Of a stretch of DNA of 64,000 nt, positions 1 through 64,000 are shown piece after piece; the stretch's first letter is position 1; each line of letters starts with the position of its first letter. Location: the NCBI RefSeq assembly GCF_004342485.1, contig NZ_SMBU01000006.1:62001-126000 (forward strand). The letters run 5' to 3'. Position numbers and translations under genes: made by a program. Below the pieces are notes generated by a model. That model had not been told where the DNA came from, made no database searches, and saw nothing but the letters and a program-made list of their open reading frames with translations. Source of the DNA: Roseateles saccharophilus (lineage in GTDB: Bacteria; Pseudomonadota; Gammaproteobacteria; Burkholderiales; Burkholderiaceae_C).

Positions 1-369
1 TGGATCACGCGCGGCGGCCTGGCCTATCTGCTGATCCTGGCCCTGGCCGTGCTGTGCTTCTGCGGCGTCGGCTTCTGGGTGCTGGAGCCGAGCGTCAAGT
101 CCCTCGGCGATGGCCTGTGGCTCGCGTTCACGACGGCCGCCACCGTCGGCTACGGCGACGTCGTGCCCACGACGCCGGCCGCCAAGATCTTTGCCGTGTT
201 CGTCGTGCTGCTCGGCTATGCCGTGCTGTCCCTCGTCACGGCGGCCATCGCGGCGATGTGGGTCGAGACCGCTGAGCGCCGCATCGAGCACGAGATCCTG
301 CGCGACCTGCACCGGCAGGTGCGAGCGCTGCGCGAGGAGATCGCCGCGATGCGCCGCGAACGCCGCTGA
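1..369 (+). CDS. Ion channel, potassium-channel type (3' part only)
   Basis: The reading frame is open from base 1, so the true start lies outside the window; 122 residues are visible. They contain a transmembrane segment (about residues 7-27), a pore loop with the potassium selectivity filter TVGYGD (residues 48-53) and a second transmembrane segment (about 62-84). A charged C-terminal helix rich in Arg and Glu (about 85-122) looks like a short coiled coil. This is the M1-pore-M2 plan of two-TM or voltage-gated-like potassium channels; upstream helices, if any, cannot be seen. The protein would conduct K+ across the inner membrane. The stop codon is followed at once by a GC-rich hairpin. Confidence 0.85.
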
Positions 370-378
370 ATTTGCCCC

Positions 379-408
379 CCCCGGCCCAGCGCGTAAGCTG
401 GTCCGGGG
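379..408. terminator. Hairpin between convergent genes, related to the window's repeat family
   Basis: Arms CCCCGG-C-CCAGC and GCTGG-T-CCGGGG enclose the loop GCGTAA. It lies ten bases after the channel stop codon and faces a minus-strand reading frame ending at 411, so it could terminate both. There is no T-tract. The inner stem with a GTA-containing loop matches the first hairpin of the repeats at 16966, 23767, 24649 and 63202. Confidence 0.5.
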
Positions 409-410
409 CT

Positions 411-557
411 TCACTGCAACGGGGCCTGCGCGCTGCCGGTCCAGCGCAGCAGCTGCATCAGCGACGGCGCCTGGGTCTTGCCCAGCAGGTGGCGCACATG
501 GCTGCGCAGCGTCGACAGCTGCAGGCACGGATGCCGCGCCGCATGCTCGACCGTCAT
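411..557 (-). pseudogene. Fragment of a LuxR-type HTH C-terminus
   Basis: This 48-codon frame starts two bases beyond the coaX stop. Its product contains [20 protein letters not shown] followed by QLLRW, which resembles the DNA-recognition helix and the end of LuxR/FixJ-type HTH domains (pattern S-T-L-R-x-H-V-x-x-L-L-x-K). No receiver domain or first HTH helices are present, because coaX occupies the DNA upstream. The simplest reading is the residual 3' end of a regulator. A short real gene, or chance similarity in GC-rich DNA, is also possible. Confidence 0.3.
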
Positions 558-559
558 GC

Positions 560-1324
560 TCAGCGCGGCGCCGCCTGCAGCGCCAGCAGGCCGTCGAAGA
601 TCAGGCCCTCGATGAGCTCGTGGGGCGCGTCCAGCGCCGGCGCCACCTTCCAGCCTGCGCCGCCCGTCATCAGCAGCAGCGGCGCGCGGCCCTCGCGCTG
701 GGTCAGCAGGCGGTGCATGCGCTCGATGGCGCCGGTGATGGCGAAGGTGCCGCCGGTCGTCAGCGCGTCGCTGGTGTTGGTGGGGAACTCGCGCACCTCG
801 CCGGTGGGCACGCGCAGGCCGGCCGTGCCGCCCTCAAGCGCGCGCAGCATGATGCCGTGGCCCGGCAGGATCAGGCCGCCGAGGAACTGCCCGTCGCTGG
901 AGAGGGCGTCCACCGTCACCGCGGTGCCGATCATCACGGTCAGCACCGGGCCGTCGAAGCCGCGTTTCTTCGCATGGGCATGGGCGCCGATGACGGCCAC
1001 CCAGCGGTCGGCGCCCAGGCGCGTGGGATGGTCGTAGCCGTTGCGCACGCCGGCGGCCTCGGCCGCGGGCACGACCCAGCGGGGGCTGAGGTCCCAGTGC
1101 TCCATCTGCTCCTCGACGCGGCGGCGCACCGCGTCGCCGGCCACGTTGCTGCCCAGGATGCGTGTCGGCGGGGCCAGTCCTTGCCAATCCTCGTCGGCCA
1201 GGCGGTCGATGTTTTCCAGGAAGACTGCGCCGTGCTGCAGCGGCGGGCTGCCGGGCTCGGCGTCGGTGGCATAGACGGCCCACTTCAGCCGGGTGTTGCC
1301 GATGTCGATGGCCAGAAAGCTCAT
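560..1324 (-). CDS. coaX: Type III pantothenate kinase
   Basis: A cytosolic enzyme of 254 residues that phosphorylates pantothenate with ATP, the first step of coenzyme A synthesis. The ASKHA-fold motifs of the type III class are visible: the N-terminal phosphate loop [11 protein letters not shown] (residues 5-15), [11 protein letters not shown] in the middle, [11 protein letters not shown], and a GGLILPG segment. The length fits the family (about 250). The frame stays open upstream into the chemoreceptor gene, but the [11 protein letters not shown] start fits the family N-terminus. In many Burkholderiales coaX follows birA; no birA is visible here. It is divergent from the chemoreceptor gene with 120 bases between. 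Confidence 0.93.
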
Positions 1325-1444
1325 GGTGGGCTGTGCCGTGAACGATGCCGCGAGCCTACCAGCAGGTTTTCGCTGTTCCGCCAGGGTTTCTGCTTCAATC
1401 GAACGCTGCCTGCGCCAGCGCAATACACAAACCAGGAGACTCCC

Positions 1445-2995
1445 ATGCTGCGTCGTCTGCGTATCCAGGCCCGTCTGTGGCTCGCCTTCGGCCTCATCCT
1501 CGCGATGACGGCGCTGCTGGTGATCGTGGGCGGCTTCGGGCTGAACGTGGCGCAGCAGGCCATCCACGGCATCACGCAGAAGCTCATCCCGGCCTCCAAT
1601 GTCACCGTTGCCGGGCGCGGCCATCTGCTGCAGAGCAAGACGGCCACGTCCACGCTGGTGGCCTCCATCTTCAACAAGGAAGGCACGGCCCGCGCCAGGA
1701 AGGAGTGGGACGCCGCCCAGGCGGGCCTGGACAAGGCCATGGACGACTTCGGCGCCATGACGGCCGAGGACAAGGGCCGCGAGTCGCTGGCCAAGTTCCG
1801 CAGCCTGATGGCCGACTACCGCAAGGCCGTCAGGCCCGTGGTGGACAAGCTCGTGGCCGACGGCTACCCCGACGCCCAGGCCGCCTTCGAGGACATGAAG
1901 GCCGCCGATGCCGCCTACGACCCGGCGCTGGCCATGCTCAATGGCATCGAGGGCGACCTGAAGAAGCGCGGCGACGAGGTCTTCACCAAGGTCGACGGCA
2001 TGATCAGCAGCGTCTTCGTCGGCTTCATCGTCGCCTTCGTCGTCTGCATGATCGTCGGCGGCACGCTGGCCGTGCGAATCTCGCGCTCCATCATCGGGCC
2101 GCTGGTGGCGGCCAAGGGCTTTGCCGAGCGCATGGCCGACGGCGACCTGTCGCGCGCCCCCGACGTGCACGGCAGCGACGAGTCCGCCGAGATGATGCAG
2201 GCGCTGGCCGCCATGCAGAAGTCGCTGTCCGAGATCGTCGGCCAGGTGCGCGAGTCGGCCGAGAGCATCCAGGTCGCGTCGGCCGAGGTGGCCACCGGCA
2301 ACATGGACCTGTCGCAGCGCACCGAGCAGACCGCCTCCAACCTGCAGCAGGCCGCCAGCTCGATGGCCGAGCTGACCGGCACCGTCGCGCAGAGCGCGGA
2401 CTCGGCCATGACGGCCAAGCAACTGGCCGGCGCCGCCGCCGAGACGGCCGGCCGCGGCGGCGAGGTGGTGTCGCGCGTCGTCAGCACCATGGGCGAGATC
2501 AACGCGGCCAGCCGCAAGATCTCAGACATCATCGGCACCATCGACGGCATCGCTTTCCAGACCAACATCCTGGCGCTGAACGCCGCAGTGGAGGCGGCAA
2601 GGGCCGGCGAGCAGGGCCGCGGTTTCGCGGTGGTGGCCGGCGAGGTGCGCCTGCTGGCCCAGCGCAGCGCCGAGGCGGCGCGCGAGATCAAGGCGCTGAT
2701 CGGCGCCAGCGTCGAGAGCGTGGAGGCCGGCACCAGCCTCGTCAACGACGCCGGCACGACGATGACCGACATCGTCGGCTCCGTGCAGCGCGTCTCCGAC
2801 ATCATCGGCGAGATCAGCGCGGCATCGTCCGAGCAGAGCACCGGGCTGCGCCATGTCAACGGCACCGTGACCCAGCTGGACCAGGTGACCCAGCAGAACG
2901 CCGCGCTGGTGGAGGAATCCGCCGCGGCGGCTCAGTCGCTGAAGGAGCAGGCGGTGCGGCTGGCGGGGTTGGTGAGCAGCTTCAAGCTGAGCTGA
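1445..2995 (+). CDS. Methyl-accepting chemotaxis protein with 4-helix-bundle sensor
   Basis: A 516-residue inner-membrane chemoreceptor. TM1 spans about residues 11-31. A helical periplasmic ligand domain of the 4HB_MCP type follows (about 33-185), then TM2 (about 187-209), a HAMP domain and the long cytoplasmic signalling coiled coil. The CheA/CheW-contacting tip is well conserved ([20 protein letters not shown]). The start is set by AGGAGA eight bases upstream; the frame is open far upstream but without family sequence. No C-terminal CheR-tethering pentapeptide is seen. No che genes lie nearby, so this is an orphan receptor; its ligand cannot be predicted. A perfect hairpin follows the stop. 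Confidence 0.93.
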
Positions 2996-3003
2996 CGCGG
3001 CGG

Positions 3004-3029
3004 CCGGCAGGCCTGAGCAGGCCTGCCGG
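3004..3029 (+). terminator. Perfect 11-bp hairpin after the chemoreceptor gene
   Basis: Arms CCGGCAGGCCT and AGGCCTGCCGG pair perfectly around the loop GAGC, starting eight bases after the stop codon. There is no T-run, as is common for GC-rich hosts, so it may act as a weak intrinsic terminator or a 3'-end stabiliser. The following 270 bases, to 3296, hold no supported gene and are less GC-rich. Confidence 0.55.
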
Positions 3030-3296
3030 AGTGGATCCGCCTTGTCGCGATCAGGCATGGTGCGTAGTGAGGCCCATTGGAGGGGCATGTCGCGCGGGTC
3101 GAGGCCTTAGCGGGCCGCCGTAATTGGCCGCTGACGGCGCCATGAGCAGTCTGTCGCGGCTGGCAGCTTTGGGGTAGGCTGCATAGGGACCGAGTCGGCG
3201 TCGACCTGCTATGGGTTTGGATGTCTCCAAGTTGCTGCCTAGACCAATGCCAAAAAAAACGGCCATCGGCGTTCTGCGATCTCTATCAATCGGTGG

Positions 3297-3731
3297 ATGC
3301 TGACGAGAGTCGTAGCCGTTTTTTTAGCTGTCTGTCTCGCGCCAGCCGACGTCCTTTCGATGGATGGCGACTTCTCTGAGCCGGCATCTCTGGGACTCGT
3401 CCTTGCGATTGTTGCATTTGGCTTCCTTGGCGTGTGCTTTCTTGCAAGCACGTGGCCGTTCAATGCGCGAGTTGAGGAAGTCGAGCCGCACCCGTGGATG
3501 AGCAATCCATTCAGATCGTCGCTGCAGTTTCTTCACTTCTCCGCCGTAATCCTGTTCGCTACAGGCATCTCAGCGTTGCTCGTTGGACTCTTTAGAGTCC
3601 CAAAGAGTTGGGCCGGCGAATTACCACTGCTGTTTGGCGTTGGCTTATGGATCGGCGTCCGCTACTGCAGCCCAAAACACCCGTCTGGTGCCGTTGAATC
3701 AGAGGGCGGTGTTGACCGAGCTGCAGACTAG
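3297..3731 (+). CDS. Hypothetical membrane protein, family not recognised
   Basis: The product is 144 residues. An N-terminal hydrophobic segment (about 4-20, signal-like), then hydrophobic stretches at about 32-50, 77-98 and 106-123, suggest three or four membrane spans. A hydrophilic loop rich in Glu and Pro follows the second. Base composition is clearly less GC-rich than the neighbours and codon choice is looser, suggesting recent acquisition or weak selection. No convincing ribosome-binding site precedes the ATG. It stands alone between a chemoreceptor and the nitrate operon, directly followed by an inverted pair of REP-like repeats. I do not recognise a family and propose no function. 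Confidence 0.5.
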   Translation: MLTRVVAVFLAVCLAPADVLSMDGDFSEPASLGLVLAIVAFGFLGVCFLASTWPFNARVEEVEPHPWMSNPFRSSLQFLHFSAVILFATGISALLVGLFRVPKSWAGELPLLFGVGLWIGVRYCSPKHPSGAVESEGGVDRAAD

Positions 3732-3817
3732 AGGTTGTGCGCAACCATCCTTTGCGGGCACTCTTGCACGGCTCAGCTATCGGGTCTCCGGCGGCGAATT
3801 CGGAAAAGCGTAGCTCG

Positions 3818-3896
3818 GTAGGCTGGCGTGAGCATCGCGAACCCCAGCGTCTGCTCAACGGATCCGTTGGGGTTCACTTCGTTCACCCCAACCTAC
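3818..3896. repeat. Inverted pair of GTAG-type REP elements
   Basis: Bases 3818-3848 begin GTAGG and form a stem-loop ending CCCCAGC. Bases 3866-3896 are an imperfect copy of the same 31-base unit in the opposite orientation, ending CCTAC. Both carry the 5' GTAG tetranucleotide and a bulged palindrome, as described for REP sequences mobilised by REP-associated tyrosine transposases (RAYTs). No RAYT gene is in the window. The pair sits just beyond the 3' end of cobA. Confidence 0.65.
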
Positions 3897-3917
3897 GAAC
3901 TGACCTGATCAGGCGCC

Positions 3918-4670
3918 TCAGCCCACCTGTTGCACATCCAGCGGCAAGCTGGCGAGTGCCGCCATGGCGGCCACTTCGCCGATCACCAGCAGGGCCGGGC
4001 TCTTCAGCCCTTCGCGCTTGATGCAGTCGGGCAGTCCGGCCAGCGTCGTCACCGCATGCCGCTGCCGGGCCGTGTGCGCGGCGCTGACGATGGCTGCGGG
4101 CAGGTCGGCGCGCAGGCCGGCGGCCAGCAGGGCCTGCGTGATGTCGGCCGCGCGGGCCACGCCCATGTAGATCACGAGGGTGAGGCCGGTGCGGGCCAGC
4201 GCGGCCCAGTCGGGTTCGGCGCGGCCTTCGCCGGGGTGGCCGGTCACGAGGATGACGCCGGGCGACGCGCGCCGGTCCGTCACCGGGATGCCCACGGCCG
4301 CCGGGCCGGCGATGCCGCTGGTCAGGCCCGACACGACCTCGACCTCGAGGCCGGCCTCGCGCAGCGCATCGACCTCCTCGCCGCCGCGGCCGAAGACGAA
4401 GGGGTCGCCGCCCTTCAATCGCACGACGCGGTGGCCGGCGCGGGCTTCCTTGATCATCAGCGCGTGGATGAAGTGCTGGTCGGTGCTGATGCAGCCGCCG
4501 CGCTTGCCGACGCGCAGCAGCCGGCCCTTGACGAGGGCCAGCACGCGCGGGTCGATCAGGTCGTCGGCCAGCACGACGTCGGCGGCCGCTATGCGCTTGA
4601 GCGCGCGGACGGTCAGCAGTTCCGGGTCGCCGGGGCCGGCGCCGACAAGAGAGACGACTTGTGTGCTCAT
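3918..4670 (-). CDS. cobA: Uroporphyrinogen-III C-methyltransferase (SUMT)
   Basis: The enzyme transfers two methyl groups from S-adenosylmethionine to uroporphyrinogen III, giving precorrin-2, the entry to siroheme (and cobalamin). It is 250 residues, the usual size of stand-alone SUMT. Motifs visible are the N-terminal VGAGPGDPELLTVRAL and the SAM-binding RLKGGDPFVFGRGGEE around residues 84-99. It is the last gene of the nitrate-assimilation operon; its ATG overlaps the nasA stop by four bases (ATGA), so the two are probably translationally coupled. The role here is clear: NirB needs siroheme. The oxidation and ferrochelation steps (CysG N-domain functions) are not encoded in the window. 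Confidence 0.95.
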   Translation of the reverse strand: MSTQVVSLVGAGPGDPELLTVRALKRIAAADVVLADDLIDPRVLALVKGRLLRVGKRGGCISTDQHFIHALMIKEARAGHRVVRLKGGDPFVFGRGGEEVDALREAGLEVEVVSGLTSGIAGPAAVGIPVTDRRASPGVILVTGHPGEGRAEPDWAALARTGLTLVIYMGVARAADITQALLAAGLRADLPAAIVSAAHTARQRHAVTTLAGLPDCIKREGLKSPALLVIGEVAAMAALASLPLDVQQVG

Positions 4671-7408
4671 GCGGTTGCCTCTTCAGGAGTGGTGGCGACC
4701 AGGCGGCGCAGCGCGGGCAGGCAGGAACCGCATTGCGTGCCGCAGCGCTTCTCGGCCTGCAGCTGGGCCAGGCGTTCGGCGGGGCTGCCGCTGCAGCGGG
4801 CCAGGCTCAGACGGATGACGTCCTCGCGCACGTCGAAGCAGTTGCAGACCTGGGGGCTGGCGGGCGCCATGCTCGTGGGCGGCGCGCCGGGCGACAGCAG
4901 CCAGCGGCCGACGCTGGCGGCCGCCGTGCGCTCGCGCCACAGGTCGACGAGCCAGGCGCCCTCGTCGTGCTGGCCGACGCGCAGCAGGGCCTGCAGCGGC
5001 GCGGTCTGCAGGTCGTCGTCGTCGAGATTGAGCAGGCGCAGGCGCCCGCGCTGGGCGTCGGCATACCGCAGCACTGCCGTGCCATCCAGGCCGAGCGCGG
5101 TGGCGAGTTCGTCGATCAGCTCGGGCGCGGGCGCCTCGACGCAGGCTGCCTCGAAGCACCAGCCGACCCGGGCGCCCCGCGACGGCTCGGGCAGGCAGTG
5201 CGCGTAGTCGAAGCGCGGCATCAGCGCGCGCAACTGCTCGCGCAGGGCAGCGCCGTCCTCGGGCGCCACCCAGGCGCAGGCGCTCAGGCGCCAGGGCAGG
5301 GCAGCGGGCTCGATGGCGACGGCGCTGAACTTCAGCTCGGGCTGCCTGGAGTCGGGGCAGAAGGCGCCGTGGGTGACGGCGTTGACGCCGTCCTGGGCGC
5401 CGATGAACTCCTCGCCCCAGTGCATCGCGATGTCGGCGCCGGCCGGCGGCACATTGGCGTCCAGCCTGAGTGGCAGCACCAGCTCGCCGCGGCGCGAGCG
5501 CACGGTGACGAGCTCGCCCTCGGCCAGCTTGCGCCGTGCGGCGTCGGCCGGGTGCAGGCGCACGGCCGGCCGGCCCTCGTGCGCGAACAGGCCCGGCACG
5601 CTGCCGCTGCGGCTCATGCCATGCCACTGGTCGCGCATGCGGCCCGTCGTCAGCTCGAAGGGCAGCCTGGGGCCGGGGGCCTCGGCCGGCGGCAGATAGG
5701 CCTTGGCGACGAAGCGCGCGCGGCCGTCGGCTGTGGCGAAGCGGCCATCGGTGTAGAGGCGCGGCGTGCCGGCCGTCACATAGGGCCATTGCTGCGGGCC
5801 ATCGGCGTCCAGCGTGGCCCAGGAGAGGCCGCTGATGTCGAGGTCGCGGCCGCGGGTGGCGGCGCGGTGCTCCAGCCACAGGTCTTCTGCGCTCGTCGCG
5901 TTGAGGCGTGGCGCGCGGCCCAGGCCGGCGTCGATGAGCGCGGCGATGTCGTGCGCGATGCGCCAGTCGGCACGCGCCTCGCCGGGCGGCGGCACGGCCG
6001 GGCGCACGCGGCTGATGCGGCGCTCGCTGTTCGTCACCGTGCCCTCCTTCTCGCCCCAGGTCGCGGCGGGCAGCAGGTAGTCGGCATAGCGGGCCGTGGC
6101 CGTGTGGGCGAAGGCCTCCTGAAGGATGACGAGCTCGCAGCGCTCCAGCGCACGGCGCACGACGGCCTGGTCCGGCATGGACTGGGCCGGGTTGGTGCAG
6201 GCAATCCACAGCGCCCGGATCTCGCCGCGCGCGGCGGCCTCGAACATCTCGACGGCGGTGTGGCCGGGCTGGCCCGGTAGGTCGGGCACGTTCCACAGCG
6301 TGGCCATGTCGGCCCAGTCCTCGGCCTTGCCCGGATCGCGGTGGCCGGGCAGCAGTGTCGCCATGCCGCCGCTCTCGCGGCCGCCCATCGCGTTGGGCTG
6401 GCCGGTCAGCGAGAACGGCCCGGCGCCGGGCTTGGCGATCTGGCCGGTGGCCAGGTGCAGGTTGATCAGGGCCGTGTTCTTGGCCGTGCCGGCGCTGCTC
6501 TGGTTGAGCCCTTGGCAGTAGAGGCTGAGGCTGGCGGGCGAGGTGGCGAACCATTCGGCGGCCTGCCAGATGTCGGCCTCGTTCAGGCCGCAGACCTGGG
6601 CGGTGCGCGCGGGCGTCCAGTCGCGCACCAGGGCCTTCAGCGTGTCGAAGCCTGCGGTGTGCGCGGCGATGAAATCGTCCGCCGTCCAGCCCTGCCAGAT
6701 GACGGCGTGCAGCAGGCCGTGGCACAGGGCCACGTCTGTGCCGGGGCGCAGTTGCAGGTGCAGGTCGGCCAGTTCGGCCGTCTCGGTGCGGCGCGGGTCG
6801 ATGACGATGAGCTTGTGGCCGGGCTTGTTCGCGCGCGCCGCCTCGAGGCGGCGGAACAGGATGGGATGGGCCCAGGCCGGGTTGGCGCCGCTGATCAGCA
6901 CGCAGTCGGCCAGCTCGATGTCCTCGTAGCTGCAGGGCGGCGCGTCGGCGCCAAGGGTCTGCTTGTAGCCGACGACGGCCGAGCTCATGCACAGCCGCGA
7001 GTTGGAGTCGATGTGGGGCGTGCCGATGACGGCGCGGGCCAGCTTGTTGAAGGCGTGATAGTCCTCGGTCAGCAGCTGGCCGGAGATGTAGATGCCGATG
7101 GAATCGGGGCCGTGGGCGGCGCGGATGGCCAGCAGCCGCTCGGCGATCTCGCGGTTGGCCTGCTCCCAGCCCAGGGCCGCGGGCCGGGCGCCGCGGGTCG
7201 CGCGTTTCATCGGCTGGTGCAGGCGCTGGTGCCGGATGACGACGGGCGTGGCCGTCAGGTGCAGGTTGCTGCCCTTGGTGCACAGGCGCCCGAAGTTGGC
7301 CGGGTGACCCGGGTCGCCGCGCACGCCGGTGATCTGCGCTCCGTCATGCTCGATGACGACACCGCAGCCGACGCCGCAGTAGGGGCAGGTGGATTTCGTC
7401 TCAGCCAT
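4667..7408 (-). CDS. nasA: Assimilatory nitrate reductase, molybdopterin catalytic subunit
   Basis: A cytoplasmic enzyme reducing nitrate to nitrite. It is 913 residues. An N-terminal [4Fe-4S] site uses Cys8, Cys11, Cys15 and Cys43. Molybdopterin oxidoreductase domains and a C-terminal dinucleotide-binding domain (region with LPFELTTGRMRDQWH) follow. A BFD-like [2Fe-2S] domain with CNCFDVREDV and CGTQCGSCLPAL ends the protein, as in Klebsiella-type NasA. The start was chosen at MAETKSTCPYC; the frame is open upstream only because of the high GC content. TGATG overlaps the nirD stop by one base, and the 3' end overlaps cobA by four, so it belongs to the nirB operon. Confidence 0.95.
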   Translation of the reverse strand: MAETKSTCPYCGVGCGVVIEHDGAQITGVRGDPGHPANFGRLCTKGSNLHLTATPVVIRHQRLHQPMKRATRGARPAALGWEQANREIAERLLAIRAAHGPDSIGIYISGQLLTEDYHAFNKLARAVIGTPHIDSNSRLCMSSAVVGYKQTLGADAPPCSYEDIELADCVLISGANPAWAHPILFRRLEAARANKPGHKLIVIDPRRTETAELADLHLQLRPGTDVALCHGLLHAVIWQGWTADDFIAAHTAGFDTLKALVRDWTPARTAQVCGLNEADIWQAAEWFATSPASLSLYCQGLNQSSAGTAKNTALINLHLATGQIAKPGAGPFSLTGQPNAMGGRESGGMATLLPGHRDPGKAEDWADMATLWNVPDLPGQPGHTAVEMFEAAARGEIRALWIACTNPAQSMPDQAVVRRALERCELVILQEAFAHTATARYADYLLPAATWGEKEGTVTNSERRISRVRPAVPPPGEARADWRIAHDIAALIDAGLGRAPRLNATSAEDLWLEHRAATRGRDLDISGLSWATLDADGPQQWPYVTAGTPRLYTDGRFATADGRARFVAKAYLPPAEAPGPRLPFELTTGRMRDQWHGMSRSGSVPGLFAHEGRPAVRLHPADAARRKLAEGELVTVRSRRGELVLPLRLDANVPPAGADIAMHWGEEFIGAQDGVNAVTHGAFCPDSRQPELKFSAVAIEPAALPWRLSACAWVAPEDGAALREQLRALMPRFDYAHCLPEPSRGARVGWCFEAACVEAPAPELIDELATALGLDGTAVLRYADAQRGRLRLLNLDDDDLQTAPLQALLRVGQHDEGAWLVDLWRERTAAASVGRWLLSPGAPPTSMAPASPQVCNCFDVREDVIRLSLARCSGSPAERLAQLQAEKRCGTQCGSCLPALRRLVATTPEEATA

Positions 7409-7800
7409 CACGCCGCCGCAATCGGAATCTTCGGCCCGGCCACGGGCGCCGCCAAGTCCAGCGCCAGCGTGTCCAGCTCGCTTTGCAGCAGATAGACCGC
7501 ATCGCCGTCCAGCTTCACCTGGAAGGCCTGGGTGCAGCCCACGTCGGGCTCCCTGGCACAGCCGTCGTCCAGGGCGATGGTCCAGTTGTGCAGCGGGCAG
7601 GCCACGCTCCTGCCGAAGACTAGCCCCATGCTCAGCGGGCCGCCCTTGTGCGGGCAGCGGTCCAGCAGCGCGAAGACCTCGTCGGCGGCGTTGCGAAACA
7701 GGGCCACGTCCATGCCGGCCGGACGCTGCACGCGGCGCGAGCCCAGCACGGGGATGTCCTGCAGGCTGCAGATGCGGGTCCAGTCGTTCATCGTCGTCAT
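7408..7800 (-). CDS. nirD: Nitrite reductase small subunit, Rieske type
   Basis: The small partner of NirB in NAD(P)H-dependent reduction of nitrite to ammonium. It is 130 residues with a Rieske fold that here keeps the [2Fe-2S] ligands: Cys49-x-His51 in CPHKGGPLS and Cys68-x2-His71 in CPLHNW. Some enterobacterial NirD proteins have lost these ligands, so this one probably carries a cluster. A second ATG lies nine bases downstream (MNDW), so the first three residues are uncertain. It lies six bases after the PilJ-domain gene and one-base-overlapping before nasA, in the middle of the assimilation operon. Confidence 0.92.
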   Translation of the reverse strand: MTTMNDWTRICSLQDIPVLGSRRVQRPAGMDVALFRNAADEVFALLDRCPHKGGPLSMGLVFGRSVACPLHNWTIALDDGCAREPDVGCTQAFQVKLDGDAVYLLQSELDTLALDLAAPVAGPKIPIAAA

Positions 7801-7806
7801 CCCTCA

Positions 7807-8589
7807 TCAACCCACTTTGCGGGCGAACTGCCCGGTCACGGTCTCCATCACGGCGAGCAGGTTCTCGCTGGCGACGAAGACATCGTTGGCGGCCTGCGGG
7901 CCCTGGCTCTCGCCGGCCAGCGCGGCCTGCAGGAAGACCCATTGGTTGCGCGCCAGATCGAGGTTGGCGCGGATGGCCGGCGCGGCCTCGGCCGCGGCGG
8001 ACAGCGTCTCCAGCGCGACCTCGAACTCGGTGCGGGCGCGGCTCGTCTCGGTGGCGACCAGCTCGGGCCGCGCACCCTGCTGGCCGGCCAGGAAGTACAG
8101 GGCCAGGCGCTGCGACAGCATGCGCTGGCGGCCCGACAGGTTGACGAGGCGGGCCGAGGTCTCGCGCGAGCGTTCCTGCAGCTGGCCGGTGGCCATCTGC
8201 GCGATGCTGAGCATCTCGCCCGAGCATTGCAGCAGCTCGTCGACGCGCTCGCGCGATGGGGCGCGCTGCAGCAGCGCGCGGTAGTCGTCGAAGCGGTGCA
8301 GCATGGCCTTGTAGCTGCCGACGATCTCGGCCGTGGGCGCATAGGCGAGCAGCTCGCGGAGCTGGTGCTCGAAGCGGGACTCGCTGGCCTGCAGCACGGT
8401 GCGGGCGCGCTCGGCCAGCTCGGGGCGCAGCTGGCCCAGCCAGGCCTTGCCCATGCGCTGGCTCAGCATGCGCTGGGCGCCGGCCATGTCGATGGCCTCG
8501 CCGAGCTGGCTGATGCGGTCGCCCTGGGCGAGGGCCGGCAGGCTGGCGCAGGCGAGGCTGCCGAGCAGGGTTTGGCGGCGGTTCAGCAT
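7807..8589 (-). CDS. Exported PilJ-domain protein of the nitrate operon (putative nitrate/nitrite sensor)
   Basis: The product is 260 residues. The N-terminus MLNRRQTLLGSLACASLPAL followed by AQG is a signal peptide with twin arginines, so export (Sec or Tat) is likely. The rest is an all-helical PilJ-type domain with two repeats of the core motif: AGAQRMLSQR (residues 36-45) and LSGRQRMLSQR (151-161). This resembles the nitrate-binding P-box of NarX/NarQ (AGxLRMxSxRL). There is no transmembrane or signalling domain after it, so it is a free periplasmic or lipid-unanchored sensor domain. Its ATG overlaps the nirB stop (TGATG) and nirD follows after six bases. The same domain forms the C-terminus of the ANTAR regulator at 14586. 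Function is inferred, not shown. Confidence 0.75.
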   Translation of the reverse strand: MLNRRQTLLGSLACASLPALAQGDRISQLGEAIDMAGAQRMLSQRMGKAWLGQLRPELAERARTVLQASESRFEHQLRELLAYAPTAEIVGSYKAMLHRFDDYRALLQRAPSRERVDELLQCSGEMLSIAQMATGQLQERSRETSARLVNLSGRQRMLSQRLALYFLAGQQGARPELVATETSRARTEFEVALETLSAAAEAAPAIRANLDLARNQWVFLQAALAGESQGPQAANDVFVASENLLAVMETVTGQFARKVG

Positions 8590-11195
8590 CAGACGGCCAC
8601 CTTTTCGAACTGGCGCAGGTCGACATGCGCGTCGTTGAAGTCGAACCAGGGGTCGGGCTCGCCGTCCAGGCTGAACTGCAGCTGGGCCCACAGCGCCTTG
8701 CGGTTGTCGGCGTCGTCGAGGATCTTCTTCTTCACATGGTCAAGGCCGACGCGGGCGACGTAGTGCACGGTGCGCTCCAGGTACCAGCCCTCCAGCCGGT
8801 AGAGCTGCAGGAAGGCGCCGCTGTACTCCAGCACTTCTTCCGGCGTCTTCAGCTTGCAGAAGAACTCGGCGACCTCGGTCTTGATGCCGCCGTTGCCGGC
8901 GACATAGATCTCCCAGCCCGAGTCCACGCCGATGACGCCGACGTCCTTGATGCCGGCCTCCGCGCAATTGCGCGGGCAGCCCGACACGGCGATCTTGACC
9001 TTGTGCGGCGCGTACATGCGCCACAGCGCGCGCTCCAGGTCCTTGCCCATCTGCGTGCTGTCCTGGGTGCCGAAGCGGCACCATTCCGAACCCACGCAGG
9101 TCTTCACCGTGCGCAGCGCCTTGGCATAGGCGTGGCCCGAGGGCATGCCGATGTCCTTCCAGACGTTGACGAGGTCTTCCTTCTTCACGCCCAGCAGGTC
9201 GATGCGCTGGCCGCCGGTGACCTTCACGGTCGGGATCTGGTACTTGTCCACCGCGTCGGCGATGCGGCGCAGCTCGTCGGCCGAGGTCTCGCCGCCCCAC
9301 ATGCGCGGGATCACCGAGTAGCGGCCGTCCTTCTGGATGTTGGCGTGGCTGCGCTCGTTGATGAAGCGGCTCTGCGGGTCGTCCACGGCCTCCTTGGGCC
9401 AGGTGCTGATCAGGTAGTAGTTGATGGCCGGGCGGCAGCTGGCGCAGCCGTCGGGCGTGCGCCAGTCCAGCGCGCGGAAGACCTCGGAGGCGGTTAGCAG
9501 ATGGCCGGCCTTGATGGCGTCTCGCGTGTCCTGGTGGCTGGCCTCGGTGCAGGCGCAGATGGCCTTCTTCTTCGGCGTGGCGGAGTAGTCGCCGCCGGCC
9601 GTGAACATGATGAGCTGCTCGACCAGGCCGGTGCACGAACCGCACGAGGCCGAGGCCTTGGTGTGCTTGCGCACTTCGTCCAGCGTGAACAGGCCCTTGT
9701 CGCGGATGGCCTTGCAGATGGTGCCTTTGGAAACGCCGTTGCAGCCGCAGACCTCGTCGGTGTCCGCCATCGCGGCGGCGCGGCTGACGCCCTGGTGGCC
9801 GACGTCGCCGATGTTGGCGCCGGCCTCGCCGAACATCAGCTTGTCGCGGATGTCGGCGATCTTGCGGCCCTCGCGCAGCAGCTTGAAATACCAGCCGCCG
9901 TCCACCGTGTCGCCGTAGAGGCAGGCGCCGACGAGCTGGTCGTTCTGGATGACGAGCTTCTTGTAGACGCCGGCAAAGGGGTCGCTCATGACGATCTCCT
10001 CCGTGCCCGCGCCGCCGGTGAAGTTGCCGGCGCTGAACAGGTCGATGCCCGTCACCTTGAGCTTGGTGCTGACTGACGAGCCGAGATAGCGGCCGATGCC
10101 GAACTGGGCCAGATGCGTCGCGCAGACCTTGCCCTGCTCGAACAGCGGCGCCACCAGGCCGTAGGCGATGCCGCGGTGGGCCGCGCATTCGCCGACCGAG
10201 TAGACGCGCGGGTCGGTGACGGTCTGCATCGTGTCGGTGACGACGATGCCGCGGTTGCACAGCAGGCCGGCCTTCTCGGCCAGGGCCGTGTTGGGGCGGA
10301 TGCCGGCGGCCATCACGACGAGGTCGGCCGGCACCTCGATGAGCTGCCCGTCCTTGTCCTTCAGCTGTGCGGCGCGGACCCGGCCGGCCTCGTTGCCCAG
10401 CAGTCCCTGAGTCTGCGCGCCCAGCCTGAAGTCCAGGCCGCGGTCGATCAGGGACTTGCGCAGCAGGTCGCCGGCGACACTGTCGAGCTGGCGTTCCATC
10501 AGCGTGTCGGTCAGGTGCACGACCGTCACCTGCATGCCGCGCAGCATCAGGCCGTTGGCGGCCTCCAGGCCGAGCAGGCCGCCGCCGATGACGACGGCAT
10601 GCTTGTATTTGGCGGCCGCGTCGATCATCGCGTTGGTGTCGGCGATGTCGCGATAGGCGATGACGCCCTCCAGCTCCTTGCCCGGTACCGGCAGGATGAA
10701 GGGGTTGGAGCCGGTCGCAATCAGCAGGCGGTCGTACTCCGCCACCGTGCCGTCGGCCGCCACGACGCGGCGGCGCACGCGGTCGATCTCGGTGACCGTC
10801 TTGCCCAGATGCAGCGTGATGCCGTTCTCCTCGTACCAGGAGAGCGGGTTCAGGATGATCTCGTCGATCGTCTGCTCGCCGGCCAGCACCGGGCTGAGCA
10901 GGATGCGGTTGTAGTTGGGATGCGGCTCGGCGCCGAAGACGGTGATCTCGTAGAGGTCTGGTGCGATCTTCAGCAGTTCCTCCAGCGTTCGCACGCCGGC
11001 CATGCCGTTGCCCACCATCACGAGCTTTAACCTGGGTTCGGCAGTCGAGCACACCCGCTGGGCTGGCGCTTCGGGCCGCGTGCCGCGTTGCTCCTCCTTG
11101 TGGGCAAGAGCCCACTGCGTGGTCGCGCCTTGCCCGCGACCCGCCTCGCCCGCCCCTCGGGCGCGCTCCACTGTCGAATCCAGGTTCTTCTTCAT
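8589..11195 (-). CDS. nirB: Nitrite reductase [NAD(P)H] large subunit
   Basis: The cytoplasmic siroheme enzyme reduces nitrite to ammonium. It is 868 residues from the ATG at 11195, which has GGAG five bases upstream and lies 26 bases after the predicted sigma-54 start point. Domains: FAD/NAD(P)H binding (from MVGNGMAG, near residue 65), two BFD-like [2Fe-2S] regions (CGCNGVSKGTIC, CGSCTGL, CACTEA, GCASCRP), a ferredoxin-like half-domain and the siroheme/[4Fe-4S] site with Cys700, Cys706, Cys740 and Cys744. Oddity: residues 9-51 are an extra 43-residue segment encoded by an in-frame palindromic insertion (11044-11172). Without it the N-terminus would read MKKNLDSTAEPRLKLVMVGN, normal for NirB. 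If translation instead began at the GTG near 11054, the insert would be leader RNA; that site lacks a ribosome-binding site. Confidence 0.93.
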   Translation of the reverse strand: MKKNLDSTVERARGAGEAGRGQGATTQWALAHKEEQRGTRPEAPAQRVCSTAEPRLKLVMVGNGMAGVRTLEELLKIAPDLYEITVFGAEPHPNYNRILLSPVLAGEQTIDEIILNPLSWYEENGITLHLGKTVTEIDRVRRRVVAADGTVAEYDRLLIATGSNPFILPVPGKELEGVIAYRDIADTNAMIDAAAKYKHAVVIGGGLLGLEAANGLMLRGMQVTVVHLTDTLMERQLDSVAGDLLRKSLIDRGLDFRLGAQTQGLLGNEAGRVRAAQLKDKDGQLIEVPADLVVMAAGIRPNTALAEKAGLLCNRGIVVTDTMQTVTDPRVYSVGECAAHRGIAYGLVAPLFEQGKVCATHLAQFGIGRYLGSSVSTKLKVTGIDLFSAGNFTGGAGTEEIVMSDPFAGVYKKLVIQNDQLVGACLYGDTVDGGWYFKLLREGRKIADIRDKLMFGEAGANIGDVGHQGVSRAAAMADTDEVCGCNGVSKGTICKAIRDKGLFTLDEVRKHTKASASCGSCTGLVEQLIMFTAGGDYSATPKKKAICACTEASHQDTRDAIKAGHLLTASEVFRALDWRTPDGCASCRPAINYYLISTWPKEAVDDPQSRFINERSHANIQKDGRYSVIPRMWGGETSADELRRIADAVDKYQIPTVKVTGGQRIDLLGVKKEDLVNVWKDIGMPSGHAYAKALRTVKTCVGSEWCRFGTQDSTQMGKDLERALWRMYAPHKVKIAVSGCPRNCAEAGIKDVGVIGVDSGWEIYVAGNGGIKTEVAEFFCKLKTPEEVLEYSGAFLQLYRLEGWYLERTVHYVARVGLDHVKKKILDDADNRKALWAQLQFSLDGEPDPWFDFNDAHVDLRQFEKVAV
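11044..11172 (-). repeat. 129-base palindromic insertion in frame in the nirB 5' end
   Basis: Read on the coding strand, TCGAC occurs at 11177-11173 and again at 11048-11044, exactly 129 bases (43 codons) apart, like a target-site duplication. The DNA between folds into consecutive hairpins: GCCCG-AGGGG-CGGGC, GGTCGCG-N7-CGCGACC and GTGGGC-TCTT-GCCCAC. No stop codon occurs in the nirB frame. No terminal inverted repeats and no transposase are seen. It is not a copy of the repeat family at 16966, but has the same multi-hairpin style. Confidence 0.6.
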
Positions 11196-11230
11196 GCCGA
11201 CTCCAAACAGCAGCTGGTCTGCCCTTTGCT

Positions 11231-11247
11231 TTGCAAGGCATGTGCCA
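11231..11247 (-). promoter_or_regulatory. Sigma-54 promoter of the nirB operon
   Basis: The minus strand reads TGGCACATGCCTTGCAA, a near-perfect match to the sigma-54 consensus TGGCACG-N4-TTGCA with GG and GC ten bases apart. The start point would be near 11222, 26 bases before the nirB ATG. Nitrogen control through NtrC is the usual partner; a clear NtrC site was not identified. Confidence 0.8.
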
Positions 11248-11396
11248 GCGATGAGGCTGGCCTCCAACCCTGCCGCAGCGTGAAAAACGCCTAGCGGCGC
11301 CCCACGCCGAAGCGGATCCAGGCCCGGTGTGGGTGCACTCATCCCAAAAATCGCACCAAGAGCGGGCGACCGCTTGTTGGTGATCCACTCACGCGC

Positions 11397-13139
11397 ATGC
11401 GCTTCGAACTCGACACCGGCCTCTCCAGCCTGCAGGGCAAGCGCCCGCGCAATGAAGACTTCGCCGGCGTGCAGGCGCCGCAGCCGCACGAGGCCGAGCG
11501 TGGCTGGGTGGCGGCGCTGGCCGATGGCGTCAGCGGCGGCGGTGAAGGTCTGATGGCCGCTCAGACCTCGGTGATGAGCCTGCTGCGCGACTTCCATGCC
11601 GTGCCGACCGACTGGGACAGCAGCGTGGCTCTGGACCGCCTGCTCGGCCATCAGAACGCCTGGCTGGCCGCGCACAACCGCCGCCCCGGCCCCGATGGCG
11701 AGCCGCGCGAGGCGCTGACCACCTTGACCGCCGTGGCGCTGCGCGGGCGCCGCTATGCCATCGCCCATGTCGGCGACAGCCGCGCCTGGCTGCTGCGCGA
11801 CGGCGAGTGCCTGCTGCTGACCCAGGACCACCGCATGGAGAGGCGCGACTTCGCCGGCCTCACGCGCGCCCTGGGCCTGGACGATGCGCTGCGCCTGGAC
11901 CACAGCCAGGGCGAGCTGCGCGTCGGCGACCGCCTGCTGCTGACCAGCGACGGCGTGCACGGCGCGCTGCGCAGCCGCCAGATCGCCGACCTGCTGCGCG
12001 CCACGCCCGGCGCCCAGGCGGCGGCCGATGCGCTGACCGCCGCGGCCCTGGCCGCCGGCAGCCTCGACAACGCTACCGCCCTGGTGCTGGACGTGAAGGA
12101 CCTGGCCGACCCCGGCCTGAACGACCTCGCGGCCCTGGGCCGCACCCTGCCCAGCCCCGGCCCGCTGGGCGTGGGCGCGATGCTGGACGGCTACCAGATC
12201 ACCGCCCTCGTCGCCGACAACGGCGTGCACCGCCTGCTGCAGGCACGCGAGCCGGCCACGGGGCGGCTGGTGGCCTTGAAGATGCTGCGCCCCGGCCGCG
12301 CCGACGACCCCGAGGAGCGCGCCATGCTGGCGCACGAGATCTGGCTCGGCCTGCACCTGGCCGAGGCGCCGCGCAGCCGCCGCGGTGCCGCAGGCAGCAG
12401 CAGCGGTTTCGTGCGCGTGCATGCGCCGGCCGACGGGGCGACGCATTTCTATGCCGTCTTCGACTGGCATGGCGGCCAGACGCTGGAGCAGCTGCTGGCC
12501 AAGGGGCCGCTGGACGCCGCTCAGGCGCTGGCCCTGGGCCAGGCGGTGGCGCGATCCTTGAGCCTGCTGCATGCGGCGGGCGTCGTGCACCGTGACCTGA
12601 AACCGGCCAACCTGCATCTGGGCGACGACGGCCAGTGGCGCGTGCTGGATCTCGGCGTCGCGCTGAGCCGGCGCTCCTCGGCCGCCGCGCGCGAGCTGCA
12701 TGCCGGCACGCCCAGCTACATCAACCCCGAGCAGTGGCAGGACCCGCCGGCCGCGCCCGACGCCGGCTCCGACCTGTTCGCGCTCGGCGTCACGCTCTAC
12801 CGGGCGCTGACCGGTCGCCTGCCCTATGGCGAGATCGAGCCCTGGCAGCTGGCCCGCTACCGCCGCGAGCCGCAGAGCGTCAGCCGCCTGCAGCCCAGCG
12901 TGCCCATGCCGCTGGACCGCGTCGTCATGCGCGCCGTCGCCCGTGATGCCAGGGCGCGCTTCGAGACGGCCGAGGAGCTGCTGCTGGCGCTGGAGCGCTG
13001 CGCGGCGCGCGATCAGGCCGAGCCGGTGCGGGCTTCGCGCAATGGCGGCGACCCGGTGCTGAGCTGGCAGATCGCCTTCGGGCTGTCCCTTCTGCTGAAC
13101 CTGCTTCTGGTCGCCTGGTTGCTGTTCCTGCCGCGCTGA
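11397..13139 (+). CDS. Fused PP2C-type phosphatase and serine/threonine kinase, membrane anchored
   Basis: The product is 580 residues. Residues 1-about 240 are a PP2C-like phosphatase domain (KRPRNEDF, ADGVSGGGEG, HVGDSRAWLL, LTSDGVHG, DNATALVL). Residues about 255-540 are a Hanks-type kinase: ATP lysine in LVALKMLRPG, catalytic loop HRDLKPANLHL with Asp400, and DLG (Asp418) in place of DFG. A single C-terminal transmembrane helix (about 557-577) anchors it with the catalytic parts in the cytoplasm. It is divergent from nirB and its stop directly abuts the narK stop (TGATCA). Such bifunctional proteins are recurrent companions of nitrate-assimilation genes in proteobacteria; the substrate is not known to me, and control of transport or reductase activity is an inference. 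Confidence 0.88.
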   Translation: MRFELDTGLSSLQGKRPRNEDFAGVQAPQPHEAERGWVAALADGVSGGGEGLMAAQTSVMSLLRDFHAVPTDWDSSVALDRLLGHQNAWLAAHNRRPGPDGEPREALTTLTAVALRGRRYAIAHVGDSRAWLLRDGECLLLTQDHRMERRDFAGLTRALGLDDALRLDHSQGELRVGDRLLLTSDGVHGALRSRQIADLLRATPGAQAAADALTAAALAAGSLDNATALVLDVKDLADPGLNDLAALGRTLPSPGPLGVGAMLDGYQITALVADNGVHRLLQAREPATGRLVALKMLRPGRADDPEERAMLAHEIWLGLHLAEAPRSRRGAAGSSSGFVRVHAPADGATHFYAVFDWHGGQTLEQLLAKGPLDAAQALALGQAVARSLSLLHAAGVVHRDLKPANLHLGDDGQWRVLDLGVALSRRSSAAARELHAGTPSYINPEQWQDPPAAPDAGSDLFALGVTLYRALTGRLPYGEIEPWQLARYRREPQSVSRLQPSVPMPLDRVVMRAVARDARARFETAEELLLALERCAARDQAEPVRASRNGGDPVLSWQIAFGLSLLLNLLLVAWLLFLPR

Positions 13140-14393
13140 TCAAGCGCGCTGGTAGTGCACCGGTTCGTCGGCCTGGGCGGCGGCGCGGCGGGCGCGCCCG
13201 CCCTTCTCGGCCCAGGTGCGGGTCCAGCGGATCTGCATCACGCGCATGACGCCCAGCATCAGCACGGCCAGCACGGCGAAGACGACGAAGCCCCAGGCAT
13301 AGGTGCCGGCATGCTGCTTGGACAGGCCCATCAGATTGGGCACCAGGCCACCGCCCAGGGCACCGACCTCGCCGATCATCGAGCCGGCCACGGCCGTGGC
13401 CGCTGGCCAGCGCAGCGGCACGAGCTGGAACAGCGCGCCGTTGCCCGCGCCCAGGGCCGCGAAGCAGACGATGAGCAGCAGCGTCGTCAGCGCCAGCGAG
13501 CCGTTGGCCATGCCGACGGCCGCCAGGCTGGCGGCGACGATGACCAGCACGCCGGTCAGCATGTTGACGCCGCCCCAGCGGTCCGACAGCCAGCCGCCCA
13601 CGACGCGTACCGCCGCGCCCATGAAGGCCGCCAGCATCGTCAGCTGGCCGGCCTGCACCTTGGAGACGCCGAACTGGTCGTAGTAGTAGGTGGGCAGAAA
13701 GGTGGTCAGGCCGATGAAGCCGCCGAAGGTCACGCCGTAGATCAGGCTGAAGGCCCAGCCGTCCTTCTCGAACAGGCAGGCCGCGTGCTCGCGCAGCGAG
13801 GCGTGGGCGTCGACGTCGGGCGGCTCCTTGGCGAAGACGACCATGACGATCATCGGCACGAGGATGGCGCCGGCCGCGAAGCCGTAGACGGTCTGCCAGC
13901 CGAAGGCCTGGGCCAGCGGCGGCGCCACCAGCACCGACACCGCCGTGCCGACATTGCCCGCGCCGACCAGGCCCATCGCCAGCCCCTTGTACTGCGGCGG
14001 GAACCAGCCCGAACCCAGGCTCAGCGCCACGCCGAAGCTCGCCCCCGCGATGCCCAGCAGCACGCCCATGGCGAGCAGGTCGTCGTAGCTCTTCACCATG
14101 AAGAAGCCGTAGAGCATGGCCACGGCGATCAGGCTCATCTCCACCAGCGTCGCGTTCTTGCGGCCGATGTACTGCGACAGCACGCCGAGCGGAAAACGCA
14201 TCAGCGCGCCGGCCATGATGGGAATGGACAGCATCAAGCCCTTCTGGGCCGGCGTCAGGTGATAGGTCTCGCTGATGAAGGGGGCCAGCGCGCCGTTGAG
14301 CACCCAGATGCAGCAGGAGAACGCGAAATACAGGAAGGCGGCGAACAGCGTGGGGCTGTGGCCGGCGCGTTTGAAGTTTTGCAGTGCAGACAT
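13140..14393 (-). CDS. narK: Nitrate/nitrite transporter, NNP family of the MFS
   Basis: A 417-residue inner-membrane carrier with about 12 helices, bringing nitrate into the cytoplasm for NasA. Family marks include MRFPLGVLSQYIGRKN (substrate arginine in TM2), the glycine-rich GSGWFPPQYKGLAMGLVGAG, and GAGNGALFQLVPLRW, which matches the second nitrate signature. The start MSALQNFKRAGHSP was chosen because it gives the normal NNP N-terminus. A sigma-54 promoter and a candidate ANTAR-type hairpin lie in its 5' region. It converges on the PP2C-kinase with no intervening base. It could equally be called nasA-type transporter in Bacillus usage; the substrate specificity between nitrate and nitrite cannot be read from sequence. 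Confidence 0.93.
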   Translation of the reverse strand: MSALQNFKRAGHSPTLFAAFLYFAFSCCIWVLNGALAPFISETYHLTPAQKGLMLSIPIMAGALMRFPLGVLSQYIGRKNATLVEMSLIAVAMLYGFFMVKSYDDLLAMGVLLGIAGASFGVALSLGSGWFPPQYKGLAMGLVGAGNVGTAVSVLVAPPLAQAFGWQTVYGFAAGAILVPMIVMVVFAKEPPDVDAHASLREHAACLFEKDGWAFSLIYGVTFGGFIGLTTFLPTYYYDQFGVSKVQAGQLTMLAAFMGAAVRVVGGWLSDRWGGVNMLTGVLVIVAASLAAVGMANGSLALTTLLLIVCFAALGAGNGALFQLVPLRWPAATAVAGSMIGEVGALGGGLVPNLMGLSKQHAGTYAWGFVVFAVLAVLMLGVMRVMQIRWTRTWAEKGGRARRAAAQADEPVHYQRA

Positions 14394-14483
14394 CTGGAGC
14401 TCGCTTGAGGCTAGCTGCCGCGCGCCCACGCCCGCCCGCCGGTCACGTGCCAGGGCTGGCTCGGACTTCGCAGCGGGAAGGCG

Positions 14484-14501
14484 GCCCGCACCATTGCGGG
14501 C
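14484..14501 (-). promoter_or_regulatory. Candidate ANTAR-target hairpin in the narK leader
   Basis: In the predicted narK leader RNA, GCCCGC and GCGGGC pair around the six-base loop AAUGGU, with further GGC/GCC pairing outside. ANTAR target hairpins have hexaloops with A at position 1 and G at position 4, as here. The canonical motif has two such hairpins; I could not find the second, nor a clear terminator. The loop could also close to four bases by an A-U pair. Confidence 0.35.
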
Positions 14502-14516
14502 GCCATGCTCCGATAC

Positions 14517-14533
14517 TTGCAAGGCCCATGCCC
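14517..14533 (-). promoter_or_regulatory. Sigma-54 promoter of narK
   Basis: The minus strand reads GGGCATGGGCCTTGCAA: GG and GC ten bases apart, TTGCAA intact, two deviations from consensus in the -24 part. Transcription would start near 14507 and give a leader of about 113 bases before the narK ATG, long enough for RNA-based control. It is within 55-70 bases of the start of the divergent ANTAR gene. Confidence 0.65.
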
Positions 14534-14585
14534 GAGCGGGTCGGCCCGCCCTGGCCTGCTTCTTGCGCCGTTTTGGGGCGTGACC

Positions 14586-15830
14586 ATGCCCGATACCGCC
14601 TCCACCCCCTTGCCGACCCTGCTTTGCTGCCCCGAAACGCCGCGTCAGGCGGCGTCTCTGCAGGCGCTGGGTTGGCCCTTGCGCACCGTTTCCGAGCTTG
14701 CGCCGCCTGAGGACGGACCGGCCCTGGGCCTGCTGTGCTGCCCGGACCGCACCGCCTTGGCGCAGCAGCTGCACTCCGAGCGGGCCTTCGGCCTCCCGGT
14801 GGTGCTGCTGGCGCCGCCGCCTGAAGCTGCCGAACGCCGCGCGCTGCTGGCCCGCGGGGTGCTGGCCTGGCTGCCGGCCGACGCCGAGCCGGCCCTGCTG
14901 GCCGAGACCCTGCAGTGGGCCCACGACCTGGCCGCGCAGCTGCAGGCGCGCGACAGCGCCGCCCAGGCCAGGCTCGACGAGCGCAAATGGACGGAGCGTG
15001 CCAAGGGCCTGTTGATGCAGGCCCGTGGCATCGACGAGGCTGCCGCCTTCGCGCTGCTGCGCAACACGGCCATGCAGACCCAGTCCAAGCTGCCCGAAGT
15101 CGCGCGGGGCGTCGTGCGCACGTCGGAGCTGGCCGAGGCGCTGGAGCGCGCCGGAGCCCAGCGCATGCTGAGCCAGCGCCTCGTCAAGCTGCAGGCCCTG
15201 CGCCAGTGGCCGCGGCTGGCGCCGCCCGAGCGGCGCGAGGCGCAGGCCCTGCTGGACGCGTCGGCCGAGCGCGTGGCGGCCAACCTGGCCCGCCTGGCCG
15301 AGCTGCTGCGCCAGGAACTGGCCGAGGAGCTGGCCGCCGTGGCCACCGCCTGGGCCCAGCTCGATGCGGCGCTGGGTGCCCGCCAGGTCGACCTCGCGCG
15401 CAGCGACCGCGCGGCCCAGCGTCTGCTGGAGAGCAGCGAGACGCTGGTGGCGCGGCTGTCCGAGCGCGCCGGGCAGCGGCCGGTGGGCCTGCTGGCCCAG
15501 GTCACGCGGCTGCGGCTGCTGAGCCAGCGGCTGGCCAAGGAGGGCTTGCTGGCCCAATTGCTGCCGGGCCACGACGTGAGCGGCCTCGCCGGCGGGCTGG
15601 ACGAGTTCATCAAGGCCTACGACGAGGTCCGCGCCGCTCCGCTGGCCGGCCCGACGCTGCAGCCGGCATTCGCTGCCGTCGATGAAGCCTGGCTGTTGCT
15701 GCTGCGCGGCCTGAGGGTCGAGCAGGGCGACGCAGTGCAGCGCATGCACCAGGGCAGCGAGCGGCTGCTGCAGGCGCTGGAGACGCTGATCCAGGCGCTG
15801 CAGGGGTCCTTGCAGTTGATCCTGGGCTGA
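14586..15830 (+). CDS. ANTAR RNA-binding regulator with C-terminal PilJ-type nitrate sensor domain
   Basis: The product is 414 residues and soluble. Residues 1-about 120 look like a degenerate receiver fold without the usual phosphoacceptor Asp, as in NasT-like proteins. Residues about 125-180 are an ANTAR domain (ERAKGLLMQARGIDEAAAF), which in NasR and NasT binds leader hairpins to prevent termination. Residues about 185-400 are a PilJ-type helical domain with P-box-like motifs AGAQRMLSQRL (189-199) and LRLLSQRLAKE (309-319). NasR has the opposite order (NIT sensor, then ANTAR). Divergent from narK, whose leader holds a candidate hexaloop hairpin. Inferred role: nitrate-responsive antiterminator of narK and perhaps nirB. 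An upstream ATG at 14505 would add 27 residues but overlaps the narK promoter. Confidence 0.82.
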   Translation: MPDTASTPLPTLLCCPETPRQAASLQALGWPLRTVSELAPPEDGPALGLLCCPDRTALAQQLHSERAFGLPVVLLAPPPEAAERRALLARGVLAWLPADAEPALLAETLQWAHDLAAQLQARDSAAQARLDERKWTERAKGLLMQARGIDEAAAFALLRNTAMQTQSKLPEVARGVVRTSELAEALERAGAQRMLSQRLVKLQALRQWPRLAPPERREAQALLDASAERVAANLARLAELLRQELAEELAAVATAWAQLDAALGARQVDLARSDRAAQRLLESSETLVARLSERAGQRPVGLLAQVTRLRLLSQRLAKEGLLAQLLPGHDVSGLAGGLDEFIKAYDEVRAAPLAGPTLQPAFAAVDEAWLLLLRGLRVEQGDAVQRMHQGSERLLQALETLIQALQGSLQLILG

Positions 15831-15969
15831 TGGGGCGTGCGTCGGCTTGCTTTTGCCGAGGGTTCATCGCCGGGCCAAAAGCATCGCTGCGACAGTTCCA
15901 GTTGTCGGGGCCTGATTTAAGCTGCGCTCCGTCTCGAGCATCACCCTCCCTTTCTTCAGCGCATCCCGC

Positions 15970-16968
15970 ATGAGCGACAGCAGCAAACCCGTCACGATGG
16001 AGCAGATCGCCGTGCTGGCCGGCGTCTCCACGATCACGGTCTCGCGCGCGCTGCGCGACAGCCCCTCGGTCACGCCGGCCACGCGCGAACGCATCAAGAC
16101 GCTGGCCGAGGCGGCGGGCTACCGCTTCAACCACCATGCCCGCAACCTGCGCCTGCGCCGCAGCCACATGGTTGCCGTCATGCTGGAGATGCAGCCCGAC
16201 GCCGACCGCCCGATGACCGACGCCTACCCGCTGCAGCTGCTGGGCGGCATCACGCAGGAGCTGACCTCGCGCGGCTACAGCGTGCTGCTGTCGGCGCTGC
16301 AGAGCCCGGGGCAGAGCGTGGCCAGTTCGGCCGATGGCGTCATCCTGCTCGGCCAGGGCGCCAACGGCTCGGCCGTCAAGTCGGTGGCGGCCATGGGCCT
16401 GCCGCTGGTGGTCTGGGGCGCCGAGCACGGGCGTAGCGACTCCGTCATCGTTGGCGGCGACAACGCCCATGGCGGCGCCTGCGCGGCCGAGCGCTTCATC
16501 GACATGCAGCGCAGCGAACTGCTCTTCCTGGGCGACGTGCGGCACGCTGAGATCCGCGACCGCCAGCAGGGCTTCGTGAAGGCGCTGAAGAAGGCCGGCA
16601 TTCCCGGGGTGAGGGCCCACACGCTGACGCCGGCGGCCTTCACCTTCGGTGCCGGCTTCACCGCGGTGCAGGCCCATCTGGCCAAGGGCGGCAAGGCGCC
16701 GGACGGGCTGTTCGCCGCCAGCGACCTGCTGGCCATGGGCGCCGTGCGCGCCTTCACCGACGCCGGCCTGACCGTGCCCGAGGCCGTCTCCGTCATCGGC
16801 TACGACGACTCCCCGGCCGCGCAGAGCTTCGCGCCACCGCTGACCAGCGTGCGCCAGGACTGGCACCACGGCGGCGTGCTGCTGGCGCGCAAGGTGCTGG
16901 ACCTGATCGCCGGCCAGGGCGCGGCCAGCGAGATCATGCCGACCGAACTGGTCATCCGCGCGACCTGA
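15970..16968 (+). CDS. LacI-family transcriptional regulator
   Basis: A cytoplasmic DNA-binding repressor or activator of 332 residues, normal for the family. The N-terminal HTH is [20 protein letters not shown] (residues 8-27), followed by the hinge region and a periplasmic-binding-protein-like effector domain ([18 protein letters not shown]). The linked target is unclear: no sugar operon adjoins it. The gene upstream is the ANTAR regulator on the same strand with 139 bases between. The operator sites of the xylan locus are far away and more likely belong to the second LacI gene at 48612. The stop codon is overlapped by the first copy of the multi-hairpin repeat. Confidence 0.88.
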
Positions 16969-17088
16969 AGCCCCTCGTCCAAGGAGTACCTTGGCCGGTC
17001 CCCCGGGGGGACGGCGATGCTTGCCGGCTCGACCGGCAAGCACATCGCCAGAGCGGGCCGGCTTGGGAGCGGCCCGGCGCTCGGCCCG
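16966..17088 (+). repeat. Multi-hairpin repeat, copy A
   Basis: The element begins on the LacI stop codon (TGAAGCCCC) and ends with CTCGGCCCG, 41 bases before the next gene's preferred start. Four hairpins follow each other: CCAAGG-AGTA-CCTTGG (16979-16994), GTCCCC-N3-GGGGAC (16998-17012), GCGATG...CATCGC with inner CTTGCCGG/CCGGCAAG (17014-17048), and CGGGCC...GGCCCG with inner GAGCG/CGCTC (17054-17088). The last 35 bases are identical in copies B and D. Confidence 0.8.
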
Positions 17089-17129
17089 AAATGCACTGTG
17101 CCAGCGAGATGAACGCGACAATCACGCCC

Positions 17130-17894
17130 ATGAGCACGCCCCAAGACCTTTCCGACGCCGAGTTCGCCGAACTCGACGAACTCCTGGCCGCCACGCCCGA
17201 GCCGCTGCAGCCGCTGGACGCCTCCATGCTCGACGGCTACCTGTGCGGCGTCATCGTGCAGCCGCGCCTGATCGAGGCGGACGAGTGGCTGCCCAATATC
17301 TTCGACTACGACGGCGGCCTGCTGCCCGAGAGCGTCGACGCCGCCTGGCTGGACCGCCTGACCCAGCTCGTCGAGCGCCGCCACGCTGCGCTGAACCGCA
17401 GCCTGGTCGAGGACGGCTGGTTCGATCCCGTCATCCTCGAAATCGACGAGACCCAGGAGCCCCAGCCCCTGCCGGAGGACGCGACGGAGGAGGAGCGCAG
17501 CTCGCGTGCCAGCTACGACGCGCTGGGCCCGATCTCGCGCGCGCTGATGCCCTGGGTTGCCGGCTTCCAGCATGCGGCCCTGTGCTTCCCCGAGCTGGCC
17601 GAGCTGCCCAACGACGACGTGGCCGCCGCGATGGCGCGCCTGTACCGCCACCTGCCGGCCGAGACGCCGGAGGAGAAGGAGGTCGTCGCGACGCTGAACC
17701 GCGAGCATCCGCTGAAGGACCTGGACGATGCGATCGAGGAACTCGTCGTCACGGTGGCCGACCTGGCCGACCTGACCGAGGCCGAGCGCTACCGCGTCGA
17801 GACCATCCGCCGCGACATGCCCAAGGTCGGCCGCAACGACCCCTGCCCGTGTGGCTCGGGGCGCAAGTACAAGCAGTGCCACGGTAGCAATTAG
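17130..17894 (+). CDS. YecA/UPF0149-family protein with C-terminal SEC-C zinc motif
   Basis: The product is 254 residues. The body belongs to the YgfB/YecA-like (UPF0149) all-helical family ([20 protein letters not shown] near the start, long acidic helices after). The C-terminus carries the SEC-C metal-binding motif [17 protein letters not shown], the zinc site known from SecA. Cytosolic; in E. coli YecA binds ribosomes and interacts with SecA-like partners, but the function in this organism is unknown. In-frame ATGs also exist at 17091 and 17109; 17091 overlaps little beyond the repeat, and [12 protein letters not shown] is the most family-like start. It is followed by another hairpin array. 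Confidence 0.85.
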
Positions 17895-17967
17895 CCCCCC
17901 TACGCGCTTCGCGCGCCCCCTCAAGGGGGCACTCCCGGCCGCCCGGCAAAGCCGGATCGGCGGGAGT
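17895..17967 (+). repeat. Second type of hairpin array between two genes
   Basis: Immediately after the stop codon come CGCGC-TTC-GCGCG (17903-17915), GCCCCC-TCAA-GGGGGC (17915-17930) and a larger hairpin with outer arms ACTCCCG/CGGGAGT and inner CCGGC-AAA-GCCGG (17931-17967). It fills nearly all the space to the next gene. It shares the style, not the sequence, of copies A-D. Confidence 0.6.
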
Positions 17968-18018
17968 CGCTGGATGAAGTCCGGCGCTGCGCGCGGACTG
18001 TCGGCCCCGAATCGCGCC

Positions 18019-18786
18019 GTGAAGATACAACTCCTGTCTGATCTGCATCTCGAAACCGAGAGCTACCAGCCCCTGCCCGCGCCGGGCGCCGAGCTGCTGG
18101 TGCTGGCCGGCGACATCGACACGACGTGGCGCAGCTTCGAGCTGTTCCGCGGCTGGCCGGTGCCGGTGCTCTTCGTGCCGGGCAACCATGAGTTCGACCG
18201 CCGCGACGTGGACGAGGCTCGCGAGGCGCTGCGGGCCCATGTCCATGGCACGGGGCTGCGCATGCTCGACGACGAATCCATCGTCGTGGCCGACGCCGAG
18301 GGGCGGCGCGTGCGCTTCGTCGGCAGCACGCGCTGGTGCGACTTCGACGCCTTCGGCCGCGCCGGCCGCGAGCGCGCGATGCGGGCCGGCGGCTACTTCC
18401 AGAAGGTCATGCAGGCCGAGCGCCACGGCGAGCCCTTCGGCGTGGACGCGGTGCGCGCGCTGGCGCTGGAGAGCCGCGCCTGGCTGGCGGACGAGCTGGC
18501 CCGCACGGGTGACTGGGACGCGACGGTCGTCATCACGCATTTCGCCCCCAGCCTGAAGAGCGCCGACCCGCGCTATGGCCGCCAGCCCGGCACGGCCAGC
18601 TTCTGCAACGACGACGAGGAGTTGATGCCCGGCGCCCAGCTGTGGCTGCACGGCCATCTGCACTGCCGGCACGACTACAGGCTGGGCGGCACCCGCATCG
18701 CCAGCAATGCGCGCGGCCACATGAAGCGCGGCGAGGCCGACGGCTTCGATGGCCAGCGCGTCATTGAGGTGTTTGAACCGGCTTGA
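18019..18786 (+). CDS. Calcineurin-like metallophosphoesterase
   Basis: A predicted cytosolic two-metal phosphoesterase of 255 residues. Metal ligands are seen in SDLHLE, LAGDID, PGNHEF, VITHFAPS and LHGHLH, in the family order. The substrate cannot be predicted. The GTG at 18019 puts the first metal motif at residues 6-11, as usual; an ATG at 17974 would add 15 residues without family sequence. The 3' end overlaps the convergent EamA gene by 26 bases. No functional link with its neighbours is evident. Confidence 0.85.
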   Translation: MKIQLLSDLHLETESYQPLPAPGAELLVLAGDIDTTWRSFELFRGWPVPVLFVPGNHEFDRRDVDEAREALRAHVHGTGLRMLDDESIVVADAEGRRVRFVGSTRWCDFDAFGRAGRERAMRAGGYFQKVMQAERHGEPFGVDAVRALALESRAWLADELARTGDWDATVVITHFAPSLKSADPRYGRQPGTASFCNDDEELMPGAQLWLHGHLHCRHDYRLGGTRIASNARGHMKRGEADGFDGQRVIEVFEPA

Positions 18787-19729
18787 TGCGCAGCGCCCAG
18801 ACCACGCCGGCGATCAGCAGCGCGACGCCGGCCAGCGTGGCGGGCGGCGGCAGACGCTGCTGCAAGGCGAAGGCATAGGCCAGCGCGGCCAGCGTCTCGA
18901 AGACGATGAGCTGGCCCGACAGCGAGGTCGGCAGCCGCTGGCTGGCCTCGTTCCAGCACAGCGTGCCCAGCCAGGACGAGCACAGGCCGATGACGGCCAT
19001 CAGCCCGATGTAGGCCAACGGCGTCGCGCCGAACGGGAAGGCATAGGCCGCCGGGATCAGTGCGCCTGGCGCCATCAGCTGGGCGAGGCCCAGCAGCAGC
19101 ACGCCCGCCGCGGCCACCGGCAGCGTGACCAGGCCCTGAGCCGTGGCCCAGGCGCGGGGCGAGCGGTCGGCATGCGCGCGCAGCCAGTCGGCATTGCGGA
19201 TCGGATACCAGGTCCAGCAGGCCACGGCCGCGATGGCCAGCAGTGCGCCCTCGGCATAGCGGCGCGGGTCGCCGGCCGCGGTCTGCAGCGCGTGCAGCTC
19301 GTCGCGGTTGACCAGTGCGAGGCCGGCGGCGATCAGCGCGAGCGACGGCGCCAGCTTCGGCCACGGCAACTGGCCGTCGCGCTCGCGGTTGCGGTGGTTG
19401 GCGCACAGCGCGATGACGACGGGCAGCGTGCCGATGATCATCGTCGGCAGCGGCGCGCCGGCGCGCTGGATGGCGGCCGACAGGCAGAGGTAGTACAGGA
19501 AGTTGCCGATCAGGCTGAGCCGGGCCGCCTCCCGCCAGTCCTCGGGCTGCAGCTCGCGCAGCGCGCGCCGGTCCAGCAGCAGGGCCAGCGGCAGAGCGAT
19601 CAGGCCGAAGGCGAGGTAGCGGCCCAGCGTCAGCAGCAGGGGGGCATAGTCGGGCAGCATGACGGGGGCGACGAAGACCATGCCCCACATCAACCCGGCC
19701 ACGAGGGCGAACAGCAGGCCGAGCAGCAT
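18761..19729 (-). CDS. EamA-type (DMT superfamily) transporter
   Basis: The product is 322 residues with about ten hydrophobic helices in two EamA repeats (first around GLLFALVAGLMWGMVFV, second around GALLAIAAVACWTWYPI). Such inner-membrane carriers export amino acids, nucleobases or other metabolites; the substrate is unknown. The start at MLLGLLFALV removes a charged N-terminal extension in the open frame that is not membrane-protein-like. It lies 17 bases downstream of glpD on the same strand and may be cotranscribed with it. Its 3' end overlaps the phosphoesterase gene tail to tail. Confidence 0.85.
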   Translation of the reverse strand: MLLGLLFALVAGLMWGMVFVAPVMLPDYAPLLLTLGRYLAFGLIALPLALLLDRRALRELQPEDWREAARLSLIGNFLYYLCLSAAIQRAGAPLPTMIIGTLPVVIALCANHRNRERDGQLPWPKLAPSLALIAAGLALVNRDELHALQTAAGDPRRYAEGALLAIAAVACWTWYPIRNADWLRAHADRSPRAWATAQGLVTLPVAAAGVLLLGLAQLMAPGALIPAAYAFPFGATPLAYIGLMAVIGLCSSWLGTLCWNEASQRLPTSLSGQLIVFETLAALAYAFALQQRLPPPATLAGVALLIAGVVWALRIKPVQTPQ

Positions 19730-19746
19730 GGCGCGGGCGCGGCCTC

Positions 19747-21231
19747 TCAGCGGGCGCCGAACCAGGCGGCCACGGCCGCGCGCTGCGCGGCCGTGTAGTG
19801 CAGGCCGAGCTTGCTGCGCCGCCACAGCACGTCCTCGGCGTCGCGCGCCCATTCGGCCTCCACCAGATGGCGCAGTTCGGACTCGAACAGCCCCGGCGCG
19901 ACCTCGGCGCCGGGCGTAGCGGCCAGCAGCTCGCCCGCGTGGCTGCCGTAGGCGCGCGCGATGCGCTGCACGGTTGCGGGCTCGCGCTCAGGGTGCCGGG
20001 CTTGCAGCGCGGCGGCGAAGGCGTCGATGTCCACGCCATGCGGGCCGAGGTCGCCGCCGGGCAGGTGGGCGCCCGCGGTCCAGGGCCGGCGCGCGTCGCC
20101 CAGCAGTGCGCCGAGCTGGGTCGCGCCGTCCTCGGCGAGCTTGCGGTAGGTGGTCAGCTTGCCGCCCCAGACATTGAGCAGCGGCGCGCCGCCAGCGGCG
20201 TCGGCCTCCAGAAGATAGTCGCGCGTGACGGCCGAGGCCGAGCCACCCTCGTCGAGCAGCGGGCGCACGCCGGCATAGCTCCACAGCACATCGGCCGGCT
20301 TGACCGGCTGGGCGAGGTAGCGGCTGGCCTGCTCGCAGAGATAGTCCACCTCGGCCTGCTCGATCTCGGCGCGCGATGGCGGGTCCTCGTGCTCGGGCAG
20401 CTCGATGTCGGTGGTGCCGATCAGCGTGAAGCGGCCCTGGTAGGGGATGGCGAAGATGATGCGGCCGTCGGGGTTCTGGAAGATGTAGGCGTGGTCATGC
20501 GTGAAGCGCTGGGCCACGACGATGTGGCTGCCCTTCACGAGGCGCAGGCCGCGCGTCGGCAGCGGCTGGCCGTTGCTGCCTTGCGTGTGGTCGCGCAGGA
20601 AGCGCTCGGCCCAGGGGCCGGCCGCGTTGACGAGGGCGCGGGCGCTCACGCGGCGGCCGTTGGCGAGCGTGACCTCCCAGGCGTCGGCGCCGCGCACGGC
20701 CCGGGTGACGGCGCAACGCGTCAGCACCTCGGCGCCACGGGCCTGGGCGTCCTGCGCGTTCAGCACGACGAGGCGGGCGTCGTCCACCCAGCCGTCGGAG
20801 TAGACGAAGCCGCGCCTGAACTCGGGCCGCAGCGGCGCGCCAAAGATGCTGCCCGTAAGGCGCAGGCCCTGCGAGCCCGGCAGCAGCTCGCGGCGGGCCA
20901 GGTGGTCGTAGAGGAACAGGCCGATGCGGATCATCCAGGCCGGGCGCAGATGCGGCGCATGCGGCAGCACGAAGCGCAGCGGCCGGATCAGCTGCGGCGC
21001 GCTACGCAGCAGCACCTCGCGCTCCTGCAGGGCCTTTCGCACCAGCGAGAACTCATAGGTTTCCAGATAGCGCAGGCCGCCGTGGACCAGCTTGGTGGAG
21101 GCGGAGGAGGTGTGCGAGGCCAGGTCGTCGCGCTCCGCCAGCAGCACCCGCCAGCCCCGCCCGGCCAGATCGCGGGCCAGGCCCGTGCCATTGATGCCGC
21201 CCCCCACCACCACAACGTCAAAATGATCCAT
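19747..21231 (-). CDS. glpD: Glycerol-3-phosphate dehydrogenase, aerobic
   Basis: A membrane-associated FAD enzyme that oxidises glycerol 3-phosphate to dihydroxyacetone phosphate and passes electrons to ubiquinone. It is 494 residues, standard for GlpD. The N-terminus has the FAD-binding VVVGGGINGTGLARDLAGRG. SSASTKLVHGGLRYLETYEF follows, and GTTDIELPEHEDP and VLWSYAGVRPLLDEG mark the substrate domain. It is divergent from glpK with only 26 bases between the start codons, so the promoters must overlap the coding ends. GlpK product is its substrate, giving a complete glycerol entry route apart from a facilitator (no glpF in the window). Confidence 0.95.
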   Translation of the reverse strand: MDHFDVVVVGGGINGTGLARDLAGRGWRVLLAERDDLASHTSSASTKLVHGGLRYLETYEFSLVRKALQEREVLLRSAPQLIRPLRFVLPHAPHLRPAWMIRIGLFLYDHLARRELLPGSQGLRLTGSIFGAPLRPEFRRGFVYSDGWVDDARLVVLNAQDAQARGAEVLTRCAVTRAVRGADAWEVTLANGRRVSARALVNAAGPWAERFLRDHTQGSNGQPLPTRGLRLVKGSHIVVAQRFTHDHAYIFQNPDGRIIFAIPYQGRFTLIGTTDIELPEHEDPPSRAEIEQAEVDYLCEQASRYLAQPVKPADVLWSYAGVRPLLDEGGSASAVTRDYLLEADAAGGAPLLNVWGGKLTTYRKLAEDGATQLGALLGDARRPWTAGAHLPGGDLGPHGVDIDAFAAALQARHPEREPATVQRIARAYGSHAGELLAATPGAEVAPGLFESELRHLVEAEWARDAEDVLWRRSKLGLHYTAAQRAAVAAWFGAR

Positions 21232-21257
21232 ACAACCACTCTAAGTGAACGACAGCC

Positions 21258-22705
<1,448 letters not shown>

Positions 22706-22724
<19 letters not shown>

Positions 22725-23032
22725 TCCGTGCTGCTGCCACTCTCCTGAGCCAGGAAGACCAGCAGCACGATGAGGCCGATGATGGGAATGAGGCCGATCA
22801 GCTGCCACCAGCCGCTGCGACCGGTGTCGTGCAGGCGGCGCGAGGCCGCGGCCAGCGAGGGCAGCAACGTGCCCAGCGCGAACAGCACGTACAGGGCATA
22901 GCTGAACCGCCACAGGATCGCGCAGCCCAGCACGACGAACAGGAAGAACCACCAGTACTCCGAGCGGCTGGCGCGGCCGCTGAAGTCCACGTATTTGCTG
23001 AAGCAGGTCTGGATGGCTTGCTGGAAGTTCAT
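22706..23032 (-). CDS. DUF805 family membrane protein
   Basis: A small inner-membrane protein of 108 residues with about three helices. DUF805 marks are [16 protein letters not shown] near residues 17-32 and [14 protein letters not shown] around residues 63-76. The function of the family is unknown; E. coli YhaH-type members belong to it. The start at [14 protein letters not shown] is typical for the family, although the frame is open 15 codons further. It overlaps the 3' end of glpK tail to tail. Confidence 0.88.
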
Positions 23033-23177
23033 GGCCTTCGCGCCGGGTGGTTTGAATGGCCGGCATGCTAGGGCCACCGGCCTGCCTGGCGCCCCCCCAG
23101 AAACCCCGGCGCTGCTGACACGCGCTGGCGCCGGGGCGGCGCAGCATGCGGCCCATCACACCCTTCAGGAGCAACGC

Positions 23178-23573
23178 ATGGTCTTCGCCTACACCATCGT
23201 CTATGTGCCCGACGTCCGCGCGTCGCTGGCCTTCTTCGAGCGCGCCTTCGGCCTGAAGACGCGTTTCCTGCATGAGAGCGGCGCCTATGGCGAGGTCGAG
23301 ACCGGCACGGGCGGCGCCCGGCTCGCTTTCGTCGACCACGCCACCGCGCGCGACAGCCTGCAGCAGGACTACGTCGCCGCCGACGCCAGCCCGCGGCCGC
23401 TGGGCATGGAGATCGGCTTCACGGTGCCCGACGTGCAGGCCGCCTTCGACCGCGCCGTGGCCGCTGGCGCGCGCCCGCTGGCGGCGCCCGTCACCAAGCC
23501 CTGGGGCCAGACGGTGGCCTATGTGCGCTGCCCGGACGGCGGGCTCGTGGAGCTGTGCACGGCCATGGGCTGA
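23178..23573 (+). CDS. VOC-family (glyoxalase-like) protein
   Basis: A small cytosolic protein of 131 residues with the beta-alpha-beta-beta-beta VOC fold. The N-terminal YTIVYVPDVRASLAFFERAF and C-terminal YVRCPDGGLVELCTAMG are the family's paired repeats; the final Glu (LVEL) is a usual metal ligand. Members act as dioxygenases, lyases or resistance proteins, so the substrate is open. AGGAG lies ten bases before the ATG. A WYL/HTH regulator follows on the same strand after a terminator-like hairpin and copy B of the repeat; VOC genes often sit with such regulators. Confidence 0.85.
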   Translation: MVFAYTIVYVPDVRASLAFFERAFGLKTRFLHESGAYGEVETGTGGARLAFVDHATARDSLQQDYVAADASPRPLGMEIGFTVPDVQAAFDRAVAAGARPLAAPVTKPWGQTVAYVRCPDGGLVELCTAMG

Positions 23574-23587
23574 GGCTGCGCCTTCGC

Positions 23588-23622
23588 AGGGCGGCCGGGC
23601 CCCTTCGCGGGGCGCCCGCCCT
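23588..23622 (+). terminator. GC-rich hairpin after the VOC gene
   Basis: AGGGCGG and CCGCCCT form the outer stem (allowing a one-base slip) and GCCCC/GGGGC the inner stem around TTCGC, 15 bases after the stop. There is no T-run. The stretch from here to 23766 holds no convincing gene. Confidence 0.5.
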
Positions 23623-23766
23623 GGGCGATGAATAGCTGGTCTGTGGCGAGCGACTGCAGCGGGGCGCTGATGGCGCCCAGCGTTGCCAGGTCGACCCGCT
23701 GGGGGCCGCGGGCATGGGAGGCGTAGATGGCCATGATGAGGATGTTCGACGTCGTTGTCGGTGAAA

Positions 23767-23890
23767 TGAAGCCCCTCGTCCAAGGCGTACCTTGGCCGGT
23801 CCCCCGAGGGGACGGCGATGCTCCCGGCATTGAGCCGAGAGCACGTCGCCCAACGCGGGCCGGCTTGGGAGCGGCCCGGCGCTCGGCCCG
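23767..23890 (+). repeat. Multi-hairpin repeat, copy B
   Basis: It starts TGAAGCCCCTCGTCC and ends CTCGGCCCG, 60 bases before the WYL-regulator ATG. Hairpins: CCAAGG-CGTA-CCTTGG, GTCCCC-CGA-GGGGAC, GCGATG/CGTCGC with inner CTCCCGGC/GCCGAGAG (one mismatch), and the conserved last hairpin identical to copies A and D over 35 bases. Confidence 0.8.
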
Positions 23891-23950
23891 CATGAAAGCT
23901 GACACAGGTCTTCAGCAAGGGGCATGCCGGCTGGCCCACAATGCGCGCCC

Positions 23951-24646
23951 ATGCGCCGTGCCGACCGCCTCTTCCAGATCGTCCAGCTCATCCGCGGGCG
24001 CCGCCTCACGACGGCGGACTACCTCGCCCAGCGGCTGGAGGTGTCGATGCGCACCGTCTACCGCGACATCGCCGCGCTCGGCCAGCAGGGCGTGCCCATC
24101 GAGGGCGAGGCCGGCGTGGGCTATCGCATGCGGGCCGGCTTCGACCTGCCGCCGCTGATGTTCAGCAAGCAGGAGGCCCAGGCCCTGGTCGCCACCGTGC
24201 GCATGGCCGAGTCGCGCCTGGACGCGGCCCTGGCCCGCGAGGCCGAGAACGCGTTGTCCAAGATCCTCGCCGTGCTGCCGCTGGACGCGCGCGCCGCGGC
24301 CGAGAGCCTGGCGCTGTATGCGCCGTTGCCGGCCCTGGACCCGGCCACCAGCGCCCACCTGACCGCGATGCGCGAGGCCACCGAGGCCAGGCGCAAGCTG
24401 AAGATGGGCTATCTCGACCTCGGTGGCGTCAGGAGCGATCGCATCGTGCGCCCGCTGGCCTGCCTGTTCTGGGGGCCGGTCTGGACGCTGGCCGCCTGGT
24501 GCGAGCTGCGCAACGACTTCCGCAGCTTCCGCGTCGACCGCGTCGAGACGCTGGAGGTGCTGGAGGAGGGCTTCCGCGACGAGCCGGGCAAGACCCTGGC
24601 CGACATGAACCGGCGGCGCGAGGCGCAGGAGAGCGGCGGCGCCTGA
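23951..24646 (+). CDS. YafY-type transcriptional regulator (HTH + WYL)
   Basis: The product is 231 residues. An N-terminal winged helix (RADRLFQIVQLIRGRRLTTA, then VSMRTVYRDIAAL) is followed by a WYL ligand domain (MGYLDLGG, IVRPLACLFWG, NDFRSFRVDRVE). Members bind DNA and respond to small ligands or nucleic acid ends. The start was placed at MRRADRLFQ, where the family begins; an ATG 27 bases earlier lacks similarity. The upstream VOC gene is a plausible target, by analogy with common gene pairs. The stop codon is followed within two bases by copy C of the repeat. Confidence 0.87.
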   Translation: MRRADRLFQIVQLIRGRRLTTADYLAQRLEVSMRTVYRDIAALGQQGVPIEGEAGVGYRMRAGFDLPPLMFSKQEAQALVATVRMAESRLDAALAREAENALSKILAVLPLDARAAAESLALYAPLPALDPATSAHLTAMREATEARRKLKMGYLDLGGVRSDRIVRPLACLFWGPVWTLAAWCELRNDFRSFRVDRVETLEVLEEGFRDEPGKTLADMNRRREAQESGGA

Positions 24647-24648
24647 AA

Positions 24649-24795
24649 TGGAGCCCCCGGCCCAGCGTGTACGCTGGGCCGCCCCTTCGGGCCGGCTTGG
24701 TGAACTGGAGTCGGACACAAGCAGCCCCTGCGGGCTGCCTGTGCCTACGGAAGGCCATGGGCCTCTGGCCCATGGCAGGCCCGGCGCTCGGCCCG
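24649..24795 (+). repeat. Multi-hairpin repeat, mosaic copy C
   Basis: The 5' part (TGGAGCCCCCGGCCCAGCG) matches copy D and the 3' end (GGCCCGGCGCTCGGCCCG) matches A, B and D. The centre is different: GCAGCC-N5-GGCTGC and GCCATGGGCC-TCT-GGCCCATGGC replace the third hairpin. The first hairpin is CCCAGCG-TGTA-CGCTGGG. It ends 46 bases before the serine acetyltransferase ATG. Confidence 0.75.
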
Positions 24796-24840
24796 GAATA
24801 CTCCCGCTGCTGCTGCTGCGGATGATGCGCAACGCCACGG

Positions 24841-25761
24841 ATGACCGACATGAAGACACCCCCTCCCGCCGACAACGCCACCGAGCTGCAGCAGGTCGTC
24901 GATGCGCTGCGCGGCGCGCGCCAGCGCTGGCGCCATGCCCACCGGCGTGGCGGCGACGGCCGCGAGCTGCCGTCGCGCGAACTGCTGGCGGCCATGGTGC
25001 AGGCGCTGTCGGGCGCGCTCTTCCCGATGCGCCTGGGCCCGCCGACGCTGCAACCCGAGGGCGAGGACCACTACGTCGGCCACACGCTGGGCGCGGCGCT
25101 GACGACGCTGCGCCAGCAGGCCGCGCTGGAGCTGCGCCACGACGCCCGCCAGCGCGGTCAGGCCCGGCCCGATGGCGACGCCGCCGAGCTGGCGACGCGC
25201 TTCCTGCGGACCCTGCCGCGCCTGCGCGAGCTGCTGGACAGCGACGTGCTGGCCGCCTACCAGGGTGACCCGGCGGCGCGCAGCGTCGACGAGGTGCTGC
25301 TGTGCTACCCGGGCCTGCGCGCGCTGATCAGCCACCGCATCGCGCACGAGCTCTATGCGCTGGGCCTGCCGCTGATCGCCCGCGTCGTCGCCGAGCTGGC
25401 CCATGCCGAGACGGGCATCGACATCCACCCCGGCGCCACCATCGGCCCGGGCTGCTTCATCGACCACGGCACCGGCGTCGTCATCGGCGAGACGGCCATC
25501 CTGGGGCGAGGCGTGCGCATCTACCAGAACGTCACGCTGGGCGCGAAGAGCATCCCCACCGACGGCGACGGCCACGCGGTCAAGGGCCGGCCGCGCCACC
25601 CCATCGTCGAGGACGAGGTCGTCATCTACGCCGGCGCCACCGTGCTGGGCCGCGTCACCATCGGCCGCGGCGCGGTCATCGGCGGCAATGTCTGGCTGAC
25701 GCGCAGCGTCGCGCCGGGCAGCGTGGTCACGCAGGCGGATTCGCTGTCGGGCGAAGGCTGA
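24841..25761 (+). CDS. epsC: Serine O-acetyltransferase, EpsC type
   Basis: The cytosolic enzyme acetylates L-serine with acetyl-CoA to O-acetylserine, the carbon skeleton for cysteine. The product is 306 residues. Residues 1-about 170 are the helical N-domain, and about 180-300 form the left-handed beta-helix of hexapeptide repeats with the catalytic HPGATIGPGCFIDHGTGVVI segment, GVRIYQNVTLGAK and KGRPRHPIVEDEVVIYAGAT. A second ATG three codons in is possible. The C-terminus ends soon after the hexapeptide repeats. The convergent neighbour is a sulfate-binding protein, so both serve sulfur assimilation. Confidence 0.9.
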   Translation: MTDMKTPPPADNATELQQVVDALRGARQRWRHAHRRGGDGRELPSRELLAAMVQALSGALFPMRLGPPTLQPEGEDHYVGHTLGAALTTLRQQAALELRHDARQRGQARPDGDAAELATRFLRTLPRLRELLDSDVLAAYQGDPAARSVDEVLLCYPGLRALISHRIAHELYALGLPLIARVVAELAHAETGIDIHPGATIGPGCFIDHGTGVVIGETAILGRGVRIYQNVTLGAKSIPTDGDGHAVKGRPRHPIVEDEVVIYAGATVLGRVTIGRGAVIGGNVWLTRSVAPGSVVTQADSLSGEG

Positions 25762-25794
25762 AAGAAGGACAGCGGCCCTGGGCCGCCGTGTCCC

Positions 25795-26802
25795 TTACCT
25801 CGCGCCCGGTGTGTAGATCTGGTCGAACACGCCGCCGTCGTCGAAGTGGGTCTTCTGCGCGTTGCGCCAGCCGCCGAAGACCTCGTCCACCGTGAACAGG
25901 TCGACCCTGGCGAACTGCCGCGCGTATCTGGCCGCGACCTTGGCGTCGCGCGGACGGTAGAAGTGGCGCGCGGCGATCTCCTGGCCCTCGGAGCTGTAGA
26001 GGTAGCCCAGATAGGCCTCGGCCTGCCGGCGCGTGCCGCGCCTGTCGACGACCTTGTCGACCACGGCGACCGGCGGCTCGGCCAGCACCGAGACGGCCGG
26101 CGTGACGATCTCGAACCGGTCCGGGCCCAGCTCCTTCACGGCCAGATAGGCCTCGTTCTCCCAGGCGATCAGCACGTCGCCGATGCCGCGTTCCACGAAC
26201 GTTGTCGTCGCGCCGCGGGCGCCGGAATCGAGCACCTTGGTGTTGGCGTAGATGCGCTTGACGAAGGCCTTGGCGGAGTCGGCGTTGCCACCTGGTTGCT
26301 TGAGCGCAAAGCCCCAGGCCGCCAGATAGTTCCAGCGCGCGCCGCCGCTGGTCTTGGGGTTAGGGGTGATGACGTCGACGCCCGAGCGCGCCAGGTCCGG
26401 CCAGTTGGCGATGTGCCTGGGGTTGCCCTTGCGCACCAGGAAGACGATGGTGGACGTGTAGGGGCTGGCATTGCTCGGCAGCTTCTTCTGCCAGTCGGCG
26501 CCGAGCAGCTTGCGGTCGGCCAGTGCGTCGATGTCGTAGGCCAGGGCCAACGTGACGACGTCGGCGTCCAGCCCGTCGATGACCGAGCGGGCCTGCTTGC
26601 CCGAGCCGCCGTGCGAGGCCTTGAGGCTCAGCGTCTCGCCGGTCCTGGCCTTCCACTGCGTGGCGAAGGCCTTGTTGAAGTCCTGGTAGAGCTCGCGCGT
26701 GGGGTCGTAGGAGACATTGAGCAGCGAGGCCTGGGCCAGGGCGGAAAAGGAAACGCCCGCGGCGGCGAGGCCGAGGGCGAGGTGAGCGAGGAGTCGGTGC
26801 AT
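25795..26802 (-). CDS. sbp: Sulfate ABC transporter substrate-binding protein
   Basis: A periplasmic protein that binds sulfate (or thiosulfate) for an ABC importer. The product is 335 residues with an N-terminal signal peptide ([20 protein letters not shown], cleaved after ALA). Family motifs are [20 protein letters not shown] at the mature N-terminus, [37 protein letters not shown] and [10 protein letters not shown]. The permease and ATPase genes are not next to it. The start excludes 24 upstream codons lacking signal-peptide character. The 98 bases upstream contain short direct repeats of CGTTC but no recognised operator. Confidence 0.93.
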
Positions 26803-26900
26803 GGTGGCTTGGAGTGCTTGTTCCCGCCGCACTCTAGGCAGGGGCCCGAGTAGCGACAAAGAACAAGAACTCACAAGCTCATGCGTTCAGCGTTCGGCGT

Positions 26901-29507
26901 TCAGAGCTTATAGGTGACGCCGACGTTGAAGCGGCGGCCGAACTGGAAGTTCTCCTGGCGATACGGGTCGTTGGAGTAGGTGTAGAAGACCTTCTGGTTG
27001 GTCGCGTTCTCGACACCGAAGCGCACCGAGACATGCTCGTCGAGCTTCTGCGACAGGTTCAGCGACACCCAGGTCTCGGCACCGTTTTGCTGGATCAGCG
27101 TCGAGTCCCAGGTCGGCGCGCGGTTGTAGGCCGTGTGGTGGTTGGCCGACAGGCGGGCCTCGAAGCCGTTGCGCTCATACCAGACCGTCAGGCCGCCGTT
27201 GCCCTTCATCAGGCCGTTGGCCGAGATGGGCACGAAGGTCTTGCCGCTCTGGTCGCCGTTCTCCTTGATGTTGCCGGTGCTGTAGGTGTAGTTGGTCGTC
27301 AGCCCCAGGCCGTTGGAGAAGGACTGCTGGTAGACCAGTTCCAGCCCGTGCACGTCGCCGCCGTCGCGGTTGACCTGCTGGGTGCAGTAGGCCGCCTTGC
27401 CGGCATAGCTGCAGGCCACGGACGCGAGGCCGATGTAGTCCTTCACCTGCTTGTAGAACAGCCCGGCGGAGAAGAAATTGCCCTTGCCGAAGTAGCGCTG
27501 GTAGGCCAGGTCGATCTGGTCGGCCATCATTGGCTTCAGGCGCGGATTGCCGCCGGAGACGATGGTGGGGTTGACGCCGTTGGGGTCGATCGTGACGGTC
27601 TGCGCCGAGGTCATCACGTCCAGCGGTGCGCGCGACAGCGCGCGGGCCATGCCGAAGCGCAACTGGTTCTCGTCGTTCTCGTCGAGGCTCAGAACGAGGT
27701 TGAGGCTGGGCAGGGCGCGGGTGTAGCTGATGCCGTCCTGCGTGGGCGTCACGACGTTGTTGATCAGCGAATTGCCATAGCCGGTCTGGCTGGTGTGCAC
27801 GAGGCGCAGGCCGACGTTGCCGCGGTAGCCCAGGGTGCCGACGCTGCCGTTCAGGTCGCCCTGCACATAGGCGGCGGCGCTGTTCTCCTTGGCGCGCCAG
27901 TCCTTGGCGACGAGGTCGTTGGTGGAGGGCGTGCGGCCGTCGGCGCTCAGCGTCGAGGCGCCGAAGAGCTTGGTGATCTCGTTCTCGACGTTGCCGAAGG
28001 CGACGAAGTCGGGGCGGCCGGACACGGCCACGCGGTGCAGGTCGCTGGGGTTGAACTGGACCCAGCCGTAGTCCCAGGAGGTCTGGTCATAGCGCTTCTC
28101 GCGCTGCGTCGCGCGCAGGCCGAACTTCAGCTTGTTCAGGTCGCCGAAGACCAGGCGGCGCGTGAAGTTGAGCTGCTCCGAGTCCAGCTTGTCGTGCAGC
28201 GTGCCTGCATAGGTCGGGCCCCAGGTCTCGCCGGTCCAGTTGTTGAAGCTGGCGGGGTTGCCGCTGTCGGCACTGAAGTTGTAGGTGCTCCAGCCGTCCT
28301 TCGGGAAGTTCCAGCTCAGCGTGCCGGTGCCGGGGTTGTTCATGTCCAGCTCGACGGCCGTCCAGTGGGTGTCGCGGTCGGCGGTGGAGTGGGCCAGGTC
28401 GGCGTCGATCTGCCAGTCGTCGAGCTTCCACTTCGCGTTCAGGCCGGTGGCGAAGTCCTTCATGTCCTGCTTCCACAGGCCGTTGATGGTCTTCAGCGCC
28501 GCATTGGTCAGGGTCCCGCCGGTCACATAGCCGCCGCTGATGGTGGGCGAACCGCTGTACGCGGCCGCGCAGCCGGCGTTGGCCCACTGGCAGGTGTCGG
28601 CCGTGTGGATGTATTGCTGCTCCTTGATGTCGGAGCGGGCCGCGTAGACGTCGCCGGTCAGCGCGAACGTGGCGTCCGGCTTGTACTCGAGCTTGCCCAG
28701 CACGCTGGAGCGCTTGTTGGTGCCGTTCTTGACGGCGTTCTGGAACCCCCAGGACTCGATGCCGGGGTTCTTGTTGCCGTTGCCGCTGTCGAAGCCCCAG
28801 TTCTGCACGCCGTCCTGCAGCACCGGCTGGTCGTAGTAGCTGAAGGCCAGCGCCACGCCGACGGTGCGGTTGGCGAATTGGTCGACATAGATGCCGCCCA
28901 GGCGCGGCGACCACTTCTTGGCGCCGCCGATGCTGGCGGCGAGCTGGTAGTAGTTGGCGTCGGCCTTCAGCGACAGCTCACGGCCCTTGTAGTCCAGTGG
29001 GCTGACGGTCTGCAGGTCGATGGTGGTGGCGATGCCGCCCTCGGCGATGTCGGCCTGCTGGGTCTTGTAGATGGTGGCGCCCGACACCGATTCGGACGGG
29101 AACATCTCGAAGCGCACCGCGCGGTCGGGCTCGGAGGACGCGAACTCGCGCCCGTTCAGCGTCGCGCCGACGAAGCGCGGGCCCAGGCCGCGCGCGACGA
29201 TCTGGCTGGCATTGCCGCGGTCGATGCCGGCCGACATGCCTGGCAGCCGCGCCAGCGACTCGGCGATGGTCGTGTCGGGCAGCTTGCCGATGTCTTCCGA
29301 CGCGATGACCTCGATCTGGCTGTTGGAGGCCTCCTTGGTGTCCAGCGCCTTGCGCACCGAGGCACGGATGCCGCTGACGACAACGGTGTCCAGCGCCTCG
29401 GTCTTGGCATCGGCGGGGGCGGGCGCGGTCTGGGCGGCCGCGGGCAGCAGCACGAAGGCCTGTATCAGCAGGCACAGCCGGGACGGGGCGAAGGGGATCT
29501 TGGGCAT
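26901..29507 (-). CDS. TonB-dependent receptor, Caulobacter-type (large)
   Basis: An outer-membrane active-uptake channel of 868 residues. A signal peptide (MPKIPFAPSRLCLLIQAFVL, cleavage near AAAQ) is followed by the TonB box and plug (LDTVVVSGIRASVRKALDTK; AESLARLPGMSAGIDRG; GLGPRFVGATLNGREFASS), then a 22-strand barrel ending in the typical aromatic C-terminus (FNVGVTYKL). The plug sequence is of the group typical for carbohydrate and oligosaccharide receptors of Caulobacter and Xanthomonas. Four cysteines appear in extracellular-loop regions. It lies 4 kb from the xylan locus, so uptake of xylo-oligosaccharides is possible but unproven. The 238 bases upstream show no operator like those of the xylan genes. 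Confidence 0.92.
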   Translation of the reverse strand: MPKIPFAPSRLCLLIQAFVLLPAAAQTAPAPADAKTEALDTVVVSGIRASVRKALDTKEASNSQIEVIASEDIGKLPDTTIAESLARLPGMSAGIDRGNASQIVARGLGPRFVGATLNGREFASSEPDRAVRFEMFPSESVSGATIYKTQQADIAEGGIATTIDLQTVSPLDYKGRELSLKADANYYQLAASIGGAKKWSPRLGGIYVDQFANRTVGVALAFSYYDQPVLQDGVQNWGFDSGNGNKNPGIESWGFQNAVKNGTNKRSSVLGKLEYKPDATFALTGDVYAARSDIKEQQYIHTADTCQWANAGCAAAYSGSPTISGGYVTGGTLTNAALKTINGLWKQDMKDFATGLNAKWKLDDWQIDADLAHSTADRDTHWTAVELDMNNPGTGTLSWNFPKDGWSTYNFSADSGNPASFNNWTGETWGPTYAGTLHDKLDSEQLNFTRRLVFGDLNKLKFGLRATQREKRYDQTSWDYGWVQFNPSDLHRVAVSGRPDFVAFGNVENEITKLFGASTLSADGRTPSTNDLVAKDWRAKENSAAAYVQGDLNGSVGTLGYRGNVGLRLVHTSQTGYGNSLINNVVTPTQDGISYTRALPSLNLVLSLDENDENQLRFGMARALSRAPLDVMTSAQTVTIDPNGVNPTIVSGGNPRLKPMMADQIDLAYQRYFGKGNFFSAGLFYKQVKDYIGLASVACSYAGKAAYCTQQVNRDGGDVHGLELVYQQSFSNGLGLTTNYTYSTGNIKENGDQSGKTFVPISANGLMKGNGGLTVWYERNGFEARLSANHHTAYNRAPTWDSTLIQQNGAETWVSLNLSQKLDEHVSVRFGVENATNQKVFYTYSNDPYRQENFQFGRRFNVGVTYKL

Positions 29508-29745
29508 GGGGTCTCCGTAGGCTTCTCTTTGTGGCAACGGCCCTCTGAGGGGCCGGCTGAAGCCATGGTACGAAGCGGTTACGGTCCGCAGATATGACTC
29601 TTTTGCGTCTTCGTATAGTGAATTCGGATGCATCCATGCGGATTCCGTGCAACTCCTCCGGCAAGAGGCGGGCAGGGGTGCCACCTAAAATTCGGGGCCC
29701 AACCCTTCACTTCGCCCGGCGCCCGCAGGACTGCCGGCACTCCCG

Positions 29746-30534
29746 ATGCGTCTTCCCGTTCTTGCCGTCGCCCTCTCGCTGTTGACCGCCTCCGGCGCGG
29801 CCCTCGCGGACCGTGACGTGCTGTGGAAGATCATCGACGGCGGTTGCGTGCCGGGCGCGGCCACCGGCCAGATGCCACCGCCCTGCACGCGCGTCGAGAT
29901 GCCGGCCGGGCGCGAGTTCGGCTGGGCCGTCATGAAGGACCGCCGCGGCGTGCTGCAATACCTGCTGCTGCCCACGGCCCGCATCGCCGGCATCGAGAGC
30001 CCGGAGCTGCTGAAGGCCGACACGCCCAATTTCTTCGCCCAGGCCTGGCATGCGCGCGACCTGCTCGACCAGCTCAACGGCCACCCGCTGCCGCGCGATG
30101 CCGTGTCGCTGACGCTGAACCCGGCGCACCGCCGCAGCCAGGACCAGTTCCACATCCACATCTCCTGCACCCGGCCAGAACTGCGGGCGCGGCTGCTGGC
30201 GGCCGAGGCGGACATCCCGGCGACCTGGGTGCCCCTGCCCGGCGGCTGGCTGGGCCACACCTGGCTGGTGCGCCGCGTCGACGGCGATGCGCTGGACGGC
30301 GTCAACCCCATCACCGACATCGCGGCTCATGTGCCGGGCGCGGTGGACGACATGGGCGCCGTGGGCGTCGGCGTCGTGGCCATGACCTTCAAGGATGGCA
30401 GGCAGGGCTTCGTGCTGATGGCCACCCACCGCGACGACGACGGCAGCAGCGGCCTGGCCGAGCACGACGTGCAGGACCATGACTGCGCCCTCGTCAAGGT
30501 GGAGTCTGCGGCCCGCACGCCCGCCGGGCCGTGA
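29746..30534 (+). CDS. cdh: CDP-diacylglycerol diphosphatase
   Basis: The enzyme hydrolyses CDP-diacylglycerol to CMP and phosphatidate. It is 262 residues with a signal peptide or N-terminal anchor (MRLPVLAVALSLLTASGAAL). The catalytic region NPAHRRSQDQFHIHISC near residues 125-141 is the HIT-like Cdh signature, and the early DVLWKIIDGGCVP also fits. It would act at the periplasmic face of the inner membrane. It is divergent from the TonB-dependent receptor with 238 bases between; the histidine kinase follows 123 bases later on the same strand. No functional link is evident. Confidence 0.9.
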   Translation: MRLPVLAVALSLLTASGAALADRDVLWKIIDGGCVPGAATGQMPPPCTRVEMPAGREFGWAVMKDRRGVLQYLLLPTARIAGIESPELLKADTPNFFAQAWHARDLLDQLNGHPLPRDAVSLTLNPAHRRSQDQFHIHISCTRPELRARLLAAEADIPATWVPLPGGWLGHTWLVRRVDGDALDGVNPITDIAAHVPGAVDDMGAVGVGVVAMTFKDGRQGFVLMATHRDDDGSSGLAEHDVQDHDCALVKVESAARTPAGP

Positions 30535-30657
30535 GCCGGCCGGGCGATCCCGCTCGCCCGGTGACAGGCCTCTTACATCCGGCGACAAAGGCGGCCGAAG
30601 CCTGTTGGACTATCCTGTTAGCAGGCGGCCCGGCTCGGGTCGCGTACGGGAGTCGAC

Positions 30658-33162
30658 GTGCAAGCAAGTTGCCTGCCCCGGGATGGCGGCGTCCGCCAGG
30701 AGATTCGCGGGTCGGAAACCCCGGCCTTTCTGCTGGACCAGCCGGTCGGGCCGCGTGAACGGCGCCTTGCGCTGATCGTCGTACTGGTTTCGGCGGCACT
30801 GTTCGCCGCGCTGCTGCCGTTCGCGCAGCTGAAGCTCGCGCCGGTGCCGGCCTTCATCCCGATCTACGAGTCGGCCCTGGTGCTGACGGACTTGATCACG
30901 GCGGTGCTGCTGTTCGGCCAGTTCCGCATCCTGCGCGAGCAGTCGCTGCTGCTGCTGGCCAGCGGCTACCTGTTCACCGCTGCGATGGCGACAGCGCATG
31001 CATTGAGCTTCCCCGGCCTGTTCAGCGCGACGGGCCTGCTCGGCGCAAGCACGCAGACGACGGTCTGGCTCTACATGCTCTGGCACGGTGGCTTTCCGCT
31101 TTTCGTGCTCGGCTATGCCTTGCCGAGGGGCCGTCCCGGGCCGAAGCTGCCCGCCGCCGGCTGGCCCCTGCTGACCCTCGCCGCCGCCGCCTTCTTCGTC
31201 GCGCTGACGACGCTCGGCCACGAGCAGTTGCCGACGCTGTTGAGCGACGGCCACTACACGCCGGCCCTGTACATGACCGCCGGCACCGTCTGGGCTTTCA
31301 ACCTGCTGGCGCTGTGCCAGTTGTGGCGCCGGCGGCCGCGCACGGTGCTGGACCTGTGGCTGATGGTCGTCAGCTTGGCCTGGCTTTTCGACATCGCGTT
31401 GTCGGCGGTGTTCAATTCCGGTCGATTCGACCTGGGCTTCTATGCCGGGCGCATCTACGGCCTGCTGGCCTGCTCGCTGGTGCTGATGGAGTTGCTGCTG
31501 GAAAACAGCACGCTGTACGCAAGGCTATTTCGGGCCTACGAGGCCGACCACCGCCAGTCCGCGGCGCTCGCCGCGGCGCGTGACGAGGCCGAGGCGGCGA
31601 ACGCGGCCAAGAGCCTGTTCCTCGCCAGCATGAGCCACGAGATCCGAACGCCGATGAATGCCGTCATCGGCCTGACCAGCCTCGTGCTGGAGACCCGGCT
31701 CGACACGCGCCAGCGCGACTGCCTTGGCAAGGTTCACACCTCCTCCAAGGCATTGCTGATGCTGCTCAACGACATCCTCGACTATTCCAAGATCGAGGCC
31801 GGCAAGATCACGCTGGAAGCTGAGGAGTTCAGCCCCGAGGAGCTGATCGAGAACGTCGGCCACTTGTTCTCGGCCAAGCTCGACGAGACGGGGCTGGATC
31901 TGCTGTTCGAGTTCGACGAGCGCCTGCCCGGGCGCCTGCTCGGCGATGCGCTGCGGCTGACCCAGGTGCTGAACAACCTCGTCGGCAACGCGATCAAGTT
32001 CACGCCGCGAGGCGAGATCGTTGTGCGGGCCGATGTCCTCGGCGAACAGGATGGCCGTGTGCGGCTTGGCATCGCCGTGCGCGACACCGGCATCGGCATG
32101 ACGCCCGAGCAGGTGTCGCAGCTGTTCCAGGTCTTCGGCCAGGCCGACGCGTCGATCGCACGGCGCTATGGCGGCACAGGTCTCGGGCTGGCGATCTGCA
32201 GGCGTCTCGTCGAGTTGATGGATGGCGAATTCGACGTCGTCAGCGCCCCCGGCCAGGGCAGCCAGTTCCGCTTCAGCTGCAGCTTCGGCAAGGCCGGTCC
32301 GGACGTCGAGCGAATCGACCTGCACCGCATCCGCGGCATGCGCACCCTGGTCGTCGACGCCCAGCCCACCGAGCGGCTGATCCTGCAGCAGATGCTGCTG
32401 AGCTGGCGCTTCCAGGTCGGCGTCGCCTCCGGCAGCGACGAGGCACTGCACCGGCTGCGCCAGGCCGACCCGCTGCACCCCTGCGAACTGCTGCTGCTGG
32501 ACTGGAAGACCGCCGGTGCCGGCTTCATCGATGCGGCGCGGCGCGCCGCCATGGAGCACGGCTGTCCGCCGCCGGCCGTCATCGTGCTGGCCGGCCTGCA
32601 CGCCAGCCAGCGCGTCGCCGAAGCGCTGCAGGGGCGGCCGGCCAGCAGCGTTCTCGTCAAGCCGGTCACGCCGTCGCGTCTGTTCGATGCCATCACGCAT
32701 CTGCAGTCGGGCGGCGCCGAACGCGCCGCCGCCGTGCCGCCGGGCGAGGGCCTGGCCGATCTGGGCGACGCGATGCGGCCCATCCGCGGTGCGCGCGTGC
32801 TGCTGGTCGAGGACAACCCGGTCAACCAGCAGGTCGCGCTGGCCTTCCTGGAGATGGTGAAGCTGGATGTGGCGATCGCCGGCAACGGCCTGGATGCCGT
32901 GGACCGTGTGAAGGCCGAGCCCTTCGACGCCGTGCTGATGGACCTGCAAATGCCCGAGATGGACGGCTTGGCCGCGACGCGCCTGATCCGCGCGATGCCG
33001 CAGCATGCAGGCCTGCCCATCATCGCGATGACGGCAGGCGCGATGGAGTGCGACGTGCAGGACTGTCTGGCTGCCGGCATGAATGCCCACATCAGCAAGC
33101 CCATCGACCCCAGGCAACTGGTGCGCACACTGCTGGCCTGGGTCTCGCCGATCTCGCCCTAG
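30658..33162 (+). CDS. Hybrid sensor histidine kinase with MASE4 membrane domain
   Basis: The product is 834 residues. Residues about 35-285 are a MASE4 integral-membrane sensor ([20 protein letters not shown], then [18 protein letters not shown]). A short linker leads to HisKA with the phosphorylated His327 in [10 protein letters not shown], then HATPase_c ([33 protein letters not shown]). Two receivers follow: the first keeps Asp615 (LLLLDWK) but its acidic pair has become VVDAQ, so it may be weak; the second is intact with Asp762 ([11 protein letters not shown]). Start codon is GTG preceded by GGGAG. No HPt or output protein is encoded nearby, so the phosphorelay partner is elsewhere. Confidence 0.92.
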
Positions 33163-33187
33163 GGAAGTCCGCAGGTTGCCGGGAAAA

Positions 33188-33201
33188 TGGTTGCGCTATC
33201 A
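33188..33201. promoter_or_regulatory. LacI-type operator before the SGNH esterase
   Basis: TGGTTGCGCTATCA is close to the palindrome TGGTAGCGCTACCA used by LacI-family xylan/xylose regulators (the Xanthomonas xyl-box is similar). It overlaps one arm of a larger inverted repeat TGCGCTATC-N7-GATAGCGCA. It lies 36 bases before the ATG. Confidence 0.6.
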
Positions 33202-33236
33202 TTTTTCGATAGCGCAGCTGGGATGACGCCGCCGCC

Positions 33237-34490
33237 ATGACTCGATTTGCAATCACGCGGCGTCGCTCAGGCGCCTGGATGCTGGCCACCGTGCTGGCGC
33301 TGGCCGGTTGTGCCGGCGCTCCCGGGGGCGCAACGGACGCGGGCTGGGTGGCGGCCTGGGGCAGCGCGATGCTGGAGCAGGCGCCGCCGGCCACAGCCGC
33401 GCCCTGGCAGCAGCCGATGCGCGACGTCAGCCTGCGCCAGCTCGTGCGCGTGGATGCCGCGGGGCCGGCGCTGCGCGTGCGCATCAGCAACCTTTTCGGC
33501 GCCGAGCCCTTGCTCGTCGGCGCGGCCAGCGTCGCGCGCCCCGGCGCCGCGCCGCTGCCGCTGCGCTTCGGTGGCGGCCGCGAGCTGGCGCTGGCGCCGC
33601 ATGCCGAGGCCTGGAGCGACGCCGTCGAGCTGGCCCTGCCGCGCGGCGCCGAACTCGCCGTGCAGCTCTACGTGCGCGCCGGCCCGGCGCTGGCCAGCGT
33701 GCACCCGGGTTCGCGCATGCGCAGCTGGGCCGTGGCCGGCAACCGGGTGGACGCCGCCGCCTGGCCCGAGGCCGTGGCCCAGGAGGGCTGGTGGCATCTG
33801 GCCGCGGTCGACGTGCGCGCGGGCCCGCGGGCCGTGCTCGTCGCGACGGGCGACTCCATCACCGACGGCTATGGCGTGCCCTCGGGCAGCTACCAGCGCT
33901 GGACCGATGTGCTGTCGCAGCGGCTGGCCGCCGGGGGCCGCGACGCGGTGGTCGTGAACACCGGCATCGGCGGCGGCCGGCTGCTGCGCGACGGCCTCGG
34001 CCCCAGCCTCGTGTCGCGCTTCGAGCGTGACGTGCTGGCGCGCAGCGGCGTCACGCATGCCCTTGTGCTGATCGGTGTGAACGATCTTGGCATCAGCCAC
34101 CGCGGCCGGCCGACGACGGCGGCCTCGCGCGCGGCGCTGCTGGCCGAGCTGCAGGCCGGCTTCACGGGCCTGGCTGAGCGCGCGCGGGCCCGCGGCGTCT
34201 GCCTGATCGGCGCCACCGTCATGCCCTATTCGGGCAGCGGCTACTACGCGCCCGGCCCCGAGAACGAGGCCGACCGCCAGGCGCTGAACGCCTGGCTGCG
34301 CGAGCCGGGCCGCTTCGACGCGCTGCTGGATTTCGACGCGCTGATGCGCGACCCGGCGCGCCCGGCCTGGCTGCGCGCCGACGTCGACAACGACGGCCTG
34401 CACCCCTCGCTGGCCGGCTACCGCGCGATGGCCCAGGCCTTCCCGGTCGAGCTGCTCGACCGCCGCTGTCCGAAGCTCGGCGCCCTCTGA
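33237..34490 (+). CDS. SGNH/GDSL-family esterase lipoprotein
   Basis: The product is 417 residues. The N-terminus has a lipoprotein signal peptide ending in the lipobox LAGCAG (Cys near residue 25). A beta-rich domain precedes the hydrolase domain, whose blocks are ATGDSITDGYG (nucleophile Ser), GIGGGRLL, IGVNDLG (block III Asn) and DNDGLHPSLAG (Asp and His). It should act outside the cytoplasm on ester bonds. Position in the xylan locus and the operator in front suggest removal of acetyl or other acyl groups from xylan or xylo-oligosaccharides. That substrate is an inference; SGNH enzymes are diverse. Confidence 0.82.
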   Translation: MTRFAITRRRSGAWMLATVLALAGCAGAPGGATDAGWVAAWGSAMLEQAPPATAAPWQQPMRDVSLRQLVRVDAAGPALRVRISNLFGAEPLLVGAASVARPGAAPLPLRFGGGRELALAPHAEAWSDAVELALPRGAELAVQLYVRAGPALASVHPGSRMRSWAVAGNRVDAAAWPEAVAQEGWWHLAAVDVRAGPRAVLVATGDSITDGYGVPSGSYQRWTDVLSQRLAAGGRDAVVVNTGIGGGRLLRDGLGPSLVSRFERDVLARSGVTHALVLIGVNDLGISHRGRPTTAASRAALLAELQAGFTGLAERARARGVCLIGATVMPYSGSGYYAPGPENEADRQALNAWLREPGRFDALLDFDALMRDPARPAWLRADVDNDGLHPSLAGYRAMAQAFPVELLDRRCPKLGAL

Positions 34491-34584
34491 GTTCGCGCCA
34501 GGCTGCTAAGCCCGCGGCCGCGGAAATCGTCCTTGGCGCATCAGCGCGCGCCGCGCAGGTCGGCGGTATTCTTCCGCTTCATGC

Positions 34585-35628
34585 TCATGCGTCGAACTCC
34601 AGCCGCATGAAGCGCGACAGGCGCTGACCCGGGCGCAGCACGCAGCCCTGCTCGCGCCAGGCCGGGTGGTTGGGCGCGTCGGGGAAGAACTGGGGCTCCA
34701 GCGCGATGCCGGCATGGCGCCTGAACGGCCGGCCGTCGCGGCCGCGCGAGTTCTGCACGAAGTTGCCGCTGCAGACCTGCAGGCCGGGGTAGTCGGTATA
34801 GAGGCGCATCGCGAGCCGGCCGTCGCCGGCCATGAGCTCGGCCGCCGCCAGCTCGCCGCGCGCGGCGCCCGCGTCCAGCGCATAGCAGTGGTCGTAGCCG
34901 CCGGCCAGCAGCAATTGCGGCTCGTCGCGGCCCAGGCCGTCGCCGATGCGGCGGGCCTGGCGCAGGTCGAAGGCCGTGCCCTGCACCGCGGCGAGCTCGC
35001 CGGTGGGGATCATGTCGGCCCGCACCGGCAGCATCGCCGTGGCGGCGACGCGCAGGCGGTGCTCCTGCACCGAGGCGGCGTCGCCGTCGAGGTTGAAGTA
35101 GGGATGGCTGGTCAGGCTGACGGGGCAGGGCGCCGTCACGCGCGCGCCGAAGCGCAGCGTCAAGGCCGGCTGCGCGGGGTCGAGGCGGTACTCGACCTCG
35201 GCGTCCAGCGCGCCGGGGTAGCCCTGGTCGCCGTCGGGCGAGTGCAGGGCCAGGCGCAGATGCCGCGGGCCGTGGTCGACGACGGTCCAGGCGCGGCGGT
35301 CGAAGCCCTCGGGGCCGCCGTGCAGTTGGTTCGCGCCCTCGTTGGCCGGTAGGGCGTGGTGACGGCCGTCGAGCGTGAAGGCGGCACCCGCCAGGCGGTT
35401 GGCGTAGCGGCCGACGATGGCGCCGAAGAAGCCGGGTTCGTGCAGGTGTTCGGCCGCGGTCGTATGGCCGAGGATGGCTTCACGTCGGCTGCCATCGGGC
35501 AGCGGCACCCGGCAGGACAACCAGCGCCCGCCGTGGCTGCTGACCTGGATCTGCAGGCCGTCGGCCGTGCCGAGGGTGTAGACCGCGGGAGCCGGCTCGG
35601 CGGTGGGCGGCACGGGGTTGCGGATCAT
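34585..35628 (-). CDS. galM: Aldose 1-epimerase
   Basis: The enzyme interconverts alpha and beta anomers of aldoses. It is 347 residues, standard for GalM. Motifs visible are GRYANRLAGAAFTLDG, LHGGPEGFDRRAWTV (His), SLTSHPYFNLDG with the catalytic His, and a C-terminal GIALEPQFFPDAPNHP with the catalytic Glu. No signal peptide is seen, so it is cytoplasmic. In this locus it would speed equilibration of xylose anomers before isomerisation. It is divergent from the GH115-GH8 gene, and the shared 191-base intergenic region holds candidate LacI operators. Confidence 0.92.
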   Translation of the reverse strand: MIRNPVPPTAEPAPAVYTLGTADGLQIQVSSHGGRWLSCRVPLPDGSRREAILGHTTAAEHLHEPGFFGAIVGRYANRLAGAAFTLDGRHHALPANEGANQLHGGPEGFDRRAWTVVDHGPRHLRLALHSPDGDQGYPGALDAEVEYRLDPAQPALTLRFGARVTAPCPVSLTSHPYFNLDGDAASVQEHRLRVAATAMLPVRADMIPTGELAAVQGTAFDLRQARRIGDGLGRDEPQLLLAGGYDHCYALDAGAARGELAAAELMAGDGRLAMRLYTDYPGLQVCSGNFVQNSRGRDGRPFRRHAGIALEPQFFPDAPNHPAWREQGCVLRPGQRLSRFMRLEFDA

Positions 35629-35673
35629 GGCTGGGTGTTTGCGTAACCTTGTCGGCTATCGGCGATCGATAAA

Positions 35674-35687
35674 AGGTTACGCTACCA
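35674..35687. promoter_or_regulatory. LacI-type operator between galM and the GH115-GH8 gene
   Basis: AGGTTACGCTACCA matches 11 of 14 positions of TGGTAGCGCTACCA. A weaker related site, TGTTTGCGTAACCT, lies at 35636-35649 directly before galM. Together they place both divergent genes under the same control. Confidence 0.5.
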
Positions 35688-35752
35688 TGAAACCTTGTTT
35701 CTGCTATCGCTGTGGTGCAGGTGCCAGGAACATCCTTGGCAGTTGCTGAAGC

Positions 35753-35766
35753 TGATTGCGTAACCA
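35753..35766. promoter_or_regulatory. Additional LacI-type operator before the GH115-GH8 gene
   Basis: TGATTGCGTAACCA resembles the site at 48540 (TGATTGCGCAACCA) with one difference. It is 53 bases before the preferred ATG of the fusion enzyme. Confidence 0.45.
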
Positions 35767-35819
35767 TCAACGACGAAAGAGCGCCCGCGCAGGGCGCCGC
35801 GGCCTGGAGACAAGCGGTG

Positions 35820-38800
35820 ATGCGTTTCTTGAAATCGATGGCCGGGCTGCTGGCCCTGGCTGGCGGGGCGGCCCTGGCCTGCGACGCGCCGGTGTCGGTC
35901 TGCGGCCACGACCCCGGGCAAGGCCTGGCCCTGGTGCGCGCGGGCCGGCCGGCGGCCGTCTTCGTCGAGGCCGGCGCCGACCCGGCGCTGCTGCATGCGG
36001 CGCGTAATTTCGCGGCCGACCTGGCGCGCGTGTCGGGCCAGGCGGCGCCGCGGCCGGCGCGCATTGACGACGCGCGCGGCGAGCTCGTCGTCATCGCGGC
36101 GCTGGGCCGCAGCGCGGTGCTCGACGACCTCGTCGCGCGGCACAAGCTGCAGCTCGATGGGCTGCAGGGGCGGTGGGAGGCCTACCGCCAGGTCGTCGTC
36201 GAGCAGCCCTGGCCGGGCGTGCCGCGTGCGCTGGTCATCGCCGGCAGCGACCGGCGCGGTGCGGTCTTCGGCACCTACGAGCTGTCGGCGCGCATCGGCG
36301 TCAGCCCCTGGGCCTGGTGGGCCGACGTGCCGGTCGAGAAGAAGGCGGATGTGTTCGTCGCGGCCGGCGCGCGCGGCGACCAGCCCGGCGTCAGGTACCG
36401 CGGCATCTTCATCAACGACGAGGCGCCGGCGCTGAGCAGCTGGGCGCAGGCGAAGTTCGGCGGCACGAATGCGGCCTTCTACGAACATGTCTTCGAGCTG
36501 ATCCTGCGCCTGCGCGGCAACACGCTGTGGCCGGCGATGTGGCAGCCGCGCGCCTTCGCGGCCGACGACCCCAGGGCTGCGGTGCTGGCCGACGAGATGG
36601 GTGTCGTCATGGGCACCTCCCACCACGAGCCGATGATGCGTGCCCACGACGAATGGGCCCGCGCCGGCGGCGGCGCCTGGGACTACACGAAGAACGCCGA
36701 CAAGCTGCGCGGCTTCTGGCGCGGCGGCATCGAGCGCATGATGGGCCGGCCCGGCGGCGGCGCCTTCGACAGCCTCGTCACCATCGGCATGCGCGGCGAC
36801 GGCGACGAGCCGATGAGCGCGGGCACGGCCACGGCGCTGCTCGAAGGCATCGTCGGCGACCAGCGCCGCATCATTGCCGACGTGACCCGCCAGCCGGCCG
36901 GGAAGACGCCGCAGGTCTGGGCGCTCTACAAGGAGGTGCAGGACTACTACGACGCTGGGCTGCAGGTGCCCGACGACGTGCTGCTGCTGTTCTGCGACGA
37001 CAACTGGGGCCAGATCCGTCGCCTGCCGGCGCCGGGCGCGCAACGCCCCGGCGGTTACGGCGTCTACTACCACTTCGACTACGTCGGCTGGCCGCGCAAC
37101 TACAAGTGGCTCAACACCAACCAGATCGAGAAGACCTGGCAGCAGATGGACCTGGCGCATGCGCAGGGCGCCGATGCGCTGTGGATCGTCAACGTCGGCG
37201 ACATCAAGCCGATGGAGTTCCCGATCAGCTTCTTCCTCGACATGGCCTGGGCGCCGCAGCGCATGACGACAGCAAAGCTGGCGGCCTACCCACGCGACTG
37301 GGCGGCGGCCACTTTCGGCCCGGCCCAGGCTGGCGAGATCGGCGCCATCCTGACGCGCTACGGCCAGTACGCGGCGCGGCGCAAGCCCGAGCTGGTGGAC
37401 GAGCACAGCTTCGCGCTCGGCCCCGCCACGGCCGACGCGCTGGACGGCGGCGACTTCGGCCGGCGCGTGGCCGAGTGGGCCGCGCTGGAGTCGCACGTCG
37501 CCCAGGTCAAGGCCGGGCTGCGGGCCGGGCAGCTCGACGCCTATTTCCAGCTCGTCGAGCATCCGGTGCTGGCGCTGGCCAACCTCTACCGGCTGTACTA
37601 CGCGGTGGCCTGGAACCGCCGGCTGGCCCAGGCTGGCGACCCGCGCGCCAACGTCTTTGCAGATCGGGCCGAGGCCGCCTTCGCGCGCGACCAGGCCATC
37701 GCCGACCAATACCACGCGTTGGCCGGCGGCAAATGGGCCGGCATGATGCTGCAGACCCATATCGGCTACACCGGCTGGCAGCAGCCCGACAGCAACCTGA
37801 TGCCCGCCGTGCAACGTGTGGCCGGCAAGGCGCCGGATGCGGCGGCCAGCCCACCGCAGGCGCTCACCCTTGAAGCGATCACGCTGGAGGCGACCCGCTT
37901 CAGCCGCGCCGTCGACGGCCGTGGCCTGGCCTGGACGGCCATCCCCCATCTCGGCCAGGGCCTGGGCGCGGTGGCGGCGCTGCCGCAGGGCCGCCCGCCC
38001 ACCACGCTGGCCGACGGCCCGAGGCTGGACTACGACGTCGACATCGCCACGGGCGGCGACCTGCTGCTGGAGCTGCACATGCTGCCGACGCTGGACACGC
38101 GCGGCAGCGCCGGCCTGCGCCTGGCCGTGGGCCTGGACGAGCTGCCGCCGCAGGAGCTGGTGCTCAGGCTGCAGCCCACCGCCGGCGCCGAGCAGACGCG
38201 CGAGGAGCGCGACTGGGCCCGGGCCGTCCGGGACAACGACGCGGTGCTTGGCGCGCGCTTCGCCGGCATTGCGCCCGGCCGCCATGTCGTGCACGTCTGG
38301 CGCCTGGATGACAACGTCCTGCTGCAGAAGCTGGTGCTGACACCGCTGGCCGGCGCGGCGCAGACCGGCCGCTACCGCAATCTGCTGCGCGAGATCCACC
38401 CTGAGATCGGCGAGGCCGACATCACCGCCCGGTTGGACGCTTATTGGAAGTCGCTGTTCGAGGGCGATGCCCGACACCGCGTCATCTACCCCGCCGCGCC
38501 CACGACCGACGGCCCAGCGAGCTATGTGCTCGATGTCGGCAACGCCGATGTGCGCAGCGAGGGCATGTCCTACGGGATGATGATTGCCGTGCAGATGGGC
38601 CGCAAGGCCGAGTTCGACGCGCTGTGGAACTGGGCTGCCACGCATATGCGCTACGCGGCAGGCCCGCGCAAGGGCTATTTCCGCTGGCAATGCCGGCCGC
38701 AGGGCTGTGACCGCGACGCCGTGCCGGCCTCAGATGGCGAGGAGTATTTCGCCACCGCGCTGCTAATGGCCGCCTCGCGCTGGGGCAATGGCCGGGGCCT

Positions 38801-39509
38801 CTACGACTACGACGCCCAGGCCCAGGCCCTGCTGGCCACGATGCTGCACAAGGAGGAGATGAACGGCGGCGTCGTCGACGGCGTGCGGTCCATGTTCTCG
38901 CCGCGGCACGGCCAGGTCGTCTTCGTGCCCATCGCCGACGCGGCCGACTTCAGCGACCCGTCCTACCACCTGCCGGCCTTCTACGAGCTCTGGGCCCGCC
39001 GCGCCGCCGCGCCGCAGGACCGCCGCCGCTGGAGCGAAATCGCCGACATCAGCCGCGCCTACTTCAACAAGGCCGCCCACCCCAAGACCGGCCTGACGCC
39101 CGATTACGCCGAGTTCGACGGACGCCCCCATGCGCGCGAGGGCCACGAGGACTTCCGTTACGACGCCTTCCGCACGGCCGTGAACTGGAGCGTCGACCAG
39201 GTCTGGTGGGGCAGCAACCCCGCCGCGCCGGGGCTGAGCCGCCGGCTGCTGGGCTTCTTCGCGGCCCAGCCGACCCAGCCCTATCCCCACCTCTATACGC
39301 TGGACGGCCGGCCGCTGAACGACGCGCCCGCCAGCGGCCTGATCGCCAGCAATGCCGTCGCGGCCCTGCTCGTCGAGCCGGTGCAGGCGCGGCCCTTCGT
39401 CGACGCGCTCTGGGCGCTGCAGCCGCCCGCCGGCCAGTGGCGCTACTACGACGGCCTGCTGCAGTTCATGGCCCTGCTGCATGTGACGGGGCGCTTCAGG
39501 GCCTGGTGA
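35820..39509 (+). CDS. GH115 alpha-glucuronidase fused to GH8 exo-oligoxylanase, exported
   Basis: The product is 1229 residues, two enzymes in one chain. After a signal peptide (MRFLKSMAGLLALAGGAALA), residues about 25-850 are a GH115 xylan alpha-1,2-glucuronidase: GSDRRGAVFGTYELSARIGV, RYRGIFINDEAPALSSWA, LRGNTLWPAMW, MGTSHHEPMMRAHDEW and FCDDNWGQIRRLP. From about 855 a complete GH8 domain of the reducing-end xylose-releasing (Rex) type follows. Its candidate catalytic acid is Glu914 (SEGMSYGM), Asp972 is in SDGEEYF (58 residues later, as in Rex enzymes), and the candidate base is Asp1115 (RYDAFR). The ATG at 35820 has GGAG upstream; an earlier GTG would hide the signal peptide. LacI-type operators precede it and the TonB-like gene follows. 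Pairing removal of glucuronyl branches with xylose release makes biochemical sense. Confidence 0.9.
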   Translation: MRFLKSMAGLLALAGGAALACDAPVSVCGHDPGQGLALVRAGRPAAVFVEAGADPALLHAARNFAADLARVSGQAAPRPARIDDARGELVVIAALGRSAVLDDLVARHKLQLDGLQGRWEAYRQVVVEQPWPGVPRALVIAGSDRRGAVFGTYELSARIGVSPWAWWADVPVEKKADVFVAAGARGDQPGVRYRGIFINDEAPALSSWAQAKFGGTNAAFYEHVFELILRLRGNTLWPAMWQPRAFAADDPRAAVLADEMGVVMGTSHHEPMMRAHDEWARAGGGAWDYTKNADKLRGFWRGGIERMMGRPGGGAFDSLVTIGMRGDGDEPMSAGTATALLEGIVGDQRRIIADVTRQPAGKTPQVWALYKEVQDYYDAGLQVPDDVLLLFCDDNWGQIRRLPAPGAQRPGGYGVYYHFDYVGWPRNYKWLNTNQIEKTWQQMDLAHAQGADALWIVNVGDIKPMEFPISFFLDMAWAPQRMTTAKLAAYPRDWAAATFGPAQAGEIGAILTRYGQYAARRKPELVDEHSFALGPATADALDGGDFGRRVAEWAALESHVAQVKAGLRAGQLDAYFQLVEHPVLALANLYRLYYAVAWNRRLAQAGDPRANVFADRAEAAFARDQAIADQYHALAGGKWAGMMLQTHIGYTGWQQPDSNLMPAVQRVAGKAPDAAASPPQALTLEAITLEATRFSRAVDGRGLAWTAIPHLGQGLGAVAALPQGRPPTTLADGPRLDYDVDIATGGDLLLELHMLPTLDTRGSAGLRLAVGLDELPPQELVLRLQPTAGAEQTREERDWARAVRDNDAVLGARFAGIAPGRHVVHVWRLDDNVLLQKLVLTPLAGAAQTGRYRNLLREIHPEIGEADITARLDAYWKSLFEGDARHRVIYPAAPTTDGPASYVLDVGNADVRSEGMSYGMMIAVQMGRKAEFDALWNWAATHMRYAAGPRKGYFRWQCRPQGCDRDAVPASDGEEYFATALLMAASRWGNGRGLYDYDAQAQALLATMLHKEEMNGGVVDGVRSMFSPRHGQVVFVPIADAADFSDPSYHLPAFYELWARRAAAPQDRRRWSEIADISRAYFNKAAHPKTGLTPDYAEFDGRPHAREGHEDFRYDAFRTAVNWSVDQVWWGSNPAAPGLSRRLLGFFAAQPTQPYPHLYTLDGRPLNDAPASGLIASNAVAALLVEPVQARPFVDALWALQPPAGQWRYYDGLLQFMALLHVTGRFRAW

Positions 39510-39572
39510 TCCTGGCCGGACAATGCGCCGGATGAGGGGCGCAGACATCAACGTGGAGCGGGGGGGGATGGC

Positions 39573-40982
39573 GTGCGCCTGAGTGCCGCCGGCCCGGCCA
39601 CGCTTCCCGTGTTCGGCCCGCGCCTGAACCGGGCGCTGGCCTTCTCCCTGCTCGTGCACGGCCTGCTGCTGAGCCTGAGCTTCGGCCAGGGCTTGGGCCT
39701 GCCGGGCCTGGACTTCCCCTGGCAGACCCGGCGCGGCGCGGCGGCGGAGCTGCGCGTCGTGCTGGAGGCGCCGCCGCTGCCGCAGGCCCCACCCGCGCCG
39801 CCAGCGCCGGCCGCTGCCGACGCGGCCACCGCGCCGGACACCAGGACCCTGCGGCTCGCCGAGCCGGACGGGGATGTCGCGCCGCTGCCCGAGAGCGGCT
39901 TCGCGGTGCTGGCCGTCGAGCGGCCGGCGGCCTGGGCCGTGGCGGCGGCGTCGGCGGTGCCGACCGCGGCGGTCGCGGCCTTCGCGGGCGCGTCCAGCCC
40001 CGCCGTGCAGGCGCTGAGCCGCGAGGTGCTGCGCCCGCGCGAGCGGCCCGTGGATCTGGCGCCGCTGGACGCGGCGCGGCAGGAGCTGCAGGCCACGCCG
40101 GCGGCGGCCGTCGCGGCCTTCCAGGGCGCGTCCGCTCCCGCTGTCGAGACGCTGCGCCGCGCTGCCGCCGAGCTGAGCCCGCGAGCCAGCGAGCGCAGCG
40201 GCGCGCTGGCCGAGCTGGAGGCGATGCGGGCATCGGACAAGCCTTCTGCCGTCGCCGCGTTCGCGAGCGCATCCAGCCCGGCCGTGGAGGCACTGCGCCG
40301 CGCGGGCGACGCGCTGCGCGTGCGCAGCGAGCCGGCCGAGCGCAGTGCCGAACTGGCCCAGCTGGAGGGCTCGCGCCAGGAGGCCCTGCAGCGCGCCGAG
40401 CGGCTGGAGGCGGCACGCCTGGAAGGACAGCGCCAGGAGTCGGCCCGCCAGGACGCCGCACGGGCCGAGGCGGCACGCGCCGAAGCGGTGAAGCTTGCGG
40501 CAACGCAGGCCGAGGCGGCCCAGCGCGAGGCCAGGCTGCGCGCCATCGGCCGGCAGCTCGACGAGGAAGCCGCGCGGCGCGATGCGCTGGCGCGCGGCCC
40601 GTCCTCGGCCCTGCCCACGTCTTACAGCAGCCTGCGTCGCGGCCGGCTGTTCGGGCAGGTGGACTCGAACACCGAGCTGGTGCTGTATGCCGAGGCCTGG
40701 GCGCGCAAGATCCAGCTCAACCAGACCTTCGAGAAGGTGCGCGAGGCCGCGCAGGCGGCCCATGCCGACCCGCTGGTCACCGTCGCCATCCGCAGCGATG
40801 GCTCGGTGGAGTCGGTCAGCTTCGTGCGCTCCAGCGGTGTGCCGGCGCTGGACGAGGCGATCCGCCAGGTCGTGCTGGGCCTGCAGAACTACCCGGCCTT
40901 CCCGCCGGCGCTGGCGCGGGACTACGACGTCGTCGAGATCCGCCGCAGCTGGCGCTTCGACTCGGCCATCCGGCTTTACTGA
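39573..40982 (+). CDS. TonB-like energy-transducing protein with internal repeats
   Basis: The product is 469 residues. An N-terminal membrane helix (ALAFSLLVHGLLLSLSFG, about 21-38) anchors it in the inner membrane. A proline-rich piece and a long Ala/Arg/Glu coiled-coil region follow. The C-terminal TonB domain spans about 370-469 (VTVAIRSDGSVESVSFVRSS; DEAIRQVVLGLQNYPAFPPA). Residues about 128-270 hold three imperfect repeats of about 45 residues, each starting AVAAF-x-(G/S)-A-S-x-P-A-V. It starts with GTG after a run of G. The gene directly follows the GH115-GH8 gene and may energise the outer-membrane receptor for xylan fragments. The 3' end overlaps xylB tail to tail by seven bases. No exbB/exbD is present. 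Confidence 0.8.
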   Translation: MRLSAAGPATLPVFGPRLNRALAFSLLVHGLLLSLSFGQGLGLPGLDFPWQTRRGAAAELRVVLEAPPLPQAPPAPPAPAAADAATAPDTRTLRLAEPDGDVAPLPESGFAVLAVERPAAWAVAAASAVPTAAVAAFAGASSPAVQALSREVLRPRERPVDLAPLDAARQELQATPAAAVAAFQGASAPAVETLRRAAAELSPRASERSGALAELEAMRASDKPSAVAAFASASSPAVEALRRAGDALRVRSEPAERSAELAQLEGSRQEALQRAERLEAARLEGQRQESARQDAARAEAARAEAVKLAATQAEAAQREARLRAIGRQLDEEAARRDALARGPSSALPTSYSSLRRGRLFGQVDSNTELVLYAEAWARKIQLNQTFEKVREAAQAAHADPLVTVAIRSDGSVESVSFVRSSGVPALDEAIRQVVLGLQNYPAFPPALARDYDVVEIRRSWRFDSAIRLY

Positions 40983-42442
40983 CCGAACTCGGCGCGCAGC
41001 GCGCCGTAGAGGCGCTGGAAGCGTTCGTGCCGCGGCCGCAGCGCGGCGGCCAGCGTGGCATCGGGCTCGGCGACGCGGGCGATCTCGGGCCGTCTGCAGA
41101 CCTCGTCCACCGTGCCGCCGCAGGCCAGCCAGGCCAGGCGCGCCGCGCCCAGAGCGCCGCCGGCCTCGGCGCCGACGCCGTTGACGAGGCGGGTGCCCAG
41201 CAGCGAGGCCAGCAGCTTGGCCCACCATTCGCTGCGCGCACCGCCGCCCACCAGCCACAGGGACTCCGCCGTGCCGCCACCGGCTTGCAGCGCCTGCCAG
41301 CCGTCCAGCAGGCCGAAGCCCACGCCTTCGAGTACCGCGTAGCCCAGGGCCGCCGCGTCGTGCTCGTGCGTGAGGCCGAAGAACACGCCCTGCGCGTTGG
41401 CATTGTTGTGCGGCGTGCGCTCGCCGCTGAGGTAGGGCAGGAAGAGCGGCGCGCCCTCGCGCCGGGCCGGCGCGAGGGCGGCCACCTTGTCGATCAGCGC
41501 GGCCTCGCCCGGCTGGCCGAGCAGCTGCGTGACCCATCGCAGCGCGCTGGCGGCACTGAGCATCACGCTCATCTGGTGCCAGGTGTTCGGCAAAGCATGG
41601 CAGAAGGCGTGCACCGCGCGGGCCGGATTGGGGCTGAAGCGCTCGTTGCACAGGAAGATGACGCCCGAGGTGCCGAGCGACAGGAAGCCGTCGCCCGGCC
41701 TGACGACGCCCATGCCGACCGCGCTGGCCGCGTTGTCGCCGCCGCCGCCGGCAATGGTGATGCCGGGCCGCAAGCCCCAGCGCGCGGCCAGCTCGGGCTT
41801 CAGCGCGGCGCTCGCTTCGCTGCCCTCGACGAGGCGCGGCATCTGGCCTTCGCCCAGGCCGGTCAGCGCCAGCGCCTCGGGCGACCAGCGGCGGCGCGCC
41901 ACGTCCAGCCACAGCGTGCCGGCCGCGTCGCTCATCTCGCTCACCGCCTCGCCGCCGAGCTGCAGGCGCAGCCAGTCCTTGGGCAGCAGCACCCGTGCGA
42001 TGCGGGCGAACAGCTCGGGCTCGTGCCGGCGCATCCAGGCCAGCTTGGGCGCGGTGAAGCCGGGCATCGCGAGGTTGCCGGTGATGGCCGGCAGCTCGGG
42101 GCAGGCGGCCATCATCTCGGCGCACTCCGTGCCGGAGCGGCCGTCGTTCCACAGCATGGCCGGGCGCAGCACGCGGCCGGCCGCATCCAGCGTGACGGCG
42201 CCATGCATCTGGCCGGACAGGCCGATGCCGCGCACCGCGGTGAGCGCGGCGGCGTGGTCCTGCTTCAGCCGCGCCATCCCCTCGTCGAGTGCGGCCCACC
42301 ACGCGGCCGGGTTCTGCTCGCTCCATAGCGGCCGGGGCCGCTGCACGGTGAGGGCCACGCCGGTGGTGGCGACGATGCGGTGCTGCTCGTCGAGCAGCAG
42401 CAGCTTCAGCTCGGAGGTGCCGAGGTCGATGCCAAGAAACAT
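40976..42442 (-). CDS. xylB: Xylulokinase
   Basis: The cytosolic FGGY kinase phosphorylates D-xylulose to xylulose 5-phosphate, feeding the pentose phosphate pathway. It is 488 residues, as expected. Motifs: FLGIDLGTSELKLLLLD at the N-terminus, GLSGQMHGAVTLD (residues about 77-89, substrate His), LWNDGRSGTECAEM, GGGGDNAASAVGMG and VGGGARSEWWAKLLASLLG. It is the last gene of the xylose operon, 32 bases after xylA. The start ATG 42442 is the only one matching the family N-terminus; the long open frame upstream is a GC effect. Confidence 0.96.
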   Translation of the reverse strand: MFLGIDLGTSELKLLLLDEQHRIVATTGVALTVQRPRPLWSEQNPAAWWAALDEGMARLKQDHAAALTAVRGIGLSGQMHGAVTLDAAGRVLRPAMLWNDGRSGTECAEMMAACPELPAITGNLAMPGFTAPKLAWMRRHEPELFARIARVLLPKDWLRLQLGGEAVSEMSDAAGTLWLDVARRRWSPEALALTGLGEGQMPRLVEGSEASAALKPELAARWGLRPGITIAGGGGDNAASAVGMGVVRPGDGFLSLGTSGVIFLCNERFSPNPARAVHAFCHALPNTWHQMSVMLSAASALRWVTQLLGQPGEAALIDKVAALAPARREGAPLFLPYLSGERTPHNNANAQGVFFGLTHEHDAAALGYAVLEGVGFGLLDGWQALQAGGGTAESLWLVGGGARSEWWAKLLASLLGTRLVNGVGAEAGGALGAARLAWLACGGTVDEVCRRPEIARVAEPDATLAAALRPRHERFQRLYGALRAEFGQ

Positions 42443-42474
42443 GTCGGTGGCTCTGTGCTTGCCTTTTGTCTTCG

Positions 42475-43791
42475 TCAGACGAAGTTGTTGACGACGTTTT
42501 CGAGGCGTTCCTGGCGGCCCGAGCGAGGTGTCGGAGAGATGCCTTGCGCGTGCACGATCTGCGCGAGCTCGTCGAGGCCGGCGCCGCCCTGGATCTGCTG
42601 GCCCAGCGTGCCGTTCCAGCCGGCATAGCGTTCGCTGACCGCCTTCTCCAGCTGGCCGCTCTCGTACAGCGCGGCGGCGCTCAGGAAGGCGCGGGCCATC
42701 GTGTCCATGCCACCGATGTGGCCCTCGAGCTGGTCGATGGGGTCGATGCTCTGGCGGCGCACCTTGGCGTCGAAGTTGGTGCCGCCGGTCGTGAAGCCGC
42801 CGGCGCGGATGATCTCCAGCATGGCCGGCACCAGGGCCGCGTGGTTGTTGGGGAACTGGTCGGTGTCCCAGCCGAGCTGCTCGTCGCCGCGGTTGGCGTC
42901 GATGGAGCCGAAGATGCCGAGGGCACAGGCGGTGGCCACCTCGTGCTCGAAGCTGTGGCCGGCCAGCGTCGCGTGGTTCACTTCCAGATTGACCTTGACC
43001 TCGTTCTCCAGGCCGTAGGTCTTCAGGAAGCCATGGACCGTCGCGCTGTCGTAGTCGTACTGGTGCTTGGTGGGCTCCTGGGGCTTGGGCTCGATGAGGA
43101 TGGTGCCCTTGAAGCCGATCTTGTGCTTGTGCTCGACGACGGCGGACAGGAAGCGGCCGTACTGGGCCAGCTCGCGCTTGAGGTCGGTGTTCAGCAGGGT
43201 CTCGTAGCCTTCGCGGCCGCCCCAGAGCACATAGTTCTCGCCGCCGAGGCGGTGGGTCCACTCCAGCACATGCTTCACCTGGGCGGCCGCGTAGGCGAAG
43301 ACCTCGGGGTCGGGGTTGGTGGCGGCGCCGCTCATGTAGCGGCCGTTGGAGAACAGGTTGGCCGTGCCCCAGAGCAGGCCGACCTTGCCGTCCTGCATCT
43401 TCTTCGCCGCGGCTTCGAGCAGGCCGTCGAGGATGCGGTTGGACTCGGCCAGCGTCGCGCCTTCGGGGGCCACGTCGCGGTCATGGAAGCACCACCAGGG
43501 CAGGCCGAGCTTGCCAAAGAAATCGAAGGCGGCGTCCAGCTTCATCCGCGCGGCCTTGACCGGGTCGCTCTCGGCGAACCAGGCGCGTTGGAACACGGTG
43601 TTGCCGAGGCCGAAGACGTCCTCGCCCTTCCAGCAGAAGTTGTGCCAGTAGCAGACGGCCGGGCGCAGATGCTCGGCCAGGGTCTTGCCGAGCACGACGC
43701 GGTTGGCGTCGTACCAGCGGTAGGCCAGCGGGTGGGTGGATCGGGGGCCTTCGTAGCGGACGACGGGGAGGTCGGAATAGGCGGTGCTCAT
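42475..43791 (-). CDS. xylA: Xylose isomerase
   Basis: The metal-dependent TIM-barrel enzyme converts D-xylose to D-xylulose. It is 438 residues, the length of class II isomerases. Motifs include [13 protein letters not shown] with the catalytic His, [18 protein letters not shown] with metal-binding Glu and the catalytic Lys, [17 protein letters not shown], and [19 protein letters not shown]. It is cytoplasmic. It sits between the GPH transporter (41 bases upstream) and xylB in one transcription unit. The start [16 protein letters not shown] is set by family similarity. Confidence 0.97.
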
Positions 43792-43832
43792 GGCGGGGTC
43801 CTGACTGCGGGATCGGTTGGGTGTGGAAGGGC

Positions 43833-45398
43833 TCAGGCGATGGCCGGCACGGCGCCGGTGCTGCCGTCGGGGTGGTCGTCGTGGCCGGCGCGGGCGCTGG
43901 CGGCATGGGCGCGGCGCCGGGCCAGCTCTTCGGCCATGCGCAGCGTGGTCTGCTTGCTGAGCTTGTTGGCGGCCAGGCAGACCGCGCAGGCCGCGAACAG
44001 CGCGCCGACGACGAGGCTGGACATCACGCGGTAGCCCTCGACGGCATTGGGCGCCGCGGGCATCTGCGTGTCGTAGCCGAAGAAACCGGCCAGCAGCCAC
44101 AGGAAGCAGGCCGAGCCCAGCGCGAGGCCGGCCTTCAGCGAGAAACCGATGGTGGCGAACACCATGCCGGTGAAGCGCCGGCCGGTCTGCCACTCGGAGT
44201 AGTCGGCCGCGTCGGCATACATGGCCCACATGACGGCGACGGTGGGCGCATAGCAGACGGCGCCGAGCATGTGCAGGCCCAGCATGCCCCACACCGCGTC
44301 GGGCGGCAGCAGATAGAGGGCGCAAGCCGCCAGCGCGCACAGGCAGAAGCAGGCCAGCGCCACGCTGCGCTTGCCGAAGCGCGCCGACAGGCCGGCGGAC
44401 CCCATGATGACGACGATGGTCGTCGCCGTGCCGGCCATGTTGACGAGGCTGTTGAACACGTCGGCCACGTTGGCGTGGGCCAGGCTGTCGCGCCTGCCGT
44501 GCACGATGTAGCCGAGGCCGTCGGCCAGGCTGCCGGTGCCCTGTGGGTCGGGCGTGGTCAGGCCGAGTGCGGCGACGACGTCGAACATCGCGGCCTTGTC
44601 GACGTAGTGGTGGTAGTAGCTGTAGTGGGCGCCGCCGCGCAGGGCCAGCATGCCGAAGTTGAAGACGGTGTAGGCCACTAGCGCGATCCAGGGGCCGTTC
44701 TTCAGCAGGTCGGCGAAGTCCTGCCGCGGCGAGGCCTTGGCCGGGGCGATGGGCTTGATGCGCTCCTTGGTCGTCAGGAAGGTGACGAGGAAGAGGGCGA
44801 CGCAGGCGACGGCCCAGATCGTCATCGTGACCTGCCAGCCGTGGGCGCGGTCGTGGCCCTGCGCGAACTTGGCCACCAGCGGCAGCGTGAAACCGCCGAC
44901 GATGAACTGCGCGACATTGACCGATACGAAGCGGAAGGCATTGAGCCGCGTGCGCTCGTTCAGGTCCCCGGTCATCACGCCGCCCAGCGCCGAGTAGGGC
45001 ATGTTGTTCATCGAATAGAGCGTCATCAGCAGCGTGTTGGTGATGCCGGCGTAGGCCACCACCATGCCGGTGCTCCAGCCCCAGGCGGGGTCGGGCGTCG
45101 TATAGGCCAGCACCATGACGACGCCCCAGGGCAGGGCAGTCCACAGCACCCAGGGGCGAAAACGCCCCCAGCGCGTCTCGGTGCGGTCGGCCAGCACGCC
45201 CATCACAGGGTCGAAGATGGCGTCCCACAGCCGCGGCCACAGCAGGATGGCCGCCGCCGTGTTGGCGGACAGGCCGAACACGTCCGTGTAGAAGTTCAGC
45301 TGGAACAGCACCATCGTCATGAAGACGAAGTTGGCGGCGGCGTCGCCCGCGCTGTAGCCGGCTTTCTCCAGGAAGGACAGGGGCGGGTGGGTGGCCAT
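43833..45398 (-). CDS. GPH-family glycoside/xyloside symporter
   Basis: An inner-membrane cation symporter of 521 residues with about 12 helices. The N-terminal [20 protein letters not shown] and the charged loop [20 protein letters not shown] are the hallmarks of the GPH (MelB/XynB/XylP) family; [10 protein letters not shown] in the central loop also fits. Cotranscribed GH43, xylA and xylB point to xylobiose, xylo-oligosaccharides or xylose as substrate. A long hydrophilic C-terminus is typical. It lies 48 bases after the GH43 gene. Confidence 0.9.
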
Positions 45399-45446
45399 GG
45401 GTTTGTCTCGTGTCGTTGTCGTGCGGGCAGGCAGTCTGGTTCGGCC

Positions 45447-47105
45447 TTACTTCGCTTCGTAAGCGAAGTGGTCGAAGTCGGCGTGCAGGCGCCGGCCCGA
45501 CAGATCCTGGCAGGCGATGCCGATGAAGTTGCCGGTGAAGCCGAAGCTGCGCGCGAAGCCGTCGACGAAGCGGGTCGCGTATTCGTCGCTGAGCATGGCG
45601 CTGTCCAGGGCCGGGCCGAAGGCGGTCCAGGCGCGGCCCTGCTGCGCGAAGTGGAACTGGTAGCTCGCGTGGCTGAACTCGACGGCCAGGTCCACCGGCC
45701 CGTCGACCAGCTCGACCGCGGCGGCCGGCTCGCTGTGTGCGCCGTCGCGGTTGACGGTCAGGCGCAGCATGCGGGCGCCGGAGTCCGCGTCGCGGCTGAC
45801 GTGCAGGTAGGCGTGGTTCAGCGTGTTGTAGTAGGCCACCAGGCCGGCCATCTGCTGGAAGAGTTCCGGTGCGAAGTCCAGCCGCGTCTCGACGCGGCAG
45901 TCGAAGTGCTGCTGGCGGCGTGCGACCAGACTCTGCGCGAACAGGCTCATCAGCGACTCGCGGCCCTTCAGGCGCAGCCAGCCGGGGCGCTCGGTGAGGG
46001 ACAGCCAGCTCTCGTCGGCCGGCTGGCGCAGCGAGTTCAGATGCGGGCTCAGCACGGGGCCGTCGAAGTCGTCGCGCGCGGGCTCGGCCGGGAAGGGATG
46101 CTCGGGCAGGCCGCTCTCGGCCACCTGCAGATGGGGCGCGTTGCCGCCGCCCTCGATCTCGGGCCAGTCGTCGTCGCGCCAGACGATGCGCTGCAGCGCC
46201 GTCTCGCGGCCCAGCGGGCAGTGCAGGCCGCTGTAGACGCCGTTCTGGCGGTCGGTGTTCGGGCCGCTCCACTCCAGTGGCCGGCCGCAGAGGTGGGCCA
46301 GATACCAATCGCCGCGGGCCGTCTGCACCAGGCTGGCGTGGCCGCTGCGCTGCAGGCCGTCGGTGGGCTGCTGCCAGGCGGTCAGCAGCGGGTTGCCGGG
46401 CAGGGTCTCGTAGGGGCCGTCGATCTGGCGCGAGCGGGCCAGCGTGACGGCATGCTCGTAGAAGGTGCCGCCCTCGGCCGTCAGCAGGTAGTACCAGCCC
46501 TTGCGGTGGTAGAGGTGGGGGCCCTCGACGACGCCGAGCGCGGTGCCGGCATAGATGTTCCTCACCGGGCCGACGAGGCGCCTTGCCTCGTGGTCGTACT
46601 CCTGCAGCAGGATGCCGTTGAAGTGCTGCTTGCCGGGTTGGTGGGTCCACTGCTGGTTGACCAGCCAATGGCGGACGCTGCCATCTTCATCCGTGTCGTG
46701 GAAGAGGCTGGGGTCGAAGCCCGAGCTGTTCAGGTAATGGGGCTCGCTCCAGGGGCCGTCGATGCTGGGCGCCGTGACGAGGTAGTTGTGCGTGTCCTTG
46801 AAGGCGCCGATGGTGGAGCGCACGTCGGTGTAGATCAGCCAGAACTGGCCGCCGGCATGGCTCAGGCAGGGCGCCCAGACGCCGGCGGAGTCGGGGTGGC
46901 CGGTCAGGTCGAGCTGGCTCTGGCGCGTGACCGCATAACTGTGGTGTCGCCAGTGCTTCAGGTCGCGCGAGTGGTGGATGCGCACGGCCGGCCACCACTC
47001 GAAGGTGGAGGTGGCGATGTAGTAGTCGTCCAGGCCATCGGCGCCCGGCACGCGGCAGATCGAGGGGTCGGCATGGAAGCCCGGCAGGATGGGATTGGTG
47101 ATCAT
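45447..47105 (-). CDS. GH43 beta-xylosidase
   Basis: The product is 552 residues without a signal peptide, so it should cleave imported xylo-oligosaccharides to xylose in the cytoplasm. The five-bladed propeller carries Asp13 ([10 protein letters not shown], general base), Asp131 (GFDPSLF, pKa modulator) and Glu194 ([10 protein letters not shown], general acid). A C-terminal beta-sandwich (from about residue 350) is as in GH43 subfamily 11 xylosidases such as XynB3. Arabinosidase side activity is common in the family. It follows the ROK regulator by 16 bases and precedes the GPH transporter. Confidence 0.93.
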
Positions 47106-47121
47106 GGGTCGGGAGGCGGGT

Positions 47122-48321
47122 TCAGGCGGCCGCGGCCAGGCGGCTGGCGGCGATCAGGGGGCGGGTGAGTCGGTAGCGGGCGAGTGCCGCAGCGCCCACG
47201 GCGACCGCGTCGGCGCCGAAGCGCGACACGGTGACCAGCGGTGGCTGCAGGCCGGCGGCGCCGGCATGGCGCTCCAGCATCTGGAAGGCGGGCCGCAGCA
47301 GGGGCGCGCCGAGCTCGACGGCGGGGCCGCCGAGCACGATGCTGCCGGGGTCGTAGGCGGCGCTGAGGTTGCCCAGCAGCATGCCGAGGTAGCGGCCGGC
47401 GCGGGCGATGGCGGCCTCGGCGTCGGCGGGTGCGTCGGCCAGGCGGCGCCGCACCTCGGCGAGGCCGGCGCTGGCCGCGCCGGGGTCCAGCATCGCGCGA
47501 AAGCCGATCAGCGCCTCGGCGCAGCCCAGGCGTCCGCAGGAGCAGGCCGGGCCGTCGATCTGCAGCGTCGTGTGGCCGACCTCGCCGGCCATGCCGCGCG
47601 CGCCGGTCAGCAGCCGGTCCTCGACGACGACGCCGGCCCCCACGCCCAGGCCCAGGCTCAGGTAGACCAGCGGGTCGGGCCGGCGCTCGGCGGCGAACTC
47701 CAGCTCGCCGATGACGGCCACGTCGGCCTCGTTCTGCAGGTAGAGGGGCGCGGCCTGCAGCGCGCTGCCGCGCAGATGGCCGGCCAGCAGCTGCGCCGCC
47801 GGCAGGTCGCGCCAGCCGAGGTTGGGCGCGAAGAACAGATGGCCGCTGGCCTCGTCCACGCCGCCGGGCAGGCCCACGCCGATGCCGACGACCCGCTGGG
47901 TGGCGCCGTCCAGCCGCGCGTGCAGCTGCAGCAGCAGCCGGGCGAGCTGGGCCATCGCCCGGCGGGCGTCGCGGCTGGCATCCAGCGGGCTGCGCAGGCG
48001 GGCCAGGATGTCGCCGGTCAGCGAGGTCGCGATCGCGTGCACGCCGTCGACGCCGATCTCGGCGCCCAGCAGCACGAGGCGGCCCTGATGGATGAAGAGC
48101 GGCGTGGGCCGGCGGCCGAGCTCGCCGGTGGCGACGACCTCGCGCTCCAGCAGCCAGCCCTCGTCGATCAGCTCGCGCACCAGGCCGCTGACGGTGGACT
48201 TGGTCAGCATCAACGCCTCGGCCAGCACGGCGCGCGACTGGCCCGGGTGGGCGCTGAGCTGGCGCACGATGGCCATGCGGTTCAGGTTCTTCAGCAGGTG
48301 CTGGTCGCCGGTCAGCTGCAT
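47122..48321 (-). CDS. xylR: ROK-family transcriptional regulator (XylR type)
   Basis: The product is 399 residues. An N-terminal winged helix (QSRAVLAEALMLTKSTVSGL) is followed by a ROK sugar-kinase-like domain with GIGVGLPGGVDEASG and the zinc site CSCGRLGCAEA. In Bacillus and many proteobacteria such first genes of xylose operons encode repressors relieved by xylose. It is the promoter-proximal gene of the xylR / GH43 / transporter / xylA / xylB unit, so it would control its own transcription. The 290-base region towards the divergent LacI gene contains palindromes that fit LacI-type rather than ROK-type sites; ROK sites were not identified. Confidence 0.88.
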   Translation of the reverse strand: MQLTGDQHLLKNLNRMAIVRQLSAHPGQSRAVLAEALMLTKSTVSGLVRELIDEGWLLEREVVATGELGRRPTPLFIHQGRLVLLGAEIGVDGVHAIATSLTGDILARLRSPLDASRDARRAMAQLARLLLQLHARLDGATQRVVGIGVGLPGGVDEASGHLFFAPNLGWRDLPAAQLLAGHLRGSALQAAPLYLQNEADVAVIGELEFAAERRPDPLVYLSLGLGVGAGVVVEDRLLTGARGMAGEVGHTTLQIDGPACSCGRLGCAEALIGFRAMLDPGAASAGLAEVRRRLADAPADAEAAIARAGRYLGMLLGNLSAAYDPGSIVLGGPAVELGAPLLRPAFQMLERHAGAAGLQPPLVTVSRFGADAVAVGAAALARYRLTRPLIAASRLAAAA

Positions 48322-48406
48322 GGCGGGTGCGGGCGGTGCGGGTGTGGCGGTTTCAAGCTTGTCTCCATGCCGCGACGCTGACGGCGCCGGCTTGTCACGG
48401 TCAAAA

Positions 48407-48435
48407 ATGTAGCGCTACCATTTGCCTTTGCGCAA
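48407..48435. promoter_or_regulatory. Two palindromes before the xylose operon
   Basis: ATGTAGCGCTACCA (48407-48420) contains the perfect palindrome GTAGCGCTAC and matches 12 of 14 positions of TGGTAGCGCTACCA. TTGCGCAA (48428-48435) follows, the same core as the site at 48540. They lie 86-114 bases before the xylR start, in the promoter zone of the minus-strand operon. Confidence 0.6.
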
Positions 48436-48539
48436 GTGCGAAATCTCTAACATTCGCGTAAAACCTGAGGTCTGCTGCTGGGAGACTATGAGCGTCACCA
48501 GCAGTTCCGGCATCGGAGGTCGGTGCTTGGGTGGTCATA

Positions 48540-48553
48540 TGATTGCGCAACCA
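48540..48553. promoter_or_regulatory. LacI-type operator before the LacI gene
   Basis: TGATTGCGCAACCA has the palindromic core TTGCGCAA and closely matches the site at 35753. It is 59 bases before the preferred start of the LacI regulator, consistent with autoregulation. Confidence 0.55.
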
Positions 48554-48611
48554 GATCGCGGCGGCCCTGCCGGCCCGCTACATTGACCGAGTCAACACTC
48601 AAGGGACCCCT

Positions 48612-49700
48612 TTGAAGCCAACCGCTCGTGCCGGGCGCAGCCCCAAGGTCGCCACCATTGCCGATGTGGCGAGCCTCGCCGGGGTGTCGCCCATGACGGT
48701 GTCGCGGGTCATCAACGGCGAGCAGAACGTGCGTGCCGGCACACGCGAGAAGGTCCAGGCTGCCGTCGCCGAGCTGAACTACGTGCCCAACCAGGCCGCC
48801 CGCCACCTGGCCGGCTCGGAGCCCATCCGCATCGGCATGCTCTACATCGACCCGACGGCGGGCTACCTGAACGAGTTCCTGATCGGCCTGCTGAACAAGG
48901 CCAGCCTGCGCCATGTGCAGCTGGTCGTGCAGCGCTGCGAGGCTGCGCGCGAGGGCGAGGAGAAGCCGGTGGCCGAGATGATCGCCAACGGCATCGACGG
49001 CCTCATCCTGCCGCCGCCCTTCTGCGACTCCCAGCCCCTGCTCAGGCTCGTGGCCGAGACCGGGACGCCGGCCGTCGTCGTGTCCAGCGGCGTGCCGCCC
49101 GAGGCCGTCTGCGCCGTCGGCATCGACGACTACCAGGCCGCCAACGAGATGACCCGCCACCTGCTGGCCCTGGGCCATCACCGCCTGGGCTTCATCATCG
49201 GCGACCCCTACCAGAGCAGCAGCGCGCGCCGCCTCGCGGGCTTCCATGCCGCGATGGCCGATGCCGGCCTCAACATCGCCGAGGAGGAGGTCGTCGCCCA
49301 GGGCATGTTCACCTACCGCTCGGGCCTGGACGCGGCGGAGATGCTGCTGAGCCAGGAGCGCCGGCCCACGGCCATCTTCGCCAGCAACGACGACATGGCC
49401 GCGGCCACCGTCGCCATCGCCCACCGCCTGGGCCTGGACGTGCCCAGCGACCTGACCGTCGTCGGCTTCGACGACGCGCCGCTGGCCACGACCATCTGGC
49501 CCGAGCTGACCACCGTGCGCCAGCCCATCATGGAGATGGCCGGCGCCGCGGTGGACCTGCTGGTGCGCCACATCCGCGCACGCCGCGGCGGCGAGCCGCT
49601 CGCGCCCGAGCACGAGCTGATGGACTTCGAGCTGGTGCGCCGCCAGTCCGACGCCGCACCGCGCCTGCGCCCCCCGCTGCGCCTGGGCGCCGCCGGCTGA
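48612..49700 (+). CDS. LacI-family regulator of the xylan/xylose locus
   Basis: The product is 362 residues. The HTH is VATIADVASLAGVSPMTVSR (residues about 13-32), followed by the hinge helix NQAARHLAG and a periplasmic-binding-like sugar domain (MIANGIDGLILPP, TAIFASNDDMAAATVAIAH, VVGFDDAPLATTIWPELTTV). The start is best placed at TTG 48612, after AGGGA; no ATG occurs in a suitable place, and a TTG at 48543 would put coding sequence over the operator. It is divergent from the xylose operon. The recurrence of similar operators across 33-48.6 kb makes it the probable local regulator; the effector is likely xylose or a xylo-oligosaccharide (inference). Confidence 0.85.
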   Translation: MKPTARAGRSPKVATIADVASLAGVSPMTVSRVINGEQNVRAGTREKVQAAVAELNYVPNQAARHLAGSEPIRIGMLYIDPTAGYLNEFLIGLLNKASLRHVQLVVQRCEAAREGEEKPVAEMIANGIDGLILPPPFCDSQPLLRLVAETGTPAVVVSSGVPPEAVCAVGIDDYQAANEMTRHLLALGHHRLGFIIGDPYQSSSARRLAGFHAAMADAGLNIAEEEVVAQGMFTYRSGLDAAEMLLSQERRPTAIFASNDDMAAATVAIAHRLGLDVPSDLTVVGFDDAPLATTIWPELTTVRQPIMEMAGAAVDLLVRHIRARRGGEPLAPEHELMDFELVRRQSDAAPRLRPPLRLGAAG

Positions 49701-49898
49701 CACGCGGCCCGACCCGGCCGTCAAGGTGCCGGACGAGGCCTTCCTGCCGCTGCGCCTGTTCGCCGCCGGCGTGGAGCAGCTCGCCACGGGTCTGGCCTGC
49801 GCTGGCGCGAGGCGAGCGGCGCCCTCAGCGAGTTCCGCAGGCCCGGCACCAGAACGCCAACGGCCATGTCGACTTGCAGGGCCCCAACGGCCCGGCGT

Positions 49899-51230
49899 TC
49901 AGGCCGTGACGAACATCACCACCACGGCAACGGCCATCACGCCGGTGGCGGCCCAACCGAAGAAGCGGTGCCGGCCGGACATCGTCAGGCTGCCCATCAC
50001 GCGCGGCGACTGGCCGATCCACATCATCGCCACCATGATGGGCACCGAGATGACGCCGTTGACGATGGCGCTCCAGACCAGGGCCTTGATCGGGTCGAGC
50101 TCGAACAGGCTCATCAGCGTGCCGATGCCGGTGGCGGCGATGATGATGGCGTAGAAGCCGCGTGCCTCGTGGAAGCCGTGCGAGAGGCTGGCCTTCCAGC
50201 CGAACGCCTCGCTCACCGCGTAGGCCGCGGAGCCGGCGAGCACCGGCACGGCCAGCAGGCCTGTGCCCACGATGCCCAGCGCGAACACGGCGAACGCGAA
50301 CTCTCCGGCCACCGGGCGCAGCGCCTCGGCGGCCTCGGACGAGGTCTGGATGTTGGTGATGCCGTGCATGTTCAGCGTCACGGCCGTGGCCAGCACGATG
50401 CACAGCGCGATGATGTTGGAGAAGGACATGCCGATGTAGGTGTCCTGCTTGATGCGGAACAGGTGTTCCTGGGCATAGGCCGGCAGCGGACGCAGTTCGG
50501 CGGCATGCGGGCGTTTCTGCTGGTCCTCGACCTCCTGGGCGGCCTGCCAGAAGAAGAGATAGGGGCTGATGGTCGTGCCGAGCACGGCGACGACCATGCT
50601 GGCGTAGTCGCCGAGCCTGGCCTCGGCCGGGAAGAAGGCCCAGGGCTGCAGGGATTCGATGGTGGCCTGGTGCCAGGGCACGTGCACGACCATGACGACG
50701 GCGAAGTAGGAGAACAGCGCCAGCGTCAGCCACTTCAGGATGCGCACCGAGCGCTCGTACGAGAAGAACACCTGGCCCAGCACGCAGGCGGCGCCGAAGC
50801 CGACGATGAACAGCACCCTGGGCCCGCCCATCAGCAGGCGGGCGGCCTCGGCCATCGCGCCGATGTCGGCCGCGATGTTGATGGTGTTGGCGACGACCAG
50901 CAGCGCCACCAGGCCCATCGTCAGCCAGCGCGGGCAGACCTTGGCGATATTGGCGGCCAGGCCTTCGCCGGTGACCCAGCCGATGCGCGCCGACAGCATC
51001 TGGATGCCGATCATCAGCGGCGTCGTCAGCAGCAGCGTCCAGACCAGGCCGAAGCGGAATTGCGAGCCGGCCTGCGAGTAGGTGGCGATGCCGCTCGGGT
51101 CGTCGTCGGCGGCGCCGGTGATGAGACCCGGCCCCAGGCGCTGGGTGAAGGCCCGGGTGTCGGGCAGGTGGCCGCGGGCCGTCTCGAAAGCACGGGACAG
51201 GATGGCGTTGCGGGCGATGAGCTGTTGCAC
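49899..51230 (-). CDS. Nramp-like divalent metal transporter with altered metal motifs
   Basis: An inner-membrane protein of 443 residues with about 11 helices of the Nramp/SLC11 fold. TM1 has GLITGAADDDPSGIATYSQA: the canonical DPGN metal site is DPSG (residues 44-47). TM6 (SNIIALCIVLATAVTLNMHG) lacks the canonical methionine-containing MPH motif. Such members form a large bacterial subgroup usually annotated as divalent metal transporters, but manganese transport should not be assumed; Nramp-related magnesium carriers also depart from these motifs. Start codon is GTG after GGAG. The 198 bases downstream, to the LacI gene, hold no convincing gene. Confidence 0.85.
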   Translation of the reverse strand: MQQLIARNAILSRAFETARGHLPDTRAFTQRLGPGLITGAADDDPSGIATYSQAGSQFRFGLVWTLLLTTPLMIGIQMLSARIGWVTGEGLAANIAKVCPRWLTMGLVALLVVANTINIAADIGAMAEAARLLMGGPRVLFIVGFGAACVLGQVFFSYERSVRILKWLTLALFSYFAVVMVVHVPWHQATIESLQPWAFFPAEARLGDYASMVVAVLGTTISPYLFFWQAAQEVEDQQKRPHAAELRPLPAYAQEHLFRIKQDTYIGMSFSNIIALCIVLATAVTLNMHGITNIQTSSEAAEALRPVAGEFAFAVFALGIVGTGLLAVPVLAGSAAYAVSEAFGWKASLSHGFHEARGFYAIIIAATGIGTLMSLFELDPIKALVWSAIVNGVISVPIMVAMMWIGQSPRVMGSLTMSGRHRFFGWAATGVMAVAVVVMFVTA

Positions 51231-51812
51231 GGGCGTCTCCCCTGCGCCGGCCCAGGGGCGCGGCGGCTGAGCGCGGCGCGCTCTGCTGGCGCCGCGAGGT
51301 CACGAAAGGTGTCCGGGGAGTACCGCGTGGCAGGGTGCCGATGGGCTGGGCCGCGGGCCCCGGGGGTGGTCAGGTCGATGCCTCCACCGCCCGGTGCGCC
51401 GCCGGCTCGACGGGATGTCGAGCGGCTAGTGACTGGACGGCGAAGGCCAGCGACTAGGCGCTGGGTTCATGGCAATGCCGTCAAGTGAAGGTGGCGGGAT
51501 TCTCTTTCGCCCCCTGGGGAGCGTCAATTTGAAATCGCCGCGCGACACCCAGCCGCAAGGCTTGGGTTCGTGAACGGATACGGGTTGGCTCAGGCAGCAT
51601 TCCTGTGGTTGAAAAGCGCTTTCCGCCCCAATCGTGGCGGCGAAAAGAAGCAAACCGGGGACGAGCGATGAGCACCCCCTTGCGGCCGGCGCGCGAGCTT
51701 CTGAACGCACTCGTGGTTGGTTCCCGCCGGCGGACCGGGTGTGGCCCGTGGGCGGTTTGATGAGGCCCCCTTGCGGCTCGGGCGCCGGGTGGGCGATCGT
51801 TTTTCGGTCGGC
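51231..51812. other. 582-base region without a supported gene
   Basis: The part from about 51430 to 51680 is less GC-rich than its surroundings. Two overlapping minus-strand frames cross it (products containing CCLSQPVSVHEPKPCGWV and TGMLPEPTRIRSRTQALR), neither with a ribosome site or recognisable domain. I see no promoter for the Nramp gene that I would defend. It may be a degraded sequence or a dispersed non-coding repeat. Confidence 0.4.
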
Positions 51813-52496
51813 TTACTCGTCCGAGCCCATGAAGCCGAACAGCTGCAGCAGGCTGGTGAACAGGTTGAAGACCGATACGAACAGGCTGACGGTGGCCAGC
51901 ACGTAGTTGGTCTCGCCGCCGTCGACGATCTGCTTGGTCTCGAACAGGATCAGGCCGGCCGACAGCAGGGCCACGACGGCCGAGACCGTCAGCGCCAGCG
52001 CCGGGATCTGGAAGAACATGGCGGCCAGGCCCGCCAGCAGCGCGACGACCATGCCGGCGAACAGGAAGCCGCCCATCCAGGACAGGTCGCGCCGGGTCGT
52101 CGTCGCATAGGCCGACAGCGCCAGGAAGACGGCGCCGGTGGCGCCCAGCGCCAGCATGACGGCCTGGCCGCCCGAGGGCAGGGCCAGCGTGCGGCTCAGC
52201 AGCGGGCCCAGCGTCCAGCCCATGAAGCCGGTCAGCGCGAAGACGAGGCCGACTGCCGAGCTACGGTTCTTCAGCTTGTGGATGCCGAACAGCAGGCCGA
52301 AATAGGCCACCAGCGTCAGGATCAGGCCCGGCGCCGGTAGTTGGAAGGCCACGGCCGCGGCGGCGACGGCGGCGCTGAACAGCAGCGTCATCGACAGCAG
52401 GGCATGGGTGTTGCGCAGCACGCGATGGGCGGTGTCGCGATCGACCGCGCCGCCGTAGGGCGTCGCGATCGCGAGGGTGCGGGTCGGGTGTGGCAT
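51813..52496 (-). CDS. Bax inhibitor-1 / YccA family membrane protein
   Basis: The product is 227 residues with seven hydrophobic helices. BI-1 marks are HRVLRNTHALLSMTLLFSA at the N-terminus, TGFMGWTLGPLLS in the middle, and the C-terminal LILFETKQIVDGGETNYVLA with SLFVSVFNLFTSLLQLFG. Bacterial members include YccA, which protects the translocon from FtsH, and the pH-dependent calcium leak BsYetJ. A strong AGGAGG lies five bases before the ATG. It is divergent from a LysR regulator with 111 bases between, whose AT-rich stretch could hold both promoters. Confidence 0.92.
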   Translation of the reverse strand: MPHPTRTLAIATPYGGAVDRDTAHRVLRNTHALLSMTLLFSAAVAAAAVAFQLPAPGLILTLVAYFGLLFGIHKLKNRSSAVGLVFALTGFMGWTLGPLLSRTLALPSGGQAVMLALGATGAVFLALSAYATTTRRDLSWMGGFLFAGMVVALLAGLAAMFFQIPALALTVSAVVALLSAGLILFETKQIVDGGETNYVLATVSLFVSVFNLFTSLLQLFGFMGSDE

Positions 52497-52607
52497 GGCA
52501 AACCTCCTGAGGCCAATGGAAAGAGCGCCAGACTAGGCGCTGAACTCAACATAAAAAAGCAGAAAATCAGGAAGGGATACTTCTGGATAACTTGTTGTTA
52601 ACTCGCC

Positions 52608-53507
52608 ATGAGCCTGAGCTTCAGCTACCGCCATCTGTACTACTTCTGGGCCGTGGCCAAGGAGGGTGGGCTGACCCGCGCGGCGGCGAAGCTGGGCCTG
52701 TCGGTGCAGACGGTGTCGACCCAGGTGCGCGAGCTGGAGCAGGCTCTGGGCGCCGCGCTGCTGAAGCCGGCCGGCCGCGGCCTGGCGCTGACGGACGCCG
52801 GCATCGCGGCGCTGGAGCAGGCCGAGCAGATCTTCCAGATCGGCGAGACCCTGCCCGAGCGCGTGCGCGACGCCGCCACGACGCCTGCGTTGCGGCTGGC
52901 CGTGGGCATCTCGGACGGCCTGCCCAAGCTCGTTGCGCAGCGCCTGCTCGCGCCCATCCTCGATACGCCGCAGCTGCGCCTGCTCTGCCACGAGGACGAG
53001 TTCGACGACCTGCTCGGCGACCTGGCCCTGCACCGGCTGGACGTGGTGCTGGCCGACCGCCCGGCGCCGGCCAACCCGAATCTGCGCGTCTACAGCCATT
53101 CGCTGGGCAGCTCGCCCGTCGCCTGGTATGCCCACCCGCGCTGGGCCCAGGCCGCGGCGCGCGACTTCCCCGCCTCGCTGGCCGACGTGCCGCTGCTGCT
53201 GCCGACTTCCCACGCCGCGCTGCGCCCGCGCCTGGACCAGTGGCTGGCCGAGCAGGGCCTGCGCCCGCGCATTGCCGGTGAGTTCGAGGACAGCGCGCTG
53301 CTGGCCACCTTCGGCAGCGAGGGCCTGGGCGTGTTCCCGGCGGCGACGGCCGTGGACGATGCGCTGACGGGCCGCTACGGCCTCGTCAACGTCGGCCGGG
53401 CCGAGGGCCTGGCCGAGCAGTTCTACGCGGTGGGCACCGACAAGAAGATCAGCCACCCGCTGGTGCGCCGGCTGCTGCCGCAGCCGGGCGCCGCTAGCCC
53501 AGCCTGA
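52608..53507 (+). CDS. LysR-family regulator, NhaR-like
   Basis: The product is 299 residues. The N-terminal HTH spans about residues 5-64 ([40 protein letters not shown]), and the C-terminal effector domain includes [20 protein letters not shown]. The first region resembles NhaR, the sodium-responsive activator of nhaA, but no antiporter gene is near. The divergent BI-1 gene is the likeliest local target. The last 14 bases overlap the convergent chemoreceptor gene. Confidence 0.88.
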
Positions 53508-55059
53508 AGGCCGAGACCGCCTCCGCCAGCCGCTGCGCCTGCTCGCGCATCGACTGCGCGGCGGCGGCGGACTCCTCCACCAGCGCCGCGTTCTGCTGCG
53601 TCATCTGGTCGAGCTGGGTGACGGCCTGGTTGACCTGCTGGATGCCGTCGCGCTGTTCGCTGGCGGCGGCGGCGATCTCGCCGATCAGGTCGGACACGCG
53701 GCTGACGCTGCCGACGATGTCCTGCATGGCTTTGCCGGTCTGCTCGACGAGGCCGGCGCCCTGCTCCACATTGCTGACCGAGGCGCCGATCAGCGACTTG
53801 ATCTCCTTGGCCGCCTCGGCGCTGCGCTGGGCCAGCGAGCGCACCTCGCCGGCCACGACCGCGAAGCCACGGCCCTGCTCGCCGGCGCGGGCCGCCTCCA
53901 CCGCGGCGTTCAGCGCCAGGATATTGGTCTGGAAGGCGATGCCGTCGATGACGCCGATGATGTCCCCGATGCGGCGCGAGCTGTCGGTGATGCCGGCCAT
54001 GCTCTCGGTCACTCGGGCCACGACGCTGCCGCCGCGCTGGGCCGCCTCGGCCGCGGACACGGCGAGCTGGTTGGCCTGGCGGGCCGTGTCGGCGCTCTGG
54101 CCGACGGCGCCGCTCATCTCTTCCATCGAGCTGGCGGTCTGCTGCAGGTTGGACGCGGCCTGCTCGGTGCGGGCGGAGAGGTCCTGGTTGCCCTGGGCGA
54201 TCTCGCCGGCCGCGGTCGAGATGGAGTCGATGGCGGCGCGCACCTGGCCGATCGTCGTGCGCAGCGCCTCGACCATGGCCTGCATCTGGCCCATCAGGCT
54301 GTCGCCGCGCGCGGACGACAGGCGCGGGCTGAGGTCGCCGCGCGCGACGTCCTGCATGGCCGCGATGGCCACGCGCGGCTCGCCGCCGAGCTGGCCGAGC
54401 ACGCTGCGCGCGATGGCCAGGCCCATGGCCACGGTGATGACCAGCACGACGGCGCCGATGCCGATCTGCTCCAGCGCGGCGCGCCAGACCAGGGCCTTGA
54501 CGTCGTCCAGGTAGAGGCCGGAGCCGACCATCCAGTTCCAGCCGGGAATCTGCACGACGTACTGCAGCTTGGGCACCGCGTCCTTGCCGCCGGGGCGCGG
54601 GAAGCGGGTGTCGACGAAGGCGCGGCCGTTGCCGGAGGCGCGCAGCCCGTCCACCATGTCCTGCAGCGTCCTGCGGCCGTTGCCGTCGACGATCTTGTCC
54701 ATCATGTTCTTGCCGGCCCACTCCAGCTTCATCGGGTGCATGACGCTGACGCCGTCCAGCGTCCAGGCATAGAAGTATTCGGTCTTGCCGTCGGCGCCGC
54801 CGAAGCGCGCCGCGCGGATGGCCTCGCGCGCCGTGGCCTGGGCCACGTCCTCGGGGATCTTGCCGGCGCTGGCCTGCTGCTGCAGGTCCAGCACATGGTT
54901 GCTGATGGCCTGCAGGGCCGTCTGCAGGACCTCGCGGCGCCCGGCCATGATGTCGTTGTAGGCCTGGACCGTGTTGATCACGATCAACAGCACCACGCCG
55001 GCAATGGCGGTGCCCAGCAGCAGCGCGATGCGGCGCTGGAAACTCATCTGGTTCAGCAT
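53494..55059 (-). CDS. Methyl-accepting chemotaxis protein with single-Cache sensor
   Basis: The product is 521 residues. TM1 is about residues 11-31. The periplasmic part (about 35-190) is an sCache_2 domain ([55 protein letters not shown]), which in other receptors binds small organic acids. TM2 (about 198-220), HAMP and a signalling domain with tip [20 protein letters not shown] follow. No CheR-binding pentapeptide is visible. It is divergent from isovaleryl-CoA dehydrogenase with 121 bases between. It is the second orphan receptor in the window; the two share the cytoplasmic half but not the sensor. Confidence 0.93.
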
Positions 55060-55180
55060 GTTGTCTCCTCAACGGGCCGGTGGGCGCAGCAGTTGCTACA
55101 GTTGACGTTCACGTCAATCAAATTACCCCGGCAGCCCAGTTTTAACCGGGTCGAGCGCGGGTGAGAAGGAGATATTCCGC

Positions 55181-56359
55181 ATGAATTTGCCCGGCCTCAA
55201 CTTCCAACTCGGTGAAGACATCGACGCGCTGCGCGACGCGGTGCGCGCCTTTGCCGACGAAGAGATCGCCCCGCGCGCGGCGGAGATCGACCGCAGCGAC
55301 TGCTTTCCCATGGACCTGTGGCGCAAGATGGGCGACCTCGGCGTGCTCGGCATCACCGTGCCCGAGCAGTACGGCGGCGCCAACATGGGCTATCTCGCCC
55401 ACATGGTGGCGATGGAGGAGATCAGCCGCGCCAGCGCCTCGGTGGGCCTGTCCTACGGCGCGCACAGCAACCTGTGCGTGAACCAGATCAAGCGCAATGG
55501 CAGCGACGCCCAGCGCAGCCGTTACCTGCCCAAGCTCATCAGCGGTGAGCATGTCGGCGCGCTGGCAATGAGCGAGCCGGGCGCCGGCTCCGACGTCATC
55601 AGCATGAAGCTGCGTGCCGAGGACAAGGGCGGCTACTACGTCCTCAACGGCAACAAGATGTGGATCACCAACGGCCCCGATGCCGACACGCTGGTGGTCT
55701 ACGCCAAGACCGAGCCCGAACTGGGCGCGCGCGGCGTGACGGCCTTCCTGATCGAGAAGGGCATGAAGGGCTTCAGCATCGCGCAGAAGCTCGACAAGCT
55801 CGGCATGCGCGGCTCGCACACCGGAGAGCTGGTGTTCCAGGACGTCGAGGTGCCGGCCGAGAACGTGCTGGGCACGGTCAACGGTGGCGCCAAGGTGCTG
55901 ATGTCGGGCCTGGACTACGAGCGCGCCGTGCTGACCGGCGGGCCGCTGGGCATCATGCAGAGCGTGATGGACAACGTCGTGCCCTATATCCACGACCGCA
56001 AGCAGTTCGGCCAGAGCATCGGCGAGTTCCAGCTCATCCAGGGCAAGGTGGCCGACATGTACACCGTGCTGCAGGCGGCGCGCAGCTTCGCCTACACGGT
56101 GGCCAAGAACCTCGACATGCTGGGCGCCGAGCATGTGCGCCAGGTGCGCAAGGACTGCGCCTCCGTCATCCTGTGGACGGCCGAGAAGGCCACCTGGATG
56201 GCCGGCGAGGGCGTGCAGATCTTCGGCGGCAACGGCTATATCAACGAGTACCCGCTGGGCCGGCTGTGGCGTGACGCGAAGCTCTACGAAATCGGCGCAG
56301 GCACGTCGGAAATCCGCCGCATGCTGATTGGCAGGGAGCTGTTCGCAGAGACGATGTGA
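55181..56359 (+). CDS. liuA: Isovaleryl-CoA dehydrogenase
   Basis: The FAD flavoenzyme oxidises isovaleryl-CoA to 3-methylcrotonyl-CoA in leucine breakdown. It is 392 residues, the family length. Segments diagnostic of this acyl-CoA dehydrogenase branch are [60 protein letters not shown] and the C-terminal [19 protein letters not shown]; the catalytic Glu lies in [19 protein letters not shown] lies before the ATG. Its last bases overlap the start of the next gene (GTGA). The carboxylase genes of the leucine pathway are not in the window. Confidence 0.93.
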
Positions 56360-57279
56360 AGGCTTTGCACATCAATACGCCGCTGCTGCGCGCGGCCCCG
56401 GGCTTGTTCGAGCACCCCGAGGTCTGGCTGAAGATGGACGCGCTGCAGCCCAGCGGCAGCTTCAAGCTGCGCGGCGTCGGGCGGCTGGTGCAGCAGTCAG
56501 CGGCAGAGGGCGCCAAGGCCATCGTCTGTGCATCCGGCGGCAATGCCGGCTTCGCAGCGGCGCATGCGGCCATCGCCCTCGGCCTGCCGGTGGCCATCGT
56601 GCTGCCGCTGACCAGCAGCGCCGCAGTGGCCGAGCGCCTGGCCGCGCGCGGCGCCGAGGTGTTGCGCCACGGCGCGGTCTGGGACGAGGCGCACGAGTTC
56701 GCGCTGCGCCTCGCCGCCGAGCGCGGCGCGGCCTATGTGCATCCCTTCGACCACCCGCTGCTGTGGGCCGGCCACTCGACACTGATCGACGAGGTCGTCG
56801 AGGCCGGCGTCGGTTTCGACGCCGTCGTCACGGCCGTCGGCGGTGGCGGCCTGTTCTGCGGCATCGTCGAAGGCCTGCGCCGCCACGGCCTGGGCCATGT
56901 GCCCGTCATCGCCGTGGAGACCGAGGGTGCGTCCAGCCTGAAGGCCAGCCTGGACGCGCGGCAACTGGCCAGCCTGTCGGCCATCACCTCCATCGCGACC
57001 TCGCTGGGCGCCCGCCGCGTCGCGGCCGAGGCCTTCGAGCGTGCCCGCTCGCATCCGACCCATGCCGTGCAGGTCAGCGACGCCGAGGCAACCGCGGCCT
57101 GCATTCGTTTCGCCGACGCGCATCGTGTCCTCGTCGAGCCGGCCTGCGGCGCCGCGCTGGCGGCCGTGGACCGCCATGCCGGCGGTTTCGGGCGGGTTCT
57201 CGTCGAGGTCTGTGGCGGCATGGCTGTTTCGCTGGAACTGCTCCGTTCCTGGGCAGCCCCCACGACAATCAAGCCATGA
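56356..57279 (+). CDS. PLP-dependent serine/threonine dehydratase-like enzyme
   Basis: The product is 307 residues, fold type II. The PLP lysine is in SGSFKLRG (near residue 37), the cofactor phosphate loop is [13 protein letters not shown], and [18 protein letters not shown] is the substrate Asn loop. The sequence is closest in style to the single-domain L-serine dehydratases (mammalian SDS type). It would make pyruvate or 2-oxobutyrate and ammonia. The GTG start overlaps the liuA stop, and the 3' end overlaps the carbonic anhydrase ATG by four bases, so the three genes form a tightly coupled operon. Confidence 0.88.
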
Positions 57280-57944
57280 CGACCACCAATCACGAACTGC
57301 AGGACCTGCTCGACAACAACAGGCGCTGGGCCGCCGACACCGAGGCCGGCGAGCCGGGCTTCTTCTCGCGCCTGCTCAAGCAGCAGACGCCGCAATACCT
57401 GTGGATAGGCTGCGCCGACAGCCGCGTGCCGGCCAACGAGCTCGTCGACCTGCTGCCCGGCGAGCTCTTCGTGCACCGCAACGTCGCCAACGTCGTCGTG
57501 CACTCCGACCTGAACTGCCTGTCCGTCATGCAGTTCGCGGTGGACCAGCTCAAGGTGCGCCACGTCATCGTCGTCGGCCACAGCAACTGCGGCGGCGTCG
57601 TCGCGGCGCTGAAGGACCTGCGCGTCGGCCTGGCCGACAACTGGATCCGCCATGTGCAGGACGTGCGCCACATGCACCAGGCCTGGCTGGACACGCTGCC
57701 CGAGGCCAGGCGCGTCGACGCGCTGGTCGAACTGAACGTGCTGGAGCAGGCCCGCAACGCCTGCCACACGACTGTCGTGCAGGACGCCTGGGCGCGCGGC
57801 CAGGAGGTCGTCGTGCACGGCTGGGTCTACGGCCTGCACAACGGCCTTCTGGAGGACCTGGCATTGACGGCCGCCAGCGCCGCCGACGTCGACCCGGCCT
57901 ACCGCCGCGCGCTGGCGGGCGTCAAGGCGCGCCACGCGGGCTGA
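57276..57944 (+). CDS. can: Beta-class carbonic anhydrase
   Basis: The zinc enzyme interconverts CO2 and bicarbonate. It is 222 residues, like E. coli Can. Zinc ligands are seen in CADSRVPA (Cys, with the Asp-Arg dyad) and GHSNCGGV (His and Cys); FVHRNVANVVVHSDLNCLS is also typical. It is cytosolic and translationally coupled to the dehydratase gene. Bicarbonate supply for a biotin carboxylase of leucine catabolism would explain its presence behind liuA. A hairpin with four T follows. Confidence 0.95.
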   Translation: MTTTNHELQDLLDNNRRWAADTEAGEPGFFSRLLKQQTPQYLWIGCADSRVPANELVDLLPGELFVHRNVANVVVHSDLNCLSVMQFAVDQLKVRHVIVVGHSNCGGVVAALKDLRVGLADNWIRHVQDVRHMHQAWLDTLPEARRVDALVELNVLEQARNACHTTVVQDAWARGQEVVVHGWVYGLHNGLLEDLALTAASAADVDPAYRRALAGVKARHAG

Positions 57945-57951
57945 ACATGGG

Positions 57952-57987
57952 GGAGCAGGCCAGCGTGCCCGCTGGCCCGGGGGCTCC
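57952..57987. terminator. Terminator hairpin between can and the PEP-CTERM gene
   Basis: Outer arms GGAGC/GCTCC and inner arms GCCAGCG/CGCTGGC enclose TGCC (GGCA on the minus strand). TTTT follows on the plus strand (57988-57991), an intrinsic terminator for can. Read on the minus strand it begins GGAGCCCCCGGGCCAGCG and resembles the first module of repeat copies C and D. Confidence 0.65.
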
Positions 57988-57990
57988 TTT

Positions 57991-58620
57991 TCAGCGCGGC
58001 TGGCGGCGGATCCGTAGCCCCATCAGGCCCAGGCCGAGCCCGAACATCAGATAGGTGGAGGGTTCGGGAATGGCCGCCACGTTGATGACGCCGGCGTAGG
58101 CACCGCCCACGGTGCCGGCGACCTGGCCCCGCACTTCCAGCGTGTAGACGCCGGCCGCCAGCGTGGGAACGCTGATCATGTTGAACATGCCGTTGCCGGC
58201 CGCCACATTGGTGGTGTTGGTTTCGTTGGTGCTCCAGGGCCTGATCAGGGCCGGGTTGCCGCCGAACACCGTGCCGGCGGCAACCGGCGTGCCCGCGTAG
58301 AGGCGCGACGACAGGTTGCTGATGGCCAGGAAATTGCCCAGCTCCAGCGACGCCGTGAAGCTGTTGAAGCCCGCGGTCGGCACGCTGAAGGTATAGGTGT
58401 CGTAGAAGGTGTCCGTGGTGGCGAACGAGTTGCCGCCGACGGACGACGCCGTCGCGCCGTTGACCGAGAAGCTGTTGCCGAAGTTAAGCGACGAAGCGGG
58501 CACGCCGAGGGAGCCCAGGTCGACCTGCTTGCTGGTCACGGCGGCGGCCTGCGCGCCGGTGCTGAAGGCGCCGAGCAGCGCGAGGACGGCCAGGGCCGTG
58601 CCGGTGAACTTGCGAATCAT
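57991..58620 (-). CDS. PEP-CTERM sorting-domain protein
   Basis: A secreted protein of 209 residues. A signal peptide (MIRKFTGTALAVLALLGAFS, cleaved near AQA) is followed by a Ser/Thr/Asn/Gly-rich beta-type body without other known domains. A C-terminal PEP-CTERM tail ends it: IPEPSTYLMFGLGLGLMGL then RIRRQPR. Such tails are processed by exosortase EpsH/XrtA in biofilm-forming Gram-negative bacteria. The start at MIRKF has GGAGGAAAC before it. No exosortase or polysaccharide gene is in the window. Confidence 0.9.
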   Translation of the reverse strand: MIRKFTGTALAVLALLGAFSTGAQAAAVTSKQVDLGSLGVPASSLNFGNSFSVNGATASSVGGNSFATTDTFYDTYTFSVPTAGFNSFTASLELGNFLAISNLSSRLYAGTPVAAGTVFGGNPALIRPWSTNETNTTNVAAGNGMFNMISVPTLAAGVYTLEVRGQVAGTVGGAYAGVINVAAIPEPSTYLMFGLGLGLMGLRIRRQPR

Positions 58621-58832
58621 GACGTTTCCTCCGGGGTGATGCAGGGACGCGATGGCGCCGCGACACAGCCCACTATCGCGGCGGCTCAAGACAGCCAGGG
58701 CCCCGGCGCCGCGCCGATTCCTGCACCGTTCGGGCTATCGTGTGTGAACCGCAATGCCACATACGATCCGGTCGGACGATGCCGGCCCTGGGTCGGCCGC
58801 GCATCCACGCCGAACCGACCGCCCCGTGCCCG

Positions 58833-60596
58833 ATGACCGCCGCCGCCTTCCCTCCCAAGCTCACCGACCCGCGTGCCTTCGAGATCGCCCTGGCGCTGCT
58901 CGAGGGCTTCAACCGCCACTACCGGCTGTTCCGCGCCACGTCGGCCGAGGCCAAGGGCCGTTTCGAGCGTGGCGACTGGCAGGGCCAGCAGCGGGCCCAG
59001 GCATTGCGCATCGAGTTCTACGACACCCGCGTCGCCGAGGCCAGCGTGCTGCTGGAGCGGCGCTTTGCTGCGTCCGCGCTGCCGATGGCGGTCTGGCAGC
59101 AGGTCAAGCTGCACTACATCGGCCTGCTGACCAACCACCTGCAGCCCGAACTGGCCGAGACCTTCTTCAACTCGGTCTGCACGCGCATCCTGCATCACGC
59201 CTACTTCCACAACGACTTCATCTTCGTGCGGCCGGCCGTCTCGACCGAATACATCGAGAACGACGAACCCGCCGCGCTGCCCACCTACCGGGCCTACTAC
59301 CCCACGCCCGACACGCTGCGTGACACGATCCGGCGCGTCATCACCAACTTCCAGCTCGGCGGCGAGTTCGTCGACCTGGACCGCGACGTCGACCGCGTGC
59401 TGGCCGCCGTGCAGCGCCAGCTCGGCGAGTTCCGCTGGCGTGCCAACTTCCAGCTGCAGGTGCTGTCCAGCCTGTTCTACCGCAACAAGGGCGCCTACGT
59501 CGTCGGCAAGATCATCAACGGCTTCACCGAGACGCCGTTCGCGCTGCCCATCCTGCGCCGCGATCGCGACGGCGGCTTCTTCATCGACGCGGCCCTGTTC
59601 GGCGAGGACGACCTCTTGATGCTGTTCAGCTTCGCGCGCGCCTATTTTCTCGTCGACATGGAGGTGCCCAGCGCCTATGTGCAGTTCCTGCGCTCCATGA
59701 TGCCGCGCAAGCCGCGCTCCGAGATCTACTCGGCCCTGGGCCTGCAGAAGCAGGGCAAGAACCTCTTCTACCGCGACTTCCTCTACCACCTGAAGCACAG
59801 CAGCGACCGCTTTCGCATCGCGCCGGGCATCAAGGGCATGGTCATGCTGGTCTTCGACCTGCCGAGCTGGCCCTTCGTGTTCAAGGTCATCAAGGACTTC
59901 TACCCGCCGCAGAAGGACACCAGCCGCGAGCTGATCCAGAGCAAATACCTGCTCGTGAAGACCCACGACCGCGTCGGCCGCATGGCCGACACGCTGGAAT
60001 ACACCCGCGTGGCCTTCCCGCGCCACCGCTTCGAGCCGGAGCTGTTGGCCGAGCTGAAGCATTTCTGCCCCAGCCTGCTCCAAGAAAACGGTGACGACCT
60101 CGTCATCAAGCATGTCTACATCGAGCGCCGCATGGTGCCGCTCAACATCTACCTGCGCGACGCGACACCCGAGCAGGTGGAGCGCGTCGTCATCGAGTAC
60201 GGCAATGCGATCAAGGACCTCGTGGCCGCCAACATCTTCCCCGGCGACATGCTGTGGAAGAACTTCGGCGTGACCCGCCATGGCAAGGTTGTGTTCTACG
60301 ACTACGACGAGATCGAATACCTGAGCGACTGCAACTTCCGCCGCGTGCCCGAGCCGCGCAACGAGGAGGAGGAGATGTCAGGCGAGGTCTGGTGGAGCGT
60401 CGCGCCGCGCGACGTCTTCCCCGAGACCTTCGGCCCCTTTCTGCTCGGCAATCCCAAGGTGCGCGAGGTCTTCCTGCGGCATCACGCGGAGCTGCTGGAT
60501 GCCGAGTTCTGGAATGCCCGCAAGCGGCGCATCCTGGCGGGGCATGTGCATGACGTGTTTCCGTATGACGTGGCGCGGCGGTTTGCGGCGGGGTGA
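58833..60596 (+). CDS. aceK: Isocitrate dehydrogenase kinase/phosphatase
   Basis: The cytosolic bifunctional enzyme phosphorylates and dephosphorylates isocitrate dehydrogenase, directing carbon between the TCA cycle and the glyoxylate shunt. It is 587 residues, the family length. Family segments include [40 protein letters not shown] (the ATP loop), [20 protein letters not shown] and the catalytic [20 protein letters not shown]. The ATG at 58833 begins with family-like sequence; a GTG at 58740 would add 31 unrelated residues. aceA and aceB are not in the window. Confidence 0.95.
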
Positions 60597-60706
60597 GCGG
60601 AGTCCGTCGCGGAGGGAACTGCCGGCGTTGTCTGCTTTGCGGCGATTGATGTCGACAGCGACCCGCCTGCGACCTCACGCTTTCCACCACACCCCGGCCG
60701 TTCGAC

Positions 60707-62182
60707 TCAGGTTCGCGCGAGTCGCTGCAAGGTGCCATGACCCTGCGCCAACGCGTCCAGCCGCTGTTCGAGGTAACGCGTCAGCCGGACATGCTGGCTC
60801 AGCACCACGTTGAATCGCAGGCAGGGTGACGCAGGACCGAGCGGGCTGAATGTGGCGCCGCCGGCGAGCAGGATGCCTTGCTGCCAGGCGTCTTTCACCA
60901 GGACTTCAATATCGACGCCCTCGGGCGCGCGGCCCCAGAGGAAGAGCCCCGCCTCGCCAGGGCTCTCGAACGTGATGCCGGCGGCGCGTAGCAGCCGCAG
61001 GCTTGAGCTGTGCGCCGCGGCGAGCTGGCCTTGAAGGCGGTCGAAATGCTTGCGCACTCGTCCGGCGGTCAAAAGCTCCAGCACGATGGACTCGCTCAGC
61101 GCCGAGCCGGTGAGCGAGGAATAGATCTTGTGCTTGAGCATTGGCTTGAGGAGGGTCGGCTCAGCCGCCACGTAGCCCATGCGCAGCGTCGGACTCAACA
61201 CCTTACAGAAGCTTGCGTAGTAAATCACCCTCGACAGGCTAGAGAGTTGCGCGAGCCGCGCACCTTGGCCCGGTAGCAGGTGGCCGTAGACATCGTCCTC
61301 GGCTATCAGCACGTCGTGGCGTTCGGCCAGCGTCAGCACGCGGTGCAAATTGGCGGGCGGCGCCGTCCAGCCGGTGGGGTTGTGCAAGGTGTTCTGCATG
61401 AAGAAGAGGCGCGGGCGGTGCTCGGTGAAGAGCTGCTCCAGCTGCGCAAGGTCTACCCCGTTGGGGCCCCGCTCTACGGACAGCACTCGCGCATGGGCTT
61501 GCGCCAGTCGCATGGGCAGCAGGTGATAGCCAGGGTTCTCGACGAGCACCACATCACCCGGCTGCACGAAAGCGTGGCAAATCACGTCGATGGCCTGGGA
61601 GGCTCCGTGCGTTGTCATCACTCGGCTAGCATCGACGGGAATGCCTTGGCCACGCATCAGCAAGGCTAGGCGCTCGCGCAGAGCCGGTAGGCCCTGGGGC
61701 GGGCAGCGTGTCGCCATGCCGCCCGGCAACGCGGCGAAGGCGCGATGGACCACAGTGGCGGGCACGGCGTCTTGCAGCCAGCTCGCAGGCAAGGCGCTGC
61801 TGCTGGCCAGCAGCAACCCAGGCGGCTGATCATTGGACTGCTGCGCGAGCCAGACTGGGTCCTGCTCGTCACCCGCTTCCAGCAGAGCGGCTGTCTCGGC
61901 TCCACCATGCGCCCAGGGCGAGACAAAGTAGCCGGCCTTGCCTCGCGCTTCCAGCGCCGCCTCGGCAACCAGTCGGTCGTAGGCGACGATGACGGTGTTC
62001 GGACTGACACCGAGCTGCTGCGCCAGCCGTCGGATCGAGGGCAGTCGCGCACCCGCCGCAAGTTGCCCGCGCTCGAGCAGCCGCCGCATTTGCTGCTCGA
62101 TCTGCGCAGCCAGCGGCACGGTCGACTGGCGATCCAGGGTGAACAACGGAGTCCTCCACGCGGTGACGCGATTCTCACTCAC
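60707..62182 (-). CDS. MocR-type transcriptional regulator (GntR HTH + aminotransferase fold)
   Basis: The product is 491 residues. The N-terminal GntR winged helix is in residues about 19-85 (AAGARLPSIRRLAQQLGVSP, NTVIVAYDRL). A fold-type I aminotransferase-like domain follows with ENPGYHLLPMRLAQ, FMQNTLHNPTGWTAPP and the PLP lysine in ASFCKVLSPTLRMGY. Such regulators sense PLP or PLP-amino-acid adducts. The start is GTG, overlapping the stop of the DUF3563 gene by four bases (GTGA). The target is unknown; the DUF3563 gene is the only one coupled to it. Confidence 0.9.
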   Translation of the reverse strand: MSENRVTAWRTPLFTLDRQSTVPLAAQIEQQMRRLLERGQLAAGARLPSIRRLAQQLGVSPNTVIVAYDRLVAEAALEARGKAGYFVSPWAHGGAETAALLEAGDEQDPVWLAQQSNDQPPGLLLASSSALPASWLQDAVPATVVHRAFAALPGGMATRCPPQGLPALRERLALLMRGQGIPVDASRVMTTHGASQAIDVICHAFVQPGDVVLVENPGYHLLPMRLAQAHARVLSVERGPNGVDLAQLEQLFTEHRPRLFFMQNTLHNPTGWTAPPANLHRVLTLAERHDVLIAEDDVYGHLLPGQGARLAQLSSLSRVIYYASFCKVLSPTLRMGYVAAEPTLLKPMLKHKIYSSLTGSALSESIVLELLTAGRVRKHFDRLQGQLAAAHSSSLRLLRAAGITFESPGEAGLFLWGRAPEGVDIEVLVKDAWQQGILLAGGATFSPLGPASPCLRFNVVLSQHVRLTRYLEQRLDALAQGHGTLQRLART

Positions 62183-62391
62183 GCATCGGGAGGAAGCGCA
62201 GCGAAGCGCTCAGCAGGGCCACGCTCCAGGCGGCGCAGTCGCGATTCGAGGTCGGTCAGATCGCGAGCTCCGCGCAGGAAGCGCTCGTCGGCATCCAGAG
62301 TGAGCTCGTCCCATGCGTGCCTCAACCACGCGCCCCAGCGCGAGGCTGCGACCGCGGCAGGTTGCGAAGTCAAGGTGACGGTGCGTTGCAT
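62179..62391 (-). CDS. DUF3563 family small protein
   Basis: The product is 70 residues. The C-terminal half (DERFLRGARDLTDLESRLRR followed by LERGP) matches the DUF3563 pattern of a short amphipathic helix pair, common in Burkholderiales; function is unknown. CGGAGGATCACGTC precedes the ATG, a good ribosome site. An in-frame extension to 62472 exists but lacks similarity. It is translationally coupled to the MocR gene downstream. Confidence 0.75.
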   Translation of the reverse strand: MQRTVTLTSQPAAVAASRWGAWLRHAWDELTLDADERFLRGARDLTDLESRLRRLERGPAERFAALPPDA

Positions 62392-62723
62392 GACGTGATC
62401 CTCCGTGAGGTGATGGGTCACGATAGGCATCGCCCACGCTGCCGCACAGGCACAGACCGCACATAGGCTCACTCGCCTGTATCAGCGTCGCGGCTGACAC
62501 AGAGAGCGAGGACACGATTCACTACCTCGGTAGCGAGAGGACACGCCGCCGCGCGCCGATCTGCACGACAAGTTGCCTCCTTGGTCGCTGGGCTGTCGCG
62601 GCGCGCCAAGGACAGCTCCGGTTCAAGAGCGGCTGCCGGTATGTGCGGACCCATAGCGCCGCTGTCAGCCTGAAGCCGCCGCAGGCTTGCCGGAACACTG
62701 CAAGTGCATGGCCGCTCGCCCCC
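62392..62723. other. 332-base region without a supported gene
   Basis: Short frames on both strands lack ribosome sites and domain similarity. The region must contain the promoter of the DUF3563-MocR unit on the minus strand, but no convincing -35/-10 pair was identified. GC content is slightly lower than average. Confidence 0.4.
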
Positions 62724-63092
62724 TCACCCCTGCGTCGGCCTGAACACCCGCACCCGGTGCCCGTCGGGGTCTGCCGTGACGGCGGTGAAGCCGAAGTCCA
62801 TCGCCGTCGGAGCCTGGAGCACCGGCCAGCCGGAGGCTTTCCAGGCGGCGACCGCGGCGTTCACTTCGGCGTCGCTGCCGACCGTGATGCCGATCTCCGC
62901 GCCGCCGCCGCGGTGCGGGCCGGCCGGCTGCACGTCGTGCGCGGCCCAGAGGCCGAGCATGGTCTTGTCGTTGAGCATGAACATCGCGAAGTTGGGGCTC
63001 TGCTCCACCGGCTCGCGGCCCAGCAGCGAGCGATAGAAGAGCACGCTCTCGGCGGGGCTGTGCACGTAGAGGATGAGGCAGTCGGGCTGCAT
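62724..63092 (-). CDS. VOC-family (glyoxalase-like) protein
   Basis: A small cytosolic protein of 122 residues. CLILYVHSPAESVLFYRSLL at the N-terminus and FGFTAVTADPDGHRVRVFRP at the C-terminus form the two VOC repeats; the middle has FMLNDKTMLGLWAAHDVQPA. It resembles drug-resistance or lactoylglutathione-lyase-like entries, but the usual C-terminal metal Glu is replaced (HRVRVF), so it may not be a metal enzyme. Copy D of the multi-hairpin repeat lies in its upstream region, ending 109 bases before the ATG. Confidence 0.83.
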   Translation of the reverse strand: MQPDCLILYVHSPAESVLFYRSLLGREPVEQSPNFAMFMLNDKTMLGLWAAHDVQPAGPHRGGGAEIGITVGSDAEVNAAVAAWKASGWPVLQAPTAMDFGFTAVTADPDGHRVRVFRPTQG

Positions 63093-63201
63093 GGCGGTCT
63101 CCCAGGTTGTGGTGGCGCCATGCTCGGCGCTGGCAGTGACAGGACGTGTCAGCTATCCATTCCGCGTTCGCGGCACCACACGGCATGAAACCGGGATTTT
63201 G

Positions 63202-63324
63202 CGGGCCGAGCGCCGGGCCGCTCCCAAGCCGGCCCGTACTGGCGATGTGCTCGCGGCTCAATGCCGCGAGCATCGCCGCCCCCGCGGGGGGCGGACCAGC
63301 GTACCCGCTGGGCCGGGGGCTCCA
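63202..63324 (-). repeat. Multi-hairpin repeat, copy D
   Basis: Read on the minus strand it starts TGGAGCCCCCGGCCCAGCG and ends CTCGGCCCG. Hairpins: CCAGCG-GGTA-CGCTGG, CCGCCCC/GGGGCGG, GCGATG/CATCGC with inner CTCGCGGC/GCCGCGAG, and the 35-base 3' hairpin identical to copies A and B. It lies between divergent genes, sense-oriented to the VOC gene. Confidence 0.8.
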
Positions 63325-63375
63325 TCTCCTGCCCGGCACAATGTCGCCTCAACAGGCTTCAGCCCCGCCAACACC

Positions 63376-63618
63376 ATGACCGATACCCGCCCCGCACTGC
63401 CCGACCATCTCAGCGTCGACCCGCGCAGCCCCCACCACGTCGCCGCCGTGTTCGAGCACGACATCGGCATCCGCTTCAACGGCAAGGAGCGCAGCGACGT
63501 CGAGGAGTACTGCATCAGCGAGGGCTGGATCAAGGTGCCCGCCGGCAAGACGCTGGACCGCAAGGGCCGGCCGCTGTGCATCAAGCTCAAGGGCCAGGTC
63601 GAAGCCTTCTATCGATAA
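63376..63618 (+). CDS. DUF3297 family small protein
   Basis: The product is 80 residues. The sequence PDHLSVDPRSPHHVAAVFEH, then DIGIRFNGKERSDVEEYCIS and EGWIKVPAGKTLDRKGRPLC covers the entire DUF3297 family, a cytosolic glutathione-peroxidase-unrelated family of unknown function. Length equals the usual family size. The gene converges on the cytochrome P450 gene with 12 bases between. Confidence 0.9.
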   Translation: MTDTRPALPDHLSVDPRSPHHVAAVFEHDIGIRFNGKERSDVEEYCISEGWIKVPAGKTLDRKGRPLCIKLKGQVEAFYR

Positions 63619-63630
63619 GCATTCCGGCGC

Positions 63631-64000
63631 TCAGCGCCGTTGCAGGGTCAGTCTCAACCCGCCTTCGGGCCTCAGCGTGACCGCCATGCGCGGCTTCGGT
63701 GCTTCCTGGCTCACGGGGCTCAGTTCGAAGCGCTGCAGCAGCAGCGCCGCGATCAGCGTCATCTCCAGCACCGCGAAATGCTGGCCCAGGCAGACCCGTG
63801 GCCCGAGGCCGAAGGGGATGTAGGCGCCGCGCGGGATCTCGTGCGGCGCCTGACCTGCCGATGAAGGCAGGAAGCGCGCGGGCCTGAAGGCCAGCGGGTC
63901 CGGCCACCAGCGCGGGTCGCGGTGCAGCAGCCAGGGCGTCACGCGGATCAGCGTGCGCGCCGGCAGGCGCACGCCGCCGAGCGTGATCTCGCGTGTCAGC
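63631..64000 (-). CDS. Cytochrome P450 (C-terminal part only)
   Basis: The frame is open to the window edge, so the start lies beyond base 64000; about 122 C-terminal residues are seen. They include the PERF-like segment DPLAFRPARFLPS and the haem-binding loop FGLGPRVCLGQHFA, whose Cys is the axial haem thiolate. The loop deviates from the usual F-G-G-G-x-R-x-C only at the second Gly (GLG). TLIRVTPWLLHRDPRWWPDP precedes them. The overall style resembles CYP fatty-acid or terpene hydroxylases of bacterial class (PRGAYIPFG), but the substrate cannot be assigned. Confidence 0.92.
   Translation of the reverse strand, partial: LTREITLGGVRLPARTLIRVTPWLLHRDPRWWPDPLAFRPARFLPSSAGQAPHEIPRGAYIPFGLGPRVCLGQHFAVLEMTLIAALLLQRFELSPVSQEAPKPRMAVTLRPEGGLRLTLQRR

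Follow-up and report, generated by a model that had tools for sequence, protein, structure and literature searches.

The 64,000-nucleotide stretch of Roseateles saccharophilus DNA analysed here (the window) contains four copies and one remnant of a hairpin-rich repeat, which probably represents a family of non-autonomous mosaic mobile DNA repeats, retained or positioned immediately 3′ of stop codons. A mobile REP-like unit was among the possibilities raised in the earlier note on this DNA; a dispersed, REP-like unit is supported by the number of copies found in the genome (74), by their consistent orientation, by stem covariation and by the lack of an Rfam match. The units of the window, composed of a leader and up to four hairpins (hp1 to hp4), are the following:

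Copy A, 16966..17112, plus strand: folds into four hairpins and is absent from 5/5 relatives with the downstream gene; stop codon TGA at 16966-16968, leader GCCCC from 16970, hp1 at 16976-16997, hp2 at 16998-17012, hp3 at 17013-17049 and hp4 at 17054-17088; the right end may be the further TGA at 17110-17112.
Copy B, 23762..23902, plus strand: both ends resolved; TGA at 23762-23764, leader at 23771.
Added DNA of copy B, 23765-23902 (138 bp), plus strand: includes the terminal TGA at 23900-23902.
Copy C, 24644..24795, plus strand: stop codon TGA at 24644-24646, leader at 24653; hp1, hp2 fused to hp4, and hp4 with a two-hairpin extension; no hp3.
Copy D, 63149..63320, minus strand: leader at 63320, end of the tail at 63202.
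Remnant, about 374..412, plus strand: leader, hp1 and GGGGC, 4 nt past a TGA stop at 367-369.

The sequences and positions of the copies reported in the earlier note were confirmed, and a repeat finder, unprompted, recovered the pairs on its own (A/B, 85% over 84 nt; A/D, 80% over 126 nt; B/D, 100% over 37 nt). The last 35 bases, which correspond to hp4, are indeed identical in A, B, and D. The four-hairpin shape that had been described held for these three copies, each of which folded into four hairpins (z = -3.5 for A, -3.1 for B, and -2.95 for D; 200 dinucleotide shuffles per copy), and did not hold for copy C (z = -3.8), in which hp3 is lacking and hp2 is fused into hp4. The hp4 extension of copy C, about 90 nt with two hairpins, was found in other copies as well. 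Copy D has an additional right-hand stretch that reaches 63149 and terminates in GGATAGCTGA, the GCTGA of which is present in empty sites too.

Beyond the window, the repeat measures roughly 120–300 bp and its left end, before the leader, reads ATGRA. The leader is [G/A]CCCC. It is followed by an hp1 that is either short, of the CCAAGG or the CCCAGCG type, or long and then contains GCTGAACGC; by an hp2 that is either short or about 75 nt longer; by hp3, GGCGATG..CATCGCC, whose stem varies and whose loops include ATTGA and ATCGA; and by hp4, GGGCCGGCTTGGG..CGGCCCGGCGCTCGGCCCG, which is short or bears the two-hairpin extension. The NGTA loop previously thought to be constant in hp1 proved to be one of several, as CCTA, CTTG, ATTA, and GCGA also occur among the 24 distinct short hp1 sequences. 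A loose match to an additional right-flank module was present in 12 of 197 distinct right flanks, most of them terminating in GGATA(A/G)CTGA or similar, and internal deletions leaving only leader and tail were seen among some of the tail matches (L012, L015, and L024).

With no more than one mismatch allowed, the tail sequence CCCGGCGCTCGGCCC was counted 90 times in the genome (61 exact), against 19 occurrences of a reversed control pattern. The 74 copies come from a search of the 5.77 Mb draft genome (E ≤ 0.01) with R1, a covariance model of hp2-hp3-hp4 built from 32 copies. At E ≤ 0.001, R1 had matches in 23 of 60 genomes, the source genome included: all 20 sampled genomes of the genus, with 11 to at least 71 matches each, and 3 of 16 genomes from other genera of the same family, one of which (G024) had just one match, weak and without a recognisable core. 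None was obtained in 24 genomes of other families. In a GTDB sample of the family, 24 of 250 genomes matched (E ≤ 1e-4), belonging to 14 of 141 genera, its own included. A pattern scan of named genomes retrieved 28 stretches, with titles naming Pelomonas, Roseateles, or Burkholderiales/Comamonadaceae MAGs. Plasmid and phage collections gave no blastn match at E 1e-5. Separately, one copy (L265, 885-917) was observed on an IMG/VR contig, 3′ of a predicted co-directional gene; the contig may be bacterial.

No named family had been recognised in the earlier note, and the searches agreed: Rfam gave no match at the gathering threshold for the window and none at E ≤ 1 for copy A, while a long-form copy (L044) gave three matches with E values of 0.42–0.97, all far under gathering. 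A literature search, with most subscription journals outside its reach, found no description of this hairpin repeat.

The position of the copies relative to genes, which were predicted by a purpose-built codon score, was highly regular. No copy (0/74) fell within a predicted gene. The upstream gene was co-directional with the unit in 63 of 74 copies (p = 5e-10) and the downstream gene in 50 of 73; within tandem gene pairs, 45 units were sense and 6 antisense (p = 2e-8). The leader could be located in all but 4 of the 74 copies, and in 56 of the 59 co-directional copies with a located leader it started -1 to +9 nt from the upstream stop codon (tandem, 41/43; convergent, 14/15; contig end, 1/1). 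The three exceptions are copy B, 197 nt beyond the nearest predicted co-directional stop, the truncated unit L148, at -19, and L043 (about 1813-1893), which lies 66 nt past the stop and 3′ of a terminator-like hairpin with a T-run. In the window, copies A and C are directly 3′ of stop codons and copy D is located between divergent genes; altogether, 11 of the 74 copies have no co-directional gene upstream. A location 40–110 bases before a start codon, as first described, is a fair account of the four copies and not a rule: the informative landmark is the stop codon of the upstream gene rather than the start of the downstream one. The genome-wide covariance-model search suggested at that time thus returned many copies in a consistent orientation, and it did not uphold the anchoring 5′ of genes.

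The same register was observed in relatives, where 25 of 27 readable loci (25 congener loci and 2 from other genera) agreed with it; these were read out of 29, L119 and L122 being without a core in this set, and L119 was read in the set of other genera. In that second set, counted by eye, 13 of 16 readable loci were directly behind a co-directional gene. The exceptions were L256, 157 nt away, and L245 and L264, which do not follow a co-directional gene; no core was present in L260 and L122, and L258 and L259 were read at the wrong place. Two of the loci from other genera, L252 and L253, hold pairs of same-direction copies about 120–145 nt apart. Another arrangement was seen at L018, L059, L149, L150, L111, and L129, where antisense copies, some without hp3, lie directly 5′ of a start codon; there the leader's complement (GAGGGGCT) would occupy the place expected for a Shine-Dalgarno sequence.

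GC hairpins just past stop codons, 17 of the 74 copies being located between convergent genes, could point to a family of intrinsic transcription terminators. We regard this as very unlikely, given that no U-tract follows hp4 (no right-flank position has T in more than 23 of 69), that units occur within close co-directional pairs such as lptB-rpoN, and that L043 stands behind a separate terminator-like hairpin.

Evidence for mobility comes from the comparison of filled and empty sites. Copy A was absent from the five relatives retaining its downstream gene (out of 14 with the upstream gene), copy B from each of the 11 relatives (out of 19 searched) in which the flanks could be aligned, and copy D from all 10 readable relatives (2 more were unreadable), 6 of which retain the divergent neighbour. 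The sister genome G005 is without A, B, and D. For copy C, relatives were both filled and unfilled. The insertion of copy B was resolved exactly: the filled site reads GTCGGTGA / AATGAAGCCCC...GCATGAAAGC / TGACACAGG, the empty site in G005 and G012 reads GGTGACAC, and the 138 bp added have TGA on either side. The word GGTGA is intact in 7 of the 11 empty relatives.

Turnover was also apparent at orthologous genes of the genus. The lptB-rpoN site was filled in 10 of 20 genomes, the fpr site in 8 of 18 (including one truncated and one decayed unit) and the fliG site in 3 of 20, requiring 9, 6, and 3 changes, respectively, on a tree in which 6 of 17 inner branches are strongly supported and on which change counts cannot separate gain from loss. 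At lptB-rpoN, G013 and G004 (L184 and L191) carry short post-stop scraps, GCCCCGGTGCTGA and CGCCCTGGTGCTGA; these resemble the remnants of deleted units, and absence is therefore not always the older state. At fliG, G000 and G015 share the same flanks and differ in hp1 and hp4, a swap of modules in place.

Other sequences were seen in these slots. An inverted repeat of another kind, reading CACAGAGGCACAGAGACACAGAG...CTCTGTGTCTCTGTGCCTCTGTGG or nearly so, lies in the same post-stop positions at L186, L226, L229, L231, L233, L240, and L284, after lptB, fliG, and the gene for a WYL-type regulator in other species. A third hairpin-rich sequence, like CCCCCTACCGGCTTCGCCGGCCCCCTCAAGGGGGCG, lies just past the fliG stop in three relatives (L234, L235, and L241). 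In G019 and G011 (L295 and L298), a single in-frame stop is present in the WYL-type regulator gene, which in the window is between copies B and C.

As a short, non-coding repeat gained at new sites, the unit could also be taken for a MITE mobilised by a DDE transposase. Its ends (GCCCC... and ...GGCCCG) are not inverted, however, and no duplication beyond the TGA was found at copy B, which makes this reading scarcely credible. Local alignment over 63 copies likewise gave no longer target duplication (permutation p = 0.68).

Copy B suggests that TGA is the insertion target. Among the 41 copies with a stop codon at least 5 nt away or absent, 28 had a TGA or TGG within the last 5 nt 5′ of the leader (20 TGA, 8 TGG only; background 10.2%, p = 7e-19), a count that reflects the unit's own end and not the target, because the leader-adjacent TGA at copy B belongs to the added DNA. 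Such a TGA or TGG was found in 7 of the 11 copies without a co-directional gene. By eye, none of these 11 has a TGA at the place of B's target, 6–12 nt before the leader. Adjoining stop codons were not enriched in TGA (56/63 against 52/62 controls, p = 0.45), a comparison of low power. At the right end, each of the three filled fliG sites has a TGA one base 5′ of the following start codon, and 45 of 69 copies have a TGA no more than 70 nt from the tail, a count with no control set; a right-hand TGA was not retained as a general rule.

A neutral model in which the target is TGA, based on 102 element-free tandem spacers, predicts 68% of units at or near the stop codon and 70% in sense orientation. 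The observed values were 41/43 (p = 1e-5) and 45/51 (p = 0.002). The register is thus tighter than the model predicts, so that something else is needed. TGA targeting could explain much of the register; selection, either for a function or against harm elsewhere, must account for what remains and could explain all of it. That the repeat homes to stop codons, an unrecognised system of single-strand transposition in trans inserting it on the coding strand directly 3′ of TGA, is a doubtful, though possible, proposition.

Stem pairs covaried. The covariation score was 0.130 in the 32-row alignment, against 0.044 when shuffled (reached in 0 of 500 shuffles), with 50 doubly changed cells, and 0.172 against 0.068 in 76 locus matches of the source genome (73 distinct). 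Significance was assessed by column shuffles and slid partners, and the shuffles overstate it because the copies of one repeat are related. The invariance of hp4 and of the base of hp3 in the 32-row alignment is by construction, since the rows were selected by patterns fixing both; in the 76-match set, both-sided changes were seen in 5 of 13 hp4 pairs, in few cells each, and extended forms blur this hairpin. For hp3 (54 usable of 60 distinct arms), there were 455 Watson-Crick, 4 G-U, 13 A-C, and 14 other pairs (p = 0.049 for G-U against A-C). Over all helices, half-changed pairs amounted to 60 G-U and 57 A-C. Neither tally showed an excess of wobble pairs on the sense strand, and the covariation is therefore no evidence of selection on a sense RNA. 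In a separate tally of long-form hp1, the unequal arms left 3 to 11 usable out of 41. The earlier note had read the compensatory changes as pointing to selection on structure or to a replication mechanism dependent on it; the covariation itself stood, exceeding column shuffles. The suggestion made there of an insulator, attenuator, or stability element in mRNA is not supported, given the lack of G-U excess. The palindromes are maintained, and DNA hairpins, palindrome correction, or the swapping of whole tips would fit equally well. None of the outcomes named beforehand as speaking against a structured element, namely random orientation, no covariation, or membership of a described family, came out.

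These data bear on a second reading, in which the repeat is a selected 3′ UTR element: hairpins beside the terminating ribosome would stabilise the upstream mRNA or damp read-through, and register and orientation would be functional whatever the insertion target, as has been proposed for E. coli REPs. The covarying stems, a register tighter than TGA targeting predicts, and the filling of the same post-stop slots by other hairpin repeats in relatives all argue for it. It has to be set against the half-changed pairs (4 G-U to 13 A-C in hp3; 60 to 57 overall), the high turnover of presence and absence at orthologous genes, and the 11 of 74 copies that are not behind a co-directional gene. We put its probability a little short of even.

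On the mobile-repeat reading that we prefer, the unit would be a mosaic of strong hairpins, the tips of which can be interchanged, and would have a left end ATGRA-GCCCC. New copies would arrive in a single orientation, mostly -1 to +9 nt past the upstream stop, and become 3′ untranslated hairpins of the upstream gene, with modules later swapped in place or the unit deleted. Insertion may occur 3′ of TGA, stop codons being harmless TGAs, and the hairpins, once in place, may slow the 3′ decay of the upstream mRNA. Movement could proceed through a folded single strand by an HUH-type enzyme acting in trans, as we infer from the hairpins, the single orientation, and the absence of a duplication. 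A rolling-circle (IS91-like) enzyme is a further possible mover.

A more specific candidate would be the resident RAYT (Y1) transposase, the repeat then being a REP-type element. The repeat is hairpin-rich, intergenic, and without terminal inverted repeats, and a Y1_Tnp match was present in 20/20 genomes of the genus, both of which agree with this idea. Yet Y1_Tnp occurs also in genomes without the repeat, the unit has no GTAG and no conserved CGTC tag, and R1 gave no significant match at seven RAYT loci, including five from the genus (best E = 0.83). The one Y1_Tnp match of the source genome is in the gene at L138, 1762 to about 2608 (G000:C29), which is flanked by inverted ends of a different type, GGGGTCGGAGTC / GACTCCGACCCC. 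RAYT-driven movement is therefore unlikely in our estimation.

If the preferred reading is true, a target that steers a mobile repeat to gene ends would constitute a safe-landing strategy, and a homing repeat would supply its host with ready-made 3′ untranslated regions. Sites that differ among named Roseateles/Pelomonas isolates make both the mover of such repeats and the effect of 3′ hairpins on mRNA testable. The family would be added to the small repeats of the REP, YPAL, and BOX kind, with which it was compared.

REPs and BIMEs are described as intergenic palindromes present in tens to thousands of copies, with compensatory stem variants and near gene ends (PMC3733652), and these traits are common to both families. 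A REP, however, is a palindrome of 20–40 bp with an unpaired GTAG/CGTC tag, whereas the Roseateles unit is about 120–300 bp, carries several different hairpins whose order and direction are fixed, and ends in ATGRA-GCCCC and GGCCCG. Next to hp3, the tetranucleotide GACG (CGTC when read on the opposite strand) is confined to copies whose hp2 is GTC..GAC; copies of the GC type have GGCG there. BIMEs are clusters of alternating REPs, whereas at most loci (about 1.5 kb examined on each side) single units were found here, with two same-direction pairs. RAYT-associated REPs flank the Y1 gene; our unit was not at the seven RAYT loci searched. GTAG REP ends often provide a stop codon (PMC3733652), and in E. 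coli, 446 of 4,072 predicted REPs are reported to lie no more than 15 nt from one (PMC12306157). The post-stop position is alike, but here 56 of 59 measurable co-directional copies are within 9 nt, in one direction.

The YPAL (RU-2) element of Yersinia, of about 168 bp with internal palindromes, was recently mobile, as judged by empty and filled sites, and may affect upstream transcripts (PMC2229807). It shares with our repeat the nature of a palindromic mobile unit with both kinds of site. Its target duplications are reported to be of 3–26 bp, at or beside dyad symmetry (PMC2229807), as opposed to TGA (3 bp) at copy B only and none over 63 copies here, where the hairpins are four and separate. 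Pneumococcal BOX elements are modular with a variable middle, and have terminal inverted repeats and target duplications (PMC3049150); the modularity is alike, but our repeat has no terminal inverted repeats and no target duplication beyond the TGA of copy B. SPRITE elements, also pneumococcal, are enriched near gene 3′ ends (PMC3049150), a preference in common, and differ in being AT-rich with a U-rich, terminator-like tract. Finally, IS200/IS605-type elements are characterised by subterminal hairpins, by an insertion that is strand-specific and 3′ of a short, fixed target, and by the absence of a longer duplication; in the present repeat hairpins are present and a longer duplication is lacking, with the TGA target resolved at copy B only. 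The stop-codon register, the single orientation, and the interchangeable hairpin modules would set this family apart from the known short non-autonomous palindromic repeats.
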